Shown one piece after another: positions 1-64,000 of a stretch of 64,000 nucleotides of DNA. A program made the position numbers and the translations under genes. A model generated the notes under the pieces. That model searched no databases, had not been told where the DNA came from, and saw only the letters and a list, made by a program, of their open reading frames with translations. How positions within the stretch are numbered: the stretch's first letter is position 1; every line of letters starts with the position of its first letter. This stretch comes from Bacteroidales bacterium (lineage in GTDB: Bacteria > Bacteroidota > Bacteroidia > Bacteroidales > JAADGE01): the NCBI GenBank assembly GCA_021108035.1, contig JAIORQ010000075.1, positions 1 to 64,000 of the forward strand, written 5' to 3'.

Positions 1-55
1 CGAATTTATTTTTGATGATAAAGAAAAAGCGAGTAAACAGTTGATAATTAAATAA
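1..55 (+). CDS. 3' tip of an upstream T9SS-sorted paralogue (partial)
   Basis: The first 55 bases read in frame as the last 17 codons plus stop of a T9SS C-terminal sorting domain (ending KQLIIK). They are base-for-base identical to 5048-5102, the end of the next gene. An open frame running in from the left edge and ending in the same residues means a second copy, or at least a second copy of the sorting domain, lies just outside the window. Identity stops exactly after the stop codon. How far the similarity extends upstream cannot be seen. Confidence 0.75.
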   Translation, partial: EFIFDDKEKASKQLIIK

Positions 56-134
56 TTTATTTGTAGATTTGTTTTGTTGCTTTTATTAAAAGTTGAAGTG
101 TTTGAATACAAATAAATTAACTTAAAAAAACACT

Positions 135-3100
135 ATGAAAAACCTGCTAAAAACCCTGACAATCATCATTCTCCAATTATCAATCATAAATACAACTTTT
201 GCCCAAGATGTTTTTCAGTTCACACCGGTTCAATATGGTGATGTTGCTTGGGGCGATTATAATAACGACGGCTATCTTGATGTGCTGCTTACAGGTGAAA
301 GTGCAAACGGCAAAATTACTAAAATATATAAAAACAATGGTGATGAAACTTTTATGGAACTGACAGAACTTAATTTGCCGGGTGTTTATTATAGTGCAGT
401 TGCTTGGTTTGACTATGATGATAACGGGGAACTGGATTTTATAATAGCCGGAAAATCCGAAGATGGCAGTAAAATAACAAAATTATATAAAAATAACGGA
501 GATGAAACGTTTACCGAACAATCTGCAAATTTACCCGGTATTTGGAAAGGATCAATAAACTGTTTTGATTTTGATAATGATGGTTATCCTGATGTTTTAT
601 TGGGAGGGAAAATTGATGATAGTTCGGTAACAAAACTATATAAAAACAATAATGGGGATGGTACATTTACGGAAGAAACAAGTGCAAGTTTTCCTGCGTC
701 ATATATTAAAACTGTTACAGTAGGTGACTATGATAACGATACCTACACAGATGTTTTAGTACAAGGAGAATTATATAAAAACAATAGCGGAGATGGTACT
801 TTCAGCTATCAAAGCGGATCAGGTTTAGTTCAGGCTCATTTAGGTTTGTTTTTTGATTATAATAATGATAATTATCTTGATATAATAATTTCAACTATAA
901 TTAATAAAAACATAATTATATATGAAAACATGCAGAATGGTACTTATACTGCCATTGATACAATAGCTAAAATTTGTCCCCATGGAACTATTTCGGTATT
1001 GGATTATAATAATGATAATTATTTGGATATTATTATTGCAGGCGATACTTCAGATTATAATACCCCTATTACCAAGATATTTAAAAACAATAGTGGTAAT
1101 GGTAGTTTCACAGAAGACCAATCCATAAATATACTACCGATTGGAAATACAACTGCCATTGCCTGCGGGGACTATAATAATGATAATTTCACAGATTTTA
1201 TATTAACAGGTTCTTATGCCGGAGATTATTTTACAAGATTATATACAAACACAGGTAACAGTAATTTTAACTATCCGGAAATATCTTTCGGAAATTTTTC
1301 AACATTTGATGAAATACAAGCTGTTATGCGCTCTTCTGCTTCATGGGCAGATTATAATAAAGATGGTTTGCAGGATTTTATTATATCCGGATATCCGGAT
1401 TATTATACAAAACTATATGAAAATAACGGCAACGGCACATTTTCTGAAAATACTTTAACAAATTTTACGGGAGTTTCTTATTCAGATATTGCTTGGGGAG
1501 ATTATAATAATGATACTTATCCGGATATTTTATTAACCGGATATAGTACTATTGATGGTTTAATTTCCAAAATCTACAAAAATAACGGTAACGGAACTTT
1601 TACAGATATTAATGCCGGTTTAGTCGAAATTTATAATGGATCAGTAGTCTGGGGCGATTATAATAACGATAATTATTTAGATATTTTATTAACCGGTTAT
1701 TCAGATGGTGGTAGTATCTCTAAAATCTACAAAAATAACGCCGATGAAACATTTACAGATATTAATGCCGGCTTAACCGGTGTTAAAGGTAGTTCAGCAG
1801 TTTTGGGCGATTATAATAACGATAATTATTTAGATATTTTATTAACCGGATATAGTACTATTGATGGTTTTATTTCCAAAATATACAAAAACAACAGAAA
1901 CGAAACCTTTGCTGAACAAACAGAGATAAATATAACAGGTTATGGTCTTAGTTCTGCAACATGGGCAGATTATAATAATGACGGCTATCTTGATTTCTTA
2001 ATATCCGGCTCAAACGAAGATAACAATTGGGGTCTTACAGAGTTGTATAAAAACAATGGTGATGAAACTTTTACAAAGCAGGCAGATAATTTTCCGAATC
2101 TTATTTTTGCAGCTAATAAATGGTTTGATTTTGATAATGACGACTATCTTGATGTTTTACTCACAGGTAAGGAATATGACGGATTAGTTTCTAAAATATA
2201 TAAAAATAACGGTAACGGAACATTTACGGAACAAACACAAATAAATTTGCAGGGTGTGTATGTCGGTTCCGCAGATTGTGCCGATTATAATAATGACGGT
2301 TTTAAAGATATTCTTTTAACAGGTGAAGTAGTACATCCGGTACAAGGCAATATCCCTTTTTCTTCTGTTTATGCCAATAACGGAACAGGCAATTTCGAAA
2401 AAGTAGATTATAGTTTTCCGCATGTCCGGCAAAGTTTTGTTTCAACAGCCGATTTTAACAAAGACGGAAATACAGACATGCTTATTTTCGGACAAAATGC
2501 TGATAACGAACAAATTGCAGAATTTTATAAAACAACAGCCTTTGGTTTTCAAAAAACAGATATTGCAATTCCTGTTCTGAAAGACGGAACATCATCCTGG
2601 GGCGATTATAACAGAGACGGCTATTTGGATTTAATTATCTGCGGAAAAAATAATTTGGGCATACCCACTACAAAATTGTTGGAAAACAGCACCACCGGTA
2701 AATTTATGGAAACAGGAATATTTATTACCGGCGTATATGCCGGTTATGCCGAATGGGCAGACTATAATAATGACGGTTTACTTGATTTTGTTATTACAGG
2801 AAATACCGGAAGTAGTCTTATCACTAAAATCTATAGAAACACAGGAACTGATTTTGCGGAAACTTCCGCAATACTGCCGGGTTCAAATCATGCGCTTTGG
2901 GCTGATTACAATAATGACGGACTTTGGGATATCCTTTTAACAGATGAAAATAATATAACCAAGCTCTTTAAAAATAACGGGAATGATAATTTCACAGAAA
3001 TATTTAACTATCCCGATGTTCATGATTTTATGCGGGATATAAAATTTGCCGATTATGATTATGATGGTTTTGATGATATTATTATGATTAAAGAAGATGA

Positions 3101-5102
3101 TAATATTCAAAATAAAGCAGAAATTATGTATTTTAAGAATACAGGAAACGGAACTTTTTTGGAACCCAAAGAATTTTACATTGGGTTTGTAAATTTTAAT
3201 TCAGTCAATTATCTTTCAATTAAAGATTTTGATTTTGACGGTAAGCCGGACTTATTGATAAACAATTCTATATCTAATGGTTACAACTTTATTTCCGTTT
3301 TTAGTAATGATACTTCAGAACTTATTAATCCGGCATTAATTCCAGGAACTAATGCCGGAAGCGTTGCATGGGCTGATTTTGATAACGATAATGATTTTGA
3401 TTTTTTTACATGCGGCAAATTTAATAACGACACAATAGGAAAAGTTTTCTATAATAACGGAGACGTACATAATACCGTTCCAAATCAACCAACCGAATTA
3501 GATTTTTCGTGTAACGATGATACTGTTTTTATATCTTGGAATAAAGCAACAGATAACGAAACACCTCAAAATACTCTTACATATAATTGTTATATGTACG
3601 AAATTGGCGGAGATACAATTTGGCATTCAATGTCTGATAAAAATACCGGAAAACGATATTTGCAAAGACCCGGCAACACAGGACATAACACAAGTTGGTT
3701 TATTACCGGGCTTGATGTAACAAAAGAATATGCATGGTCGGTTCAGACAATAGATAACAGTTTTTTGGGAGGTTTATTTGCTTCTGAAAATACTTTCAGG
3801 CTTGCTCCTGCATTTGTAATTCAACCGATAGATCAAACAGTTTGCGAAACCGGAAGTATAACATTTAATACAGCAACAACACCGGCAATAAATTATCAAT
3901 GGTATCAATTCACTGAAACTGATACGATTTTAATTGAAAATAATGAATATTACAGTAATGCTACAAGTCCGAATTTAACAATATCAAATGCAACACTTGA
4001 TATGCATGACTATGAGTTGCATTGTGCTGCAACAACCGTAGGCGGAACAACATACAGCGATGCTGCAATTTTAAGTGTTGATGAATTAATTTTGGCAAAT
4101 GCAGGAGAAGACGGGGGTGTTTGTGTTTTAACTGAATATCAATTGTCAGCCTCAAATCCTGAACCGGCTGAGGGAACATGGTCTTGTAATGTACAACAAA
4201 TTGCGTTCAGTGATATTCATGCAGCTGATGCCGTAGTGTATAATTTGCCCGAAGGTAGTGTAAATTTGGAATGGACAGTTACCCAAGATAATGTTTGCGG
4301 TATTAATTCTGATATAGTTGTTATAACACAAAATCCTGACGGAACATTACCTGATAAATCAGCAAAACCCGACGGAGAAACCGAACTTTGTATCGGAAGT
4401 ACATCCAAGATTACAACAGCCGGAGCAAATAATTCATTATCTTATAACTGGGAAATAAGCCCGTCGGAAGCCGGAACAATTTCAGAAAACGGAACAAGTG
4501 TTACGGCAAATTGGAACAACAATTATTCGGGTTTTGCAGATATAAAAGTTCAGGCAGAAAATGAATGCGGTACAGGAGACTGGTCCGATGATTTTGTAGT
4601 TGAATTAAAAGATATTCAAGCAACTGATATTATTCAAAAAAGTGAAATCATGCTGATTAGTGTTGATTCAGGTTATATTTATCAATGGTATTATAATGAA
4701 TCTTTGATTTCAGGTGCAAACAAACAATATTATTACGATGAAAATCTGCAAAACGGAAATTACCGTATAAAAATATCTTTTTATGAAGGATGCGATAAAC
4801 TCTCTTCAATATACGAATTAGGAGACAATAACAAATCATTATCACTTGCCGAAACAATTAAAATATACCCAAATCCGACAACAGGCAAAATTACAATTGA
4901 AATTGATAATGAATTATTATGTAAAGTAAAATATACCATAACTGATAATCTCGGACGAAAGCGAAAAGAAAGCATCATAAATAAAAAACAAATATTTATA
5001 AAATTTGATGAAGATTTATTCGATTTAAATGCCGGCAACTATCTTGTCGAATTTATTTTTGATGATAAAGAAAAAGCGAGTAAACAGTTGATAATTAAAT
5101 AA
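135..5102 (+). CDS. Giant FG-GAP/VCBS repeat surface protein with T9SS sorting domain
   Basis: A 1655-residue secreted protein. Residues 1-23 form a signal peptide ending in FA before Q. From about residue 25 to 1110 there are roughly twenty repeats built around WGDYNNDGYLDVLLTG followed by KIYKNNGDETF; the D-x-N-x-D-G-x-x-D loop is the calcium-binding motif of FG-GAP/VCBS blades, so one or more beta-propellers are expected. A fibronectin-III-like region follows (about 1115-1220), then Ig/PKD-like domains (about 1228-1480). The end (about 1570-1655, starting IKIYPNPTTGKI) is a type A T9SS sorting domain, so the protein is exported by T9SS and probably displayed on the surface. Adhesion or matrix binding is a family-based guess; the ligand is unknown. 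The upstream gene shares its last 55 bases, which suggests a tandem family. The start is the first ATG before a clean signal peptide. Confidence 0.9.
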   Translation: MKNLLKTLTIIILQLSIINTTFAQDVFQFTPVQYGDVAWGDYNNDGYLDVLLTGESANGKITKIYKNNGDETFMELTELNLPGVYYSAVAWFDYDDNGELDFIIAGKSEDGSKITKLYKNNGDETFTEQSANLPGIWKGSINCFDFDNDGYPDVLLGGKIDDSSVTKLYKNNNGDGTFTEETSASFPASYIKTVTVGDYDNDTYTDVLVQGELYKNNSGDGTFSYQSGSGLVQAHLGLFFDYNNDNYLDIIISTIINKNIIIYENMQNGTYTAIDTIAKICPHGTISVLDYNNDNYLDIIIAGDTSDYNTPITKIFKNNSGNGSFTEDQSINILPIGNTTAIACGDYNNDNFTDFILTGSYAGDYFTRLYTNTGNSNFNYPEISFGNFSTFDEIQAVMRSSASWADYNKDGLQDFIISGYPDYYTKLYENNGNGTFSENTLTNFTGVSYSDIAWGDYNNDTYPDILLTGYSTIDGLISKIYKNNGNGTFTDINAGLVEIYNGSVVWGDYNNDNYLDILLTGYSDGGSISKIYKNNADETFTDINAGLTGVKGSSAVLGDYNNDNYLDILLTGYSTIDGFISKIYKNNRNETFAEQTEINITGYGLSSATWADYNNDGYLDFLISGSNEDNNWGLTELYKNNGDETFTKQADNFPNLIFAANKWFDFDNDDYLDVLLTGKEYDGLVSKIYKNNGNGTFTEQTQINLQGVYVGSADCADYNNDGFKDILLTGEVVHPVQGNIPFSSVYANNGTGNFEKVDYSFPHVRQSFVSTADFNKDGNTDMLIFGQNADNEQIAEFYKTTAFGFQKTDIAIPVLKDGTSSWGDYNRDGYLDLIICGKNNLGIPTTKLLENSTTGKFMETGIFITGVYAGYAEWADYNNDGLLDFVITGNTGSSLITKIYRNTGTDFAETSAILPGSNHALWADYNNDGLWDILLTDENNITKLFKNNGNDNFTEIFNYPDVHDFMRDIKFADYDYDGFDDIIMIKEDDNIQNKAEIMYFKNTGNGTFLEPKEFYIGFVNFNSVNYLSIKDFDFDGKPDLLINNSISNGYNFISVFSNDTSELINPALIPGTNAGSVAWADFDNDNDFDFFTCGKFNNDTIGKVFYNNGDVHNTVPNQPTELDFSCNDDTVFISWNKATDNETPQNTLTYNCYMYEIGGDTIWHSMSDKNTGKRYLQRPGNTGHNTSWFITGLDVTKEYAWSVQTIDNSFLGGLFASENTFRLAPAFVIQPIDQTVCETGSITFNTATTPAINYQWYQFTETDTILIENNEYYSNATSPNLTISNATLDMHDYELHCAATTVGGTTYSDAAILSVDELILANAGEDGGVCVLTEYQLSASNPEPAEGTWSCNVQQIAFSDIHAADAVVYNLPEGSVNLEWTVTQDNVCGINSDIVVITQNPDGTLPDKSAKPDGETELCIGSTSKITTAGANNSLSYNWEISPSEAGTISENGTSVTANWNNNYSGFADIKVQAENECGTGDWSDDFVVELKDIQATDIIQKSEIMLISVDSGYIYQWYYNESLISGANKQYYYDENLQNGNYRIKISFYEGCDKLSSIYELGDNNKSLSLAETIKIYPNPTTGKITIEIDNELLCKVKYTITDNLGRKRKESIINKKQIFIKFDEDLFDLNAGNYLVEFIFDDKEKASKQLIIK

Positions 5103-5125
5103 AGGCAATACCGGCTTCTTTAGAT

Positions 5126-5187
5126 GACCGGCTTCGACTTCGCTCAGCCTCCATGCTCCCGGAGGTTGAGCGAAGTCGAAACCGGTC
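5126..5187. repeat. REP-like hairpin upstream of the GIY-YIG gene
   Basis: Arms of 27 bases (5126-5152 and 5161-5187) pair with two mismatches around an 8-base loop; the arm core is CTTCGACTTCGCTCAGCC. On the + strand it can be read as FDFAQPP...LSEVET, a translation often left as a spurious short ORF in Bacteroidota annotations. It lies between the giant T9SS gene and the GIY-YIG gene, and a second hairpin of the same family follows the nuclease gene. Confidence 0.85.
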
Positions 5188-5217
5188 TGTCAAGAAGCTG
5201 TCAAAAAAAATTTAAAA

Positions 5218-5523
5218 ATGAAAGGATACACATATATTTTAAAATGCTCAAACGGACAATACTATACCGGAAGCACAAAATATTTGGAAAAAAGAATACA
5301 ACAACATCAAGTAGGAGAAGGTGCCAATTTTACAAGAAAGAACTTACCTGTAAAATTAGTATATTATGAAGAGCATCAAAGAATTGACCAAGCATTTTAC
5401 CGTGAAAAACAAATACAAGGATGGAGCAGAAAGAAAAAAGAAGCATTAATAGACGGCAAATTTGAACAACTTAATAAATTAGCAGAATGTAAAAATGAAA
5501 CACATTTTAAAAGTAAAAGATAA
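5218..5523 (+). CDS. GIY-YIG nuclease family protein (UPF0213/YhbQ-like)
   Basis: A 101-residue single-domain protein. The N-terminus has the GIY-YIG core in the variant form YTYILKCSNGQYYTGST, followed by LEKRIQQH with the catalytic-type arginine and a C-terminal REKQIQGWSRKKKEALI segment carrying the conserved acidic residue. Length and motifs match stand-alone UPF0213-type proteins; members of the superfamily cut DNA, but the substrate of this subgroup is not established. The gene lies between two hairpins of one REP-like family (5126-5187 and 5578-5635) and next to several degenerate copies. The ATG at 5218 gives the usual family N-terminus; a longer overlapping frame from 5124 only translates the hairpin. 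A role in moving or maintaining the hairpins is inference from position. Confidence 0.85.
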   Translation: MKGYTYILKCSNGQYYTGSTKYLEKRIQQHQVGEGANFTRKNLPVKLVYYEEHQRIDQAFYREKQIQGWSRKKKEALIDGKFEQLNKLAECKNETHFKSKR

Positions 5524-5526
5524 GGT

Positions 5527-5670
5527 AATACCGGTTTCGAATATGCATGCAATACCGGTTTAGGCTTCGCATGCAACACCGGTTTCGACTACGCTCAACC
5601 TCCATATACGGAGACTGAGCGGAGCCGAAGTCGGTAATTCAAAGAAGTCGAAGCCGGTAATTCAAAAAAA
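5527..5670. repeat. Cluster of degenerate CCGG-containing repeats and second REP-like hairpin
   Basis: Two adjacent 24-base direct repeats beginning AATACCGGTTT (5527-5550, 5551-5574) run into a hairpin with 26-base imperfect arms (5578-5603, 5610-5635) of the same family as 5126-5187. Two more partial copies of GAAGCCGGTAATTCAA follow (about 5629-5670). This looks like a decayed array of the REP-like unit downstream of the GIY-YIG gene. Confidence 0.7.
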
Positions 5671-5735
5671 GAAACCTGTTAATCAAAAATCGAAGCAGCA
5701 AAACCGGCAAACCATAATATAAAAACATATAAATT

Positions 5736-7043
5736 ATGAGCAGTAAAATATTATCAGTCTTCTGCATATTATTCATATTTAACACAATTACATACAGTCA
5801 AATTTTTGAAGATGAACAAAAGTTTGAAATACGTGATTCGTCTCTCGTATTGTTAAAAAAATATGTAAAATATGCAGATTTAACAGAAGACGGCATTTCA
5901 ATAAGTGAAAATTATGAAGCAAAATTTCTTTCCTTATTTACCGAAGATGCTTTTGTTGTAAATGATTTACTCGATAAAAGAGAACTTATTTCACCGGAAT
6001 ACTTTGTTAAAATGATTAAAGAAAAATATGAAGGAGGAATTGAAGTAAGAGCAGAAATTGACAGTGCCTATTTTAAAAATCTTAAAAAAGTTGAAGAAAA
6101 TATATATTCAGTCCAAGTTGATTGTCGAAAATTTACAATAGGACTGAACAATCAAAACAAATTAGTGAGAAAAGACATAACAGCTACATTTACTATTCAT
6201 TTTAAATACAAAGATGAAACTTTATCCGATTTTCAAATAAAGGAAATTATCAGTAACGAAATTATATTGCAAAGGCATAGTGATAAAAAAATGAAAGGGC
6301 TGTATCTTGGTGTAAATGTTAACGCCCTTGCCGGCAGATTGTTTTCAGACAATAATATCCGGTATTATAACAGAGAGTATAAATTATCCGGAGCATTTTC
6401 CGCCGGTATTTCTGCTGATTATTGTATTTCTTCTAATTATGCAGTCAGTATCGGAATTGATTATTGCAGTTTTAATTCTAATTTTAATACCAAATATAAT
6501 AATGAGATGAATAATAACTTACCGGGTACGGATATTGATAATGACAATTATTATCTGTATGTTAATTCTGATTTTACCGAAAAAAACAGTTTGAAATATG
6601 TTTCAATACCGGTGAAATTTAAATACAGACATAAGCTGTATGATGACATCTCGTTTTTTGCTTCGGCAAGCTTCTCAACTTCCTTTTTATTATCATCCGA
6701 CTCATATATTAACGGAAGTTCTGTGCATTCGGCTTGGTATGAAGAATACAATTTGTTTGTTGATGATGCAGAATTATATAATCTCGGAGAGCATAACTAC
6801 GATGAAGCCTTTGATCTTTCAGTTACTGAACTTTTCTTTTCCGGAATATTTGAAGTCGGTGTATCAATTCCTGTAAAAGAGTCTTCTTTTCTGAATGTCG
6901 GAGCAAAACTTGATCATAGTTTTAGTGATTTAGCATATAATACATCTTCATACAGAGACGATTATATTAATTTGCACGGAGCACCAAAGTCACTGTTCAT
7001 ACAGTCAGGCGGTATCTTTATTTCTTATCTTTTTAAATTATAA
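5736..7043 (+). CDS. Outer-membrane beta-barrel protein with N-terminal periplasmic domain
   Basis: A 435-residue protein with a signal peptide (about 1-21, ending in YS before Q). Residues 25-180 form an alpha/beta region of unknown family. From about residue 190 (GLYLGVNVNALAG) the pattern changes to alternating hydrophobic/aromatic beta-strands typical of an outer-membrane barrel, closing with FISYLFKL, a C-terminal aromatic strand. The caspase-like gene starts 7 bases after its stop, so the two are almost certainly one transcription unit. I do not recognise the exact family; the barrel call rests on strand pattern and ending. Confidence 0.7.
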   Translation: MSSKILSVFCILFIFNTITYSQIFEDEQKFEIRDSSLVLLKKYVKYADLTEDGISISENYEAKFLSLFTEDAFVVNDLLDKRELISPEYFVKMIKEKYEGGIEVRAEIDSAYFKNLKKVEENIYSVQVDCRKFTIGLNNQNKLVRKDITATFTIHFKYKDETLSDFQIKEIISNEIILQRHSDKKMKGLYLGVNVNALAGRLFSDNNIRYYNREYKLSGAFSAGISADYCISSNYAVSIGIDYCSFNSNFNTKYNNEMNNNLPGTDIDNDNYYLYVNSDFTEKNSLKYVSIPVKFKYRHKLYDDISFFASASFSTSFLLSSDSYINGSSVHSAWYEEYNLFVDDAELYNLGEHNYDEAFDLSVTELFFSGIFEVGVSIPVKESSFLNVGAKLDHSFSDLAYNTSSYRDDYINLHGAPKSLFIQSGGIFISYLFKL

Positions 7044-7050
7044 CAAGGCT

Positions 7051-8547
7051 ATGAAAAAAACAACATTGATTATTATAGTTTTTTTGTTTTTGCAAAACAT
7101 CGTATTATATGCTGATGAAAATGATATTATAATTTCATCATACAGCAGACACAATGCAAAAATCACAATTACAAAAAGTGAATTTATTGACAATAGTTTT
7201 AAAGTAACTTTTGGAATAACTTGGGTTAATTCAAAGCTCAAAGCAGTGAAAAACGAAAGCTCTGTTCTCGCAATATTGAATGAATCCGTAAAGGTATTTC
7301 CTGAAAATTCCGTGGGCATATCAAGTAAAAATACTGTTAGTGATTATTCAAATAAAGAATTTACTGTGGAGTTTTTTGCCATGCCGGATTTTGAGGGTGG
7401 TGAAGTTAAAATTATACTACCTTTTGTTTTTTCAGAAAATGAAGAAGAAGCCAAAAACGGAAATTGGAAAGAAGTATTATACTCAAAAGCAAAAGAGCCG
7501 ACAATTTTTTATGAAGTTGACGGTAAGTTAATTAAAGATATTTATGCTCCCGAAGTAAGATTAACAAGCCCTTTGCTCAATAAAAACAATGATGAGAAAA
7601 TACCGATTGTAGAAACTAAAATTACTGATATTCATATTTCAGCTTACGATAAAAGTGGTGTTAAAGAAATTTATATCAATAACAGAAAAGCAAAATTTAA
7701 TTTTACGGGAGAATATACGGCAAAAGTAACTCTTTACACAGGATTAAACATTGTTAAAGTAAAAGCAATTGATAATTTTGGTAATGAGAAAGAAACTAAT
7801 TTTGAAATAATATGTTCTTATCAATACGATTTGGATTTGAGAGGCGGAAAATATTACGCATTAATTGTAGGAATAAATGATTATAACGACCCGAATATTC
7901 CTGATCTTGATAAGCCTGTTACAGATGCAGAAGCTTTAAAAAAGTTATTGACAAATCTTTATACCTTTGATGAAGAAAATGTATTGTTTTTAAAAAATTC
8001 AACACGTTCAGATTTTATCAATAAATTAGATGAATTGGCAGGAAAATTGGGCAGTGATGATAATTTGCTTATTTTTTATGCAGGCCACGGTTATTGGGAT
8101 GATTTCAAAGAAATCGGTTACTGGATGCTTTCCGATGCAGTTGTCGGTGATCATTCTACTTGGATCAGAAACAGCACTATAAAGGAGTATATAGGCGTGT
8201 TTAAAACAAAACAAACCCTTTTAATTACAGATGCATGTTTTGGCGGTTCTATTTTCAAAACAAGGGGAATAAAAACCGACAGGGTTGTGGCATATCAAAA
8301 AATTTACGATTTGCCCGGCAGAAAAGGTATGACAAGCGGAACATTAAAAGAAGTTCCGGATGTCAGTGTTTTTCTTCAAACCTTGTTAAAAAGATTAACC
8401 CAAAATGAAGATAAATATTTAACGTCTTCCGGTTTATTTAACAGTTTAAGAGATGCTGTTTTAAATAATTCTCCAAACGTCCCGCAGTTTGGTACAATTC
8501 AAGGAGCAGGTGATGAAGGAGGCGAATTTATTTTTATAAAAAGATAA
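7051..8547 (+). CDS. Secreted caspase-like protease (peptidase C14 family)
   Basis: A 498-residue protein with a signal peptide (about 1-21). Residues 22-270 hold beta-rich, Ig-like segments (for example IPIVETKITDIHISAYDKSG). The caspase/metacaspase p20-like domain begins at YYALIVGINDYND (about 272). Both catalytic residues are visible: His346 in YAGHG and Cys396 in DACFGGS, so activity is expected. Members of clan CD cut after acidic or basic residues; the specificity here is unknown. The signal peptide puts it in the periplasm or at the surface, unlike cytoplasmic caspase-like defence effectors. It is the second gene of a pair with an outer-membrane barrel protein. There is no T9SS domain; it ends at FIFIKR. 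Confidence 0.88.
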   Translation: MKKTTLIIIVFLFLQNIVLYADENDIIISSYSRHNAKITITKSEFIDNSFKVTFGITWVNSKLKAVKNESSVLAILNESVKVFPENSVGISSKNTVSDYSNKEFTVEFFAMPDFEGGEVKIILPFVFSENEEEAKNGNWKEVLYSKAKEPTIFYEVDGKLIKDIYAPEVRLTSPLLNKNNDEKIPIVETKITDIHISAYDKSGVKEIYINNRKAKFNFTGEYTAKVTLYTGLNIVKVKAIDNFGNEKETNFEIICSYQYDLDLRGGKYYALIVGINDYNDPNIPDLDKPVTDAEALKKLLTNLYTFDEENVLFLKNSTRSDFINKLDELAGKLGSDDNLLIFYAGHGYWDDFKEIGYWMLSDAVVGDHSTWIRNSTIKEYIGVFKTKQTLLITDACFGGSIFKTRGIKTDRVVAYQKIYDLPGRKGMTSGTLKEVPDVSVFLQTLLKRLTQNEDKYLTSSGLFNSLRDAVLNNSPNVPQFGTIQGAGDEGGEFIFIKR

Positions 8548-8591
8548 ATTAATAATTTCCCTTCATAAAACATTAAAATAGAGTAGGAACA

Positions 8592-8768
8592 AATTAGTGT
8601 CTGTATAAAGTCAGTGTTTGGTTCAGAATGTTCGAGTTTGAGGCATCCGAAATGTTTATAATCAGGAGTCCGTCGGCTGACGGATGACTGATTATAAACA
8701 TAAGGATAACAGCCGGTACCGAACTTGTTTCGGTAAAGAAATCGGACATTACAGGACAAACACTAATT
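8592..8768. repeat. 177-bp palindromic intergenic element
   Basis: The ends AATTAGTGT (8592-8600) and ACACTAATT (8760-8768) are perfect inverted repeats. In the middle, TGTTTATAATCA (8653-8664) pairs with 8689-8700, enclosing a GC-rich nested stem (GTCCGTC/GACGGAT). The minus strand is open across much of it, but coding looks accidental. The nested design resembles a MITE or a structured repeat. No second copy lies in the window. Confidence 0.6.
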
Positions 8769-8792
8769 AATCAAACCACAGAGGGAAGACAA

Positions 8793-8826
8793 AGTCGTAA
8801 ACATAAATTCTGCTTACGGCTTTTTT
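8793..8826 (+). terminator. Rho-independent terminator-like hairpin
   Basis: GTCGTAA-CA pairs with TG-TTACGGC and is followed by six T residues. It lies downstream of the caspase gene and the 177-bp element, about 180 bases before the next gene, and would close the barrel/caspase unit. Confidence 0.55.
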
Positions 8827-8975
8827 ATTGCTGCTATACCACATAAAGTAGTGAAGCTGCAAATAAGAATTGTATCCGTTTGAAACAGATTTATAAAAGA
8901 CATACTGCAACTTCATCAATCTAACTCAATTTTTAATCAATCTGTTTATAAATTCATTTTTTCATAATTTTGTTT

Positions 8976-8983
8976 TATATTTG
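8976..8983 (+). promoter_or_regulatory. Bacteroidota -7 box for the coiled-coil/ABC cluster
   Basis: TATATTTG matches TAnnTTTG and stands 24 bases before the ATG of the first gene of the 9.0-14.8 kb cluster. No convincing -33 TTTG at the usual spacing was found. Confidence 0.55.
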
Positions 8984-9006
8984 CCTGTATAAAGAAATTA
9001 ATACTT

Positions 9007-9723
9007 ATGGCCTTAAAATTAAACAATATTAAAAACCTCTTCGTAGTTGAAGAAGAAGTTGAAGGAAAAAAAACTTCCGAAAAGAAATCTGATGATAAAA
9101 AAGAAATTTCAAAAAGCACCAAAGAAACTGAAGATTCAAAAGTTTCATGGAAATCATCATCTTCAAAAAATGTTGACGGAACTGTAAGTCAAGATACTAC
9201 CGGAAAATTCAGTCAAAAGATTTTTGATTCATTAATAAAAGCAATATTTGATGCAAACCTTCCGGGAGAAGATTATTTTGAATTTATTGAAGGTTTAAAA
9301 GCAATGAAAGATTTACCTTTGGAAGAGTCTTTAAAAATGAAAACAGTTTATATGACCCTATCTACAAAAGGATTGACTATCCCGAAGATTGTTGAAAGTG
9401 CCGATCACTACATAAGTGTTTTATTAAAAGAAAAGGATAAATTTTATCATGCATTAGAGGGCCAAAAAAAGGAAAATATCGTAGGCAAGAAAAAACATAT
9501 TACTGATCTTGAAGCAAAAAATAAAGAAAAGGCAGACCAAATCAGAAAGTTGACAGATGAGATTAGTGCAAATAATACTGAAATTAAGAAGGTATCTTCT
9601 GAAATAAATAATGTTGAAAATAAAATAATATCAACAGAAAACAATTTTATATATACTTACGAAAAAATGGAAAATCAAATTAAAGGTAATATTGAAAAAA
9701 TAAAACAAATTGAATCATCATAG
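9007..9723 (+). CDS. Cytoplasmic coiled-coil protein of unknown function
   Basis: A 238-residue protein without signal peptide or membrane segment. Residues 1-65 are charged and Ser/Lys/Glu-rich, probably disordered. Residues 66-150 look globular and helical (FSQKIFDSLIKAIFDANLPG then YFEFIEGLKAMKDLPLEE). From about 150 to 238 there is a long coiled coil (KKKHITDLEAKNKEKADQIRKL). I do not recognise a family. It opens a co-directional cluster with a PspA-like membrane protein and ABC transporter genes; cytoplasmic, coiled-coil and first in line, it could be a regulator or scaffold for the next protein, but that is inference only. Confidence 0.75.
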   Translation: MALKLNNIKNLFVVEEEVEGKKTSEKKSDDKKEISKSTKETEDSKVSWKSSSSKNVDGTVSQDTTGKFSQKIFDSLIKAIFDANLPGEDYFEFIEGLKAMKDLPLEESLKMKTVYMTLSTKGLTIPKIVESADHYISVLLKEKDKFYHALEGQKKENIVGKKKHITDLEAKNKEKADQIRKLTDEISANNTEIKKVSSEINNVENKIISTENNFIYTYEKMENQIKGNIEKIKQIESS

Positions 9724-9767
9724 AAGGAGGAGATTAATTTATCCTGAAAATGATGTTAAAACGAATA

Positions 9768-9815
9768 TATTGAAGCATTTAAGCATTACATCATTTAAGC
9801 ATTATATTATAAAGT
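9768..9815. repeat. AAGCATT-type short-repeat tract
   Basis: The 157-bp gap between the first two cluster genes contains repeated AAGCATT/ATCATT units (TTGAAGCATTTAAGCATT and on). The same units make up the arms of the element at 12498-12675, so this looks like one arm of that family. Confidence 0.5.
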
Positions 9816-9880
9816 CAAACAAATTAAAATTCACATATTTAATTAAAAAATTACATTAAAACCTTTTAAATTACAAAATA

Positions 9881-10885
9881 ATGATAGAAGCAGATCAAAA
9901 ACAAAGACTTAAAACATTTTGGCAAAGACCTGAAGGTAAATTAGGAGCCTTATTCTTAATTGCCGGAGGAATTTTATTGGTAATATTTGCAGTTCCGATT
10001 TTTGCATTTATAATCAGTCTCTTGCAAAGCATTATTACAACAATAGCACTCTTTTTGGTTCTCGGAATAATGCTGTATGTAATATTTGACCCTAAGTTCA
10101 GAACCTTAGTTTGGTATATGTATAAAAGTTTCATGAGATGGGTAACAGGTATTTTTGTTCAAATAGATCCCATTAGAATACTTGAAACATATATTGAATA
10201 TCTGTACAAGAATCTTAGGGAGATGAATGTTCATATTGCCAAATTAAAAGGGCAAGTCTCAAAATTGAAGGCTGTTATTCTGAAAAACAAAAAAGAGATG
10301 GAACAAAACCTTAAAATGGCTGAACAAGCAAAAAAGAAAGGAAAGAAGGAACTTGTTGTCATCAATACAAGACAATACGGAAGGTTGAAAGAATCAAATG
10401 ATCGTTATTCTGCTCTTCTCGGAAAAATGAATATTCTTTATAAAGTATTATCTAAGATTCACATGAATTCAGGTTATTTAATAAAAGATACTGAAAATGA
10501 AGTGAGAATGCGTAAACAAGAATATAAAGCCATTAAAGCCGGACATTCTGCGATGAAAAGAGCAATGAGCATTATTCAGGGTGATCCGGATAAAAAAATG
10601 ATGTTTGATATGGCAACAGAAGCTATTGTTGAAGATGTTCATAATAAGATAGGTGAGATGGAACGCTTTATTGAACTGTCCGGCAGCTTTATTGACAGTG
10701 TTGATCTTCAAAACGGAATTTATGAACAAGAAGGTCTTGAACTTCTTGAAAAAATGGAAAAAGACGGTGTATCATTCCTCTTGGGCGATACTCCCAAAGA
10801 TATTCCCGGATTGGAAGATGATAATGAAGTTGAAATTGATGAGGATGCAGGAAGTTTTAGTAATTACAGTAACTTATTTGATTAA
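9881..10885 (+). CDS. PspA-like membrane-anchored coiled-coil protein
   Basis: A 334-residue protein. Residues 21-70 form two closely spaced hydrophobic segments (GALFLIAGGILLVIFAVPIF and SIITTIALFLVLGIMLYVIF). A long helical, charged body follows (about 100-290) with coiled-coil stretches such as LREMNVHIAKLKGQVSKLKA, then an acidic tail (DDNEVEIDEDAG). The body resembles PspA/IM30-type helical hairpins in composition, but I cannot confirm homology; the two membrane segments are an addition to the PspA plan. It sits between the coiled-coil gene and the OmpA-fused substrate-binding protein, all in one direction. A membrane-stress or scaffold role is inference. Confidence 0.65.
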   Translation: MIEADQKQRLKTFWQRPEGKLGALFLIAGGILLVIFAVPIFAFIISLLQSIITTIALFLVLGIMLYVIFDPKFRTLVWYMYKSFMRWVTGIFVQIDPIRILETYIEYLYKNLREMNVHIAKLKGQVSKLKAVILKNKKEMEQNLKMAEQAKKKGKKELVVINTRQYGRLKESNDRYSALLGKMNILYKVLSKIHMNSGYLIKDTENEVRMRKQEYKAIKAGHSAMKRAMSIIQGDPDKKMMFDMATEAIVEDVHNKIGEMERFIELSGSFIDSVDLQNGIYEQEGLELLEKMEKDGVSFLLGDTPKDIPGLEDDNEVEIDEDAGSFSNYSNLFD

Positions 10886-10905
10886 TAACAATAAAAAATA
10901 AACTC

Positions 10906-12426
10906 ATGAAAAAGAAATTAACTCCGTTTTCAAAATTGCTTATTGTAGCAGTTATATTAGTAGGATTAGGATTTGTCTTTTATCATTTTAAAGATCAAAT
11001 TCTGCCCGAAAGTGCTAATGATATTGGAAGTACTGATACAGAAGGTGAGAAAGTCATAAAAATTGGTGTTGTAACTTGGGGCGGTTATGCCGGCGGTCAA
11101 TATTTTAACGAAGGTTTTGAAGCAAATAAAAACTCAAGATTTTATAAAGACTACGGTTTTATGGTCGAATTTATAGTGTTGGATGATTTTCTTGCTTCAA
11201 GAAGTGCTTGGAAAACAGATGAAGTTGATTTGTTGTGGGCAACTATTGATGCATTTACAACAGAAGTAAAAGGATTAGAACAGTTTGAACCTCAAGTAAT
11301 TTTTCAAGCCGATTGGTCGAGAGGTGGGGATGCCGTTGTTGTGAAAAGAGGAATTAACAGTGTTAAAGATTTAAAAGCTAAGAAAATTGCTTTTGCAGAA
11401 ATGACACCGAGTCATACTTTTTTACTTTGGTTATTGGAAGCCGGAAATCTTGACTATAATGATATTGAAGCTGTAAAAGTTGCAAGTGCAATTGATGCTG
11501 CCGATCTTTTTAAGAAAGGTAAAGTTGATGCTGCTGTTGTTTGGAGCCCTGATGATGCTGACTGTGTAGCTAAAGTATCAGGATCAAAAGTTCTTCAAAG
11601 TACTAAATCTGCCTCTCACATTATTGCCGATATTTTCTTTGCAAAAAAAGAATTTGTTGATAAGAATAAAAAAGATTTGGAAAACTTATTCAGAGGTTGG
11701 TTTAAAGGTGCGGCAGAAATTAATTCTTCCGATGATGCAAAAAGGAAAGCATCAAAGATATTATCTCAAGGTTTAAGCATGGATGAAGACTTTTGTTATG
11801 ATGCAATAAATAATGTAAGATTATGTACTTATGGTGATAATATGTCTTTTTTTGGTTTAAATTCTTCTTCTAATGTTATTACAGGTGAAGAAATGTATAA
11901 CAAAATGGAAGAAAAATACAGAAATGTAGGCTATATTGACGAAGATATTCAAAATTGGAGAACAATAGCATATCCTTCACTTATTTCATCTATGTCTGAT
12001 TTAGCATCTGTAAACGGACAAGAACCGGAAGGACAAAAATCATTTACTCAAGTTACAGAAGAAATGAAAACAATTGAGGCTATTTCTACTAAACAAGTCA
12101 GTATTAATTTCCCGTCAGGAGTTTATTCATTGGATGAGAATATGAAGACTATTATTGATCTTCAGTTTTTAGATATTGCAAAATCATTTGCAAATTCAAG
12201 AATCAGGATTGAAGGAAATACTGATAATACCGGCGGCAGGCAAACAAATATTACTATCTCTAAAAAAAGAGCTCAAGCTGTTGCAGATTATTTAATCAAT
12301 GAACATAATTTTGACAAAAATCGATTTGTAATAATCGGTAACGGGCCTGATAAACCTGTTGCAAGTAATGCAACAAGTTCAGGAAAAGCTAAAAACAGAA
12401 GAACTGATTTTGAGATTATTAAATAG
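10906..12426 (+). CDS. NitT/TauT-type substrate-binding protein fused to an OmpA domain
   Basis: A 506-residue protein. One N-terminal hydrophobic segment (about 8-27) anchors or exports it. Residues 50-330 have the periplasmic-binding type II fold of the NMT1/SsuA group (VIKIGVVTWGGYAGGQYFN, then VDLLWATIDAF, then GKVDAAVVWSPDDADCV). Residues about 390-506 are an OmpA-like peptidoglycan-binding domain (RIEGNTDNTG, then ISKKRAQAVADYL, ending KAKNRRTDFEIIK). The solute-binding half should deliver ligand to the ABC permease encoded next, while the OmpA half should hold it on the cell wall. Binding proteins of this class usually bind alkanesulfonates, nitrate or thiamine precursors; the ligand here is unknown. 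An export or sensing role is also possible. Confidence 0.85.
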   Translation: MKKKLTPFSKLLIVAVILVGLGFVFYHFKDQILPESANDIGSTDTEGEKVIKIGVVTWGGYAGGQYFNEGFEANKNSRFYKDYGFMVEFIVLDDFLASRSAWKTDEVDLLWATIDAFTTEVKGLEQFEPQVIFQADWSRGGDAVVVKRGINSVKDLKAKKIAFAEMTPSHTFLLWLLEAGNLDYNDIEAVKVASAIDAADLFKKGKVDAAVVWSPDDADCVAKVSGSKVLQSTKSASHIIADIFFAKKEFVDKNKKDLENLFRGWFKGAAEINSSDDAKRKASKILSQGLSMDEDFCYDAINNVRLCTYGDNMSFFGLNSSSNVITGEEMYNKMEEKYRNVGYIDEDIQNWRTIAYPSLISSMSDLASVNGQEPEGQKSFTQVTEEMKTIEAISTKQVSINFPSGVYSLDENMKTIIDLQFLDIAKSFANSRIRIEGNTDNTGGRQTNITISKKRAQAVADYLINEHNFDKNRFVIIGNGPDKPVASNATSSGKAKNRRTDFEIIK

Positions 12427-12431
12427 TGTGC

Positions 12432-12446
12432 TTCTACTGTTATTTT
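12432..12446 (+). repeat. Copy of dispersed motif TTCTACTGTTATTTT
   Basis: Starts 6 bases after the stop of the OmpA-fused gene. The same 15-mer recurs at 40404, 44903 and, inverted, at 63415-63429, with a partial inverted copy at 33377-33388. All copies are intergenic. Confidence 0.6.
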
Positions 12447-12497
12447 GTAGGTAATTAATTACACTTTGATTTTAAGAACTTTTTGAATATAAATAAA

Positions 12498-12675
12498 AAT
12501 GATATAATGCTATAATGCTTCAATAATATAATAAGAAAAGAATGATTATACGTAATCTGATAATTATTAGCTAATTAGATGTTGTTAAGATTATATTATT
12601 GAATTAGGTTTTTAGTAGGATGCAATCTAATTATTGAAGCATTAAAGCATTGTATCATTATAGCATTGTATCATT
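12498..12675. repeat. Palindromic element with near-satellite arms
   Basis: The gap between the binding-protein and permease genes holds an inverted repeat. The left arm (12498-12533) is made of ATAATGCT units ending GCTTCAATAAT; the right arm (12630-12675) starts ATTATTGAAGCATT and continues in AAGCATTGTATCATT units. About 100 bases of unique AT-rich DNA lie between. No open frame of note is present. Other members of this architecture are listed at 18652, 33130 and 40454. Confidence 0.6.
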
Positions 12676-12729
12676 AAACAAATATGTGCTAAATTTAGTA
12701 TTTGTTAATTTCTCTTATTAATATATGTT

Positions 12730-13812
12730 ATGAGCAAATTTTTTAAAATCGGTGAAAAATTACCCAAAAGAACTGTTTTATATATTGAAATATTAGGTTT
12801 GCTGTTATTTTTGGCAACTTGGTATGTAATTACTGTTCCGACAGAAAAAATCTCTGTCGGATTTACATCATCTACTCCGGCAAAAACAGTTTATAAATGG
12901 GAAGGACCGAATAATTTCAGTGAAGAATTTTCCGGTGATAATATGATTCTTAATGCATTGCCGGGAGTTTATAAATTTTTTGCTGAAGACAGTTTAGGAT
13001 GTGTGATTTCCGATTCTGTATCAGTTCCGGAGGAATTACCCGAAAATATTTCAAAAGATTTTTCAAAATTATGCAACAGTAATGATTTTAATATAACAAT
13101 TCAAATTAAATCAATAAAAGACGGATTAGTAAGCAGAGCTATAATCCCGCCTCCTTTGGATGTTCTTAAATCTTATAAAGAACTGCATTTCAAAGATTTG
13201 GTTGTCAGAGAAACATTTTTTTCATTAAAATTGAATGTTTTAGGATATATGGAAGCAATAATGCTTTCATTCGTATTAGGATTTATTATAGCATTAATAC
13301 CTTTTTTCAGAGCATTATTAAGTCGTTGGGTCAATGCTGTAAGGTTTGTACCTTTAACTGCTGTTACCGGATTATTCATTGCTTGGTTCGGTATAGCTTC
13401 TAATATGAAAATTCAATTTTTGGCTTTCGGTATTTTTGTTTACCTGATACCGGTTGTTGTCCAACGAATTGATGACGTTAAAAAGATACATTTGCAAACC
13501 GCTTTTACTCTTGGTGCAACAAAATGGCAATTAATAAAATCAATCTATTTCCCGTCAGTTGCATCCAAAATAATTGATGATATTCGCGTTCTTACTGCTA
13601 TTTCATGGACTTATATAATAATAGCAGAAATGTTGAATCAAACAGGTGGTATTGGTGCTTTAATACATTTATCGGGAAGACAAAGCCGATTAGATAAAGT
13701 ATTTGCTCTTTTAATTATTATTGTCCTGATAGGTATAATACAAGACAGATTATTTGCTTGGTTGGATAAAAAGTTGTTTAAATATAAATATCAAGCAGCT
13801 CCTAAGCATTAA
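12730..13812 (+). CDS. ABC transporter permease (SsuC/TauC type) with inserted periplasmic domain
   Basis: A 360-residue inner-membrane permease. The first membrane segment (about 15-38) is followed by about 110 residues of periplasmic sequence before the usual five-segment core. The core has the EAA loop (LQTAFTLGATKWQLIKSIYF, then P) that contacts the ATPase. The insert holds a stretch (YKWEGPNNFSEEF to EDSLGCVISDSVSV) resembling SprB/PKD-like surface repeats, which is odd for this family; typical members are about 250-270 residues. The substrate-binding gene is upstream and the ATPase downstream, so the three form one importer-type system. The insert may dock the OmpA-anchored binding protein (inference). 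Confidence 0.85.
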   Translation: MSKFFKIGEKLPKRTVLYIEILGLLLFLATWYVITVPTEKISVGFTSSTPAKTVYKWEGPNNFSEEFSGDNMILNALPGVYKFFAEDSLGCVISDSVSVPEELPENISKDFSKLCNSNDFNITIQIKSIKDGLVSRAIIPPPLDVLKSYKELHFKDLVVRETFFSLKLNVLGYMEAIMLSFVLGFIIALIPFFRALLSRWVNAVRFVPLTAVTGLFIAWFGIASNMKIQFLAFGIFVYLIPVVVQRIDDVKKIHLQTAFTLGATKWQLIKSIYFPSVASKIIDDIRVLTAISWTYIIIAEMLNQTGGIGALIHLSGRQSRLDKVFALLIIIVLIGIIQDRLFAWLDKKLFKYKYQAAPKH

Positions 13813-13817
13813 AAAAA

Positions 13818-14001
13818 ATGAGTAAACAGAAACATGAAGAGTTCTGTAATTGGAGGAGCCAATTTGTCACCTCCAAAGAAGATAAAAGGTTTGCATTATA
13901 CAACTTATGCTTTTACTGAAGACGGAGTAGCTCAATTATCAGAAGTTGAATTTAAAAAACTTGAAATCGCAATTTGCGACATCAAGTTTGCTAAACAATA
14001 A
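13818..14001 (+). pseudogene. ORF6N-domain fragment, frameshifted
   Basis: Between permease and ATPase, frame one from ATG 13818 reads NWRSQFVTSKEDK, and from about 13895 the sense continues in another frame as GLHYTTYAFTEDGVAQLSEV, up to a stop at 13999-14001. Together these match the order of the ORF6N DNA-binding domain found in phage-type and mobile genes (NWRSQ...TS..., then YAFTEQGVAML). Both halves are too short to be functional. It is probably a relic of an insertion or recombination inside the operon. Confidence 0.7.
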
Positions 14002-14030
14002 TAATTTAAAAATAAATATTCTCAAAGACT

Positions 14031-14825
14031 ATGGCAGTTGAATTTACAAATACAGAATTACCTGATATTATAGAACTTAAGAAAGTTTCACAAACTTACG
14101 ATGAAGGGAAAGTTGTAATCATAAAAGACCTTGATCTTCTTATTGAAGATGCTCCGGAAAGAGGACAATTTATTGTTTTATTAGGTCCGTCAGGTTGTGG
14201 TAAATCTACCGTTTTAAGATATATTGCAGGTTTGCAACATCCTACTTCAGGTGAGGTTTTATTGCATGGTGTACAAAGAAAAGATGATGATCGCATAGGT
14301 ATGGTATTTCAACAATATTCTTCATTTCCTTGGATGACTGTTTTGGAAAATATTGCGCTTGGGCTTAAGTACAGAGGAGTTTCCAAAACTGAACGAAATG
14401 ACAAAGCTAATGAGATGTTAAAAATTGTCGGTTTGGACGGGCATGGTGATAAATTTGCTCAATATCCTTCATTATCAGGCGGTCAGCTTCAAAGAGTTGC
14501 TATTGCCAGAAGCTTGTTAGTGAATAATGAAATTATTTTAATGGATGAACCTTTTGGTGCATTAGATACAAATACACGTTTACGTATGCAAGATTTCTTA
14601 ATTGATATTTGGGAAAAGGTACATCCTACCATATTTTTTGTAACTCATGATATAAATGAAGCTGTTTATCTTGCTGATGATATATTCATAATGTCAAGAG
14701 CACCTGCAAAATTAGCTGAACATATTAAAGTTAACCTTCCTGTTCACAGAGACAGTACAATAAAAAGAGATTCAAATTTTGTTGATCTGGTGAGATATAT
14801 CGAAGATAAAATGATGAGTTTGTAA
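14031..14825 (+). CDS. ABC transporter ATP-binding protein (SsuB/TauB/NrtD type)
   Basis: A 264-residue ATPase with all motifs: Walker A GPSGCGKST, Q-loop FQQYSSFPWMTVLENI, signature LSGGQLQRVAIARS, Walker B IILMDEPFGALD and switch histidine in FFVTHDINEA. The family energises nitrate, sulfonate, taurine or thiamine-precursor import with a two-subunit permease. The gene completes the set with the permease at 12730 and the OmpA-fused binding protein at 10906; the 218-bp gap in front is filled mostly by the ORF6N relic, so it may be co-transcribed with them. Confidence 0.92.
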   Translation: MAVEFTNTELPDIIELKKVSQTYDEGKVVIIKDLDLLIEDAPERGQFIVLLGPSGCGKSTVLRYIAGLQHPTSGEVLLHGVQRKDDDRIGMVFQQYSSFPWMTVLENIALGLKYRGVSKTERNDKANEMLKIVGLDGHGDKFAQYPSLSGGQLQRVAIARSLLVNNEIILMDEPFGALDTNTRLRMQDFLIDIWEKVHPTIFFVTHDINEAVYLADDIFIMSRAPAKLAEHIKVNLPVHRDSTIKRDSNFVDLVRYIEDKMMSL

Positions 14826-14863
14826 TAAAATTATTCTGATTATCTGATAGCTACAATAATAAA

Positions 14864-17218
14864 ATGAAGCATATACAAAAAACATACACAATTTTTGTCA
14901 TTCTTTTTCTTATGCATTTAACACATATTTATGGACAAAGTGTTGTTATTAATGAATTTATGTCAGACAATGAAACAATACTCCAAGACGAAGATGGTGA
15001 ATTCAGCGATTGGATTGAACTTTACAATAATAGCAATAACCCTGTTAACTTATTTGCTTATAGTTTGTCAGATGATGCAACAAGTCCGTATAAATGGACT
15101 TTCCCTAATATAATTATTCCGGCGGACAATTTTTTGATAATCTTTGCTTCGGGAAAAGACAGATTAGATACCAATGAGTTACATACAAATTTCAAAATTA
15201 ATAAATCCGGAGAAGAACTTATTTTCAGCGATTCAGAAGGTAATATTATCCAATCTGTTAATCCTGTTTCATTAATTTCTGATAATTCATACGGTTGTAT
15301 TCCTGACGGAAGTGCTAATTGGTATTTTTTAAATACTCCTACACCAAATCACAGTAATACCGGTTCAAATTATATTTTTTGCTCTCACAAGTCGGGTTTT
15401 TACAAAAATGATTTTTATCTTACTTTAACATCATCTGATGCAAATCTTGAAATATATTATACTTTAAACGGCGAAATTCCTACAAAAAACAGTTTACTCT
15501 ATTCTTCCCCTTTGCATATAGAAAGTAACATTTTTTCTCCGAACAACATCAGTACAATTCCTACAACTCCTTTGGAAGGACCTTACCAATTGGATGATTT
15601 TATATGGAAAGAACCGGCTAATGTTTATAAAGCAAATATTATTCGTTTTGCATGTTTTGATGATTATGAAATGAAAAGTCAAATTATTACAAAGACATAT
15701 TTTGTTGATCCTGAAATAGATAATCATTATACATTTCCGATAATATCAATTATCACAGACAGCTTAAATTTATTTGACTATGAAACAGGAATATATATTC
15801 CGGGCAAAACTTTTGATGAAAATGGTTTTAATTGGTGGCCTTCCGGGAATTATCATAACAGGGGTAGTGAATGGGAACGAGATATTCATATAAGTTATTT
15901 TGAGAATAACGGAACAATAGGATTTGAGACTGATGCGGGTATGAGAATGAGAGGTTACGGAAGTGCTTCTAATCCTCAAAAATCATTCGGAGTATATTTT
16001 AGAAGTGAATATGGGCTAAATAAAATTGAGTATCCAATTTTCAAAGATAATGACACTATTACATACAAACGATTGATATTCAGAAATTCCGGAAACGATT
16101 TTATTCACACTCATTTCAAAGATGCATTACTTCAATCTTTGTTAAAATCACTTGATACAGAACTTCAAGATTTTCAACCGGTTGTTGTGTTTTTTAACGG
16201 TGAATATTGGGGGATACACGGTATCAGACAAAAATATGATGAGTATTATTTTAAGTATCGTTTTGGAATTGATGAAGATAATATTAATATATTAGGTATC
16301 TGCGGAGGGGTAGAGGAAGGAAATAATATTGATTATTTGGAATTAATAAACTATATTAAAGAAAATGATATGTCTTTGACAGAAAATTACTCATTTGCAA
16401 AAGACAGAATTGATATTCAGAACTTTATTGACTTCCAAATTGCAGAGATTTATTATGCCAATTATGATTGGCCCTGTAACAATTTCAAGATATGGAAAAC
16501 CAATGATGCCGGTTCAAAATGGCGTTTTCTGATTTTTGATTTAGACCTTTCTTTTGCGTATGACAAAAATTCATTGTACAGCACTAATTCTATGGAACAT
16601 GCAACAAGTACAGATAATGGGTGGCCTTATTGTGAATGTTCAAATTTCCTTTTTAGAAAATTATTAGATAATGAAGAATTCAAACAGCAATTTACAGACC
16701 GTTTTGCATATCATTTAAACACAACATTTAAATCAAGTATAGTTATCGACAGTATCAATAAATTTGAAAATCTTTTTATTCCTGAAATTGAAGAACATAT
16801 TGACAGATGGAGTTACCCCTCAAGCACAAGTCAGTGGTATAAAAATGTTGATGTATTAAGAGACTTTGCTGAAAGCAGACCTTGTTTTATGCGTGAAAAT
16901 ATTATGAACTTCTTCAATTTATCTGAATTTGATTTTGATTGTTCTGAACTTCCTTTAGAAAAAGAAATTAAATTTCTTATTGTTCCGAATCCGAGTAACG
17001 GGATTTTTTATATGTACAATAATTCACCTGAAGCAGTTACGGGAAATATCAGAATAATAAGCCTTTCAGGAAAAGTTTTATATACCGAAAATAATTTAAG
17101 TATAGAAAGTAAAGGAAGACATTATTTCAATTTAACAGGATTACTGAATAATACATATATATTGAACTTTTACAATGCAACTTTTTCGGAAAATCTAAAA
17201 ATAATAATTATTAAATGA
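14864..17218 (+). CDS. Lamin-tail / CotH-kinase surface protein with T9SS domain
   Basis: A 784-residue secreted protein: signal peptide (1-24), lamin-tail domain (about 26-150, from VVINEFMSDNE to IDWIELYNN-type strands), chitobiase-type C-terminal domain (about 170-230, LEIYYTLNGEIPT), CotH-kinase domain (about 285-600, with MRMRGYGSASNPQKSF, FFNGEYWGIHGIRQKYD and the acidic motif FLIFDLDLSFAYD), and a T9SS sorting domain (about 700-784). CotH proteins are atypical kinases that phosphorylate secreted proteins in spore formers; activity in Bacteroidota is untested. It is the + strand neighbour of a minus-strand locus holding a second CotH/lamin-tail protein, so the two probably share a role on the surface. 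Confidence 0.88.
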   Translation: MKHIQKTYTIFVILFLMHLTHIYGQSVVINEFMSDNETILQDEDGEFSDWIELYNNSNNPVNLFAYSLSDDATSPYKWTFPNIIIPADNFLIIFASGKDRLDTNELHTNFKINKSGEELIFSDSEGNIIQSVNPVSLISDNSYGCIPDGSANWYFLNTPTPNHSNTGSNYIFCSHKSGFYKNDFYLTLTSSDANLEIYYTLNGEIPTKNSLLYSSPLHIESNIFSPNNISTIPTTPLEGPYQLDDFIWKEPANVYKANIIRFACFDDYEMKSQIITKTYFVDPEIDNHYTFPIISIITDSLNLFDYETGIYIPGKTFDENGFNWWPSGNYHNRGSEWERDIHISYFENNGTIGFETDAGMRMRGYGSASNPQKSFGVYFRSEYGLNKIEYPIFKDNDTITYKRLIFRNSGNDFIHTHFKDALLQSLLKSLDTELQDFQPVVVFFNGEYWGIHGIRQKYDEYYFKYRFGIDEDNINILGICGGVEEGNNIDYLELINYIKENDMSLTENYSFAKDRIDIQNFIDFQIAEIYYANYDWPCNNFKIWKTNDAGSKWRFLIFDLDLSFAYDKNSLYSTNSMEHATSTDNGWPYCECSNFLFRKLLDNEEFKQQFTDRFAYHLNTTFKSSIVIDSINKFENLFIPEIEEHIDRWSYPSSTSQWYKNVDVLRDFAESRPCFMRENIMNFFNLSEFDFDCSELPLEKEIKFLIVPNPSNGIFYMYNNSPEAVTGNIRIISLSGKVLYTENNLSIESKGRHYFNLTGLLNNTYILNFYNATFSENLKIIIIK

Positions 17219-17351
17219 TGAGTCCACTCCGAAAATGAAGTTTTCGGAAATTAGAGACAATTTGATAAAGCGTAACAGTTTGATATATAGTGTTTTAATA
17301 TTAAATAAAATTCGTGCATTCGTGGCTTTTATACTTTTAGGAGTGGACTCA
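17219..17351. repeat. 133-bp MITE-like element, copy 1
   Basis: Perfect 12-base terminal inverted repeats TGAGTCCACTCC (17219-17230) and GGAGTGGACTCA (17340-17351) bound a non-coding segment that contains ATTCGTGCATTCGTGGC. A second copy of exactly the same length, inverted, lies at 63194-63326. This copy starts directly after the CotH stop codon and fills most of the 150-bp gap to the convergent TolC-like gene. Confidence 0.8.
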
Positions 17352-17368
17352 ACATTGAGTCATTTCAG

Positions 17369-18646
17369 CTAAAAGTCAATTAAAGACAATTCGTTATTTA
17401 AGTAATTCCTCAACGGTATTTGAATTAATATACCTGATTGTGAAAGGAGTTTAATGTATGTAAGATAAATTTCTTTTTCAATCATTAAATTTTTCTTTTC
17501 TTGACTGATAATAACTTGCTTAATATTAATAAGAAACAGAGGAGAAAGGGACGGTGATTTCAGGTATGTATCATAAGTTTCTTGCGTTTTTTGTTTTTCT
17601 TTGAACTCTTGGAAAAGATCATATTCCATAAAAAGTCTGTCTAATTTTGCATAAGTTTCAAATAAGTTTTTTTCTGCCTCTTCATTTTCTGTTTGTGTTT
17701 CATATTTGCTTTCCATAAGTTCCAAATATGCATTATTTACCTTTATTCTGCTGAACGATTTAAAAGGAATAATAATTCCCATACCCAATGAAAATTCTTT
17801 ATTTGGTAATAATTTATCATTGCCTTTATATTCAAATTGCAAAAAGTCTAACCATTCTTTTGCTTGGTCTTTTTCAAATTCATATTCTGCTGTTGCTTCT
17901 TCCTCTTTTGCTTTATTCATCGCATAATTCGGATGCATGTTACTGTTTACGGCAGAATCGTTAACAAGTAATCTTAAGTTATATACTGACAACCAATCAT
18001 CGAATTGTAAAGTAATATTAATTGTGTCATTTTTGAGTAATCTGCATTTTAAATCGTTTGATAAAGACTTATTTTTGATTAATTTTGTAGTTATTTCTAA
18101 TATGTTTTTTTCATTCGACAGCCATTTGTCAACATCAAAATCAGAGCCGTTATTTATTAATTTATTGTAAATATTTTTTTTATCTTGAAGTAATAATAAT
18201 TCCTCTTTTTGAAGTTGAATCTCCCTTTTTGTATAATACAGTTTAACAATATCAATATTTGCCTCTTCCAATTTGTCTAACAGATATGAATTCTGTCTGA
18301 TTTCATATTGCAACTTTTTGTTATTTATAATTTCCTTTGCAGATTGCCTTTCTTTCATTGTATTAAACTTAAAACGAACTTGATATCTTTGAAGTTCAAA
18401 TTCCATTTCATCTGATTCTGTTCGGAAATTAATTTCATTCAGCAAAGGCATCTCTTGTTTATTATTCTGAATAAAATCTATATTTTCAGCATAAGGAATG
18501 CTGTCTGTGTTATTTTTAATGATTTTACTTAACAATTGAGTTGTATTTTTTGATGATTGTCCGGTTAAACAGAATGAACATTGACTTAACAGAAAAAAAG
18601 TTATTACTGTAACACGATATATATTTTGGAATGACTTTATTTTCAT
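17369..18646 (-). CDS. TolC-like outer-membrane efflux protein
   Basis: A 425-residue protein with an N-terminal signal segment (about 1-29, hydrophobic with two Cys) and long helical stretches rich in Glu/Lys/Gln (for example YYTKREIQLQKEELLLLQDK and YLELMESKYETQTENEEAEK), as in outer-membrane factors of TolC type. The order of helical hairpins and a central FSLGMGIIIPFKSFSRIKVN strand segment fit. It lies downstream of an HlyD-type adaptor gene in the same direction, so adaptor and channel probably form an export duct. Sequence is divergent, hence moderate certainty. Confidence 0.65.
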   Translation of the reverse strand: MKIKSFQNIYRVTVITFFLLSQCSFCLTGQSSKNTTQLLSKIIKNNTDSIPYAENIDFIQNNKQEMPLLNEINFRTESDEMEFELQRYQVRFKFNTMKERQSAKEIINNKKLQYEIRQNSYLLDKLEEANIDIVKLYYTKREIQLQKEELLLLQDKKNIYNKLINNGSDFDVDKWLSNEKNILEITTKLIKNKSLSNDLKCRLLKNDTINITLQFDDWLSVYNLRLLVNDSAVNSNMHPNYAMNKAKEEEATAEYEFEKDQAKEWLDFLQFEYKGNDKLLPNKEFSLGMGIIIPFKSFSRIKVNNAYLELMESKYETQTENEEAEKNLFETYAKLDRLFMEYDLFQEFKEKQKTQETYDTYLKSPSLSPLFLINIKQVIISQEKKNLMIEKEIYLTYIKLLSQSGILIQIPLRNYLNNELSLIDF

Positions 18647-18651
18647 TGTTA

Positions 18652-18738
18652 AATTGTTATATTATTACATTGTTTTATTGCCTGCCTGCCGGCAGATAGG
18701 CTGTTTTTCAACAATTTAGCAATGAAGCAATGCAACAA
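18652..18738. repeat. Palindromic element with a CCTGCCTGCCGGCAG core
   Basis: Arms of ATTGTT/ATTG-type units (18652-18680 and 18709-18738) flank a GC-rich palindrome (18680-18701: GCCTGCCTGCC then GGCAGATAGGC, one mismatched pair). It sits in the 147-bp gap between the HlyD-type and TolC-like genes. It could affect read-through or mRNA stability; this is inference. Confidence 0.6.
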
Positions 18739-18793
18739 AGATTTGTTCATCTTACTTCCCGACATTAATTGATTATTTTGCAAAAGCAAAAAT

Positions 18794-19798
18794 TTAATCA
18801 TCATTTAACGATTCAAGCATAACTCTTTCTTTCTGTAAAAACATATTATCTTGCGGGATTCTTATTAATACTTCTCTTCCGTAGGTTTTATAATCAGGCA
18901 TTTTTCTTAATCTTTGCGGAATTTCAACAATTCTGGAACCCAATCCTATTACTTTCCCGATAACTTTATGTTCAGGATGCATACTTGAACTCACCTCAAA
19001 TTTATCACCAACTTTAACATGTAATAATAAACTTTCATGAACAAAACCTTTTACCAATGTAGGTTTCATTTGATAAAAACCCATTAAAGTAGTAAAAGCA
19101 GATATATTTTCTTTTTCTTTACAAAGGATACTTCCGACAATGCCGTCAGAAGGTGCATAGATATACAATCTTTTTTGCTCATCTTTATACTTTTCTATTT
19201 CTGTATCTATAATTTCTTTTTCTATTTTTGAAGGGCTGCTGATATTTCTTAATAATTCTTGTTGAAAAGCAATTTCCTGATTATAATTTTGGGCAATTGT
19301 TGTCATTCTTTCCTTTAGATATTCAAGTTGTATTTGATTGGCAGTTTTGGATGAATCATGTTTATGTTCAATACTTTTTAAGCCTTCAAACAGTATTTTA
19401 TTTAATTCAGTTTCTTTGTTTAATTCATTTATTTTTGCAGTAATTTCATTGAGTTTATTGAGTTTTGTAAAACGAAGATCTGATATTTTATATTTAATTT
19501 CTTTTATATCTTGTTGAGTATTAGCATTAATAACTTCTTTTTTTAATTCAAGTTCATTTATTTTAACAGGTAATACTGTATTTTTTACAAGCATTAACAA
19601 GTCTCCTTTTTTAACTTCCTGTCCGGTTGTAACCAATATTTTTTCAATTACCACATCTCTGTTATGACTTATTTCAGTTTCTTTATTTTCAGAAAAACCG
19701 TAAAAAAAAGCTGATTCAGTTTTTAAGCGATTATACATAAAAAAAAGTAAAATCACTAAACCTATTGTAACGATATATATACTGTTAATTTTTTTCAT
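18794..19798 (-). CDS. HlyD-family periplasmic adaptor protein
   Basis: A 334-residue protein with one N-terminal membrane segment (about 5-23), a lipoyl/barrel-sandwich half-motif (VVIEKILVTTGQEVKKGDLL), a coiled-coil hairpin (about 85-190), the second lipoyl half (YAPSDGIVGSILCKE) and a beta-barrel domain (VKGFVHESLLLHVKVGDKFE). This is the adaptor plan of type I secretion and RND/ABC pumps. No ABC or RND partner is encoded here; the gene immediately upstream encodes the DUF4956 membrane protein (9-bp gap), which may be its inner-membrane partner (inference). TolC-like gene follows downstream. Confidence 0.82.
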   Translation of the reverse strand: MKKINSIYIVTIGLVILLFFMYNRLKTESAFFYGFSENKETEISHNRDVVIEKILVTTGQEVKKGDLLMLVKNTVLPVKINELELKKEVINANTQQDIKEIKYKISDLRFTKLNKLNEITAKINELNKETELNKILFEGLKSIEHKHDSSKTANQIQLEYLKERMTTIAQNYNQEIAFQQELLRNISSPSKIEKEIIDTEIEKYKDEQKRLYIYAPSDGIVGSILCKEKENISAFTTLMGFYQMKPTLVKGFVHESLLLHVKVGDKFEVSSSMHPEHKVIGKVIGLGSRIVEIPQRLRKMPDYKTYGREVLIRIPQDNMFLQKERVMLESLNDD

Positions 19799-19806
19799 AA
19801 ATAAAC

Positions 19807-20592
19807 TTAAATATTGTCTGACCTGTTTCTGTGCATGCTGATTCTCTTGATACTTACTCCGGACAATTTTAATAATTCATCTGCAAGTGTTGTGCTCGAC
19901 AGTTGTTTTTTTATTTTAAAATCATAATTATAACTTATGAAATTGAAGTTGTCTTTTACTTCTGTTTTTAACTTTTTTATTTGGATTTGAATCTTTTCTG
20001 TTTCTGCTGTTTCAGTTTCAATTTTTGATGATTTCAATTTTTCTTTTCTTATTTCTACTTGATGCCTTTTCAGTACAAATTTTTTGCAATGCTGTTTCAT
20101 TATTTTCTCTACTTCATTAATGTTTACAAGTGATGTATCAAGTTCTATTCTTAATTTTCCGAAAAAATCTTTTGCAGGACTGAATGATGACCAGTAAAGC
20201 ATGAAAGCAGTTAAACAAAAACCAAGTGTTCCGATAAGTGCGATTAAAAGTCCGAAAACACCGGTAGCTATTCCGATAGCAATTGCACTAAACATAAACA
20301 CAATATTTCGCGGATTTCTGACAGTAGTACGAAATCTGATAATTGACAAAGCTCCAATCATACCCAAACCTCTGGCAACACTGTCACCTATTGCTTGCAA
20401 AACTGTTGCAGCCACAATTGTAACTAATACCATTGCTTGAATAAAATGATCGGGACGTTCTACATTTCGTGATGTTTTTTCATAAGTGAAGGCTAAAATA
20501 ACTCCAAGTACTATTGAACTCAATACTGTTATTATTATTGAATAAAGCCCGGGATATGCAGAATTATACTGTAATGATGAAAGATCAAACAT
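19807..20592 (-). CDS. DUF4956 inner-membrane protein
   Basis: A 261-residue protein. Residues 1-145 hold about four membrane segments, including the family hallmark ARGLGMIGALSIIRFRTTVR followed by NPRNIVFMFSAIAIGIATG. The remaining part (about 150-261) is a soluble, charged domain with repeated Lys/Glu. The family has no proven function; it is often found with CotH-kinase and VTC/polyphosphate-polymerase genes. Here CotH proteins are close by but no VTC gene is seen. It sits between a lamin-tail T9SS gene (18-bp gap) and the HlyD-type adaptor (8-bp gap), clearly in one operon. Confidence 0.85.
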   Translation of the reverse strand: MFDLSSLQYNSAYPGLYSIIITVLSSIVLGVILAFTYEKTSRNVERPDHFIQAMVLVTIVAATVLQAIGDSVARGLGMIGALSIIRFRTTVRNPRNIVFMFSAIAIGIATGVFGLLIALIGTLGFCLTAFMLYWSSFSPAKDFFGKLRIELDTSLVNINEVEKIMKQHCKKFVLKRHQVEIRKEKLKSSKIETETAETEKIQIQIKKLKTEVKDNFNFISYNYDFKIKKQLSSTTLADELLKLSGVSIKRISMHRNRSDNI

Positions 20593-20610
20593 TTTATAAT
20601 ATTTTGATAT

Positions 20611-21426
20611 CTATTTAATAATAAATTTAAGTGAACTTATGAACTCATTATTGTTAAAAAAATTGCAGATATATATACCGGTAGTTAAGTTTTCTTTCCT
20701 GATAATAGTCTCATTTGAGTTAATAATTTCCTGTCTTAGCTCTTTCCCGAGAATATTATAAATATAAAGTTTTCCGTTAGTAATTGCAGTATTTCCCGGT
20801 ATTTTGAAAACTGATTCATCTCTCATGGGATTAGGGTTAATACTAATACTATTTGATTCATTATCTTCATAAACAGAAGAATCTGTGCTGTTCAATGCAC
20901 CCGGAGTACCGTGAGCTGCATTTGATGCTTTCCAATTTGAAGCTGCATTATTGTCAGAATCCGGGTCTGTTAATTCTAATGTAGGACCGTTACCATCCGG
21001 TTCGGTTGGCCAAGGATCAACATCCTCATAAGTAACTTCATCAATTAGTGTGCCTCCGTCATCAAATAATCTAAGTTGTTCACCACCGTTGCTGAATTTA
21101 AAATCCATGTCGCCGAAAACAGGGCTGACTGACGGAAATAAGATTTCAAAAGCAGATTTATTTCTTACTATAACAAGATATGAATCTGAAGACATAGTAG
21201 TTCCGGAAGGAATGACAAACCCGTTTTCATCATTAGCATCTTTAAAAACCCAACCTGAAATATCTACAGTTTCTGTGTTGTTATTGAATAATTCTACCCA
21301 GTCCTTAGTATCAAAATCATCAGCAGAATTATAGTTTATTTCATTAATAATAATCTGGCTGTTTGATGAAAGCATTAAAAGAACAGACAGAAAGGTGAAA
21401 ACAATTTTTAACAATATTTTATTCAT
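20611..21426 (-). CDS. Short lamin-tail domain protein with T9SS sorting domain
   Basis: A 271-residue secreted protein: signal peptide (about 1-23), lamin-tail domain (about 24-160, starting IIINEINYNSADDFDTKDWV) and T9SS type A domain (about 195-271, from ISINPNPMRDE). It closely matches the C-terminal third of the 992-residue protein encoded directly upstream (shared EINYNSAD-FDT-DW-ELFNN, EPDGNGPTLELT, HGTPGALNST), so the pair arose by partial gene duplication. The lamin-tail fold is an Ig-like module; its bacterial ligand is not known. Confidence 0.88.
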   Translation of the reverse strand: MNKILLKIVFTFLSVLLMLSSNSQIIINEINYNSADDFDTKDWVELFNNNTETVDISGWVFKDANDENGFVIPSGTTMSSDSYLVIVRNKSAFEILFPSVSPVFGDMDFKFSNGGEQLRLFDDGGTLIDEVTYEDVDPWPTEPDGNGPTLELTDPDSDNNAASNWKASNAAHGTPGALNSTDSSVYEDNESNSISINPNPMRDESVFKIPGNTAITNGKLYIYNILGKELRQEIINSNETIIRKENLTTGIYICNFFNNNEFISSLKFIIK

Positions 21427-21462
21427 AATCTTGTTTTTAAATTTTTATTATTTTTTTGTTTG

Positions 21463-21530
21463 AAGTTTGAAGTTCAGGTTTTTTTGAACATACTTTATAA
21501 CTTTGAACTTTATAACTTTAAACTTGTTGT
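21463..21530. repeat. AACTTTATAACTTT-type inverted tract
   Basis: The gap between the two lamin-tail genes contains GTTTGAAGTTTGAAGTTCA followed about 20 bases later by repeats of TTGAACTTTATAACTT, which are roughly its reverse complement. It fits the near-satellite-arm elements elsewhere in the window but is shorter. Confidence 0.45.
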
Positions 21531-21594
21531 TTTTTAAAAGAAAATTGTAGTTTCCGACAAAGTTATTTTTTTTTTTAGAAACTTATGAAAAAAC

Positions 21595-24573
21595 CTATTC
21601 TACAATGAGTTTTTGTGAGCCTAAATATACATCGTTATTATATAGCTTGCAAATATAAAGACCTGAGCCGAGATGTTTTTTTTTCAGAACAACTTCGTTA
21701 GAGTAAAACACTTTACTTATTACCTGTTCTCCGAGAATGTTATATACAAAAAGTTTTCCGTCAGTAATATTAATATTGTCGGGTAATCTGATTATCGCTT
21801 CATATTTCATAGGGTTAGGATAAACATTAATACTAATATTATTAAGTTCTTTTATGGAAGTACTTGTACTGTTTAAGGCTCCCGGAGTACCATGACAGGC
21901 ATGCGGTGCATAAGATGCATGCCAACTTGATGCTGTGTTGTTGTCATAATCAGGGTTTGTTAATTCTAAAGTAGGTCCGTCTCCATCCGGTTCAACAGGC
22001 CAAGGATAATTATCGTTATATTCAACTTGATCAATTAAAGCAGTTTCATTATCAAATAATCTTATAAGTTCGCCATTATTGCTTAATCCATAATCAAAGT
22101 TGCCTATAACATTACTTACATCCGGAAATTGAACTTGAAAATCAGTAATGCTTTGTGCTAAAACGAGATAGGAGCCGGTTGACATTGTAGTTCCGGCAGG
22201 TATTACAAATTCATGAGTGTCATTTTCATCTTTAAAAATCCAATTTGATAAATTAGCAGTTTCTGTGCCGTTATTGTACAATTCAATCCAGTCGTCTGTG
22301 TCAAAATTATCGGCTGAATTATAATTTATTTCATTTATAACAATATTATTATCGGTTGTAGTCGGTATAAAAACAGCTTTGATATTATCATTTTGTGTCA
22401 AAGATAAAGTTACATCAGTCTGATTTATGTCCGGAAGTATTGTATGATTTTCTGATTCCCAATGATCAAAAATGTAATTAGGATTGTTTTCTGTTGCTTT
22501 CATTAACATTTCCATACCTCCGTGATAGCTGCCTATCCACGGAAAGTCATCGTTGGTGAGTTCAACAGAATTAAATTTGATACCCCCGGCACCTACAGGT
22601 TCAACACTTAATGTAACATTATAAGGCCCTGTTAAATCATAACAATCATTTAAACCTGCCGGTATAACAGTTTCTCTCAAAGTAATAAAATCTTTGACTT
22701 TCTGAACATTATTTTGCCATTCTGTGAAGTTACCTCCCCATCTGTTTATCTGTTTCGGCATTTCAGGTGCAATTTGGTCTTCAATAGTTTCCAATAAATC
22801 AATCATATCACCGGCAATAAAAACAGTATTCATTAAATCTTGATAACGAGAAATATAATATTGCTTAAAGACATCACTATCTAACAGTTTATTCAGTATT
22901 TCGATATGTTGCCCGGGGTCATTCCATATTCCTTCAGGATAACAAGGAGAAGCATTTGCTGTTTCATCAGGAACATTTGTATAATTTATATAATGATTAA
23001 AGGTTGCATCTTCATCCCATAAAATATAACCCCATTTTTGGTGGTCTCCTTCAGGATCAGTTCCTCGCCACCAACCTACATTCCAATTTATCCAATCAGT
23101 ACAAACAACAAAGGAATTAACTAATACATAATCAACTAAGCTTTCGTACCAGTACTTTGAGGCTACATAATCAAAATTACTTTGGTCTGACATATCATTA
23201 TTTAATATAAAGTTTTTAAGCAGCGTCCAATCATTTATTGCTTCATCACCTCCGTATTCTGCCCATGTTCCACCCCATAACATCATATAATAAAGATGGT
23301 ATTTATCTTGATCGTAATAGTATTTTGTATAATCAGAATCAGTTACTTTTTCTCTGATTGAATATACTCCCCAAAAGTCGCCGTTTACATATGAAACACA
23401 TCTTTCGCCACGTCGCATATCTAAATTCAATTTATTTTTATTTGCCAATTTTTGAATAAAAATATCACGCATATGCGCACTTGTGTCAATACCGGGATAA
23501 TTATCGTCTCCGGAAGCTCTGATAATTATTCTTTGAAATTCTTCCCTGTCAGAGAGTGTGAGTAATTTTTGTTTTATAGCTTCGTGATAACCCATTTCAT
23601 CTCTTGCTATATAGTCATAACTTCGTTGATCGAAATACCATGAATCCTGTCCGTGCTTGTTGTATTCACCATAACCGAAATCTTTACGTTCACCGTCTTT
23701 AAAATATTCAATAGTTCCGTGAGGTTTAAGATATTGATTTCCGTTTAGCATTGTTTGCATTTCATTACCTGCAGTTGATAATATAGGCAATGTATGGTCT
23801 GTATCAATAAAATAGGTGTTAAATGTTATAAAACTCGGTAAAATTTCAATATCACTTGAAATACAAACAGCTTTCAGAATTGTAGTTGAATTAATTATAA
23901 CAGGGTCGTCATAATAAGTTGAACTGCTTGTCGGCCTGTTACCGTTAGTTGTATAGTAAATAGTACTGTTAGGATCACTTGTTGTTATACTTATTGTTAC
24001 AGAACCGTTATAAAAGCCTGCTACTTCACTCATAATTGGTGCATCTGCATATTCAGTATAAGAAGTATTACTGTTAGATTCACCTTTTGTAGGGAAAGTA
24101 AATATTTTCCATGTACTTGAACCATCCGATTCTCTTCCCACAGAATGTTCAACTTGTGTTATTTGCAGCTGAAATTGGTTAATAACAGTACCTGAAGGGT
24201 TTGAAAAGATAACATGTTCAGGTGTCTCCTTTGTTTGTTTGAGCTTGAAATTAGTATGATAATTTTCGCCTGAAACTTCATCTCTTCCGGATGCCCAAAA
24301 GGTTAAATATCCGGCAGCAGGAATGCTTGTACCTGCCGGAATCTCCCATTTCATAGGAAAAGATTCATTATCACTAAGGTAGTAACCACTTATATCAACA
24401 CTTGAACTGCTTGTGTTATAAAGTTCAATCCAGTCTTCAGTTTTAGTATAATTATCTGTGTAACCGGTAAGGTTGGAGGCAGAGTATTCGTTAATAACGA
24501 CTTGTCCGAATGAAAAATATGAGGCAAGTGTAAATATTAGTAATAAGTTGGTTTTTAAGGTTAATTTCATCAT
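21595..24573 (-). CDS. Large CotH-kinase / double lamin-tail protein with T9SS domain
   Basis: A 992-residue secreted protein: signal peptide (about 1-23), lamin-tail domain 1 (about 25-165), chitobiase-type C-terminal domain (about 185-255, STIYYTTNGNRPT), CotH-kinase domain (about 265-620, with FQRIIIRASGDDNYPG, FWGVYSIREKV and the acidic motif ILWDEDATFNHY), a beta-repeat region (about 660-745, IFDHWESENH), lamin-tail domain 2 (about 750-885) and T9SS sorting domain (about 910-992). It is the first gene of the minus-strand locus that continues with a short lamin-tail protein, DUF4956, HlyD and TolC genes. Kinase activity on surface proteins is the family-based expectation, not shown. Confidence 0.88.
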   Translation of the reverse strand: MMKLTLKTNLLLIFTLASYFSFGQVVINEYSASNLTGYTDNYTKTEDWIELYNTSSSSVDISGYYLSDNESFPMKWEIPAGTSIPAAGYLTFWASGRDEVSGENYHTNFKLKQTKETPEHVIFSNPSGTVINQFQLQITQVEHSVGRESDGSSTWKIFTFPTKGESNSNTSYTEYADAPIMSEVAGFYNGSVTISITTSDPNSTIYYTTNGNRPTSSSTYYDDPVIINSTTILKAVCISSDIEILPSFITFNTYFIDTDHTLPILSTAGNEMQTMLNGNQYLKPHGTIEYFKDGERKDFGYGEYNKHGQDSWYFDQRSYDYIARDEMGYHEAIKQKLLTLSDREEFQRIIIRASGDDNYPGIDTSAHMRDIFIQKLANKNKLNLDMRRGERCVSYVNGDFWGVYSIREKVTDSDYTKYYYDQDKYHLYYMMLWGGTWAEYGGDEAINDWTLLKNFILNNDMSDQSNFDYVASKYWYESLVDYVLVNSFVVCTDWINWNVGWWRGTDPEGDHQKWGYILWDEDATFNHYINYTNVPDETANASPCYPEGIWNDPGQHIEILNKLLDSDVFKQYYISRYQDLMNTVFIAGDMIDLLETIEDQIAPEMPKQINRWGGNFTEWQNNVQKVKDFITLRETVIPAGLNDCYDLTGPYNVTLSVEPVGAGGIKFNSVELTNDDFPWIGSYHGGMEMLMKATENNPNYIFDHWESENHTILPDINQTDVTLSLTQNDNIKAVFIPTTTDNNIVINEINYNSADNFDTDDWIELYNNGTETANLSNWIFKDENDTHEFVIPAGTTMSTGSYLVLAQSITDFQVQFPDVSNVIGNFDYGLSNNGELIRLFDNETALIDQVEYNDNYPWPVEPDGDGPTLELTNPDYDNNTASSWHASYAPHACHGTPGALNSTSTSIKELNNISINVYPNPMKYEAIIRLPDNINITDGKLFVYNILGEQVISKVFYSNEVVLKKKHLGSGLYICKLYNNDVYLGSQKLIVE

Positions 24574-24621
24574 AATATTATAATTTTAAAATGGATTTTG
24601 CAATATTCTGATAATGTTATA

Positions 24622-24653
24622 ATTATGTAGATTATAAATTCCGTAAAGGTTGC
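24622..24653 (-). promoter_or_regulatory. Possible ECF-type promoter of the CotH/lamin-tail locus
   Basis: Read on the minus strand, TTTGCAACCTTTACGG is followed at 16 bases by TCTACA, about 50 bases before the ATG. It resembles the promoter at 33410-33438 (TTTGTAACCTTTCG then CGTCTAA). Only part of the -10 matches, so this is tentative. Confidence 0.35.
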
Positions 24654-24818
24654 AAAAAAAATAAACTAAACTTCAATTTTGTTTCTGATACTTATTATAT
24701 CAAGATTATTGACAATATAACCTGCCTTCGATTTTTTTCAGGTTTGTACATAATTTTGTATGGACATAACTTATAGCAAACAATTGAAATTTATCGGATT
24801 AGTTTTAAGAAGAGTAAT

Positions 24819-25241
24819 TTATTGTTTTTTAATCGTTTGAGGGGCAGTACCGGCAATTATTTTAGCTTCAGGTACATTAATATTAATGAAAATCTCATTA
24901 CTTTGTGAGCCGTCTTGAGAAATAAAAACTGTTTTAAAGTCTTTTATTTCATCTTTGCCTGAACAAAATCCGTAAACTATATTACCTTTTTTGTCAATTT
25001 CTGTAATCGGCATAGTTGCCGTAATACCATTCGAAAATTCATGTTTCATTTTTAATGAACTGAAGTTTGTTTCATTAACGGAATAAATAACTCTTATATA
25101 AACAGGATTATCATTATTGCAAATGCCTTTGGAATAATATTCGATGCTTACAAGTTCTGCAACTATTTTTTTATCTTTGTCTGACACAAAAGATAAAAAT
25201 AAACCGGCAGATAATAATAACAGAAAAAATAAGTTTTTCAT
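24819..25241 (-). CDS. Small secreted protein of unknown function
   Basis: A 140-residue protein with a signal peptide (about 1-18, LLLLSAGLFLSFVS) and a single beta-rich domain containing two Cys (in SKGICNNDN and GFCSGKDE) that may pair. I do not recognise the family. It ends in a Lys/Gln tail with no sorting domain. It is divergent from relA and has its own promoter box at 25266-25273, so it is not part of the CotH locus. Confidence 0.65.
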   Translation of the reverse strand: MKNLFFLLLLSAGLFLSFVSDKDKKIVAELVSIEYYSKGICNNDNPVYIRVIYSVNETNFSSLKMKHEFSNGITATMPITEIDKKGNIVYGFCSGKDEIKDFKTVFISQDGSQSNEIFININVPEAKIIAGTAPQTIKKQ

Positions 25242-25265
25242 AAAAGCTGATTTTTTTCAGGACTG

Positions 25266-25273
25266 CAAATTTA
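25266..25273 (-). promoter_or_regulatory. Bacteroidota -7 box (TAAATTTG) for the small secreted protein
   Basis: On the minus strand TAAATTTG lies 24 bases before the ATG at 25241, in the 54-bp divergent region shared with the relA gene. Confidence 0.6.
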
Positions 25274-25295
25274 CATTTTTTTTTGATTATAATTG

Positions 25296-27458
25296 ATGAA
25301 AAATCTATCTTTAAATAAAAATATACAATATTATTTCTCCAATATTATTGAATATATTGACAAAACAGAGGATTTATCAGGCAGAAAATTATTAACACAA
25401 TTTTTAAATGATATTAAAAAAGCTTCAAAAAGCAAAGTAACAGAAAAAGCCGAATTTACATCTGAAATATTTAATATAATACTGAAAGAAACAGGAGGCG
25501 GAATTAATACTCTTGTAGCAGGATTGATATTTTCCTTTTTTTCCGAAGATGAAATAAATGATTTGAATATTAAGGGTTCTTACAATAAATCAATCAGTAA
25601 GATTATTACCGGCTTGATGAAAGTTCCGAGTTTTAAAACAGAAAAAATTGATAAACAATCGGAAAAGTTTATAAAGTTTCTTTTAACCATCACGGATGAT
25701 GTTCGTTCTGTTTTAATTTTATTAGTTAAGCAAATTTATTTCATAAGGCACATTGAGATATTTCCGGAAGATGAACAAGACATTATAGTTAATCAAACAT
25801 TAAGCCTTTTCATACCTCTGGCACACAGAATAGGTTTATACAATATAAAGACTGAACTTGAAGAAAGAACAATGAAATTCAAGGAAAAAGATATGTATAA
25901 ATTTATTGCCGGAAAATTAAAAGAAACTAAAGCTTTCAGAGATGTATATATTGAGAATTTTATAAAACCATTAAAAAAGATAATTGCAGATTCGGGTTAT
26001 AAAGCCGGTGTTAAAGGTCGTCCGAAATCTATACATTCTATTTGGAACAAAATGAAATCACAAGCAGTTCCGTTTGAAGAAGTTTATGATTTATTTGCTA
26101 TTCGAGTAATTTTGAAATCGGATATGAAAAACGAAAAAGCTGTTTGTTGGAATGTATATTCAATTATTACCGATTTATATAAACCTAATCCAAAACGACT
26201 TCGAGATTGGATAACTTCACCAAAGTTAAGCGGATATGAATCTCTTCATACTACTGTTCTCGGACCTGAAAACAAATGGGTTGAAGTCCAAATAAGAACA
26301 GAACGTATGGATGAGATTGCAGAAAAAGGACCTGCTGCCCATTGGAGATATAAAACAGGAAAAGAAAGCGGAAGCAGTGATTGGCTTGCAAAAATCAGAG
26401 AAGCATTGGAAAATACCGGTGTTGATGATTCAGAAATGAATCCAAATGCAAAAACAGAATTATATTCTGACGAGATATTGGTATTTACTCCGGAAGGTGA
26501 TTTAAAAAGTTTAAAAAGAGATTATACAGTTTTGGATTTTGCTTTTTCTGTTCATACAAAAGTAGGAGAAACCTGTTCCGGTGCTGTGGTAAACGGAAAA
26601 ATTCAGCCTTTGTCTTATGAATTAAAAAATGGTGATACTGTTAAAATTTTAACTAACAAAAATAAGAAACCTAATCCTGATTGGTTAGAAATTGCAAAAG
26701 GTACAAGAACAAAAAACAAAATTAAAAGAGCCTTAAAATCAATAACATATAATCGTGCAGCAAGCGGTAAAGAAATTATTAAAGAAAAATTAGAACGTTT
26801 AAAAATAATTTTTTCTGAAAGGAATATTGCAGTTCTCACCGATTTTTTCAAATTTAATACAGCTGTTGAATTCTATCATAGTGTAGGAGAGGGTACTACT
26901 GATATTGCAAAAATAAAACAAGCTTTTGAAAAGCCGGAAGATACAGCAGTTGAACAAAAAGTGTTATCAAAACCCGAAAGTTTAAAGAAAGAAGAAATAA
27001 CATCCGAAGATTATCTTTTAATTGATGAAAATATTTCAAATTTGGATTACACATTGTCTAAATGTTGCAATCCATTGCCCGGTGACAGTGTTTTCGGATT
27101 TATTACCGTAAATAAGGGAACTAAAATTCATAAGAAGTCATGCCCGAATGCTAAAGATATGATTGGCAGATATCCGTACAGAGTGGTAAAAGCAAAATGG
27201 AATATCGAAGATATTAATACATCATTTTCTGCTAATATTTACATTTCAGGTAAAGATGCTTCCGGAATAACATCTGAAATATCCGATATTATCACAAAAG
27301 AATTTAATCTTAAAATGCAGGCAATTTCATTAAAAACATTGAAGAATAATTTATTTGAAGGGCTTATTGTTGTAAAAGTGAATAATAAGAAACAATTAAT
27401 TGACTTGACTAACAGAATTAAAATGATAAAATTTATTAAGTCTGTTTACCGGAAGTAA
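25296..27458 (+). CDS. relA: RelA-type (p)ppGpp synthetase with degenerate hydrolase domain
   Basis: A 720-residue RelA/SpoT homologue. The N-terminal HD region (about 60-190) has lost the hydrolase residues: the usual LLHDVVED is GLIFSFFSED, and LADRLHNMR is LVKQIYFIR. The synthetase domain is intact (about 225-370: GRPKSIHSIWNKM, YESLHTTV, VEVQIRTERM), followed by TGS (about 390-450), a Cys-containing conserved domain (SKCCNPLPGD, HKKSCPNA) and ACT (about 645-720). It should therefore make (p)ppGpp from ATP and GTP/GDP on starved ribosomes but not degrade it; a separate SpoT/Rel hydrolase must exist elsewhere. A TTG codon sits just before; the ATG at 25296 is preferred. A terminator follows at 27596. 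Confidence 0.9.
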   Translation: MKNLSLNKNIQYYFSNIIEYIDKTEDLSGRKLLTQFLNDIKKASKSKVTEKAEFTSEIFNIILKETGGGINTLVAGLIFSFFSEDEINDLNIKGSYNKSISKIITGLMKVPSFKTEKIDKQSEKFIKFLLTITDDVRSVLILLVKQIYFIRHIEIFPEDEQDIIVNQTLSLFIPLAHRIGLYNIKTELEERTMKFKEKDMYKFIAGKLKETKAFRDVYIENFIKPLKKIIADSGYKAGVKGRPKSIHSIWNKMKSQAVPFEEVYDLFAIRVILKSDMKNEKAVCWNVYSIITDLYKPNPKRLRDWITSPKLSGYESLHTTVLGPENKWVEVQIRTERMDEIAEKGPAAHWRYKTGKESGSSDWLAKIREALENTGVDDSEMNPNAKTELYSDEILVFTPEGDLKSLKRDYTVLDFAFSVHTKVGETCSGAVVNGKIQPLSYELKNGDTVKILTNKNKKPNPDWLEIAKGTRTKNKIKRALKSITYNRAASGKEIIKEKLERLKIIFSERNIAVLTDFFKFNTAVEFYHSVGEGTTDIAKIKQAFEKPEDTAVEQKVLSKPESLKKEEITSEDYLLIDENISNLDYTLSKCCNPLPGDSVFGFITVNKGTKIHKKSCPNAKDMIGRYPYRVVKAKWNIEDINTSFSANIYISGKDASGITSEISDIITKEFNLKMQAISLKTLKNNLFEGLIVVKVNNKKQLIDLTNRIKMIKFIKSVYRK

Positions 27459-27595
27459 AAGTTATTTATGTTATTCCCGAAAAAGTAATTTAAAATTAAC
27501 TGCAATGGCATATTACACAAAACATGGTTTGTGACAAAGTGAAGTAAAAGAAGTTACAGTTGAGTAGTTTTCATAATAATAGAATTAGTAAACGG

Positions 27596-27622
27596 ACCCG
27601 GTTTTTATGAATCGGGTTTTTT
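27596..27622 (+). terminator. Terminator-like hairpin after relA
   Basis: ACCCG pairs with CGGGT over a 12-base AT-rich loop and is followed by six T residues. It lies 138 bases after the relA stop. The stem is short, so strength is uncertain. Confidence 0.5.
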
Positions 27623-27705
27623 GTAAAATATTCTTACCACATATCAAACTTATCAATTTTTTTTAGGTGTATTAATTTTTGCAATTGTCATAATTAAAAA
27701 AAGTT

Positions 27706-30700
27706 ATGGACAAGAAACTAATTAAATTATCAGGCCTGTTTATTTTAATATTCATTTTGTCAGCAATGAGTTTTAAAACAATTACGGAAAATGAATTTAT
27801 CAAATTCCTGAAAAGTAAACTTCAACTTTATACTGAAGTTTTACCGAAAGAGAAATTGTATTTGCATTTTGACAAACCCTTTTATTTTCCGGGTGATAAT
27901 ATTTGGTTTTCGGGATATTTAACCGAAATGGAAACCGGTAAGTTAAGCAAAAACAGCGAAATCCTATATGTCGAACTGATTGACCCAAAAGGAAGTGTGA
28001 TTATGAAACATAATATTGTCTTGAATGACGGACTTTCAAACGGGGATTTTCATATTGATAAGGAAGTTTCAGGAGGAATATACAAGGTAAAAGCATATAC
28101 GAATTGGATGTTGAATTTCGGCGATAATTACATCTTTGAAAAAGAAATTCAAGTTCAAAAAGTTGTATTACCGAAGTTATTAATGAAATTAGACTTTGAA
28201 AGTGAAGCATATGGTGCCGGTGACATAGTAAGAGCAAAGATAGAACTCTCGACAACAGATAATAAAAACTTAGCAAATAAGGAATTCACCTTTGTATCAC
28301 AAATAGCAGGAGAGGAAGGTAAAGTTTATACGGCAAAAACTGATGATGAAGGGAATGCTTATGTCGAATTTGAATTATCAGAAGATATAAAAAGCACTGA
28401 CGGGCTTTTAAATGTAATGATTGATCATGAAGGAAATACCGAATCAATTTCCGGATCAGTACCTATTATACTTCATAAAATTGATTTGCAATTTTTTCCG
28501 GAAGGTGGTGATATGATCCAAAATATCAAAACAAGAGTTGCATTTAAAGCTGTTAATGAACAAAACAAAGCGGCAGATATTGACGGCCAAATAGTTGATG
28601 AAAAAGGAAATGTACTTGTCCGGTTCAGCAGTTATAAATTTGGTATGGGTGCTTTTGATCTAAAACCGGAAAAGAATAAAAAGTATTTTGCAAAAATCAT
28701 ACGCCCAAAAGGAATTGATACAACTTACAATTTACCGCAAGTATTAATAAAAGGTTTTCAGCTAAATGTCATCCGGCAATATAAAACCGGACTTGATTTA
28801 ATGATTAATTCTCCTTTTGATGCTGAAATATCTCTCATTGCTCAAGTTGCAAATCAAATATATTATGCTGAAAGTATTATCTTGAATGCCGGCGAAAACA
28901 TTCACAAAATAAATACCGAAAAATTTCCGATTGGAATAACTCAAATAACTCTTTTTGACAATAAAAATATTGAACGCTGTGAACGACTTGTTTTTGTCAA
29001 TAAACACAAACAATTAAATGTCAGTATTTCAACAGATAAAGAAAAATATTTACCGCGTGAAAAAGTAAAGATGACAATTAATACTACTGATGAAAAAGAT
29101 CTTCCGATTCCTGCAAATCTCTCACTGTCAGTAGTTGATGAGAAACTTGTAAGTTTTGCCGATGATAAATCAGATAATATAAAGTCGTATCTTTTAATGA
29201 GTTCTGATTTGAAAGGAAAAATTCAAGAACCCAATTTTTATTTTAATGATGAAGAACCAAAAGCCGATACAGCACTTGACTATGTGATGATGACGCACGG
29301 ATGGAGACATTTTGTGTGGGACGATGTGATTAGCGGAGAAGAAAGTAAGTTGATGAGTATGCAGAAATATAATGTTGAAAAATGTAATATTACCGGAAAT
29401 GTTTTACATCTTAATAACAGCAAACCGGCAAAGGGTGTAAAAGTAAAAATTAAAGGAACAAATAAATACGTATATACCAATGAAAGAGGGGAGTTTGAAT
29501 TTAAAAATATTGATCCTTTCGGTTTTTATACTCTTGAAATAAAAGAAAGTTTGATGTTTACCGATCTTTTATTTTTGAATAAGAAGATTCCTGCGGCAAA
29601 AATAAATACAAGATTATATCAAAATTATTCAAAACAATTTCAAAATAAGAAAAAGGAAAAGCCAATAGAGAACTTTGAAGGGGGTATAATTTCCGGTATT
29701 GTAGCAAATGAAGAAGGAGAATCTTTACCGGGAACAACTGTTTTTGTAAAAGGAACAACTGTGGGAACAATGAGTTTATTTGATGGTTCATTCTCTATCA
29801 ATGTTCCCAAAGGTTCACAATATCTTGTTTTTTCATATATTGGTTATGAAACTGTTGAAATGCCGATAACAGGAAGTATTGTAAATGTATCGTTGTTTTC
29901 TGATGTAGATATACAAGAAGTTGTTGTAACCGCACTCGGTATTTCAAAAAGCAAAAAAGTATTAGGATATTCTGTAACAGAAGTAAGAGCTGATGAAATT
30001 ATAAGATATGGCTATAATAATGTTTTAGATGCTATACAGGGTAAAGTTGCCGGTGTAAATATTATTAATACCGGCGGTTCTGTCGGGGCATCATCATATA
30101 TCACAATCAGAGGTGCTGCAAGTATGCCGGGTAACAAACAACCTTTATTTGTTGTTGACGGCATTCCTTTTAGTGATTTTCAATATGATGTATCAGGAAA
30201 GCGTACATATTATAATCCTGTTGCAGATATTAATCCTAATGATGTCGAAAGTATTGAGGTAATTAAAGGTATTGGAGGAGCTGCTTTATACGGTTCGAGA
30301 GCAGCAAACGGTGTGATAATAATTACTACAAAAAAAAGAAATAATTATCCTTATTATCACTATTACGCTAATAATTACTATTCTCCGAGACAATCAAGAA
30401 AGAGAGCTTTAAAGAATATGGAAAAGAGAGTAAGTACATGTGTGGTTTTCAGTAATGATTTGTACAGAGTAAGAGAGTTTTATTCTCCGAATTATAAATT
30501 TAATAAGCAACCGGATGTGCGAAACGATTTCAGAACAACTGTATATTGGGAACCGAATCTCAAAACGGATAAATCCGGAAAAGCTGAACTTACTTTTTAT
30601 AATACTGATGAAATATCAAGTTTTAAAACAACTGTTGAAGGCATTGGTATTGACGGAAGTATAGGAAGAGAAGAACATATATATTATACACAACTCCCTT

Positions 30701-32586
30701 TTAATCTTGATGTTAAATTACCTGCATATTTTTCTTATGATGATATTGTTTCAGTTCCGATAACTTTAAAAAACAAGACAGATAATAATATAACAGGAGT
30801 ATTATTATTGAAAGAAAATAAACATTTAGAATTGTTAAGTGGACTTGACAGTATTCAAAAAATTTTTTCGAATGAAACAAAGACAATTTGTGCAAAATTC
30901 AAAGTTTGCAGAATACCCGGTAAAAGCAAATTGAATATTTCATTCAAAGGTAAAGGATTAAATGATGCATTTGAAACTGAATTTGAAGTAAAACCGAAAG
31001 GATTTCCGGTAACAAAATCATTTTCAGGTAATGATAAAGTATCTGAATTCAAATTTTATATAAATGATTTGGTTGAAAACTCAATAACTTGTCAATTAAG
31101 TGTTTATCCGGATGTTGTATCCGAACTTTTTTCCGGAACGGAATCAATATTAAGACAACCATACGGCTGTTTTGAGCAGGTATCATCAAGTAATTATCCT
31201 AATATTGTTGCTTTACAATATATGTATGAAACCGGACAAATTGATGAAGATATTGAAAAGCGTGCGTTAAGCTACTTAAAAGACGGATATAAAAAGTTAA
31301 CAGCTTATGAAACACCCACAAAAGGCTATCAATGGTGGGGAAAATCACCCGGACACGGGCCACTGTCGGCATACGGTTTAATGCAGTTCAATGATATGAA
31401 AGATGTTTTACCGGATATTGTTAAAAATTCAATGATTGAAAGAACGCATAAATGGTTATTAAAACAAAAAGATAATTTAGGAAATTTTAAACTACAAAGA
31501 GGTTTAGACGGTTTTTCAGGACTAAAACAAGAGATTGCAAATGCTTATATTGTTTATGCCCTTTCAGAAACGGGGTATAAGGATTTTCAAAAAGAATTAA
31601 ATAATGTTTATAATGAATCCGTGCAAAGTAATGATGCATACAGATTAGCACTAATTGCAAACATAATGTATAATTTAAAAGATATTGAAAAAGCTGAAAA
31701 CGTAATGCAAAAACTAAAGAGACAATATGAAAAACACGGTTTGGGTCATTTTAAAGCCGATAAATCTGTTGTTAATGCATACGGAAGCTCATTGCAAACA
31801 GAAATTACAGCTTTATATGTTACGGCAATTTTAAAATCACAAAATCCTGATTTGCAAGTATTAAATGCAAGTGTAAAGTTCCTTATTTCAAAACGAAGTA
31901 ACTACGGCGGTTTCGGTTCAACACAATCAACTATTCTTGCCTTGAAAGCATTAACCGAATACAGCAAATATGCAAAACATACAAAAGAATCAGGAAAAAT
32001 TATGGTTTATATTAACGGAAAAGAAGTTGCAACAAAACATTATGAAAAAGGAGCAAAAGGCGAAATACTGTTACCAGGATTAGAAGAATTTTTGAAAGAA
32101 GGAGAAAACATCGTAAAAATTGTTTTTTCGGAAACAAAATCAGCTTTGCCTTTTTCAATGAATACTTCATGGGCAACATATACACCGGATGCATCTACAG
32201 ATTGCAGAATTAATATTGAAACAAATCTGTCAAAGAAAAAAATAAGACAAGGAGAAACAGTAAGATTATCAACAAAGTTGAAAAATATGTATTCCGACGG
32301 AATTTCATCACCGATTGCAATTGTCGGCATTCCGGCAGGTTTAAGCATAAACCCTAAACAAATGAAAGAATTGCAAGAGAAAGAAATATTTGATTTTTAT
32401 GAAATTAAGGGCAATACAGTTATCTTTTATTACACTGAATTTGCCCCGAAAGCAGAAAAGATAATTAATTTGGATTTAAAAGCAGAAATACCCGGAACAT
32501 ATCTTGCACCTGCAAGTTCAGCATATCTTTATTATACTAATGAATATAAAGATTGGAAACAAGGAGAAACAATAATTATTAATTAA
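27706..32586 (+). CDS. Alpha-2-macroglobulin-like protein with inserted TonB-receptor plug domain
   Basis: A 1626-residue secreted or membrane-anchored protein. An N-terminal hydrophobic segment (about 7-24) is followed by MG2-type domains (about 45-560, starting KEKLYLHFDKPFYFPGDNIW). Then come two carboxypeptidase-regulatory-like repeats (about 565-620 and 660-735, the second as ISGIVANEEGESLPGTTVFV) and a complete SusC-type plug (about 739-880: VVVTALGISK, LFVVDGIPF, IEVIKGIGGAALYGSRAANG). The A2M core resumes (about 930-1626) with PYGCFEQVSSSNYPN. The CFEQ at 1155-1158 corresponds to the thioester motif CxEQ, so a reactive thioester that traps proteases is plausible. There is no TonB barrel, so the plug is not a receptor gate here. 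Function of the fusion is unknown; family members act as broad protease traps. Confidence 0.87.
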   Translation: MDKKLIKLSGLFILIFILSAMSFKTITENEFIKFLKSKLQLYTEVLPKEKLYLHFDKPFYFPGDNIWFSGYLTEMETGKLSKNSEILYVELIDPKGSVIMKHNIVLNDGLSNGDFHIDKEVSGGIYKVKAYTNWMLNFGDNYIFEKEIQVQKVVLPKLLMKLDFESEAYGAGDIVRAKIELSTTDNKNLANKEFTFVSQIAGEEGKVYTAKTDDEGNAYVEFELSEDIKSTDGLLNVMIDHEGNTESISGSVPIILHKIDLQFFPEGGDMIQNIKTRVAFKAVNEQNKAADIDGQIVDEKGNVLVRFSSYKFGMGAFDLKPEKNKKYFAKIIRPKGIDTTYNLPQVLIKGFQLNVIRQYKTGLDLMINSPFDAEISLIAQVANQIYYAESIILNAGENIHKINTEKFPIGITQITLFDNKNIERCERLVFVNKHKQLNVSISTDKEKYLPREKVKMTINTTDEKDLPIPANLSLSVVDEKLVSFADDKSDNIKSYLLMSSDLKGKIQEPNFYFNDEEPKADTALDYVMMTHGWRHFVWDDVISGEESKLMSMQKYNVEKCNITGNVLHLNNSKPAKGVKVKIKGTNKYVYTNERGEFEFKNIDPFGFYTLEIKESLMFTDLLFLNKKIPAAKINTRLYQNYSKQFQNKKKEKPIENFEGGIISGIVANEEGESLPGTTVFVKGTTVGTMSLFDGSFSINVPKGSQYLVFSYIGYETVEMPITGSIVNVSLFSDVDIQEVVVTALGISKSKKVLGYSVTEVRADEIIRYGYNNVLDAIQGKVAGVNIINTGGSVGASSYITIRGAASMPGNKQPLFVVDGIPFSDFQYDVSGKRTYYNPVADINPNDVESIEVIKGIGGAALYGSRAANGVIIITTKKRNNYPYYHYYANNYYSPRQSRKRALKNMEKRVSTCVVFSNDLYRVREFYSPNYKFNKQPDVRNDFRTTVYWEPNLKTDKSGKAELTFYNTDEISSFKTTVEGIGIDGSIGREEHIYYTQLPFNLDVKLPAYFSYDDIVSVPITLKNKTDNNITGVLLLKENKHLELLSGLDSIQKIFSNETKTICAKFKVCRIPGKSKLNISFKGKGLNDAFETEFEVKPKGFPVTKSFSGNDKVSEFKFYINDLVENSITCQLSVYPDVVSELFSGTESILRQPYGCFEQVSSSNYPNIVALQYMYETGQIDEDIEKRALSYLKDGYKKLTAYETPTKGYQWWGKSPGHGPLSAYGLMQFNDMKDVLPDIVKNSMIERTHKWLLKQKDNLGNFKLQRGLDGFSGLKQEIANAYIVYALSETGYKDFQKELNNVYNESVQSNDAYRLALIANIMYNLKDIEKAENVMQKLKRQYEKHGLGHFKADKSVVNAYGSSLQTEITALYVTAILKSQNPDLQVLNASVKFLISKRSNYGGFGSTQSTILALKALTEYSKYAKHTKESGKIMVYINGKEVATKHYEKGAKGEILLPGLEEFLKEGENIVKIVFSETKSALPFSMNTSWATYTPDASTDCRINIETNLSKKKIRQGETVRLSTKLKNMYSDGISSPIAIVGIPAGLSINPKQMKELQEKEIFDFYEIKGNTVIFYYTEFAPKAEKIINLDLKAEIPGTYLAPASSAYLYYTNEYKDWKQGETIIIN

Positions 32587-32598
32587 AATTATAGTTAT

Positions 32599-32644
32599 AA
32601 AATAGCTGTTGAGCGATTAAAACCGCCAACAGCTATTTTTTTTT
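32599..32644. terminator. Bidirectional terminator between convergent genes
   Basis: AAAATAGCTGTTG (32599-32611) pairs with CAACAGCTATTTT (32627-32639), with A and T runs on either side. It lies between the convergent A2M-like and DUF6249 genes. Confidence 0.8.
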
Positions 32645-33000
32645 CAGCTTTTTTCAATCATATTTTCCTGCTCTTTCTTTTTTATTTTTCCTGCTGTTAC
32701 ATAATAGAATAATAAACTTGCTCCTCCAAAAAGGAATATCATTGAAAAGTATGAAACCGGTTCTTCCAGATTTGAATTGTTTACAAGAATATTTCCTGAC
32801 AATACTCCGATTCCGACTCCTATTAACAACATTCCCCATTTTAGAGAAGATAAACGATTATTTTTTGATTTAAACATACTTGCATCAGCTCCTTTTTCAA
32901 TTAAAGCCATTCTTTCTTTATTTCTGTTTGTGAAATAAATCCACAATACTAATGCAGTTGCTGCAAATATGCTTATTGGTATAAAAACTTCTCCTAACAT
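32644..33000 (-). CDS. DUF6249 membrane protein
   Basis: A 118-residue protein with three hydrophobic segments (about 5-24, 53-73, 85-104) and the family hallmark ERMALIEKGAD just after the first one. The function is unknown. In Bacteroidota such genes frequently sit next to ECF sigma factors; here the sigma gene starts 446 bases away in the opposite direction, separated by a repeat-rich gap, so a link is plausible but unproven. Confidence 0.78.
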   Translation of the reverse strand: MLGEVFIPISIFAATALVLWIYFTNRNKERMALIEKGADASMFKSKNNRLSSLKWGMLLIGVGIGVLSGNILVNNSNLEEPVSYFSMIFLFGGASLLFYYVTAGKIKKKEQENMIEKS

Positions 33001-33129
33001 TTTTTCAGATTTTTAATTATTAATTCGTGTTGTCAATTTCTTTGACGCAGTTTTTTATTTATCGGTTACAAAGAAATGATTTTTTTTTCTGATTGATATT
33101 TATTGTTTCGGGAATACTGTTATATAATA

Positions 33130-33345
33130 ATGACAGAATGATAGAATGAGATAATACAAAACCAACGAATCTGATTTAAGATGCTGTTAATATGCGATTG
33201 TTGCAAATTAAATGAATTTTACTTACGATAACATATACATAATGAGCAATATAGCATTAAATTTGAAAAATAAAGTTCAAATGGTTTTATTTAAGTATTA
33301 TATCATTTTTTCATTTAAGCATTAAAATACTGACAGATTAAGTGT
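33130..33345. repeat. Palindromic element with near-satellite arms, ahead of the sigma gene
   Basis: The left arm (33130-33159) has GAATGATAGAATGAGATAATAC units and the right arm (about 33295-33335) has GTATTATATCATTTTTTCATTTAAGCATT, an imperfect reverse complement. About 140 bases of unique AT-rich DNA lie between. The rest of the 445-bp gap (33001-33445) shows only the inverted partial motif at 33377-33388 and the sigma promoter. Confidence 0.5.
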
Positions 33346-33402
33346 GTAATAAAGTAAACTATCATTTCCGTTTATAAAAACAGTAGAATCATTTTATTGT
33401 CA

Positions 33403-33438
33403 TAAATTTGTAACCTTTCGTATTAAAGTCTCGTCTAA
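33403..33438 (+). promoter_or_regulatory. ECF-type promoter of the sigma factor gene, overlapping a -7 box
   Basis: GTAACC (33410-33415), a 16-base spacer and CGTCTAA (33432-33438) give the -35/-10 pattern of ECF sigma factors. It is placed so that transcription would start within a few bases of the ATG at 33446, suggesting autoregulation and a nearly leaderless message. TAAATTTG (33403-33410) overlaps the -35 and could serve as a housekeeping -7 box. Confidence 0.6.
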
Positions 33439-33445
33439 AAAATAT

Positions 33446-34015
33446 ATGAGTAAAAAAGATGATTCATACTTTATTGAAAAAGTAAAGAAAGGAAACTCCG
33501 GCGCTTTTAAATATCTCGTTGAAAGGCATAAAAATATGGTCTTTACAATTGTATTGCGTATTGTAAGAAACAGAGAAGATGCCGAAGAAATAGCTCAAGA
33601 TGCATTTTTAAAAGCCTTTCAATCAATAAGTTCATTTAAAGGACAAGCAAAATTTTCGACATGGCTATATAAAATTGCATATAATTTATCAATTTCTCAT
33701 ACAAGAAAGAAAAACTATGAAATTATTGATATTGATGAGAATCTTATATCAGATTATAAAATATTTGAAACCTATAATGAGTTTATTAAATCGGAAGAAA
33801 CCGAAAAAAATAATATTTTGAATAATGCAATAAGTTTATTGACTGAAGATGAGGGACTTATTATAACATTATATTACATAAAAGAGCATTCAATACAAGA
33901 AATTGAGCAAATTACAAGTTTGTCAAAATCTAACATAAAGATTAAATTATACAGGAGCCGGAAGAAATTATTTTCAATATTAAGTAATAAGAAAGATTTG
34001 GTTTATGCTGATTAA
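33446..34015 (+). CDS. ECF-family RNA polymerase sigma factor (sigma-70 family)
   Basis: A 189-residue sigma factor with region 2 (about 10-80: AFKYLVERHKNMVFTIVLRI, then REDAEEIAQDAFLKAFQ, FKGQAKFSTWLYKIAYNLSI) and region 4 (about 125-180: LLTEDEGLIITLYYIKEHSI, then LSKSNIKIKLYRSRKKL). Length and lack of region 3 put it in the ECF group. It directs polymerase to a small regulon, usually envelope stress or nutrient uptake. The next gene, 36 bp downstream, encodes a membrane protein in the position of an anti-sigma factor. An ECF-type promoter in front suggests that it activates its own gene. Confidence 0.92.
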   Translation: MSKKDDSYFIEKVKKGNSGAFKYLVERHKNMVFTIVLRIVRNREDAEEIAQDAFLKAFQSISSFKGQAKFSTWLYKIAYNLSISHTRKKNYEIIDIDENLISDYKIFETYNEFIKSEETEKNNILNNAISLLTEDEGLIITLYYIKEHSIQEIEQITSLSKSNIKIKLYRSRKKLFSILSNKKDLVYAD

Positions 34016-34051
34016 TCTTATATTTTTTAGTAAAAGTATAAAATAAAAAAG

Positions 34052-34483
34052 ATGAAAGATAATACCGATAAATATTTAAAAGAAATAATTAAAGACATAA
34101 AACTTGAATCACCTTCAAAGGATTTTACGAAAAATGTAATGAATAAGATATCTTTAGAAGGAAAAACTGTTACTGAAATTAAATCTTCTTTCTTTAAGAA
34201 GAACAAATTTATATTGATTTTCTTAATTACATTTATCAGTATCTTTCTGATTGTTTACTTTTTTACAGACAATCAAGATTTGAGTATTCTTGATAAAATT
34301 AATTTCGACCTTTCCGGTTTGTCATTTTTTGAGAAATTGAGAGATTTTTTTAAAGTAGGTATCAAATTATCTTCCTGTTATTTAATTATTCCGGCATCAG
34401 TTTTTATGCTGTTTTTTTTGGATTATCTAATTCCGAAAATAGGCAAAATGCAAATTGATAATAATTTAAAACTCTTTTTCTAA
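34052..34483 (+). CDS. Small membrane protein, probable anti-sigma partner
   Basis: A 143-residue protein with a soluble N-terminus (1-48, containing LESPSKDFTKNVMNKISLEG, a pattern of Bacteroidota proteins encoded after ECF sigma genes) and two hydrophobic segments (about 49-68 and 107-127). No zinc-finger anti-sigma motif (HxxxCxxC) is present. Its position directly after the sigma gene is the main reason to suggest sigma control. Confidence 0.6.
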   Translation: MKDNTDKYLKEIIKDIKLESPSKDFTKNVMNKISLEGKTVTEIKSSFFKKNKFILIFLITFISIFLIVYFFTDNQDLSILDKINFDLSGLSFFEKLRDFFKVGIKLSSCYLIIPASVFMLFFLDYLIPKIGKMQIDNNLKLFF

Positions 34484-34492
34484 ATTTTATTT

Positions 34493-34939
34493 TTAAAACA
34501 TATCCTCAAACAAACTATAGTGGTCACTTTCCATTCCGACTTTTTTATAAACTTTATGGGCTTTTATGTTCGTTTTATCCACATAAAGTCGAATGCCTGA
34601 ATAATCAGAATTATTTGCAACAATTTTTTTAATTTCTGAATACATAAGTTTAAAAACACCTGATTTTCTGTATTCCGGCAAAACATATACAGATTGTAAC
34701 CAAATTACTCGGCTGTTTCTCCAGTCGCTCCATTCATAAGTTGTGAGAAGAGATGCAATAACTTTTTCGTCATCTTCAACAATGTAATATTTCCCTTTTG
34801 AAGAATCATTAAAAACTGCCTGTACACCTTTTAGAATAGTATTAGTATCAAGATGAAAATTTTCAGTTTCAAGAGCCATTTTTTGTTGAAAACCGGCAAT
34901 TACTTTATATTCCGGTTTTTTTGCTTCTCTGAAAGTCAT
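34493..34939 (-). CDS. GNAT-family N-acetyltransferase
   Basis: A 148-residue protein with the GNAT fold: an N-terminal FREAKKPEY strand/helix, central acceptor strands (KYYIVEDDEKVIASLLTTYE), the acetyl-CoA segment VWLQSVYVLPEYRKSGVFKL and a C-terminal YSGIRLYVDKTNIKAHKVYK followed by KVGM. The substrate cannot be told. Its start overlaps the aroC stop by four bases, so it is translated from the same message. Confidence 0.85.
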   Translation of the reverse strand: MTFREAKKPEYKVIAGFQQKMALETENFHLDTNTILKGVQAVFNDSSKGKYYIVEDDEKVIASLLTTYEWSDWRNSRVIWLQSVYVLPEYRKSGVFKLMYSEIKKIVANNSDYSGIRLYVDKTNIKAHKVYKKVGMESDHYSLFEDMF

Positions 34940-35916
34940 ATTTTTTGTGTGTTATCAATCATCATTAAATCCGCCAAAACACAAGCCGTTACAGCTTCTG
35001 TAATAACAGGAATTCTCAATGCAATACAAGCATCATGTCTGCCTTTAATTTCCAATTTTTCGGGTTTCCCTGATTCAAAGTTAAAAGTTTCCTGCGGAAG
35101 CGAAATACTTGAAGTTGGTTTAACGGCTATTTTGAAAAAAATATCGTTTCCGTTTGAAATTCCACCGTTTATTCCTCCGGCATTATTTGTTTTAGTAGTA
35201 CCTGTTTCATTAATAATCAAATCATTATGCTCTGAACCTTTCATCTTTGCTGCTTCAAAACCGTTGCCGAATTCAATAGCTTTAACACCCGGAATTGAAA
35301 ATACAGCATGGCTGATTAATGATTCTACGGAATCAAAAAACGGTTCTCCCAAGCCGAACGGAACATTAGTTACAGAGCATTCAATAATTCCGCCGATTGA
35401 ATCGCCTGTTTTCAGAGCTTTGTCAACAGCATCTGCAATATTTATATTTCCTCCTGCTTCAGTAAGTTTAGCTACAATATTTATATCAGAAATTATCTTT
35501 TTTGCAATCACACCGGCAGCAACAAGACCTACTGTCAACCTCCCGGAGAAATGACCTCCGCCTATGTCGTCATTAAATGATTTATATTTTTTATCTGCAA
35601 CAAAATCAGCATGTCCGGGTCTCGGATGTTGTCTGAAATTGTAATCCAAAGAATGAGTATCTGAATTTTTGAAAAGAATAGTTATCGGAGCACCGGTTGA
35701 ATAGCTGTTGTGTATTCCGCTTATTATTTGCGGTTTATCATCTTCTTTACGGGAAGTTGTTCCTTTTGCACCGCTTTTGCGTCTTAATAAGTCTTGTTTA
35801 AAGTCATCTTCATTAATTGAGATTCCCGGCGGGCAACCGTCAATAACAACACCCACTGCATCACCGTGCGATTCTCCGAAGATTTGAATTTTGAATATGT
35901 GGCCGAATGTGTTCAT
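34936..35916 (-). CDS. aroC: Chorismate synthase
   Basis: A 326-residue enzyme that converts EPSP to chorismate with reduced FMN, the last common step of aromatic amino acid synthesis. Diagnostic segments are IQIFGESHGDAVGVVIDGCP at the N-terminus (active-site His), RRKSGAKGTTSRKED, HPRPGHADFVADKKY, GGGHFSGRLTVGLVAAGVIA and RHDACIALRIPVITEAVTA at the end. It is slightly shorter than the 350-370 residues common for the family but no core motif is missing. It is followed by the GNAT gene with a 4-bp overlap. A perfect hairpin lies just upstream. Confidence 0.95.
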   Translation of the reverse strand: MNTFGHIFKIQIFGESHGDAVGVVIDGCPPGISINEDDFKQDLLRRKSGAKGTTSRKEDDKPQIISGIHNSYSTGAPITILFKNSDTHSLDYNFRQHPRPGHADFVADKKYKSFNDDIGGGHFSGRLTVGLVAAGVIAKKIISDINIVAKLTEAGGNINIADAVDKALKTGDSIGGIIECSVTNVPFGLGEPFFDSVESLISHAVFSIPGVKAIEFGNGFEAAKMKGSEHNDLIINETGTTKTNNAGGINGGISNGNDIFFKIAVKPTSSISLPQETFNFESGKPEKLEIKGRHDACIALRIPVITEAVTACVLADLMMIDNTQKI

Positions 35917-35943
35917 TTAATTTATACTTATAACTTATAATCC

Positions 35944-35977
35944 AACTTTGCCAAAGTTTCAAAACTTTGGCAAAGTT
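35944..35977. repeat. 34-bp perfect palindrome AACTTTGCCAAAGTTT
   Basis: Sixteen-base arms (35944-35959, 35962-35977) are exact reverse complements around CA; each arm is itself close to palindromic. It lies between the aroC start and the DUF5615 stop on the same strand, and could act as a terminator stem, though no T run follows on the minus strand, or as a repeated element. Confidence 0.65.
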
Positions 35978-36024
35978 ATTATCGAAGCTGTTTATTTATC
36001 CTTTTTCAATCTGTCTGACCGGTT

Positions 36025-36357
36025 TTAATAAATTTCAAATACACCTTGTTCGTTATCAATATAAAAATTGATTATTTCATCTTTTAAGTTTATTATTTTT
36101 TCTGCAATTAAGTCTGTTTTTGTGTTTCCGCAACGCAACCAAATAATTTTCGGAGGAAAACCGTTTATCATTTGAATATCTGCAAAATCTTCATCAAAAC
36201 TTACAATAATATAATTGTGTTTTTTTGCAAAATGCCAAATTTTCTCATCTGAAATTAAATCTTTTTCAATATCAGAAATATGCTTACATTCAGGGAGCTT
36301 TTCCGATATTTTTTTTATTATTCTCCACGAAATGTTTTCATCAAAAAGAAGTTTCAT
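36025..36357 (-). CDS. DUF5615 PIN-like protein, toxin component of a TA-type pair
   Basis: A 110-residue protein. The start MKLLFDENIS carries the first acidic pair of the PIN-like/Mut7-C fold; IIVSFDEDFADI holds the next acidic cluster, as expected for a metal-dependent nuclease site. I chose ATG 36357, one base after the stop of the upstream DUF433 gene, over a TTG at 36366. DUF433-DUF5615 pairs are widely treated as toxin-antitoxin modules; activity here is not shown. Confidence 0.8.
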   Translation of the reverse strand: MKLLFDENISWRIIKKISEKLPECKHISDIEKDLISDEKIWHFAKKHNYIIVSFDEDFADIQMINGFPPKIIWLRCGNTKTDLIAEKIINLKDEIINFYIDNEQGVFEIY

Positions 36358-36358
36358 A

Positions 36359-36577
36359 TCAAGCAATCTTTAATTTACGTTCTTTTTCCGCAGCATAAGA
36401 TAAACATGCAAAAATTTGATTTTTGTTTAATTGAGGAAAATCTTCTAAAATATCTTGCATAGTCATTCCGGAAGCATACCATGAAAGTACATCATATACA
36501 GAAATACGTGTTCCTTTAATACAAGGTTTCCCAAAACGAATATTTTTATTTATTGATATGTATTTTTTATAATCCAT
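36359..36577 (-). CDS. DUF433 protein, antitoxin component of a TA-type pair
   Basis: A 72-residue winged-helix type protein with the family hallmarks IRFGKPCIKGTRISVYDVLS and YASGMTMQDILEDFPQL, then IFACLSYAAEKER. The ATG at 36577 is preferred over an in-frame one at 36622 because the promoter box lies between them (36593-36600). It precedes the DUF5615 gene with a one-base gap, antitoxin first, as in classical type II modules. Confidence 0.85.
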   Translation of the reverse strand: MDYKKYISINKNIRFGKPCIKGTRISVYDVLSWYASGMTMQDILEDFPQLNKNQIFACLSYAAEKERKLKIA

Positions 36578-36592
36578 TTTTTTGGTTTTATT

Positions 36593-36600
36593 CAAAGATA
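36593..36600 (-). promoter_or_regulatory. -7 box (TATCTTTG) of the DUF433/DUF5615 pair
   Basis: On the minus strand TATCTTTG lies 15 bases before ATG 36577, giving a very short leader and ruling out the longer frame from 36622. Confidence 0.6.
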
Positions 36601-36740
36601 CTGTTTTTTTATAAAACGGCATAATAGTTTTGGTTATCTGCCTGTCTTTTTGGAGAGCTTGGGTCAGTACGGTAGATTACCAAATATTATCAATATTTTC
36701 AAAGCTTTCTGCAATATTAATTCAACTTTAAACTATTTTT

Positions 36741-36796
36741 TCATTCAATCATTCAATCATTCAATCATTCAATCATTCAATCATTCAATCATTCAA
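36741..36796. repeat. Seven perfect copies of TCATTCAA
   Basis: An uninterrupted 8-bp microsatellite (56 bp), located just after the stop of the vWA gene at 36804. Perfect copies suggest recent slippage; number may vary between strains. It is outside coding sequence, so phase variation by frameshift is not expected, but it could alter spacing before the TA-type operon. Confidence 0.9.
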
Positions 36797-36803
36797 TAAT
36801 TGC

Positions 36804-38882
36804 CTAATACGCCCCGAAAAATTTCCTCATAAACCATTCTGCTGACAATAAAATTAATATTAAGAAAAAGATAAGTTTGTAATTTATCAATGCTTCTGTT
36901 TTTTTCTCACTGAATGCTACCGGAACAATATTCTCATTATTTTGAATATCTTTAATAAGTTTCTCTGTTTCATTTGCATAGAAAAATTTTCCGCCGGTTT
37001 CTTTTGACAGTTTGTATAATAAATTATGATTTGCTGTGGTCTTTTCTGCTTCAATATTTACCGGAACAACAGATAAAATGCCTTCTTTTTTATATTTTTT
37101 ACCTTTATATATAGTTTCTGCTTTCCAAGTATAATCGCCTGCTTGTAATTTTTTTGCATTCAACTTATATGATTTGCCGCTTTTTTCAAAGATAAAATTC
37201 TTTGAATTCTTTGCAGAATCAGTTATTGTCAGACTAACTTCCGGTTCGTTTATAAGTTCATATTCTTTTGAATAAAACTCTGCTTTAAATACTGCATCTT
37301 GATTTTCTGGAATTATCTTTTCAGAAATGATTTTAAATCTTTCTTTTGTTTCTTTTTGCGTTAAGTGTTGCACTATTTTGTTAATCAACTCATTAAAAAG
37401 ATAATGATTTTGATTGGTCTTATAGTCATACATACGCCATCGCCATATACCTTCACCTGTTATTACAACAGACTTTTTGCCTCCCGGTACAGAGTTGAAT
37501 ACAATTAATGCTTGCTCGGTATTGATGTTTTTAATTTTTCTGTAAAACAGTATCTCGGAATTGCCCGATATTTTATAATCACCAAAAGCAGACAGAATGG
37601 GAGGGGAGTTTAAAGTAATTTCTTGTATTTCCGGATTTAAATCAAATAATGAAAAGTTTTTATTTAAAATACCTGTAACTTCATCAGCCGAGTTTGAGTA
37701 TGCTCCTGTTTTCAGTCCTGTATTTAGGTTATCAAATTTTTGCAATGAACTTTGACTTCCCAAAATATACAAAACAGGTATGTCGGAATTGATAATTTGC
37801 TTCATCAATGATGTTCGGGAATTTACAGACGGAATTTGATGCAAAATTACCATATTGTATGCATTAACTGATTTGTTAAATTTTGATGCAATATAAAATT
37901 CTGTTTCAAAATTTTGATTTAATTCAAGTGCTTGCCTGATTGCTGCTATATCCGGATGAGGAGAGTTTGCAAGTATTAAAATCTTTTGCTTGCTGTCAAC
38001 AACTTCTACAACAACTTGTTTTATATTGTTTTGTATGTTTTCTTCTTCCTCCGAAGCTTCAATTTGAATTTTAATTTTATGAAAGCCTTTTGTTCCTGCA
38101 AATATTTCAAAATCAATTTTTTTAAAAAAGTCGCTGTTTTTTATGTTTAATGTTTTTGTACTGATTATTTTTCCGTTGTCTGTTAATTTGATTACAGCTT
38201 GTTTTCCTTTAAGTTTATTAGCTCTGATATTTATTCTTACAGGAAATTTATTATTTAAAAAAGCGATTTTATTATATTTTATATCAGAAATTGAAATATC
38301 CGGTTTTACAGCAGTATCACCGAGAGCAAGGGAATAAACCGGAAAGTTTACATCTTGAATAATATACTCGGGATTCTTGCCTGAATTTACAATCCCGTCA
38401 CTTGAAATTATTAGAGCACCAATATTCCTGTGATAGTATTTGTTTTTGATATCAGAAATCAGTTGTGAAATATTGGTTTGTTTTTCTGTATATGAAAAAC
38501 TGTCTGATTGTTTTACATTATCTCCGAAAGTATAGCTTTTAAATTCATAAGAATTGTTGTTTTCCTCAAAGAAAGATTTTATTTCCGAATGAAACTTTTG
38601 GATTTTATCCTTTTCATAAGCTACTGATTCTGAATTATCTTGAGCAAAAACAACAATAGGATTTTCAATAGTTTTCCCCAATGATTTTATAACCGGAGAA
38701 AGTAACAGAAAGGATATTATACTAACAGTTAAAAACCTGAATGCAAACATACTTCTTATAATAAGTTTAGAAGCTTCTTCAAGTTTATTTTCTTTTCGAT
38801 ACAATAACCAAGCATAAGCAAAACCTAATGCAAGGCAAAATATAATAAACCATAAGGGGTATTCTGTTATTATTGATGTCAT
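36804..38882 (-). CDS. Membrane protein with von Willebrand A-like domain
   Basis: A 692-residue protein: two N-terminal membrane segments (about 10-28 and 43-64), then a vWA-like domain (about 75-190) opening with VVFAQDNSESV, which fits the MIDAS pattern DxSxS, and continuing ALIISSDGIVNSG. Long beta-rich periplasmic domains follow, and a C-terminal membrane segment (about 668-684). The plan resembles BatA/BatB-like and other Bacteroidota vWA envelope proteins of unknown role. It is preceded by the MORN-like gene with only six bases between, so both may be co-transcribed. Confidence 0.72.
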   Translation of the reverse strand: MTSIITEYPLWFIIFCLALGFAYAWLLYRKENKLEEASKLIIRSMFAFRFLTVSIISFLLLSPVIKSLGKTIENPIVVFAQDNSESVAYEKDKIQKFHSEIKSFFEENNNSYEFKSYTFGDNVKQSDSFSYTEKQTNISQLISDIKNKYYHRNIGALIISSDGIVNSGKNPEYIIQDVNFPVYSLALGDTAVKPDISISDIKYNKIAFLNNKFPVRINIRANKLKGKQAVIKLTDNGKIISTKTLNIKNSDFFKKIDFEIFAGTKGFHKIKIQIEASEEEENIQNNIKQVVVEVVDSKQKILILANSPHPDIAAIRQALELNQNFETEFYIASKFNKSVNAYNMVILHQIPSVNSRTSLMKQIINSDIPVLYILGSQSSLQKFDNLNTGLKTGAYSNSADEVTGILNKNFSLFDLNPEIQEITLNSPPILSAFGDYKISGNSEILFYRKIKNINTEQALIVFNSVPGGKKSVVITGEGIWRWRMYDYKTNQNHYLFNELINKIVQHLTQKETKERFKIISEKIIPENQDAVFKAEFYSKEYELINEPEVSLTITDSAKNSKNFIFEKSGKSYKLNAKKLQAGDYTWKAETIYKGKKYKKEGILSVVPVNIEAEKTTANHNLLYKLSKETGGKFFYANETEKLIKDIQNNENIVPVAFSEKKTEALINYKLIFFLILILLSAEWFMRKFFGAY

Positions 38883-38888
38883 AAACTT

Positions 38889-39857
38889 CTATCTGTTTAA
38901 TTCGATAATTGCAAATGAGTTTTTATTATATCTGTAATTTATTGTTCGGATCACATATTTTCCTTTTTTTAAACTTGATAAATCAATAATATTACAAATT
39001 AAAGATATTGGAATTGTCATAAGAGGAATTGCATTTCCGAATATTAAATAATCACGATTTAGCAGTTCAGAGTATTTATATATCTTCATCTCGCATGTTC
39101 GATTAGTTCTGTAATAATACATAGTATCTGACTGAAGCGTAAATGATTTCATATTTTGATAATCTTCTGTCAAGTCTTTACACGATATATTGTAACCGAA
39201 ACTGTATATTTTATATGATTCATTAATATTTTTGAAATTTTCATGGATAATCTTTATAGAATCTTTATGATGTCCGGCTTTAATTAAATATCTGAATTTT
39301 AGTTTATGTAAACTGTCTTCTTTAATTGTCTCAATCTTAATAATTCTGTCTGAGCTGACTTTACAATTAATTATTGAATCTTTTTTCAATTTATTAGGAA
39401 GAATCAGAAATGTACTTTTTATTAATCCATATTTTTCAACAAAATTGACTGATTGAAAATTGAAGGTTTCCTTTTGATTGTATTTGTAATAATCATAATC
39501 ATCAATATAATTTAATTTAAATTCTTTAATGTATTTATTACTTATGTAGCCGTCTTCCCAATATTCATATATAATTATATTACCATTTTTACTATATTCT
39601 TTCCACAAACCGTCTTTCACGGATTTTAATAATACAGAATCAGATTCGTCAAAATCCATCATAAATAACTCTTCAGAATCTTTGATAGGAACAATTTTAT
39701 ATTTACCCTTGGATTTGATATTTCCGTTATTATGATAATAGCTCCAACAGCCTGTTTTTAAACTATTTTCATCCAATTGATTAGTTGTATCATTTTGAGA
39801 AGCAACATCCATTGAAAAAGGAAGAATTAATAATAATATGAAAACAATTTTATCCAT
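38889..39857 (-). CDS. Secreted MORN-like (YwqK-type) repeat protein
   Basis: A 322-residue protein with a signal peptide (about 1-20). Residues 30-110 contain segments of the type GCWSYYHNNGNIKSKGKY and GLWKEYSKNGNIIIYEYWED, matching the MORN-variant repeats of YwqK-like proteins. The remaining 200 residues are beta-rich with no motif I recognise. It lies six bases ahead of the vWA gene. No function can be assigned. Confidence 0.6.
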   Translation of the reverse strand: MDKIVFILLLILPFSMDVASQNDTTNQLDENSLKTGCWSYYHNNGNIKSKGKYKIVPIKDSEELFMMDFDESDSVLLKSVKDGLWKEYSKNGNIIIYEYWEDGYISNKYIKEFKLNYIDDYDYYKYNQKETFNFQSVNFVEKYGLIKSTFLILPNKLKKDSIINCKVSSDRIIKIETIKEDSLHKLKFRYLIKAGHHKDSIKIIHENFKNINESYKIYSFGYNISCKDLTEDYQNMKSFTLQSDTMYYYRTNRTCEMKIYKYSELLNRDYLIFGNAIPLMTIPISLICNIIDLSSLKKGKYVIRTINYRYNKNSFAIIELNR

Positions 39858-39892
39858 TCATTAAATAACGTAAAGTATAAGTCCAATATTTG

Positions 39893-39928
39893 AAAAAGGC
39901 TTCTTCACAAAAGTAAAAAAGCCTTTTT
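39893..39928. terminator. Hairpin terminator after the nucleotidyltransferase gene
   Basis: AAAAAGGCTT pairs with AAGCCTTTTT. The A run on one side and T run on the other make it work in either direction. Its loop (TCTTCACAAAAGTAAAA) closely resembles that of the hairpin at 40359-40389, so the two derive from a common element flanking the gene. Confidence 0.7.
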
Positions 39929-39974
39929 AATATGCTAAATATATTTTTATTTAATATCAAATAAAAAATCATTA

Positions 39975-40289
39975 TCAAAGCGAGACATAAACAGTTTCTT
40001 TTAAAACATCTTTAGTGAAATTTCTGTTTTTCGGCAAAGATTTTAAAGTTATTAAATCAATATCAGTTTGAAACAAATCTTGCAAATAATAAATTAAACG
40101 TATATAATTTTTATAAGTTTTCTTATCTTTTATAAATTCAACTGCAAAATCAATATCGCTGTTTTTGTCCTGTTCATTTCGAACAAAAGAGCCGAACAAT
40201 CCAATTTTTGAAACACCGTATTCTTTGATAGTTGTTCTGTTTTCAGCTAAAATTTGTAAGATATTTTCCTTTGAGTTTATTTTTTCCAT
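39975..40289 (-). CDS. MNT-type nucleotidyltransferase (minimal, KNTase-like)
   Basis: A 104-residue protein with the nucleotidyltransferase motif KIGLFGSFVRNEQ, DSDID-type metal site KNSDIDFAVEF and a third acidic residue in TDIDLITL. Such minimal proteins act as antitoxins that AMPylate HEPN toxins, or stand alone. No HEPN gene is adjacent; both flanks are hairpins of one family. The start ATG 40289 is chosen over one at 40328 because a -7 box (40318-40325) overlaps the longer version. Confidence 0.85.
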   Translation of the reverse strand: MEKINSKENILQILAENRTTIKEYGVSKIGLFGSFVRNEQDKNSDIDFAVEFIKDKKTYKNYIRLIYYLQDLFQTDIDLITLKSLPKNRNFTKDVLKETVYVSL

Positions 40290-40317
40290 AAAATCTATAC
40301 TTTCAAAGTATTTGATA

Positions 40318-40325
40318 CAAAAGTA
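40318..40325 (-). promoter_or_regulatory. -7 box (TACTTTTG) of the nucleotidyltransferase gene
   Basis: On the minus strand TACTTTTG lies 28 bases before the chosen ATG at 40289. It excludes the upstream in-frame start at 40328. Confidence 0.6.
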
Positions 40326-40358
40326 CAAAAGATTTGTGATTTTCAGAAATAATTAAAA

Positions 40359-40389
40359 ACGACTTTCTTACAAAAAGTAAAAAAGTCGT
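40359..40389. terminator. Hairpin resembling the one at 39893-39928
   Basis: ACGACTTT pairs with AAAGTCGT over a loop TCTTACAAAAAGTAAAA-like that matches the other hairpin. It lies on the opposite side of the nucleotidyltransferase gene and may terminate the fabG-side transcript. Confidence 0.5.
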
Positions 40390-40403
40390 GTTAATTTTAA
40401 TGG

Positions 40404-40421
40404 TTCTACTGTTATTTTACC
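40404..40421 (+). repeat. Copy of dispersed motif TTCTACTGTTATTTTACC
   Basis: Exact 18-base match to 44903-44920. An imperfect inverted partner (GGTAGTACCATTTTAA) stands at about 40698-40715, so the motif may be the end of a 320-bp element that includes 40454-40639. Confidence 0.65.
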
Positions 40422-40453
40422 GGGTAAAATATTTAAGATTTAATCACAAAAAT

Positions 40454-40639
40454 TGTTTATTTGTTTAACTGTTTATTTGTTTATGATGTTAATTGAATTA
40501 TTAAAACAAAACATTGCTTCATTCTTGTAACATATTCATAATTAAATGCATAAGTCATGTTAGTGTAGCTTGTAATCAGCTAATAAATTCAAAAATGCAA
40601 AAGTATTCATAAACAAATAAGCAAATAAACAGTTAAACA
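40454..40639. repeat. Palindromic element with TGTTTATTTGTTTA arms
   Basis: The left arm (40454-40486) consists of TGTTTATTTGTTTAACTG units; the right arm (40607-40639) is its imperfect reverse complement (TCATAAACAAATAAGCAAAT onward). Together with the outer TTCTACTG motif it fills most of the 446-bp gap before fabG. No coding frame is seen here. Confidence 0.65.
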
Positions 40640-40735
40640 TTATACACTAAACAAAGATTTTTTATTCAATTATATTTGTTAATATTCCACTAAATTCGTG
40701 GTAGTACCATTTTAATCAATATTCAATAGTCAATT

Positions 40736-41482
40736 TTAAGTATTCATAGCTCCGCAAACATTAATTACTTGTCCGCTGATATATGTTGACAAATCAGATG
40801 CAAGGAAAATACATGCATTTGCAACATCTTCAGGAGTTCCTCCTCTTTTCAGCGGAATAGTTTTTATCCATTCTTCACGAGCTTTTTCAGGAATTTTTTC
40901 TGTCATTTCTGTTACTATAAATCCGGGTGCAATGGCATTGCTTCTGATGCTGCGTGCACCAAGTTCTCTCGCAATAGATTTTGTAAACCCTATAATACCG
41001 GCTTTAGAAGCAGAATAGTTTGACTGGCCTGCATTTCCGCTTACACCGACAACAGAACTCATATTTACTATAGAACCTGAACGTTGTTTCAACATTGTTT
41101 TTTGAACGGCTTTCGTCATATTAAAAACCGATTTCAAATTAACGTTTAAAACTAAATCCCACTGTTCTTCAGACATTCTCATTAACAAGGTATCTCTTGT
41201 GATGCCTGCATTATTTATTAATGCATCAACTCGTCCGAATTCTGCAACTATTTCGTCCATAACTTTTTGGGCATCTCCAAAATTACTTGCATCAGATGCA
41301 AAACCTTTTGCTTTAACACCGTATCCGGTAAGTTCTTTTTCCAGAGCATCTGTACTTTCGTCTAATTTTAAATCCGTAAAGGCAACATCTGCACCTTGTT
41401 CTGCAAATTTAAGGGCAATTGATTTGCCTATACCTCTTGCTGCACCTGTAATAACGGCAACTTTTCCTTCTAATAGTTTCAT
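40736..41482 (-). CDS. fabG: 3-oxoacyl-[acyl-carrier-protein] reductase
   Basis: A 248-residue short-chain dehydrogenase. It has the NADPH-binding TGAARGIGKSIAL, NNAGITRD, catalytic NMSSVVGVSG (Ser) and SNYSASKAGIIGFTKS (Tyr-x-x-x-Lys), and ends with ASDLSTYISGQVINVCGAMN as in FabG. It reduces 3-oxoacyl-ACP in fatty acid elongation. No other fab gene is adjacent. A TTTG-N19-TAnnTTTG promoter stands right in front. The broad SDR family leaves some doubt about the exact substrate, but length, order and the C-terminal motif fit FabG best. Confidence 0.92.
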   Translation of the reverse strand: MKLLEGKVAVITGAARGIGKSIALKFAEQGADVAFTDLKLDESTDALEKELTGYGVKAKGFASDASNFGDAQKVMDEIVAEFGRVDALINNAGITRDTLLMRMSEEQWDLVLNVNLKSVFNMTKAVQKTMLKQRSGSIVNMSSVVGVSGNAGQSNYSASKAGIIGFTKSIARELGARSIRSNAIAPGFIVTEMTEKIPEKAREEWIKTIPLKRGGTPEDVANACIFLASDLSTYISGQVINVCGAMNT

Positions 41483-41513
41483 ATATAATTTTTATTTTAT
41501 GCTGAATAACAAA

Positions 41514-41544
41514 CAAAAATATAACTTTTCGGGAAGATTTCAAA
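41514..41544 (-). promoter_or_regulatory. Full Bacteroidota promoter of fabG
   Basis: On the minus strand TTTG, a 19-base spacer, then TATTTTTG: both elements match TTTG/TAnnTTTG at the right distance. The -7 box lies 32 bases before the ATG. Confidence 0.7.
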
Positions 41545-41624
41545 ACTGATTTATATAACAAATAATTTGTTTGGATTTTGGCGAGAATCAAATACTCTGT
41601 TTATTGTTCAGAAATATCAGATTT

Positions 41625-41684
41625 TTAAAAGCGGAATATATTTTGCAAATCATTTTTAGCTGTATCCGTCCAAATTATTTCCAT
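41625..41684 (-). pseudogene. Truncated RelE/ParE-family toxin
   Basis: The frame MEIIWTDTAKNDLQNIFRF followed by a stop matches the first strand and helix of ParE/RelE toxins (xxIIWTDxAKxDLxxI). Removing one base after FRF would give continuing sense (LKSDISEQ), but later stops follow within a few codons. The ATG overlaps the end of the upstream antitoxin gene, as in intact modules. The toxin is therefore broken. Confidence 0.7.
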
Positions 41685-41887
41685 AATAAAATTTCTTTTT
41701 TCAAATCAGAATGATTGATTATTTTTCCTTTAACAATATCATCTTCTGATTTATTAATCGCTTCGACATATTCTTTCTCTTCTTCTTGTGAGTATTTATA
41801 TTTTATTTTTGCAAATTTTAACTCCTCAATTAAGGAAATAAAAAAGTTCTTTTTTGAATCAGGAATTGAAATAAGATAATTCTCCAT
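41675..41887 (-). CDS. Orphaned antitoxin-like small protein
   Basis: A 70-residue acidic protein (YSQEEEKEYVEAINKSEDDI, ending LKKEILLWK) with no domain I can name with certainty. Its position directly upstream of and overlapping a truncated ParE-like frame marks it as the antitoxin partner. It has its own promoter box (41917-41924). With the toxin broken, it may persist as a decoy or be on the way to loss. Confidence 0.7.
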   Translation of the reverse strand: MENYLISIPDSKKNFFISLIEELKFAKIKYKYSQEEEKEYVEAINKSEDDIVKGKIINHSDLKKEILLWK

Positions 41888-41916
41888 GATGATTTTAATT
41901 TAATTTAAACTTAACA

Positions 41917-41924
41917 CAAAAATA
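41917..41924 (-). promoter_or_regulatory. -7 box (TATTTTTG) of the antitoxin gene
   Basis: On the minus strand TATTTTTG lies 29 bases before ATG 41887. Confidence 0.55.
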
Positions 41925-41999
41925 CAAATTTTATTTTATTACAGAACTATTAGATATTTGTATTTTTTAAATATCTTTACGATTATTCAATAATACTTT

Positions 42000-44138
42000 A
42001 TGTTTTCAAGATTTATAATATCAACAATATTATTATTTTTAACTTTTTTTATTTCTGCTCAAGATATTATTGACAGCTTAAACAAAGAAATTGAAAAAAC
42101 TGTTAATTATTCCGTAAAAATTGATTTACAGCTTCAAAAATCAAAAATATTTTTTCAGACTGATGATTATATGAATTTCAATAACAGCATTATTATTGTA
42201 AAAGATATAATGAATTCCGCTGATTTCAAACACAAGAAAAATTCTTACAATCAGCTTATATCATTTTATAAAGAAATTGAATTATATGATTCTTTAGTTG
42301 TTACTTATAATTATTTGGCAGATTTATATTTATCAAATAATGATACCTCAAATTATATTAAAAATAAAAACAGAGAAGCATATTATTCTACATTTTTGGG
42401 AAATCAAAAGAAAGCCGTAAATATTTTATTCGATAATATAAGAATTGCAGAAAAAAGAAATGACAGCAGTTTATTAACTGAAATACATATGTATTTAGGT
42501 TTTGGTATTCGTACAACTGATTCTGAAAAAGCTAAAGATTATTTTGAAAAATCTTTAGAATATAATAATGATACTTTAAGTGTTTTTTACAGCACATGCC
42601 TTAATGAAATCGGGAATTTATATACAAATTCGGGACAAGCTGAAAAAGCAATACCTTATTTACAAAAGGCTCTTGATATCAGGAAAAAGACAAATAACGT
42701 GAATATTACATATTCATATCATGATATTGCACATGCATATGCGGAATTGGGCAAATTTTATGATGCAATTTTATATATGTCTAAATGTATTGATATAGAA
42801 AAGAATACCGGAAGTGCATGGGATTTGGCTTATTCTTATTCAGCATTAGGACATTATTATATGAAAGCAAATAAACTTTCAAATGCTGAAAAATATTTAA
42901 ATATAAGTCTTGAGATTGCTGAAGAATTAAAATTAAATCCTGTTTATAAAGAAGTTTATAATAATCTATATCAGTTATATAAAGAAAAAAATGATTTTAA
43001 AACATCATTATATTATTATGAACTTTCTGAATTTTATGAAGATACAATATATGAAAATAATTTAGCCGAACAGATTGCTGAATTAGAAAAAAAATATCAT
43101 AATGAAAAGCAAGAGGCAAAATTAAAGCTTATGGAAAAAGACAAACTTGCCAATAATGCAATTATTCAAAGACAAAGAATATTAGGTATAGGGATTATTT
43201 CGGTAATGTTGCTTTTAACCGGAATTGCTTTTTCTGTATATAAAAGCAGGCAAAAAGAAAAAAGAGCAAATGAAAAGCTTTTAATGCAAAATGAAGAAAT
43301 ACAACAACAAAATGAAAAAATTGAAGAAAACGCTAAAAACCTAAAACTTGCGAATAAAAAAATTGCAGACAAAAATGTTTACATTACGGATAATATTAAA
43401 TATGCTCGAAAAATTCAAAAAGCTATGTTGCCGTCGGAAGAAGAAATGAAAAATATAATTCCGGAGAATTTTATAATTTATAAACCAAAAGACATTGTAA
43501 GCGGCGATTTCTATACTGTAAAAAAGATTAATTACAAGACAGTATTTGTTGTTGCAGATTGCACAGGACATGGTGTGTCGGGAGCTTTTATGAGTATTCT
43601 CGGAATGAGCCTTATTAATGATATTGTTATAAAGGAAAGCATTTTAAATCCGGCTGATGTTTTAAATATACTCCGAGAAAGAGTTAAAATTTCATTGCGT
43701 CAAAATAAACAATATACAGAAGCAACCGATGGGATAGATATTGCCTTTTGCGTTTATGACAGCACTACAAATCAACTGCAATTTTCGGGAGCACAAATAT
43801 CATTGTTTATTGCAAGAGAGAATAATGTTACAGAATTAAATGCAGATATGATGCCTGTAGGAGTCAGCATAGGAGACGAAAAACCCTTTAAAATGAAATC
43901 AGTAAGTTTGAAGAAAAATGAAACAATATATTTATTTACTGACGGTTATCCGGACCAATTCGGAGGGAAATCAGGAAAAAAATTGATGATGGCTAATGTA
44001 TTGAAAATACTTACCGAAATTCATGATAAACCTATGAATATTCAAAAAAACTATATTGAAGCAAAATTAAAAAATTGGCAAGCTAACTACAAACAAGTGG
44101 ATGATATTTTATTTGCGGGTTTTAGATTGTATAGTTAA
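42000..44138 (+). CDS. TPR sensor with SpoIIE/PP2C phosphatase domain
   Basis: A 712-residue membrane protein: signal peptide (about 1-20), about six TPR-like helical repeats in the periplasm (for example NSGQAEKAIPYLQKALDIRK), one membrane segment (about 398-416), a coiled coil (about 418-460) and a cytoplasmic SpoIIE-type PP2C phosphatase (about 470-710). Metal-binding residues are visible in DIVSGDFY, VADCTGHGVSGAF, DGIDIAF and FTDGYPDQFGG. Such proteins dephosphorylate Ser/Thr on anti-sigma antagonists or SiaC-like proteins. Two SiaC-like proteins are encoded 6-12 kb away, one plausible target (inference). The convergent GIN-domain gene follows after four bases. Confidence 0.9.
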   Translation: MFSRFIISTILLFLTFFISAQDIIDSLNKEIEKTVNYSVKIDLQLQKSKIFFQTDDYMNFNNSIIIVKDIMNSADFKHKKNSYNQLISFYKEIELYDSLVVTYNYLADLYLSNNDTSNYIKNKNREAYYSTFLGNQKKAVNILFDNIRIAEKRNDSSLLTEIHMYLGFGIRTTDSEKAKDYFEKSLEYNNDTLSVFYSTCLNEIGNLYTNSGQAEKAIPYLQKALDIRKKTNNVNITYSYHDIAHAYAELGKFYDAILYMSKCIDIEKNTGSAWDLAYSYSALGHYYMKANKLSNAEKYLNISLEIAEELKLNPVYKEVYNNLYQLYKEKNDFKTSLYYYELSEFYEDTIYENNLAEQIAELEKKYHNEKQEAKLKLMEKDKLANNAIIQRQRILGIGIISVMLLLTGIAFSVYKSRQKEKRANEKLLMQNEEIQQQNEKIEENAKNLKLANKKIADKNVYITDNIKYARKIQKAMLPSEEEMKNIIPENFIIYKPKDIVSGDFYTVKKINYKTVFVVADCTGHGVSGAFMSILGMSLINDIVIKESILNPADVLNILRERVKISLRQNKQYTEATDGIDIAFCVYDSTTNQLQFSGAQISLFIARENNVTELNADMMPVGVSIGDEKPFKMKSVSLKKNETIYLFTDGYPDQFGGKSGKKLMMANVLKILTEIHDKPMNIQKNYIEAKLKNWQANYKQVDDILFAGFRLYS

Positions 44139-44142
44139 ACTT

Positions 44143-44883
44143 TTATTCTCCCAAAAATATCAACTTTCCTAAGGAAGTTGTATCATTAATAATTAAAATA
44201 CCCGGATTTCCGTAGTAATAAATATTACCGTGTCCGCGAATAGTGCAATCCAGTTTGTTTTTTACCCTGATATAAGAATCTGCATTAGAATCAGTATCAA
44301 CTAAAACATTTTCTGCTGATAAATTATTTGCATCAACACAGCATAGGCTTGAGTGCCATAGTTTCAGAGTCTCAACTTCTCCTTGCAAGTTTATTTTTCC
44401 TCCGTTTAAATGTGTGTTCCAATAATAAAAGGTTTTACAATTTAATTTTAAATCAGCCTCATTAAATTTTGAATCTGCTATTAATCCTATTTCATTTTCA
44501 TGCTGTAATACATTATCTGAAATAAGTTTTGAAGGGGCATTTAATCTTATTTTGCTTATTTTTTTTACTTGCAGATAAATTTTTATTTTATTTTTTTTTG
44601 GTTTAGAGAATTTACATTTATGATTGTTTTCCAAAATTAGAGTGTTATCTGTAATTTTGAAAGTAGTAGATTCTGCAAAAGCCTTGTTTGCTTTTATTGT
44701 AATGTAATTTACTGTGTCTTGAATCAAATGAACTTCAAATACATCATTTACAAATAAACTGTCGAAGTCAGAAACCGGACTTTCAATAATAACTTCTTTT
44801 CCGGCTCCTGTGAGACAATCTTTTGCTTTTTGACAGGTGAATAATAATCCTGCAAAAATTATTATAAAAATAAATTTTTTCAT
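44143..44883 (-). CDS. GIN-domain (DUF2807) lipoprotein
   Basis: A 246-residue protein with a lipoprotein signal (lipobox LLFTC, Cys17). The body is a right-handed beta-helix type repeat (FDSLFVNDVFEVHLIQD, then YITIKANKAFAES, and so on), as in the DUF2807 putative auto-transporter adhesin head domain of Bacteroidota. Function is unknown; a surface or periplasmic role is expected. The gene ends four bases before the SpoIIE-protein stop, tail to tail. Confidence 0.85.
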   Translation of the reverse strand: MKKFIFIIIFAGLLFTCQKAKDCLTGAGKEVIIESPVSDFDSLFVNDVFEVHLIQDTVNYITIKANKAFAESTTFKITDNTLILENNHKCKFSKPKKNKIKIYLQVKKISKIRLNAPSKLISDNVLQHENEIGLIADSKFNEADLKLNCKTFYYWNTHLNGGKINLQGEVETLKLWHSSLCCVDANNLSAENVLVDTDSNADSYIRVKNKLDCTIRGHGNIYYYGNPGILIINDTTSLGKLIFLGE

Positions 44884-44902
44884 GCTGTGTTAATTTTTAT
44901 TG

Positions 44903-44920
44903 TTCTACTGTTATTTTACC
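44903..44920 (+). repeat. Copy of dispersed motif TTCTACTGTTATTTTACC
   Basis: Exact match to 40404-40421, in a gap of only 42 bases between two co-directional minus-strand genes. Confidence 0.65.
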
Positions 44921-44925
44921 ATATA

Positions 44926-46056
44926 TTAATTCCAATAATATCCGACTCCAATTTCAATAACATCTAAAACTACAATTTTTGATTTTGCGGCAATATTTAC
45001 AAAAAAATGATCAGAGAATTTATATCTGATTATTCCTCTGTTATATATTAGTTTGCTGTCTAATTCATCTTTTAAAAAAAGATATATTCCTTCTTGAATC
45101 ATTATTGAAAATCGACCGATAATTAATTCTTGAGATGCATGCAAGCCGGTTTTTAACTTGTAAATATCTTTTATATCAGTTTTTCCTTCTCTTCTTAATT
45201 CATCCGGAACAGATGCATCATAAAAAAAATCACTTCCTGCTCCGAGACTGAATTTATGCCCCAATACTCTTCTGTATTCAGAAGATACTGAACCTGCAAA
45301 ATATAGTTGCTTGGAAAATCTTCTTGTATGTTTTGTACCGCCGGCTATAATAACAGAATATTCATTTTTACGCTTAAATTCCGGAATTTCAAAGTTATAA
45401 TTTTTTTCTTTTTGATTAATGTTCACTTGAATTCCGCTAAAAAAAGTCAAATTATTCAGACCGAAATTCGGTTGCGACAGATTTGCATTTGAGATATGAC
45501 TGAATGCCATACCGCCTGTGAATGATATTATCGGGTTTATATGATAATAAGCAGAGAGTTCTGCATTAAACCAGATATTAAAAGGTGAACTAACTGCAAT
45601 ATTGTGATAATTTTCTTGAAAATCAAAATGATGAGTAACATAGCACATACCGACTCCCAATTGATATTTTAATTCAAACTTTTTTCTTTTTGATATTTTG
45701 AACTGAATATATGGGTTTATTGTAAAAGTTTTCCCAAAAATTGAATCATTTCCCAATCCTGAATAAAACAGAGAAATTCCGATTGAAGGAAATTTATGTA
45801 CTTTATGCCAGAGTTTTTTACCGCTTACTTCTTTTTGAATATTATACTCAAAAGCTTCAATATTGTCATTAACCAAGTAATAAAAGAAAGGATATTCTGA
45901 TAATAATAATCCGTAATGATATTTTGCACTCATCTTAATATCAGAAAATTTATCGTTTTGAGAATATGCTGTATTTACCGATATTAAAATAAATAAAATA
46001 TACAGCAAAAGACCGGTTAAAAAAAAATACTTTATTAGTTCACTTATATTTTTCAT
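44926..46056 (-). CDS. PagL-like lipid A deacylase (acyloxyacyl hydrolase), copy 1
   Basis: A 376-residue protein with an N-terminal hydrophobic segment (about 11-31). The C-terminal part is an outer-membrane beta-barrel. The motif FSHISNANLSQPNFGLNN contains the His-x-Ser catalytic pair and N of PagL-type 3-O-deacylases. The family trims acyl chains from lipid A. It is followed upstream on the same strand by a paralogue (46174-47283), 117 bp away. The ending DVIEIGVGYYWN is shared by both copies. Confidence 0.8.
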   Translation of the reverse strand: MKNISELIKYFFLTGLLLYILFILISVNTAYSQNDKFSDIKMSAKYHYGLLLSEYPFFYYLVNDNIEAFEYNIQKEVSGKKLWHKVHKFPSIGISLFYSGLGNDSIFGKTFTINPYIQFKISKRKKFELKYQLGVGMCYVTHHFDFQENYHNIAVSSPFNIWFNAELSAYYHINPIISFTGGMAFSHISNANLSQPNFGLNNLTFFSGIQVNINQKEKNYNFEIPEFKRKNEYSVIIAGGTKHTRRFSKQLYFAGSVSSEYRRVLGHKFSLGAGSDFFYDASVPDELRREGKTDIKDIYKLKTGLHASQELIIGRFSIMIQEGIYLFLKDELDSKLIYNRGIIRYKFSDHFFVNIAAKSKIVVLDVIEIGVGYYWN

Positions 46057-46173
46057 TTCTGCGAAAATAAAACTTTTTCTGAAAATTGACGGTTTAAAGA
46101 TTGATTTTAGATTGAATTAGATTGATTATTGATATTGTCAGATTGACGAAGTTGCTGTGTGTTTTACTTCAAT

Positions 46174-47283
46174 CTAATTCCAACAATATCCTACTCCAAT
46201 TTCCATAACATCAAGAACTACAATATTTGATTTCATGGCTATATTTACAAAAAAGTGATCCGAGAATTTATATCTTAATATTCCTCTGTTATACATCTTA
46301 TGATTATATAAGCGATCTGTTAAAAAGAAATATAAGCCTTCTTGAAAAATTAATGATATTTTCCCGAAAATAAATTCTTGCGACAAATGAAAACCACTTT
46401 TATATTTATACAGATTTTTAACATCATTTATACCCTCTCTGATCATTTCATCCGGAACAGATGCATCAAAGAATAAATCACTTCCTGCACCAATGCTGAA
46501 TTTATGACCCAATTTTCTTTTATATTCTAAAGATATTGAACCTGAAAAGTAATGTTCTTCAGCAAATCTTCTTGTTTGTTTAATGCCGCCGGCTATAATA
46601 ACTGAATATTCATTTTTCCGATTAAATTTTGGAATTTCATAATCATAGATTTTTTCTTTTTTATTGATATTTGCTTGAATTCCGCTGAAGAAAGTCCAAC
46701 TGTTCAAACCGATATTAGGTTCTGCAAGATTTGCATTGGATAAATGATTGAATGCTGTACCGATTAATAGTGAAATATCATTGTAGAAATGATATGATGC
46801 CGTTAATTCTGAATTAAGCCAAATGTTTAAATGAGATCCTACTGCAATATTGTGATAATTTTCTTGAAAATCAAAATGATGAGTAACATAACATATTCCA
46901 AATCCCAATTGATACCTTAAATCAATCTTTTCCCTTTTTAATAAATTGAATTGGATATATGGATTTATTGCGACAGTTTTTCCGAAAATTGAATTATTTC
47001 CTAATTCTGAATAAAATAAAGAAATTCCTGTTGACGGGTATTTATATACTTTATGCCATAAATTTTTGCCGCTTACTTCTTTTTGGATATTATACTCAAA
47101 AACATTTATGTTGTCATTAACCAAATAATCGAAAAAAGGATACTCGGGTAAAAAATAACCGTAATGATATTTAGCACTCATTTTAATATTGGAAAATTTA
47201 TTGTTTTGAGAATATGCTGTATTTTCCGATATAAAAATAAATGAAATAAAAAACAGAAGATTACGCCAAAAAAAAGAATTCAT
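46174..47283 (-). CDS. PagL-like lipid A deacylase, copy 2
   Basis: A 369-residue paralogue of the neighbouring gene with the same layout: N-terminal signal segment, KYHYGYFLPEYPFFDYLVND, IQKEVSGKNLWHKVYK, YVTHHFDFQENYHNIAVG, and the catalytic FNHLSNANLAEPNIGLNS. It has its own promoter box (47309-47316), so the copies may be controlled separately or as one message. Duplication with retained catalytic residues suggests that both are active. Confidence 0.8.
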   Translation of the reverse strand: MNSFFWRNLLFFISFIFISENTAYSQNNKFSNIKMSAKYHYGYFLPEYPFFDYLVNDNINVFEYNIQKEVSGKNLWHKVYKYPSTGISLFYSELGNNSIFGKTVAINPYIQFNLLKREKIDLRYQLGFGICYVTHHFDFQENYHNIAVGSHLNIWLNSELTASYHFYNDISLLIGTAFNHLSNANLAEPNIGLNSWTFFSGIQANINKKEKIYDYEIPKFNRKNEYSVIIAGGIKQTRRFAEEHYFSGSISLEYKRKLGHKFSIGAGSDLFFDASVPDEMIREGINDVKNLYKYKSGFHLSQEFIFGKISLIFQEGLYFFLTDRLYNHKMYNRGILRYKFSDHFFVNIAMKSNIVVLDVMEIGVGYCWN

Positions 47284-47308
47284 TACTTTTCAGATGATTA
47301 TAATAAAC

Positions 47309-47316
47309 CAAAAGTA
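47309..47316 (-). promoter_or_regulatory. -7 box (TACTTTTG) of the PagL-like pair
   Basis: On the minus strand TACTTTTG lies 25 bases before the ATG at 47283. Confidence 0.6.
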
Positions 47317-47378
47317 AAATAAATAATTACTCTGTCAAATATTGCTTAAAAATATCTTTTTATTAAAAACAATATTTT

Positions 47379-47386
47379 TAATTTTG
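47379..47386 (+). promoter_or_regulatory. -7 box (TAATTTTG) of the PLPHP gene
   Basis: TAATTTTG lies 18 bases before the ATG at 47405 in the divergent region. Confidence 0.6.
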
Positions 47387-47404
47387 CAATATAATTATTA
47401 AACT

Positions 47405-48073
47405 ATGTGCATTTCAGAAAACATACTAAAAATAAAAAGCAATATTCCGCAAAATGTTAAATTAATTGCTGTTTCTAAAACAAAACCAAATGAAGATATT
47501 CTGGAAGCCTATAATTCGGGACATAAGCTTTTTGGTGAAAACAAAGTTCAGGATATTGTAAAGAAATATGAAGATTTACCAAAAGATATTGAATGGCATT
47601 TTATTGGTCATCTTCAAAGAAATAAGGTTAAATTTATTGTACCTTTTGTAAGATTAATTCATGCTGTTGACAGTTTAAAACTTCTCAAAAAGATTAATGA
47701 TGAAGCTGCAAAAAATAAACGAATTGTTAATTGTCTTATGCAAATACACATTGCCCGTGAATCAAGTAAGTTCGGCCTTGATATTAATGAGTTAAGAGAA
47801 ATATTAAGTTCAGAAGAGTATTCCTCAATGGAAAATATTGAGATTGAAGGTTTAATGGGAATGGCAACTTATACTGATAACAAAGAAATTATTAAAAATG
47901 AATTTGTTTTTTTGAGTAAGTGCTTCAAGGAGATTAAAAATGAATTTTTCAGTAATACAGATAATTTTAAAGAAATATCAATGGGTATGTCAGATGATTA
48001 TGATATTGCTGTTGAATCCGGTTCTACAATGGTAAGAGTAGGAAGTATTATTTTTGGTGAGAGAAACTACTGA
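47405..48073 (+). CDS. PLP-binding homeostasis protein (YggS/PROSC family)
   Basis: A 222-residue single-domain fold type III protein. The PLP lysine is in LIAVSKTKPNEDILEAYNSG; FGENKVQDIVKKYEDLP, WHFIGHLQRNKVKFIV and the phosphate-binding end EISMGMSDDYDIAVESGSTM followed by VRVGSIIFGER are all typical. The family buffers pyridoxal phosphate and affects amino-acid pools; it has no known catalytic turnover. It stands alone with its own promoter. Confidence 0.93.
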   Translation: MCISENILKIKSNIPQNVKLIAVSKTKPNEDILEAYNSGHKLFGENKVQDIVKKYEDLPKDIEWHFIGHLQRNKVKFIVPFVRLIHAVDSLKLLKKINDEAAKNKRIVNCLMQIHIARESSKFGLDINELREILSSEEYSSMENIEIEGLMGMATYTDNKEIIKNEFVFLSKCFKEIKNEFFSNTDNFKEISMGMSDDYDIAVESGSTMVRVGSIIFGERNY

Positions 48074-48387
48074 ACTGAAATAAATTCAGTACAAGTTTTT
48101 CAGTAATGGAATATATTAATTGAATTTAGGCGTTTAGTTAACTCTTGTTATACCGTTTAAAACATTGATATAATCATACAGAATTCACAGAAATTCACAG
48201 ATTTTTCTGTGGTATCTGTGTGAAATTTAAGTATAAAAGCTGATATTCATAAGAAAAGTTAGTATTAGTTAAGTGTCTAATTCAAACGTCTTATTTTTGA
48301 AGATATAATAAAAACAAAAGATTAATTTCTGAAAATTAATTTATTATCTTTGCAACTTTTAAAATTAATAACTATAAATTAATACAA
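48074..48387. other. 314-bp gap with hairpin repeat and promoter
   Basis: It contains CACAGAAATTCACAGATTTT followed by CTGTGGTATCTGTGTGAA, a near-repeat of CACAGA/TCTGTG units that can fold back. The -7 box for the next gene lies at its right end. No coding frame is seen. Confidence 0.5.
48345..48352 (+). promoter_or_regulatory. -7 box (TATCTTTG) of the OmpH-like gene
   Basis: TATCTTTG, 35 bases before ATG 48388. Confidence 0.6.
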
Positions 48388-49008
48388 ATGAATAAATTAT
48401 TTCAAGGAATAGGTGTAATAATGTTATTATCGTTGAGTTTATTATTCTCAAATTGCGATAAAAATGATGAAGATAATGGTAATCATGTTGCTTCAGATAA
48501 CTCATTTAAAATCGCTTATGTAAAAACCGATACACTCGCAGAAGTTTATGAATATTATAATGATCTTAAAACTTCATTGTTACTTGAACAACAAGAAGCT
48601 GAAGCAGATTTAAGCTCACGTTATAAATCAATGCAGACTAAATATTTACAAATACAAAGAGATTTGCAAGACAACATGATCACACCTACATCTGCACAAA
48701 AAAAACAAGAAAAATTAGCATTAGATCAACAAAAATGGCAACAAGATCAACAACGCTATGAGTTTGAATTAATGGAAAAAAATCAAAAGATGACACTTGA
48801 GATATATGACAGTATTCAGAATTATTTGAAAATTTATAACAAAGAATATAAATTTAATATGATTATAGCTACTGATACTCTGGGATCAAACCTTTTATAT
48901 GCCGATAAAAACTTGGATATTACCGGAGATGTTATCAAAGCCTTAAATAAAAGATACAGAGCAGCTTTGGGAAAACAAGAAGGTGAAGAAGATACTGAAG
49001 AAAATTAA
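48388..49008 (+). CDS. OmpH/Skp-like periplasmic lipoprotein
   Basis: A 206-residue protein with a lipoprotein signal (LLFSNC, Cys23). Residues 45-185 match the OmpH/Skp plan: a short beta strand (FKIAYVKTDTLAEVYEYYND), long charged helices (LLEQQEAEADLSSRYKSMQT, RDLQDNMITPTSAQKKQEKL) and a closing strand (YKFNMIIATDTLGSNLLYAD). Skp chaperones carry outer-membrane proteins across the periplasm as trimers. Lipid anchoring is a variation. A terminator follows at 49035. Confidence 0.85.
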   Translation: MNKLFQGIGVIMLLSLSLLFSNCDKNDEDNGNHVASDNSFKIAYVKTDTLAEVYEYYNDLKTSLLLEQQEAEADLSSRYKSMQTKYLQIQRDLQDNMITPTSAQKKQEKLALDQQKWQQDQQRYEFELMEKNQKMTLEIYDSIQNYLKIYNKEYKFNMIIATDTLGSNLLYADKNLDITGDVIKALNKRYRAALGKQEGEEDTEEN

Positions 49009-49034
49009 TAAATTCAATTTTTTTCAAAAAGAAT

Positions 49035-49059
49035 AATCCGGCTGATCGTCGGATTTTTT
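49035..49059 (+). terminator. Terminator after the OmpH-like gene
   Basis: AATCCG pairs with CGGATT over a 9-base loop and is followed by a run of T. Confidence 0.65.
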
Positions 49060-49091
49060 ATTATATTTCTTAAAAAATATAAACTATATCT

Positions 49092-50357
49092 GTGTCATTT
49101 GCCGATACATATTTCCGGAGGTTTCAAACATACGATAAGATCATTTCGGAAGAACCGAATAAAGATATTTTTTTATCTGTTGTTATTCCTTCATATAACG
49201 AACCGGATTTATGCACTTCATTACAATCGTTATTGGATTGTGAATTACCGAAGCAATCTGTGGAAGTTATTGTTGTAGTAAATTCTTCTGAGGATACACC
49301 TGAAGATATTCTTAATATTAACAGGGAATCATATTCGCAAGCAAAAGAATTTTCTGTTAAGTATAGTACCGAACGATTAAATTTTCGGATTCTAAACTTT
49401 GATTATCTTCCGAAAAAGTTTGCAGGTGTTGGTTTAGCCAGAAAAATTGGAATGGATGAAGCATTGCATCGCTTTGACTTTTTAAATAAGAATAACGGAT
49501 TAATTGCAGGTTTTGATGCTGATGCTTTAGTTCAAAATAATTATTTTACTGAAATAGAGAAGCATTTTCGAAATAACCCTGCAACAAAAGCTTGTTCAAT
49601 TAATTTTGAGCACCCGATTGAAGGAAATCAATTCAATGAAAATATTTATAAGAATATTATAAATTACGAACTTCATTTAAGATATTTCGTTGAAGCTTTG
49701 CGATATGCGAAGTTTCCTTATGCATATCACACCATAGGTTCAAGCTTTGTTGTGAGAGCAGATATTTATGCTGTGCAAGGCGGTATGAACAGAAAAAAAG
49801 CCGGTGAAGATTTTTACTTCTTACAAAAAATAATTCCCCTCGGAAATTATTCTGAATTAAATTCGACAGCCGTAATTCCCTCTCCTCGAATGTCCGATCG
49901 TGTTCCTTTCGGTACCGGAGCAGCCGTAAAAAAAATGATTGAGCAAAATAAAAATGATTTTACTACTTATAATTTTGAAGTTTTTGAAATTTTAAAACAT
50001 TTCTTTGAAGGAAAGGACAAGTTTTATGAAGAATACTCAACGGATAATGTTAATGTTTATATTTCAGAATTTCTTGAAGCTAATAATTTTAAGGAAGATT
50101 TAGCAAAGATTAAAGATAACAGTCCGAATATTAATATATTCAGAAAAAGGTTTTACGATTGGTTTAATGCATTCAGAATAATAAAATTCCTTAATTATAC
50201 TCGTGAAAAGTATTTTACCGGATTATCTGTAAAACAAGAAGCAGAAAAATTATTACAAAGAAAATATTCCTCTGTTTTTATTCCGGAATCTGAAAAAGAA
50301 ATGCTTTTATTTTACAGAGATATTCAAAAAAGACATCTTTATAATACAGGATTTTAA
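49092..50357 (+). CDS. Family 2 glycosyltransferase
   Basis: A 421-residue cytoplasmic enzyme with the GT-A fold: FLSVVIPSYNEPDLCTSLQS at the N-terminus, a nucleotide-sugar region (VEVIVVVNSSEDTPEDI), GLIAGFDADALVQNNYF with the DxD-type metal motif, and GSSFVVRADIYAVQGGMNRK followed by KAGEDFYFLQKI with the acidic base. The acceptor is unknown. The start is a GTG at 49092, 32 bases after a terminator; no ATG gives the N-terminal strand. It may act in polysaccharide or glycoprotein synthesis, but no partner genes are adjacent. Confidence 0.85.
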   Translation: MSFADTYFRRFQTYDKIISEEPNKDIFLSVVIPSYNEPDLCTSLQSLLDCELPKQSVEVIVVVNSSEDTPEDILNINRESYSQAKEFSVKYSTERLNFRILNFDYLPKKFAGVGLARKIGMDEALHRFDFLNKNNGLIAGFDADALVQNNYFTEIEKHFRNNPATKACSINFEHPIEGNQFNENIYKNIINYELHLRYFVEALRYAKFPYAYHTIGSSFVVRADIYAVQGGMNRKKAGEDFYFLQKIIPLGNYSELNSTAVIPSPRMSDRVPFGTGAAVKKMIEQNKNDFTTYNFEVFEILKHFFEGKDKFYEEYSTDNVNVYISEFLEANNFKEDLAKIKDNSPNINIFRKRFYDWFNAFRIIKFLNYTREKYFTGLSVKQEAEKLLQRKYSSVFIPESEKEMLLFYRDIQKRHLYNTGF

Positions 50358-50406
50358 TTAATCAGATGAAAACTTTATTAAAGAATAACAACAGAACCAT
50401 TTGTTA

Positions 50407-50793
50407 TTACGGAATTAATCCTTTTATTTGAGTTTCTTTAATTAACATGGGAATATCAAAAACTTCCGATAAATCTTCTGCATTTTCCAAATTATCTTCA
50501 TCATCTTCGTCATAATACCATGTAACATTAAAACGTTTACCTTTCTCTTTATAATGTGAGAATTTTGTAAATATTTCCATAATACTTCTGTAAGAAATAC
50601 TGTTTATTACATCAAAATAAAAGAAACAGTTTAATTCACCTTTAAGTTTCGGTATTTCTTTATCCATCCATTTTAGAATATCAGTATATCTTTCTGTAAC
50701 GCTTTTCGAAAATGATGAACCTTTAATTTCAAATATACATTTTTCTACGGAAAGATTAACAAAAGGTTTGTTATGAGTTTTTTCAAAAATCAT
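50407..50793 (-). CDS. SiaC-like regulatory phosphoprotein (DUF1987), copy 1
   Basis: A 128-residue single-domain protein: FVNLSVEKCIFEIKGSSFSK, TERYTDILKWMDKEIPKL, FYFDVINSISYRSIMEIF, and the acidic FNVTWYYDEDDEDNLENAED. In Pseudomonas aeruginosa SiaC is phosphorylated by SiaB, dephosphorylated by the PP2C protein SiaA, and activates a diguanylate cyclase. The phospho-acceptor lies in the segment aligned with SISYRS. No SiaB or GGDEF gene is present in the window. A -7 box lies just before the start. A second copy is at 54016. Confidence 0.82.
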   Translation of the reverse strand: MIFEKTHNKPFVNLSVEKCIFEIKGSSFSKSVTERYTDILKWMDKEIPKLKGELNCFFYFDVINSISYRSIMEIFTKFSHYKEKGKRFNVTWYYDEDDEDNLENAEDLSEVFDIPMLIKETQIKGLIP

Positions 50794-50810
50794 TTTTGTT
50801 ATTTTATATA

Positions 50811-50818
50811 CAAATATA
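50811..50818 (-). promoter_or_regulatory. -7 box (TATATTTG) of SiaC-like copy 1
   Basis: On the minus strand TATATTTG lies 17 bases before ATG 50793, giving a leader of about 10 bases. Confidence 0.6.
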
Positions 50819-50883
50819 ACACAAAAAATTCATATAAATAAATTTTTCAACAACTGATTTTTAAAATTTGTGAATTATTCAGC

Positions 50884-51777
50884 TTAAAATTTAACAGAAA
50901 ATCCAATTCCTAATACTTCTTTCAGTTGCCTTGTTTTACTTACATCAATATCATAAATGAGTTGTGTGCTGATATTTGCAGTTATAAATTTGTTAACTTT
51001 CATTGCTAAAAGTACTTCCCAATTTACATCAATTTTATTAAATTCAGGTTCATCTAAATAATTTAAGAAAAAATCTAATTTTGTATTAAAACTAACATTT
51101 TTAAAAATCTCTTTGGAATAAGCTGTTTTTATATAGCCCCCGAATTCATTTCTGATGTTTTTCGTACTGTCAACACCAAAGGCACCTGTGTCTGCAAGTT
51201 TTTGATTGTTAACAAAAGTTGTTTTTGACGTTACCGGAGCAATAAAAACTGATAAATCTTTATTTGGTTTGTAATCAATACCTAATGCAGTAAGCAAATA
51301 CCCCGGTGCCATAAATGAGGATATAACAGTAGAATCATCAGGATATTCAAACCCGTCAGCAAATTGAGTTTTAAAATTAACTAATGCGGCATAATAAATT
51401 TTATCTGTAGCTTTTAATCCGAGTTTAGTTGCAAAATCAAGCTTATCATCTGTTTTTAAATTACTTACATTATCATCTTTCCCTTGTCTTTGAAAGCCGT
51501 ATCCGAGATCAAGAGTATTATCCCAAGTTAAAATATTTTTTTTATAGTTTGCAAATAAACCTCCCAACGCATTAACGGAAAAAGAGTTAATACCTCCTGC
51601 AGCCCAATTTGAAAAACTTGCCTGCCCAAAAGTCAAAGAAAATATTCCCCCTTTTTCCCAACCGTCAGTTGTATCACTGCTTACAGTTTTTAAACCGTCT
51701 TCTTTATCGGTTATTTGAGCAAAGCCGAGGTTGAATGTAAATAAAATAACAGCAATAATTGTGATCTTTTTTTTCAT
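50884..51777 (-). CDS. DUF3078 outer-membrane protein
   Basis: A 297-residue protein with a signal peptide (about 1-21, from MKKKITIIAVI) and the family hallmark GGIFSLTFGQASFSNWAAGG. Alternating beta-strands (LDLGYGFQRQGKDDN, KLDFFLNYLDEPE) end in LGIGFSVKF with a C-terminal aromatic, so it is a barrel in the outer membrane. The start at 51777 is supported by the promoter box at 51815-51822; a longer frame to 51930 would overlap the upstream CDF gene. Function is unknown. Confidence 0.85.
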   Translation of the reverse strand: MKKKITIIAVILFTFNLGFAQITDKEDGLKTVSSDTTDGWEKGGIFSLTFGQASFSNWAAGGINSFSVNALGGLFANYKKNILTWDNTLDLGYGFQRQGKDDNVSNLKTDDKLDFATKLGLKATDKIYYAALVNFKTQFADGFEYPDDSTVISSFMAPGYLLTALGIDYKPNKDLSVFIAPVTSKTTFVNNQKLADTGAFGVDSTKNIRNEFGGYIKTAYSKEIFKNVSFNTKLDFFLNYLDEPEFNKIDVNWEVLLAMKVNKFITANISTQLIYDIDVSKTRQLKEVLGIGFSVKF

Positions 51778-51814
51778 AATAATAATTTTTAGTTTATAAA
51801 TTAATATTAAGATG

Positions 51815-51822
51815 CAAATATA
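51815..51822 (-). promoter_or_regulatory. -7 box (TATATTTG) of the DUF3078 gene
   Basis: On the minus strand TATATTTG lies just after the CDF stop and 37 bases before ATG 51777, which decides the start. Confidence 0.6.
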
Positions 51823-51823
51823 T

Positions 51824-52723
51824 TTAAATATTATCATCTCCCAAATAAACTTTTTCATTATCAGGGTCAATATGGGTTGTAACTGAAATTTGCATTTGTT
51901 TATAGATATCTGTTTCAATTTTTGTTGCAATATTATGTGCTTCAGAAACAGTCATATTTTCAGGAAGACAAATGTGAAAAGAAACCTCTGTATGTCTGCC
52001 GTATTTGTGCATATGAATATGGTGTAACTTAAGATCAAAGCCGGCAGAATTATTTGCCGTATCACTCAATTGTTTGATAAATACGGCATCAGGAGATTCA
52101 CCGAGAACGGCACTTGCGGTTTCTTTTAAAATTGAAAATGCTGTGTGAAGAATAAATAAAGAAATAATAATGCCTAAAATCCCGTCAACAAGAGGGAAAT
52201 AGGGACTTATAAAGATGCCGATTAAAATCAATACTGAAGATACGGCATCGCTTCTGTGATGCCATCCGTCAGCTTTTAATGAGATAAATCCGGTTTTTCT
52301 TGCTGTATAAAAAGCATATTGTGCTGACAATTCTTTTATTATAATTGACACAATAATAATAACAATTGCTAATGTCCCGAACTCTGTTTGTCCGGGATCT
52401 TTCAGGTTTGCTATCGAATCAATTATGAGTTTAACCGCAACAATTACCAATAATATTCCAATTATTAAAGATGTGATAAGTTCAGCCCTTCCATGACCAT
52501 ACGGATGATGTTTATCAGGTGGTTTTGAAGATATTTTTATTCCGACAATTACAGCAATCGAACTGATTGAATCGCTTAGTGAATGCCATGCATCAGATAT
52601 GAGAGCAATCGAACCGGAAACAATGCCTGCCCAATATTTTAAACCGAACAAAACGATGTTAACACTTATTGACAGCCAACCTTCAGAGTATGCTAATTTA
52701 TTTTTATCTTTTGAATCTTTCAA
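51824..52723 (-). CDS. Cation diffusion facilitator (CDF) metal transporter
   Basis: A 299-residue inner-membrane protein with six membrane segments and both metal-site signatures: ISDAWHSLSDS in segment 2 and DGWHHRSDAVSS in segment 5. A cytoplasmic C-terminal domain (about 205-299) with LHHIHMHKYGRHTEVSFHIC, the ferredoxin-like dimer module, follows. It exports zinc, iron or manganese by proton exchange; HD-HD site residues fit zinc or iron best. It is followed by the DUF3078 gene, which has its own promoter. Confidence 0.92.
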   Translation of the reverse strand: MKDSKDKNKLAYSEGWLSISVNIVLFGLKYWAGIVSGSIALISDAWHSLSDSISSIAVIVGIKISSKPPDKHHPYGHGRAELITSLIIGILLVIVAVKLIIDSIANLKDPGQTEFGTLAIVIIIVSIIIKELSAQYAFYTARKTGFISLKADGWHHRSDAVSSVLILIGIFISPYFPLVDGILGIIISLFILHTAFSILKETASAVLGESPDAVFIKQLSDTANNSAGFDLKLHHIHMHKYGRHTEVSFHICLPENMTVSEAHNIATKIETDIYKQMQISVTTHIDPDNEKVYLGDDNI

Positions 52724-52734
52724 TATTAAGAATG

Positions 52735-53886
52735 TTAATTAAAAAATACAACAAACGGAATTATTTTTTGCGGTTTTTCTAAATTATAGTCATCTTCTTT
52801 ATAGTATGTTCTGACCGGGGCAACACCCAAAACTTCTTTTTTTATTCTTAAAGTTATTTCATCTACATACCAATTTTCAATAAAAATAAAAGACTTTATT
52901 TCAGAATAATCCAATTGTCTTTCAAATATATTTACTGTGAATTCTCCGGTTTCAATATTTGGTGAATATATTGAATCAGTAAAAATCCCTATTCTTTTTT
53001 TGCATTTTTCAGTTTCAAGTAACTTTAGTGTATGAAAATCGAAACCTTTTCTTTTTCCGCTGATAACATCATCAATAATCAAATGCTTAAATTTTTCTTT
53101 TGTATGACTTGTCCAGTAGGCACAACCTTGTTTTTCAAGACATTCTTCCAATTGCAAACCTTGTATAATATCATCATTTATTCTGTACATTTCAAGTTCA
53201 ACATTATTAATATAGTATTCATAAGTTACTTTATTAAAGAGTTTCATTCTTTTTACAGAATTTTTCATTTCTTTTTTATTTTTATAAGGTTCAAATACAA
53301 ACCAAGCAACCAACTTATACAAAGGCATTATTTTTCCTAAATCGTCAGGCCTGAAATAATTCCTTACAGGGGAAAATGCTGTAACTTCCTTAAACATCTT
53401 AAATTTATTTTCATCAAATATCCATTTATCATAAAATATAATACCGTTAATTTCATTTGTATCAATTTCATTCTGAATGATTGTTTCCGTAAATTCCTCA
53501 ATATCCTGATCAAAAGTCATAATTGTATCGGTATATTCTCCTAATTGTTTTCTTATATCTTCCGTTGAATATTTTACAGCCGTAAGATTTTTATACAGAT
53601 AGTTTTCATATGGTATATAGTCTTCAAAAACTGCTGTTTCGGGTTTTAACAGATATTCAATTATTAACTTTTTTATATTGATTTTACTTATGTTTTTATT
53701 CTCAAAAAATAGCTTTCTGTAGAAAATACTGTATTCATTTTCGCCTGACGTATAGTGAGAGGAATCAAAAGGAATACGATCATACATAATAAGATCTTCT
53801 TGTATTAACGCATTGTTATTTTGAGCATTAATACTTCCGACAGAAAAAATTAAAATAACAGAGAGAATTATTGGATGTTTTTTCAT
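52735..53886 (-). CDS. GldN/PorN-like secreted protein with duplicated domain
   Basis: A 383-residue protein with a signal peptide (about 1-21). Two halves resemble each other: GIIFYDKWIFDENKFKMFKE followed by VTAFSPVRNYF (about 150-185), and SFIFIENWYVDEITLRIKKE followed by VLGVAPVRTYY (about 335-370). The pattern (W-x-x-D ... x-x-G-x-x-P) is that of GldN/PorN, a ring subunit of the T9SS, in which one such unit per protein is usual. Homology is my judgement by eye. It starts 12 bases after the CDF gene's start region and ends before it on the same strand, so they may be co-transcribed. Confidence 0.5.
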   Translation of the reverse strand: MKKHPIILSVILIFSVGSINAQNNNALIQEDLIMYDRIPFDSSHYTSGENEYSIFYRKLFFENKNISKINIKKLIIEYLLKPETAVFEDYIPYENYLYKNLTAVKYSTEDIRKQLGEYTDTIMTFDQDIEEFTETIIQNEIDTNEINGIIFYDKWIFDENKFKMFKEVTAFSPVRNYFRPDDLGKIMPLYKLVAWFVFEPYKNKKEMKNSVKRMKLFNKVTYEYYINNVELEMYRINDDIIQGLQLEECLEKQGCAYWTSHTKEKFKHLIIDDVISGKRKGFDFHTLKLLETEKCKKRIGIFTDSIYSPNIETGEFTVNIFERQLDYSEIKSFIFIENWYVDEITLRIKKEVLGVAPVRTYYKEDDYNLEKPQKIIPFVVFFN

Positions 53887-53999
53887 TTGTATAAATTTAT
53901 TTAGTTTTTAAAAGTGAAATATAAGACATTTTATATTAAACACACAATATTAAATTTAAAAAAGATATTAATATATTATTATTATTATAAAAAAAGAAT

Positions 54000-54007
54000 T
54001 AACTTTG
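54000..54007 (+). promoter_or_regulatory. -7 box (TAACTTTG) of SiaC-like copy 2
   Basis: TAACTTTG lies 8 bases before ATG 54016, so the message would be nearly leaderless. It rules out the longer frame from 53914. Confidence 0.6.
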
Positions 54008-54015
54008 TTGTTATT

Positions 54016-54393
54016 ATGATAAAAGAAGAAACCAAAAATACACCTTTTATTTATCTTTCTCTCGAAGAATGTAAATTTGAAATAAAAGGAAATTCATATT
54101 CAGAACAGGCTGAAAATGTTTTTATTGATATAATAGAATGGGTTGAAAAGGAGTTACCCAAATTGCAGTGTAAGTTAATTTGTGTCTTTGATCTGTCTGT
54201 AATAAACAGTGTTACTTACAAAAATATTTTAAGTATTTTTAAAACGATTGAAGAAAATATAAAAAAAGGAAAAGAAATTTCAATTGAATGGTATTATGAG
54301 AGTGAAGATGAAGAGAACTATGATTTAGCAAATGATATTAGTGAATTATTTGAAGTTCCGTTCAATATTATTGAAAAACATGATGAAATATAA
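54016..54393 (+). CDS. SiaC-like regulatory phosphoprotein (DUF1987), copy 2
   Basis: A 125-residue protein with the same order of motifs as copy 1: FIYLSLEECKFEIKGNSYSE, FIDIIEWVEKELPKLQCKLI, CVFDLSVINSVTYKNILSIF, ISIEWYYESEDEENYDLAND. The candidate phospho-site is in NSVTYKN. The start is fixed by the -7 box at 54000-54007. It is followed 67 bases later by a hybrid histidine kinase and then a receiver-PP2C gene, so it heads a signalling unit. Phosphorylation by an unseen kinase and dephosphorylation by the PP2C at 56911 is a family-based guess. Confidence 0.82.
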   Translation: MIKEETKNTPFIYLSLEECKFEIKGNSYSEQAENVFIDIIEWVEKELPKLQCKLICVFDLSVINSVTYKNILSIFKTIEENIKKGKEISIEWYYESEDEENYDLANDISELFEVPFNIIEKHDEI

Positions 54394-54460
54394 CAATTGA
54401 AATCAATTAAAAAATAATTGCCTTGTAAAAATCTCAAATAATTGAAATATATTAATTATT

Positions 54461-56833
54461 ATGAAAAACTTCAATTTAGTATCAAAATATATTATTGGCG
54501 GAATTGCTTTTGGTCTGTTATTTCCGTTATTTGCCTTTATCTTTGATCTTCTCTTAAAAGATTTGTCGTTTACTTTATTAAACATTAAGCAATTGCATGT
54601 TATTAACCCGGTGCACTATATAATTGATAGTGCACCAATAGTTATTTCTGTTGTGGCATTTATTGTGGGAAGAAAAATCTATGAAAAAGAAAAAAAATCA
54701 AGATTATTTATTGAAAAACAAATAGTAGAAATTAAGAAAAAAAACAAGGATTTAGCAACCTTAGAAGCAGAATTAGTTCAAAACAGAGATGAACTTTTAG
54801 CTTTAAATGAATTTACAGAACTGCAAAAAAATGAAGCAGAGCAAAAAAACAAAGATTTAGCAACTTTAGAAACAGAATTAAGACAAAACAGAGATGAACT
54901 TTTAGCTTTAAATGAATTTACAGAGCTGCAAAAAAATGAAGCAGAGCAAAAAAATAAAAAATTAACAGCTTTAGAAGCAGAATTAGTTCAAAACAGAGAT
55001 GAACTTTTAGCTTTAAATGAATTTACAGAACTGCAAAAAAATGAAGCAGAGCAAAAAAACAAAGATTTAGCAACTTTAGAAACAGAATTAAGACAAAACA
55101 GAGATGAACTTTTAGCTTTAAATGAATTTACAGAGCTGCAAAAAAATGAAGCAGAGCAAAAAAATAAAAAATTAACAGCTTTAGAAGCAGAATTAGTTCA
55201 AAACAGAGATGAACTTTTAGCTTTAAATGAATTTACAGAACTGCAAAAAAATGAAGCAGAGCAAAAAAACAAAGAATTAACAGCTTTAGAAACAGAATTA
55301 GTACAAAACAGAGATGAACTATTAGCTTTAAATGAATTTACAAAGCTGCAAAAAAATGAAGTAGAGCAAAAAAACAAAGAATTAGCGGAAGTACAAGAAA
55401 ACTTGAAAGATGCTAAAAAAATTGCAGAAGATGCTAATAAAGCGAAAAGCGAATTTCTTGCCAATATGAGCCACGAAATTCGTACACCGCTTAATGCTAT
55501 TGTCGGATTCGGTCAAATTCTGAGAAAAAGAGCTGAGAGACATGAATTGTCCCACAGTTTTAAACAACAAATTGAAAACATTACATTAGCAGGCCGAAAC
55601 CTTTCTGAATTGATAAACAACATATTAGATTTATCGAAAATTGAAGCCGGCAAAATGTCGGTTTTTACAGAACCTATAAATATTAAACAATTATTTCAGG
55701 GAATTTTCCATATAAACAAAGGAAAAGCAGCAGAAAGGGAAATTAATTTTTCTTATAATTTCGATGCTCATATTCCGCAAACAATTGAATCTGATCGCAC
55801 AAAACTGAATCAAATTCTAATGAATCTCGTTGCAAATGCAATAAAATTTACTAACGAAGGTAAAGCTGTGAGAATGACAGCTAAAAAGCAAAATGATTTT
55901 CTGCTGTTTAAAATAATTGATGAAGGAATAGGAATCCGGAAAGATAAACATGCCAATATTTTCGAGGCTTTTGAACAGGCTGATACTTCAATTACCCGAA
56001 GTTTTGGCGGAACAGGTCTCGGTTTAGCAATCACCAAGAAAATGACAGACATTATGGGAGGTGAAATCAGTTTTGAAAGCGAAACAGGTAAAGGAACTAC
56101 TTTTTTCGTGAAAGTTCCTTTGGTGAAATCAGAACTAATCATGGAAGAAAGCAGTATAGATTTCTCGGATGTGAAATTCTCAAAAGATAATGTTGTTGTT
56201 GTTGCAGAAGACAACAAAATGAATCAGGATCTCATTACTGACCTTTTTAAAGAAATTGATTTAACAGCAAATTTTGCCGAAAACGGTTCTGATGCAATAG
56301 AAAAAATTAAAGAATTGAAACCCGATATAATATTAATGGATGTTCATATGCCGATTATGGACGGTAAAGAAGCAACAAAACTCATTCGTAAAATTCCTGA
56401 ATTTGATAAAGTGCCGATTATTGCTTTATCAGCCGATGCCTTTACCGAACAAAAAAAAGAAGCGCTTTCACAAGGTTTTAATTATTACCTTACAAAACCT
56501 ATTGATTTTAGGGAACTTATACCAATATTAGAAAAACATTTAAAAACAGAAAAAAAACTTAAAACTGATGATTCGGAGATTAAAAAACAAGAAATAACGA
56601 ATGAAGTAAAGGAAAAAATTATAAATGAATTGAATAAAATATTAGAAATCCCTTCATATAATTACGAAGAATTTGATGACCAATTTGAAAAAATTACGAG
56701 CATTTGCAAAGCATACAATACGCAAATTCCCGATTTTATAAGAAGAATGGAAGACGCTGTTTTCTCAGAAGAAACCGAACAATTGAAAACTCTTATAGAC
56801 TTGGCTAAAGAAGGATTAAAGGTCAGAGAATGA
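54461..56833 (+). CDS. Hybrid histidine kinase with internal coiled-coil repeats
   Basis: A 790-residue protein: two membrane segments (about 12-33 and 56-70), a long signalling helix (about 75-330), DHp domain with the phospho-His in [19 protein letters not shown], HATPase (N-box [31 protein letters not shown]) and a receiver domain (about 580-700: [42 protein letters not shown]). A C-terminal tail of about 90 residues lacks an obvious HPt histidine. Residues 94-303 hold six copies of a 35-residue unit ([35 protein letters not shown]), exactly five heptads each, so the coiled-coil register is preserved whatever the copy number. There is no periplasmic sensor domain to speak of. Confidence 0.92.
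54740..55369 (+). repeat. Six tandem 105-bp repeats inside the histidine kinase gene
   Basis: Units of 105 bp; units 2 and 4 (54845-54949, 55055-55159) are identical, as are units 3 and 5, so 54845-55054 is a perfect 210-bp duplication of 55055-55264. Units 1 and 6 differ slightly, as edge copies usually do. Each unit codes 35 residues. Confidence 0.95.
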
Positions 56834-56910
56834 AATTAAAAGTTTCAAATTTGAAAAAGTTTCAAATTTCAGAATATAATAAATTATCAATACCGGAATA
56901 AATTCACAAG

Positions 56911-58173
56911 ATGGAAAGTAAAATTTTAGTAGTTGACGATGAAAAAACTATTATCCAACATGTGCGAGCATTATTAGATTCTTTCGGTTATAAAAGTGCT
57001 TATGTACACAGGGCACATATTTTAATGAAAAGACTTGAAAGTGAATTGTTTGATTTAATTCTTTTAGATATTAACATGCCCGGAATTGATGGTATTACGG
57101 GACTAAAACAGCTAAAAGAACATCCTGTGTACAAAGATATTCCTGTTATTATGATGACAGGTGACACAAGCGATAAAACTGTGGAAACCTGTTTTATTCA
57201 TGGTGCTGCCGATTATATTACCAAGCCTGTTGAAGAATTGGTTCTGAAAGCAAGAGTGAAATCCGTGATTGAAAAACAGGAATATAACAGAGAAATTCAA
57301 ACGCAATTATCTGAAATTCAAAAGCAAAAAGAAGAGCTGCTTGTTCAAACAGAACTTTTGGAAGAGCAAAAGGAGGACTTATTGGAAAAAAACAAAAATA
57401 TTTCCGATAGTATTAATTATGCTAAAGAAATACAAAAGACCTTATTGCCTTCTGATAATGATTTTCATAAATGTTTTTCTGATGACTACTTTATTTATTA
57501 TCATCCCAAAGGAACCATAGGTGGTGATTTTTATTTCATTAACAAAGTAAATGATACAATTGTATTTGCGGTAGCAGATTGTACCGGTCACGGTGTTCCC
57601 GGAGCATTAATTACCATGTTGGGAATAACTTTCCTTCAAGATATTACAAAAAAAAATATTGTAAATACTACAGGTAAAGTTCTTGAACTTCTCAGAAAAA
57701 GAGTCAAAGATGCCTTTAAATCATACGGCAAAGATATTCAAAACAAAAATGGTATGGACATTGCAGTTTGTGCATTAAATACTAAAACTAATATTATGCA
57801 ATATTCGGGTGCTTTCAGCCCGATGCTTATAATCAGAGATGAAGAATTCTTGGATTATAAGCCCACGAGAAATCCTATTGGCTATTATCCTGTAGAAAAA
57901 GAATTTGAAACACAGGAAATTCAATTGCAAAAAGATGATTATATTTACTTATTTTCTGACGGTTATCAGGATCAAACAGGAGGAGATAAAAATAAAAAAT
58001 TTCTTAAAAGACGATTTTATGATCTTCTTTTAAAGATAAATAAATATCCAATACAAGAACAAAAGGATATTTTGGATAAAATAATGCAAAAATGGAAAGG
58101 AAATAATTCCCAAGTAGATGATATGACAATTATGGGAATAAAATGGAATAATTATACATTTATAAATGATTAA
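56911..58173 (+). CDS. Response regulator with SpoIIE/PP2C phosphatase output
   Basis: A 420-residue cytoplasmic protein: receiver domain (about 1-125: KILVVDDEKTI, LILLDINMPGIDGI, VIMMTGDTSD, YITKPVEELV) with the phospho-Asp in LDINMPG, a coiled-coil linker (about 130-170) and a SpoIIE-type PP2C domain (about 175-415) with GTIGGDFYFINK, VADCTGHGVPGAL, NGMDIAVCAL and FSDGYQDQTGG. It is the RsbU/SiaA-like arrangement. The hybrid kinase gene directly upstream (78-bp gap) is the natural phosphodonor, and the SiaC-like protein two genes upstream is a candidate substrate. Confidence 0.92.
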   Translation: MESKILVVDDEKTIIQHVRALLDSFGYKSAYVHRAHILMKRLESELFDLILLDINMPGIDGITGLKQLKEHPVYKDIPVIMMTGDTSDKTVETCFIHGAADYITKPVEELVLKARVKSVIEKQEYNREIQTQLSEIQKQKEELLVQTELLEEQKEDLLEKNKNISDSINYAKEIQKTLLPSDNDFHKCFSDDYFIYYHPKGTIGGDFYFINKVNDTIVFAVADCTGHGVPGALITMLGITFLQDITKKNIVNTTGKVLELLRKRVKDAFKSYGKDIQNKNGMDIAVCALNTKTNIMQYSGAFSPMLIIRDEEFLDYKPTRNPIGYYPVEKEFETQEIQLQKDDYIYLFSDGYQDQTGGDKNKKFLKRRFYDLLLKINKYPIQEQKDILDKIMQKWKGNNSQVDDMTIMGIKWNNYTFIND

Positions 58174-58229
58174 AGAAAAAATAAATAAATTCAAAACAAG
58201 ATATATTAATAACTGAAAATTTATAAATT

Positions 58230-58469
58230 ATGGAAGGAATATGTCCAAAGACACCTAAGTGTCCACTTTTTAATGACAATTTATTATTGATAAAAAAATC
58301 TTCGGATGTTTATAAAGCATTATATTGTAATTCAGAGGAAAAATACAAACAATGTAAAAGATATATTGTTTCGGAAAAAATAGGTGAATGTGCTGATTTT
58401 GTTATGCCGAACAGCGCGTATACTTTAGAAGAGATAATAGAAAAAATGAAAGAACAAGGTTTGATTTAG
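58230..58469 (+). CDS. Small Cys-rich protein next to the PP2C gene
   Basis: A 79-residue protein with five Cys in the order MEGICPKTPKCPLFN, YKALYCNSEEKYKQCKRY, GECADF. Short proteins with the layout C-x5-C-P-x-F ... YC-x6-8-C-x-RY occur in other bacteria, some near signalling genes; their metal or function is not established to my knowledge. It follows the PP2C gene with 56 bases between on the same strand and probably belongs to the same operon. Confidence 0.7.
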   Translation: MEGICPKTPKCPLFNDNLLLIKKSSDVYKALYCNSEEKYKQCKRYIVSEKIGECADFVMPNSAYTLEEIIEKMKEQGLI

Positions 58470-58600
58470 CAAATGATAAATAAAGTATACTCGGCGTTTC
58501 TTTAGGGTGAAGTTCATAAAAAAGTTTCCGGTATTGTTGAGCTTGTACGGTTTACAAAGAAATTTAATATCGTTTCTTTATGATTCTTTATGGATTCAGA

Positions 58601-58880
58601 TTAAGTTACAAAAGCCGGGTAGTAATATTGTTTTATTTTTTTAAACCATTCGTTAAAATTTATATAAGTTTCTTGAATTGATTTCGAAGTTTCATAAGTA
58701 TTTCTAAACATCATTAAAAGTTCGTGTGTGTGCTGAATATCACGATATTTTTTGAATAGTATATCTGCTCTTTTATTTTGTGATTCTGTCCTGTTCTTTT
58801 TTGTTTTAAACTACATATACCTGCTTCTTTAAATGTTGGTGAAACATATTTTATTCTTGTCCCTTTAGCCCGGAAATACT
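58601..58880 (-). pseudogene. Transposase C-terminal remnant (ISL3-like)
   Basis: In the 666-bp gap between the Cys-rich gene and tnaA, the minus strand reads ESQNKRADILFKKYRDIQHT, then HELLMMFRNTYETSKSIQ and NFNEWFKKIKQYYYPAFVT before a stop at 58601. Another frame just upstream reads AKGTRIKYVSPTFKEAG, so a frameshift separates the pieces. The layout (R-x-x-x-LF-x-x-Y ... Y-L ... W-x-x-x-I) fits the C-terminus of ISL3-type transposases. The family is judged by eye. Nearby GTGTC...GACAC (58910-58930) may be an end of the element. Confidence 0.55.
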
Positions 58881-58972
58881 TTAACAACTGTTTTCCTTAT
58901 GTTGTATGGTAGTGTCTCAAACAGGACACCTGTGTTAAAAAAGTAATACTTGATAAATATCGTAAAAAATTA

Positions 58973-58980
58973 TAAATTTG
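58973..58980 (+). promoter_or_regulatory. -7 box (TAAATTTG) of tnaA
   Basis: TAAATTTG lies 156 bases before the tnaA ATG, giving a leader of about 150 bases that could hold regulation. A 24-codon frame in it (59002-59076) lacks Trp, so it is not TnaC-like. Confidence 0.5.
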
Positions 58981-59135
58981 TAAAATCCAAGTTTCTTAAT
59001 TATGTTTCTTTATAAATATCATATCAGTAAAAAAATGTTGTTTATATGTATTAAAAAACGTGACAGTTTTATTTAATAACTTTCCTCAACGCATTTTAAT
59101 AAATACTTTAATATTTTCATTTAAATTTAATAATT

Positions 59136-60518
59136 ATGTCATTACCATATGCAGAACCCTATAAAATAAAAATGGTAGAACAAATCTATCGAAGTACGCA
59201 AGAAGAGCGTGAACAATGGATTAAAGATGCTGATTATAACTTATTCAACTTGAAAAGTGAACAGGTTTATATTGACTTGTTGACAGATTCCGGAACCGGT
59301 TCCATGTCAGATAAACAATGGTCGGCAATGATGTTGGGTGATGAAAGTTATGCCGGTGCTTCTTCTTATTATAAAATGAAAGATGCGATAAAAAGTATTC
59401 TCGGATTTGATTATTTCTTACCGACTCATCAAGGAAGAGCTGCCGAAAATGTATTATTTTCAGCTATGGTTAAAGAAGGCGATGTTGTTCCGGGTAATTC
59501 CCATTTTGATACTACCAAAGGGCATATTGAATTCAGAAAAGCTAAAGCAATAGATTGTACAATTGATGAAGCTTTTGATACAACTTTAAATTATCCTTTT
59601 AAAGGTAATTTGGATTTGGAGAAATTGGAAGCAGTGCTGAAAGAATATCCAAAGGAAAAGATACCGATGATTATTGTAACAATTACAAATAATTCATCAG
59701 GCGGGCAACCTGTTTCATTGCAAAATATGAAAGATGTTAAAACACTGGCCGATAAATATGATATACCTGTGTTCTATGATTCTGCACGTTTTGCAGAAAA
59801 TGCATATTTTATAAAAATCCGTGAAGAAGCATATAAGCATAAAACAATCAAAGAGATTGTTAAGGAAATGTATAAATATGCCGACGGAATGACAATGAGC
59901 AGTAAAAAGGATGCAATTGTAAATATGGGCGGATTCATCGGCATGAGAAGTGAAGAGTTATTTAAAAAAGCTTCTGTGTATAATATTATGTTTGAAGGTT
60001 ACATTACATACGGAGGAATGTCAGGCAGAGATATGAATGCTTTAGCTCAGGGTTTAGATGAAGGAACAGAATTTGACGTTTTAGAAGCCAGAATAAAACA
60101 AGTAGAATATCTCGGAAATAAATTAATGGAATGTGGTATACCGTTACAGCAACCAATAGGCGGGCATGCCGTATTTGTTGATGCTAAACGTTTTCTGCCG
60201 CAAATAAAGAAAGAAGAGTATATTGCTCAAACTGTTGCTGTTGAGTTGTATATTGTGGGCGGAATACGCGGTGTTGAAATAGGAACAATTTTAGCTGACA
60301 GAGATCCTGAAACTCGTAAAAACCGTTATCCTGAATTAGAATTTGTCAGACTTGCAATTCCGAGAAGAACATATACAAACAGCCATATGGATTATGTTGC
60401 CGCAGTATGCAAAAAAATATTTGATAACAGACATGAAGCTAAACATGGTATGCGAATACTGGAAGAAGCACCGATTATGAGGCATTTTACGGTGAAGTTG
60501 GAGAAAATAAAGAGCTAA
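59136..60518 (+). CDS. tnaA: Tryptophanase
   Basis: A 460-residue PLP enzyme that splits tryptophan into indole, pyruvate and ammonia. Family marks are LLTDSGTGSMSDKQWSAMML, PTHQGRAAENV and the PLP lysine Lys258 in MSSKKDAIVNMGG. The close relative tyrosine phenol-lyase is excluded by two sites: Asp125 in FDTTKGH (Thr in TPL) and Ile382 in GVEIGTI (Arg in TPL). It stands alone behind its own -7 box with a leader of about 150 bases; no tnaB permease is adjacent, but a MATE exporter gene follows after about 46 bases. Indole release is expected. Confidence 0.93.
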   Translation: MSLPYAEPYKIKMVEQIYRSTQEEREQWIKDADYNLFNLKSEQVYIDLLTDSGTGSMSDKQWSAMMLGDESYAGASSYYKMKDAIKSILGFDYFLPTHQGRAAENVLFSAMVKEGDVVPGNSHFDTTKGHIEFRKAKAIDCTIDEAFDTTLNYPFKGNLDLEKLEAVLKEYPKEKIPMIIVTITNNSSGGQPVSLQNMKDVKTLADKYDIPVFYDSARFAENAYFIKIREEAYKHKTIKEIVKEMYKYADGMTMSSKKDAIVNMGGFIGMRSEELFKKASVYNIMFEGYITYGGMSGRDMNALAQGLDEGTEFDVLEARIKQVEYLGNKLMECGIPLQQPIGGHAVFVDAKRFLPQIKKEEYIAQTVAVELYIVGGIRGVEIGTILADRDPETRKNRYPELEFVRLAIPRRTYTNSHMDYVAAVCKKIFDNRHEAKHGMRILEEAPIMRHFTVKLEKIKS

Positions 60519-60564
60519 AATTTTAGAAAGAATAATTAATGAACAAGAAAATTAAGAAGGAATT

Positions 60565-61962
60565 TTGAAAGATCTCACCATAGGAAAAGAAGGTAAGATA
60601 ATATTGCTGTTTGCATTACCTATGCTACTCGGAAATGTGTTTCAACAACTATATGTTTTTGTTGACAGTATTGTTGTAGGTAATTATTTGGGAAAAGGAG
60701 CATTAACTGCTGTAGGTGCTTCTTTTCCGATATTTTTTGCTTTAATTTCTCTTGGTATAGGATTAGCTACGGGTGCAGGTGTTGTAATTTCTCAATTTTT
60801 CGGTGCAAAGCAATTTGATAATCTTCAAAAAGGGATAGATACTATGTATATTATTCTTTTTGTTTCTTCGATTGTTATCGGTGTAGCAGGTATTGTTTTT
60901 ATTGATGAAATATTAGAACTTGTTAAACTTCCGGAAGGTACAACTTCTTCTGCAAAAATTTATTTAACCATATTACTTTCCGGATTAGTATTAGATTTCG
61001 GGTATAACGGTACCGCAGCAATTTTCAGAAGCTTGGGAGATTCCAAAACTCCTTTATATTTTTTAATTGTAGCAAGTATCACAAATATTGTTTTGGATAT
61101 CATATTCATTAAATATTTGAATATGGGAATTGAAGGAATTGCTTATGCGACTTTAATTTCAAAAGGAGGTGCGTTTTTGTCGGCTGTCATTTATATCCGA
61201 AAAAAATATGATTTATTTAAAATCCATTTGTTTGGTTTGAAATATAGTAAAGATATATTTTTTAAGAGTGTTAAAATCGGTTTACCTTCCGGTTTACAGC
61301 ATATGTTTGTTGCTTTGGGTATGATGGCTATATACCGAATTGTCAGTAAATTCGGGATGACAGTAACTGATGCTTATTCCGTAGCTATGAGAATTGATTT
61401 TTTCGGAATGGTACCTGCAATGAGCTTTTCGATGGCACTTACTGCATTTACGGGACAAAATGTCGGTGCAGGAAGAATTGATCGTGTAAAGCAAGGATTA
61501 AAAGCGACAATTCTTATGTCGGGTAGTATTGCAGTATTAATCAGTTTAATAGTTATGTCAACAGCCGAGATACTGATGAATGCTTTTACTCCGGATGGTG
61601 AAATTATCAGAATAGGAACAGAATATTTAATGATTGTAAGTTCATTTTATTTTATCTTTTCGGTGATGTTTTCTCTGACGGGGGTTTTCAGAGGAGCAGG
61701 TGATACATTATTTCCGATGTTTATAACATTATTAACATTATGGGTAATAAGAGTTCCGCTTTCAGAATATTTATCAAGATTTTACGGGGAAACAGGCATT
61801 TGGATTGCATTACCTGTTACATGGGCATTTGGTATGACTGCATCTGCGATCTATTTCTTTACAGGAAGATGGAAGAGGAAAGCTGTTGTAAAAGTTGAAG
61901 AAGTTTATGTTACACAAAGTCGTCTGCCTATCGGCGGACAGGAAAAGAAGCAAAAGAGTTGA
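60565..61962 (+). CDS. MATE-family efflux transporter
   Basis: A 465-residue membrane protein with about twelve segments and the MATE layout: ILLFALPMLLGNVFQQLYVF followed by VDSIVVGNYLG at the start, GTAAIFRSLGDSKTPLYFLI in the first half, AFTGQNVGAGRIDRVKQGLK and LTGVFRGAGDTLFPM in the second. It exchanges sodium or protons for drugs or metabolites. The start codon is TTG at 60565, preceded by AAGAAGGA, a rare Shine-Dalgarno-like site for this lineage. The last codons (SRLPIGGQ) lie over a small palindrome. It follows tnaA directly, and indole or related compounds are one conceivable substrate (inference). Confidence 0.9.
   Translation: MKDLTIGKEGKIILLFALPMLLGNVFQQLYVFVDSIVVGNYLGKGALTAVGASFPIFFALISLGIGLATGAGVVISQFFGAKQFDNLQKGIDTMYIILFVSSIVIGVAGIVFIDEILELVKLPEGTTSSAKIYLTILLSGLVLDFGYNGTAAIFRSLGDSKTPLYFLIVASITNIVLDIIFIKYLNMGIEGIAYATLISKGGAFLSAVIYIRKKYDLFKIHLFGLKYSKDIFFKSVKIGLPSGLQHMFVALGMMAIYRIVSKFGMTVTDAYSVAMRIDFFGMVPAMSFSMALTAFTGQNVGAGRIDRVKQGLKATILMSGSIAVLISLIVMSTAEILMNAFTPDGEIIRIGTEYLMIVSSFYFIFSVMFSLTGVFRGAGDTLFPMFITLLTLWVIRVPLSEYLSRFYGETGIWIALPVTWAFGMTASAIYFFTGRWKRKAVVKVEEVYVTQSRLPIGGQEKKQKS
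61925..61942. repeat. Short palindrome over the end of the MATE gene
   Basis: GTCTGCC and GGCGGAC, six of seven pairs, loop TATC; core similar to the GC-rich palindrome at 18680-18701. It encodes part of the C-terminal tail, suggesting that a repeat was exapted into coding sequence. Confidence 0.4.
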
Positions 61963-62011
61963 TTAATTGAAAAGACAGTCAGAATAATTTAATAATCAGA
62001 TAATTTCTTGT

Positions 62012-62983
62012 ATGAAAGAAATTGTAATCGGAATAGATATAGGCGGAACAAATACTGTTTTCGGAATTGTTGACAGAGTCGGGAATATTTTGTCTGAACA
62101 AAAACTTTCTACAAAAGGATATAAAAACGTTCAGAAATATGTTGATGAATTATCTTCTGTGATTAAAAAGGAATTTTTATTATTGAACAAAGAATTTGCT
62201 TTGAAAGGTATCGGCATCGGAGCTCCAAACGGGAATTTTTATAAAGGAACAATAGAGCATGCTGCTAATCTTGAGTGGAAAGGAATTATTCCGATTGCTG
62301 ATTTAGTTAAAGAACAGTTTGATGTACCGGTATTAATAACAAATGATGCCAATGCAGGTGCTTTGGGTGAGAAATTATACGGTGGTGCCAAAAACATGAA
62401 TGATTTTATATTCATAACATTAGGGACAGGCTTGGGTAGCGGAATCGTATCAAACGGAAAATTGATATACGGACACGATGGTTTTGCCGGTGAAATAGGA
62501 CATACAATTGCTGTACCTGACGGAAGAGAATGTGGCTGCGGCAGAAAAGGTTGTTTAGAAACTTATGCTTCAGCAACAGGAATTGTCAGAACTGCAAAAG
62601 AAATTCTGAAACAATCTTCCGGAAACAGTCTTTTAAGAAATATTGATTTGGGTGAGCTCAGCTCAAAACTGATTTATGAAAAAGCAAAATTAGGTGATGA
62701 ACTTGCGAAATCAGTTTTTGATTTCACATCTGAAATACTCGGAAAATCGTTAGCTGATGCTGTTGCTTATACAAGCCCCGAAGCTGTTTTTTTATTTGGC
62801 GGACTTGCAAATGCAGAGGATCTTTTATTGAAACCGGTAAAAGATTATATGGAAAAGAATTTATTGAGTATTTACAAAAATAAAGTTAAAATATTACCGT
62901 CAGTCTTAAAAAACGGACAAGCTGCATTACTTGGTGCGGCAGCATTAATTTGGACGGAAAACTATTATAAAAAAACGGAGTAG
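62012..62983 (+). CDS. ROK-family sugar kinase (glucokinase-like)
   Basis: A 323-residue kinase with ATP motif IGIDIGGTNTVFGIVDRVG, substrate region NDANAGALGEKLYGGAKN, GTGLGSGIVSNGKLIYGHDG, the zinc motif CGCGRKGCLETYASATG and LFGGLANAEDLLL. ROK kinases phosphorylate glucose or amino sugars; the E-x-G-H-x-x-V segment (GEIGHTIAV) fits glucose or mannose types. It lacks the DNA-binding domain of ROK repressors. It is co-directional with the MATE gene, 49 bases apart. Confidence 0.9.
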   Translation: MKEIVIGIDIGGTNTVFGIVDRVGNILSEQKLSTKGYKNVQKYVDELSSVIKKEFLLLNKEFALKGIGIGAPNGNFYKGTIEHAANLEWKGIIPIADLVKEQFDVPVLITNDANAGALGEKLYGGAKNMNDFIFITLGTGLGSGIVSNGKLIYGHDGFAGEIGHTIAVPDGRECGCGRKGCLETYASATGIVRTAKEILKQSSGNSLLRNIDLGELSSKLIYEKAKLGDELAKSVFDFTSEILGKSLADAVAYTSPEAVFLFGGLANAEDLLLKPVKDYMEKNLLSIYKNKVKILPSVLKNGQAALLGAAALIWTENYYKKTE

Positions 62984-63026
62984 ATACGCTATTGCTTATC
63001 TACGCCGAAATTAGATGTAAAAACTT

Positions 63027-63193
63027 TTATTCTTTTACAATTTTTGTTGTAAATATTTCTTTATCTGTTTGAATACTTATTATGTATATTCCGTTTTCAA
63101 AATTTGATAAATCAATAGTTTCATTTTGTTTTATTGTTATTTTTTCAAATAATTGTTTTCCGGTTATATCAGAAATTATTAGTTTTTGAATAT
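63027..63193 (-). pseudogene. C-terminal remnant of a T9SS-sorted protein gene
   Basis: The minus strand reads IQKLIISDITGKQLFEKITI, then DLSNFENGIYIISIQTDKEI and ends TTKIVKE before a stop at 63027. This is most of a type A T9SS sorting domain. It has no start and is cut at its 5' end by the 133-bp element at 63194-63326, beyond which no matching coding sequence is seen. The rest of the gene is missing. Confidence 0.8.
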
Positions 63194-63326
63194 TGAGACC
63201 ACTCCGAAAAGTATAAAAGCCACGAATGCACGAATTTTATTAAATTTTAAAATGCTACAAATCATACTGTTATATTTTACCAAATTAACTCTAATTTCCA
63301 AAAACTTCATTTTATGAGTGGACTCA
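63194..63326. repeat. 133-bp MITE-like element, copy 2 (inverted)
   Basis: Ends TGAGACCACTCC (63194-63205) and TGAGTGGACTCA (63315-63326) differ from copy 1 by one base each. The interior, reverse-complemented, matches copy 1 (including ATTCGTGCATTCGTGGC and AAATGAAGTTTTTGGAAATT). Same length as copy 1. It abuts the T9SS-gene remnant. Confidence 0.8.
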
Positions 63327-63414
63327 ACCTTTTTTATTATAGCATTTAATCATTTTAGCATTTTTAGATAAGCCAAAACAATTTTTTAAGTTTAAGCATA
63401 ACTAATTTACCACT

Positions 63415-63429
63415 AAAATAACAGTAGAA
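63415..63429 (-). repeat. Inverted copy of dispersed motif TTCTACTGTTATTTT
   Basis: Lies 20 bases after the MFS gene stop on the minus strand. Nearby 63331-63365 has AGCATTT/ATCATTT units like the near-satellite arms elsewhere. Confidence 0.6.
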
Positions 63430-63448
63430 CCTTTTAAGTATTGTATTA

Positions 63449-64000
63449 TTAAGATGCCTGTATCTGTTGTCTTTTAGCATCACGGGCTTTCAGTACTTTA
63501 CTGTAAACAATTAACATAATTGCAGCAACAAATGCTACTGTTGCGAATAAATACCAAATATAATGTGCATTTGCAGATGCAGCAACCCACTCTTCATGTG
63601 TATCAAAAAGAGTAGGGTCGGGGCAATATCTGTTGAGCAAGAAACCTGAAACTCCAAAACCTATAAATGAAGAAATGAATGAATGTAAATGGCTGAATCC
63701 CAAATATAAACCCTCTTCGCCTTTTGGTGACTGCAATGAAAAATATTCCAGAAATCTGGGAGAAATAAAAGATTCTGCAAGTCCTTGAAACATAATTCCG
63801 ATAATCATCATAAAAGCAATAGGATGCATGTGGAAAAATCCTAAATCAATGTTTCCGCTTAACCAATTTCCTGAAGCCATTGCTAATGCAGAAATCGGCA
63901 TAATAAACATTCCGACAGTCATTGAAAACAAAGGTGTTTTTCTGCGCATCATTTGAGTTATCCATGCAACTGTAAGAACTACAACCAGAGGATTAACATT
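63449..64000 (-). CDS. MFS/POT-like transporter, 3' part (partial)
   Basis: The last 183 residues of a membrane protein, open to the right edge of the window (frame continues as VNPLVVVLTVAWITQ). About five hydrophobic segments are visible. LAESFISPRFLEYFSLQSPK followed by GEEGLYLGFSHLHSF resembles the end of the major facilitator superfamily, peptide-transporter (POT) branch, in which such SP-K-x-x-x-G-x-Y-x-G motifs occur. The N-terminus is outside, so the exact family is not certain. Ends with a charged tail. Confidence 0.7.
   Translation of the reverse strand, partial: NVNPLVVVLTVAWITQMMRRKTPLFSMTVGMFIMPISALAMASGNWLSGNIDLGFFHMHPIAFMMIIGIMFQGLAESFISPRFLEYFSLQSPKGEEGLYLGFSHLHSFISSFIGFGVSGFLLNRYCPDPTLFDTHEEWVAASANAHYIWYLFATVAFVAAIMLIVYSKVLKARDAKRQQIQAS

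What the first reader, a model, noticed from the sequence alone, without database searches (positions are those of the whole stretch)
5103..5735. GIY-YIG nuclease gene bracketed by REP-like hairpins: possible domesticated mobile unit
Two hairpins of the same family (arms 26-27 bases) plus several decayed copies lie directly on both sides of a stand-alone GIY-YIG gene. By analogy with RAYT transposases and REP elements, the nuclease may act on the hairpins. The hairpin translation FDFAQPP...LSEVET is common as a spurious ORF in Bacteroidota, which suggests that the repeat is widespread.
Basis: partly seen in the sequence, partly recalled or inferred. Interest (0 to 1): 0.75.

Follow-up and report, generated by a model that had tools for sequence, protein, structure and literature searches.

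The report
Nuclease gene partnered with hairpin repeats
A small bacterial DNA-cutting enzyme gene sits between copies of a short hairpin repeat, and across many bacteria each branch of this enzyme family is bracketed by its own hairpin type, which suggests that these enzymes move or maintain a large class of DNA repeats whose mobilising enzyme has been unknown.

Summary
The window gene (5218-5523, PF01541) lies between doublets of an imperfect palindromic repeat (REP). A motif-free test on 247 GIY-YIG genes found a repeat shared by both flanks in 151/240, against 1/199 for flanks about 1 kb further out and 4/219 for other ORFs in the same loci. Association is clade-specific: clade I (the window's) 97/98, clade II 37/38, clade III 46/52, YhbQ-like relatives 0/32 by the flank test. 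Y1/RAYT loci (0/30) in the same genomes lack the motif. Repeat family follows enzyme clade (28 changes; shuffled minimum 50). Clade I repeats have a covarying stem and an invariant mismatched core. In one genus, two orthologous sites are empty, carry a gene-less repeat doublet, or carry repeat-gene-repeat. The gene is under purifying selection (dN/dS 0.02-0.14). Clade III repeats match published 'CGTC-tagged REPs', reported to lack a dedicated transposase; I found no paper linking them to GIY-YIG genes. Best reading: REP-GIY-REP is an autonomous unit, a non-homologous counterpart of RAYT/REPIN. Cleavage and mode of movement are inferred. Counter-evidence: 8/50 genomes lacking the gene are still repeat-rich.

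The parts
5126..5187 (.). Upstream REP doublet (two inverted REP units, cores 5133-5146 and 5167-5180, 8-nt loop)
   Evidence: 27-nt arms 93% complementary; DNA fold z=-9.5
5133..5146 (+). REP core TTCGACTTCGCTCA
   Evidence: invariant core of clade I REPs
5167..5180 (-). REP core, inverted copy
5218..5523 (+). Stand-alone GIY-YIG nuclease gene (101 aa), clade I of the REP-associated GIY-YIG proteins
   Evidence: PF01541 E=1e-17; conserved residues incl. Y6, Y16, R26, H30, E63; AlphaFold pLDDT 88.9, closest folds UPF0213 and SLX1
5527..5574 (.). Two decayed REP-like copies in 24-nt tandem
   Evidence: direct repeat family D2; 3-mismatch core at 5560-5573
5578..5635 (.). Downstream REP doublet (cores 5584-5597 and 5616-5629)
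   Evidence: DNA fold z=-4.6
5639..5660 (-). Decayed REP half-copy (AAGTCGAAGCCGG)

Best explanation
The window carries one copy of a REP-nuclease-REP unit. A family of small stand-alone GIY-YIG proteins (clades I-III here) is the partner enzyme of a superfamily of REP palindromes, in the way RAYT transposases partner GTAG-tagged REPs, but with a non-homologous enzyme. The REP-gene-REP unit is the autonomous form; gene-less inverted doublets (REPIN-like) are non-autonomous derivatives dispersed into intergenic sites, often at 3' ends of genes. Proposed mechanism: the nuclease recognises the extruded or single-stranded REP hairpin (head nucleotides, covarying stem, fixed mismatches), nicks or cuts it, and repair or strand transfer copies the bracketed segment to a new site. 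Shown: adjacency, specificity, co-divergence, hairpin covariation, presence/absence at orthologous sites, purifying selection. Inferred: cleavage of the hairpin, its position, the copying route, and that dispersal depends on the enzyme.
For: Motif density 5.9/kb in the first 100 nt upstream against about 0.1/kb beyond 500 nt in 80 loci from several phyla. Motif-free flank test 151/240 near, 1/199 far; control ORFs 4/219. Clade-specific: I 97/98, II 37/38, III 46/52, gamma-REP clade 5/5, YhbQ-like 0/32 by the flank test. No motif near 30 Y1/RAYT loci, and only one isolated hit among 18 UvrC/long GIY-YIG loci. REP family changes 28 on the protein tree against shuffled mean 54, minimum 50 of 500; paralogues within one genome carry different REP types matching their clade. 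Stem covariation: positions -1 to -3 pair 95-97% against 34-71% with shuffled partners, up to 4 pair types. Orthologous sites with REP-gene-REP, gene-less doublet, or empty. REP copy number higher with clade I/II-like genes, not with more distant GIY-YIG genes. dN/dS 0.02-0.14. Same architecture at plasmid loci of Rhizobiales, Methylobacterium and Planktothrix.
Against: 8/50 genomes without a stand-alone GIY-YIG hit still have 10 or more copies of the repeat (G040: 244 in one complete contig; G017: 172), and 12/41 with the gene have fewer than 10. Target-site duplications could not be resolved. No cleavage or transposition data. REP labels were set by regular expressions after seeing the flanks. 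The protein tree has few resolved forks. Six of the 52 clade III genes and some plasmid genes show no flanking repeat.
Confidence: 0.68

Rival explanations
1. Homing into repeats: REPs are spread by another agent, and the GIY-YIG gene is a selfish homing-type gene that cuts REP arrays and is copied into them by recombination between flanking REPs.
For: GIY-YIG enzymes include homing endonucleases (established knowledge). REP-rich genomes without the gene exist. Different GIY units occupy the 3' end of fumC in three genera in different orientation. REP doublet and REP-gene-REP alternate at one site.
Against: Each GIY-YIG clade has its own REP families, which needs repeated re-targeting if REPs have independent agents. 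No other enzyme was found near the repeats: 0 of 30 Y1 loci. REP numbers rise with the matching clades only.
Confidence: 0.2
2. Host-domesticated hairpin surveillance: the nuclease trims or resolves REP cruciforms or heteroduplexes and the flanking REPs regulate its own gene; it does not mobilise them.
For: The fold is close to the structure-selective nuclease SLX1. Strong purifying selection. Shared position upstream of one GHMP-kinase-like gene in several Flavobacteriaceae.
Against: The gene's presence varies at orthologous sites within a genus and several paralogues with different REPs occur per genome, unlike a fixed housekeeping gene.
Confidence: 0.09
3. Coincidence of intergenic hot spots: REPs and small genes both accumulate between convergent genes, with no functional link.
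For: REPs are generally found near 3' ends of genes (PMC3733652).
Against: 4/219 other ORFs in the same loci against 151/240; YhbQ-like relatives 0/32; clade-to-REP correspondence.
Confidence: 0.02

Closest known systems
RAYT / REP / REPIN systems (GTAG-tagged REPs with Y1 HUH tyrosine transposases; PMC2817692, PMC3116915)
   Same: Small imperfect palindromes with conserved head, often inverted doublets; single enzyme gene bracketed by REPs; enzyme and REP diverge together.
   Different: Enzyme is a GIY-YIG nuclease, not an HUH transposase; head is G/CG or GTCA, not GTAG; several paralogues per genome with different REPs.
CGTC-tagged REPs (PMC3733652), including dRS3 of Neisseria and RPE-4/RPE-6 of Rickettsia
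   Same: Clade III repeats have the (C/T)GTC head and AT..AT stem start, and such repeats flank the S. meliloti pSymB gene.
   Different: That paper reports no associated transposase ('apparently lack a dedicated transposase') and does not mention GIY-YIG. The window's own REP lacks the full CGTC tag.
UPF0213 / COG2827-type GIY-YIG proteins (YhbQ, YazA; PDB 1zg2, 1ywl)
   Same: Same single-domain fold and size.
   Different: YhbQ-like genes (0/32) and two Bacillota relatives have no flanking REPs.
SLX1 structure-specific endonuclease
   Same: Next closest fold after UPF0213; cuts branched DNA, so a hairpin or cruciform substrate is plausible.
   Different: Eukaryotic, works with SLX4, no link to repeats.

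Membership tests
RAYT/REP system | Partner gene encodes a Y1 HUH tyrosine transposase | tested here: not met
   The window gene is PF01541; 30 Y1 loci of the same genomes have no REP motif within 1.5 kb.
RAYT/REP system | REP with GTAG-type head tetranucleotide | tested here: not met
   Head is G/CG in clade I, GTCA in clades II and III.
RAYT/REP system | Partner gene bracketed by the REPs | tested here: met
RAYT/REP system | Gene-less inverted doublets dispersed in the genome (REPINs) | tested here: met
   L003 in the own genome, G087 and G344 sites, whole-genome counts.
RAYT/REP system | Enzyme-dependent binding or cleavage of the REP | not testable with these tools
   needs biochemistry
CGTC-tagged REPs | CGTC/TGTC/CCTC head, stem starting AT with paired AT at its end | tested here: inconclusive
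   Met for most clade III repeats; clade II has GTCA; the window's clade I REPs have only G/CG.
GIY-YIG superfamily (UPF0213 type) | PF01541 domain with conserved tyrosines, R and E | tested here: met
Insertion sequence | Terminal inverted repeats with target-site duplication | tested here: inconclusive
   Inverted REPs bracket the gene, but duplications could not be resolved at divergent intergenic sites.
Free-standing homing endonuclease gene | Cuts the gene-less allele and is copied into it | not testable with these tools
   Gene-less alleles exist; cutting untested.

The most novel reading that the evidence does not exclude
A second, transposase-free class of REP mobilisation exists: GIY-YIG nucleases are the dedicated mobility enzymes of the CGTC-tagged REP superfamily and its relatives in Bacteroidota, Proteobacteria, Cyanobacteria and other phyla, so that very common palindromic repeats of unknown origin spread by GIY-YIG cleavage of hairpins.
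Probability: 0.5. Interest if true: 0.92.

Novelty: new variant of a known kind. Interest (0 to 1): 0.86.

Why it matters
REPs are among the commonest repeats of bacterial genomes. For the CGTC-tagged superfamily a survey stated that no dedicated transposase was known and asked what moves them (PMC3733652). This gives a specific, testable candidate found in several phyla, would make GIY-YIG nucleases a new class of repeat-mobilising enzyme parallel to RAYTs, and would give a function to many proteins now annotated only as 'GIY-YIG nuclease family protein'.

Tried and rejected
RAYT as the agent: rejected. 'Motif-less' loci: nearly all turned out to carry sequence variants. A strict perfect-hairpin scan missed most loci because units are imperfect. 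Using a locus as centre for the genome search failed; genome handles worked. Passing more than 80 handles failed. The L314 stretch folded was at wrong coordinates and is not used. Row labels of the clade III list were overwritten by a script bug; only the sequences are used. Literature: nine searches of the open-access library found no paper linking GIY-YIG genes to REPs; most subscription journals and preprints were not searchable.

Full report
Observation. The window gene 5218-5523 encodes a 101-aa stand-alone GIY-YIG protein (PF01541, E=1e-17) that lies between two doublets of one palindromic repeat (5126-5187 and 5578-5635) with decayed copies around them. The half-hairpin core is absent from the rest of the window, and chance expectation is zero. 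In the own genome the repeat occurs mainly at three GIY-YIG loci: this one, C30 (80% identical protein) and C24 (truncated); a gene-less doublet lies on C17.

Association. In 149 genomes of the same class, protein searches gave 30 loci; the core motif lies within a few hundred bases of nearly all these genes, mostly on both sides. A scan of GTDB genomes gave 80 loci in Bacteroidota, Cloacimonadota, Spirochaetes, Ignavibacteria, Fibrobacter, Gammaproteobacteria and others: 5.9 motifs per kb in the first 100 nt upstream and 4.7 downstream, about 0.1 per kb beyond 500 nt. Most loci without the exact motif have close variants. A motif-free test asked whether the two flanks share a repeat: 151 of 240 near flanks against 1 of 199 flanks 850-1200 nt away, and 4 of 219 other ORFs in the same loci.

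Specificity. Thirty Y1/RAYT transposase loci from the same genomes have no motif within 1.5 kb. Of 18 UvrC or other long GIY-YIG loci, one had a single isolated hit. In Gammaproteobacteria the close relatives (L248-L252 and L226) carry the repeat, the YhbQ-like ones do not. On a tree of 236 proteins, flanking repeats by label or flank test mark clade I (the window's) 97/98, clade II 37/38, clade III 46/52 and the gamma-REP clade 5/5; the YhbQ-like clade has 0/32 shared flank repeats and 3/32 isolated label hits.

Co-divergence. Different clades have different repeats: TTCG[AG]CTNCGCTCA types in clade I; these plus TCGAGC..GTCGA and TTCGAGTAG..CGTATCGAGAA types in clade II; GTCATTGCGAG, GTCATTCTGAG, GTCATGCTGAAC, GTCATTCC.GCG and other GTCAT..ATCT types in clade III. 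Repeat type needs 28 changes on the tree against a shuffled mean of 54 and minimum of 50. Paralogues in one genome carry the repeat of their clade: G003 has a TTCGACAAGCTCA type at L290 and a GTCATGCTGAAC type at L291; G128, G081, G059 and G087 are similar. Labels were set after looking at the flanks and related genes are not independent, so the shuffle is a guide, not a probability.

Structure of the repeat. From 62 clade I loci, the stem next to the core pairs in 95-97% of cases at three positions with up to four pair types, against 34-71% with shuffled partners. Two mismatches inside the stem are fixed, then comes a fixed G-C pair (the core itself was the search pattern, so only the flanking stem is independent evidence). 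This is the anatomy of REPs: a short covarying stem with a conserved internal mismatch and a conserved unpaired head (G/CG in clade I, GTCA in clades II and III).

Mobility. In one genus, the intergenic site next to an NAD(P)HX-dehydratase-like gene holds REP-gene-REP in G003 and G120, a gene-less doublet GTCACCCTGAGCGTAGTCGAAGGG-CAATTATAA-CCCTTCGACTACGCTCAGGGTGAC in G087, another doublet in G344, a different inverted repeat in G343, and nothing in G050. At the 3' end of fumC, G087 has REPs and gene, G003 and G050 are empty, G344 and G120 have doublets of other REP families. The same fumC end hosts GIY units of other types in two other families, one in opposite orientation. Gene names at these sites are my reading of the translated sequences. 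The protein is under purifying selection (dN/dS 0.02-0.14 in 12 pairs).

Genome-wide counts. Genomes with clade I/II-like genes have a median of 18 copies of the clade I-type core (reversed-pattern control 2), genomes with only more distant GIY-YIG genes 2, genomes with none 2 (P=1.6e-7 for the first against the last). Exceptions matter: G040 (one complete contig), G017 and G047 have 244, 172 and 81 copies and no stand-alone gene, and 12 of 41 genomes with the gene have fewer than 10 copies. Loss of the gene after spread, or another agent, would explain the former.

Known relatives. The fold is closest to UPF0213 proteins (1zg2, 1ywl), then SLX1. Di Nocera et al. (PMC3733652) described CGTC-tagged REPs, found them in S. 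meliloti among others, and concluded that they 'apparently lack a dedicated transposase'. The S. meliloti pSymB, Shinella and Rhizobium plasmid GIY-YIG genes are flanked on both sides by such repeats; Methylobacterium and Planktothrix have flanking REPs of other sequence; Spirosoma and one Sphingomonas have doublets upstream; Bacillota relatives and another Sphingomonas have none. I found no paper that links GIY-YIG genes to REPs, with the limit that only open-access text was searchable.

Verdict. The association, its specificity and the co-divergence are shown. That the nuclease cuts the hairpin and thereby moves it is inference by analogy with RAYTs, at about two in three. The main rival is a homing-type gene that exploits REPs moved by something else.

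Noticed in passing
L169, L173, L186, L194 (about 5001-6300): In several Flavobacteriaceae the GIY-YIG frame runs without a stop through the REP into the downstream GHMP-kinase-like gene. Not checked whether a fused protein is made.
   Followed up: no
L283, L286, L088, L107: GIY-YIG genes of other clades lie within about 200 nt of tRNA or tmRNA genes, and L088/L107 flanks share long repeats.
   Followed up: partly
genomes G017, G040, G047 (loci L058-L087): Many REPs of the clade I-type core without any stand-alone GIY-YIG gene.
   Followed up: partly
L280, L288, L292, L297: The 3' end of fumC hosts GIY-YIG units of different REP types in three genera, one in opposite orientation.
   Followed up: partly
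L411 1489-1773: On a Planktothrix plasmid a REP-flanked GIY-YIG gene lies between an MmeI-type restriction enzyme and the DISARM gene drmA.
   Followed up: no
G000 C3, C14, C44, C86 (loci L011, L012, L014, L015): TTCGACTATGCTCA recurs at four places, two of them close to contig ends, probably a separate repeated element.
   Followed up: no
window 7051-8547: Caspase-like (Peptidase_C14) protein two genes downstream of the unit, after an outer-membrane beta-barrel protein.
   Followed up: no
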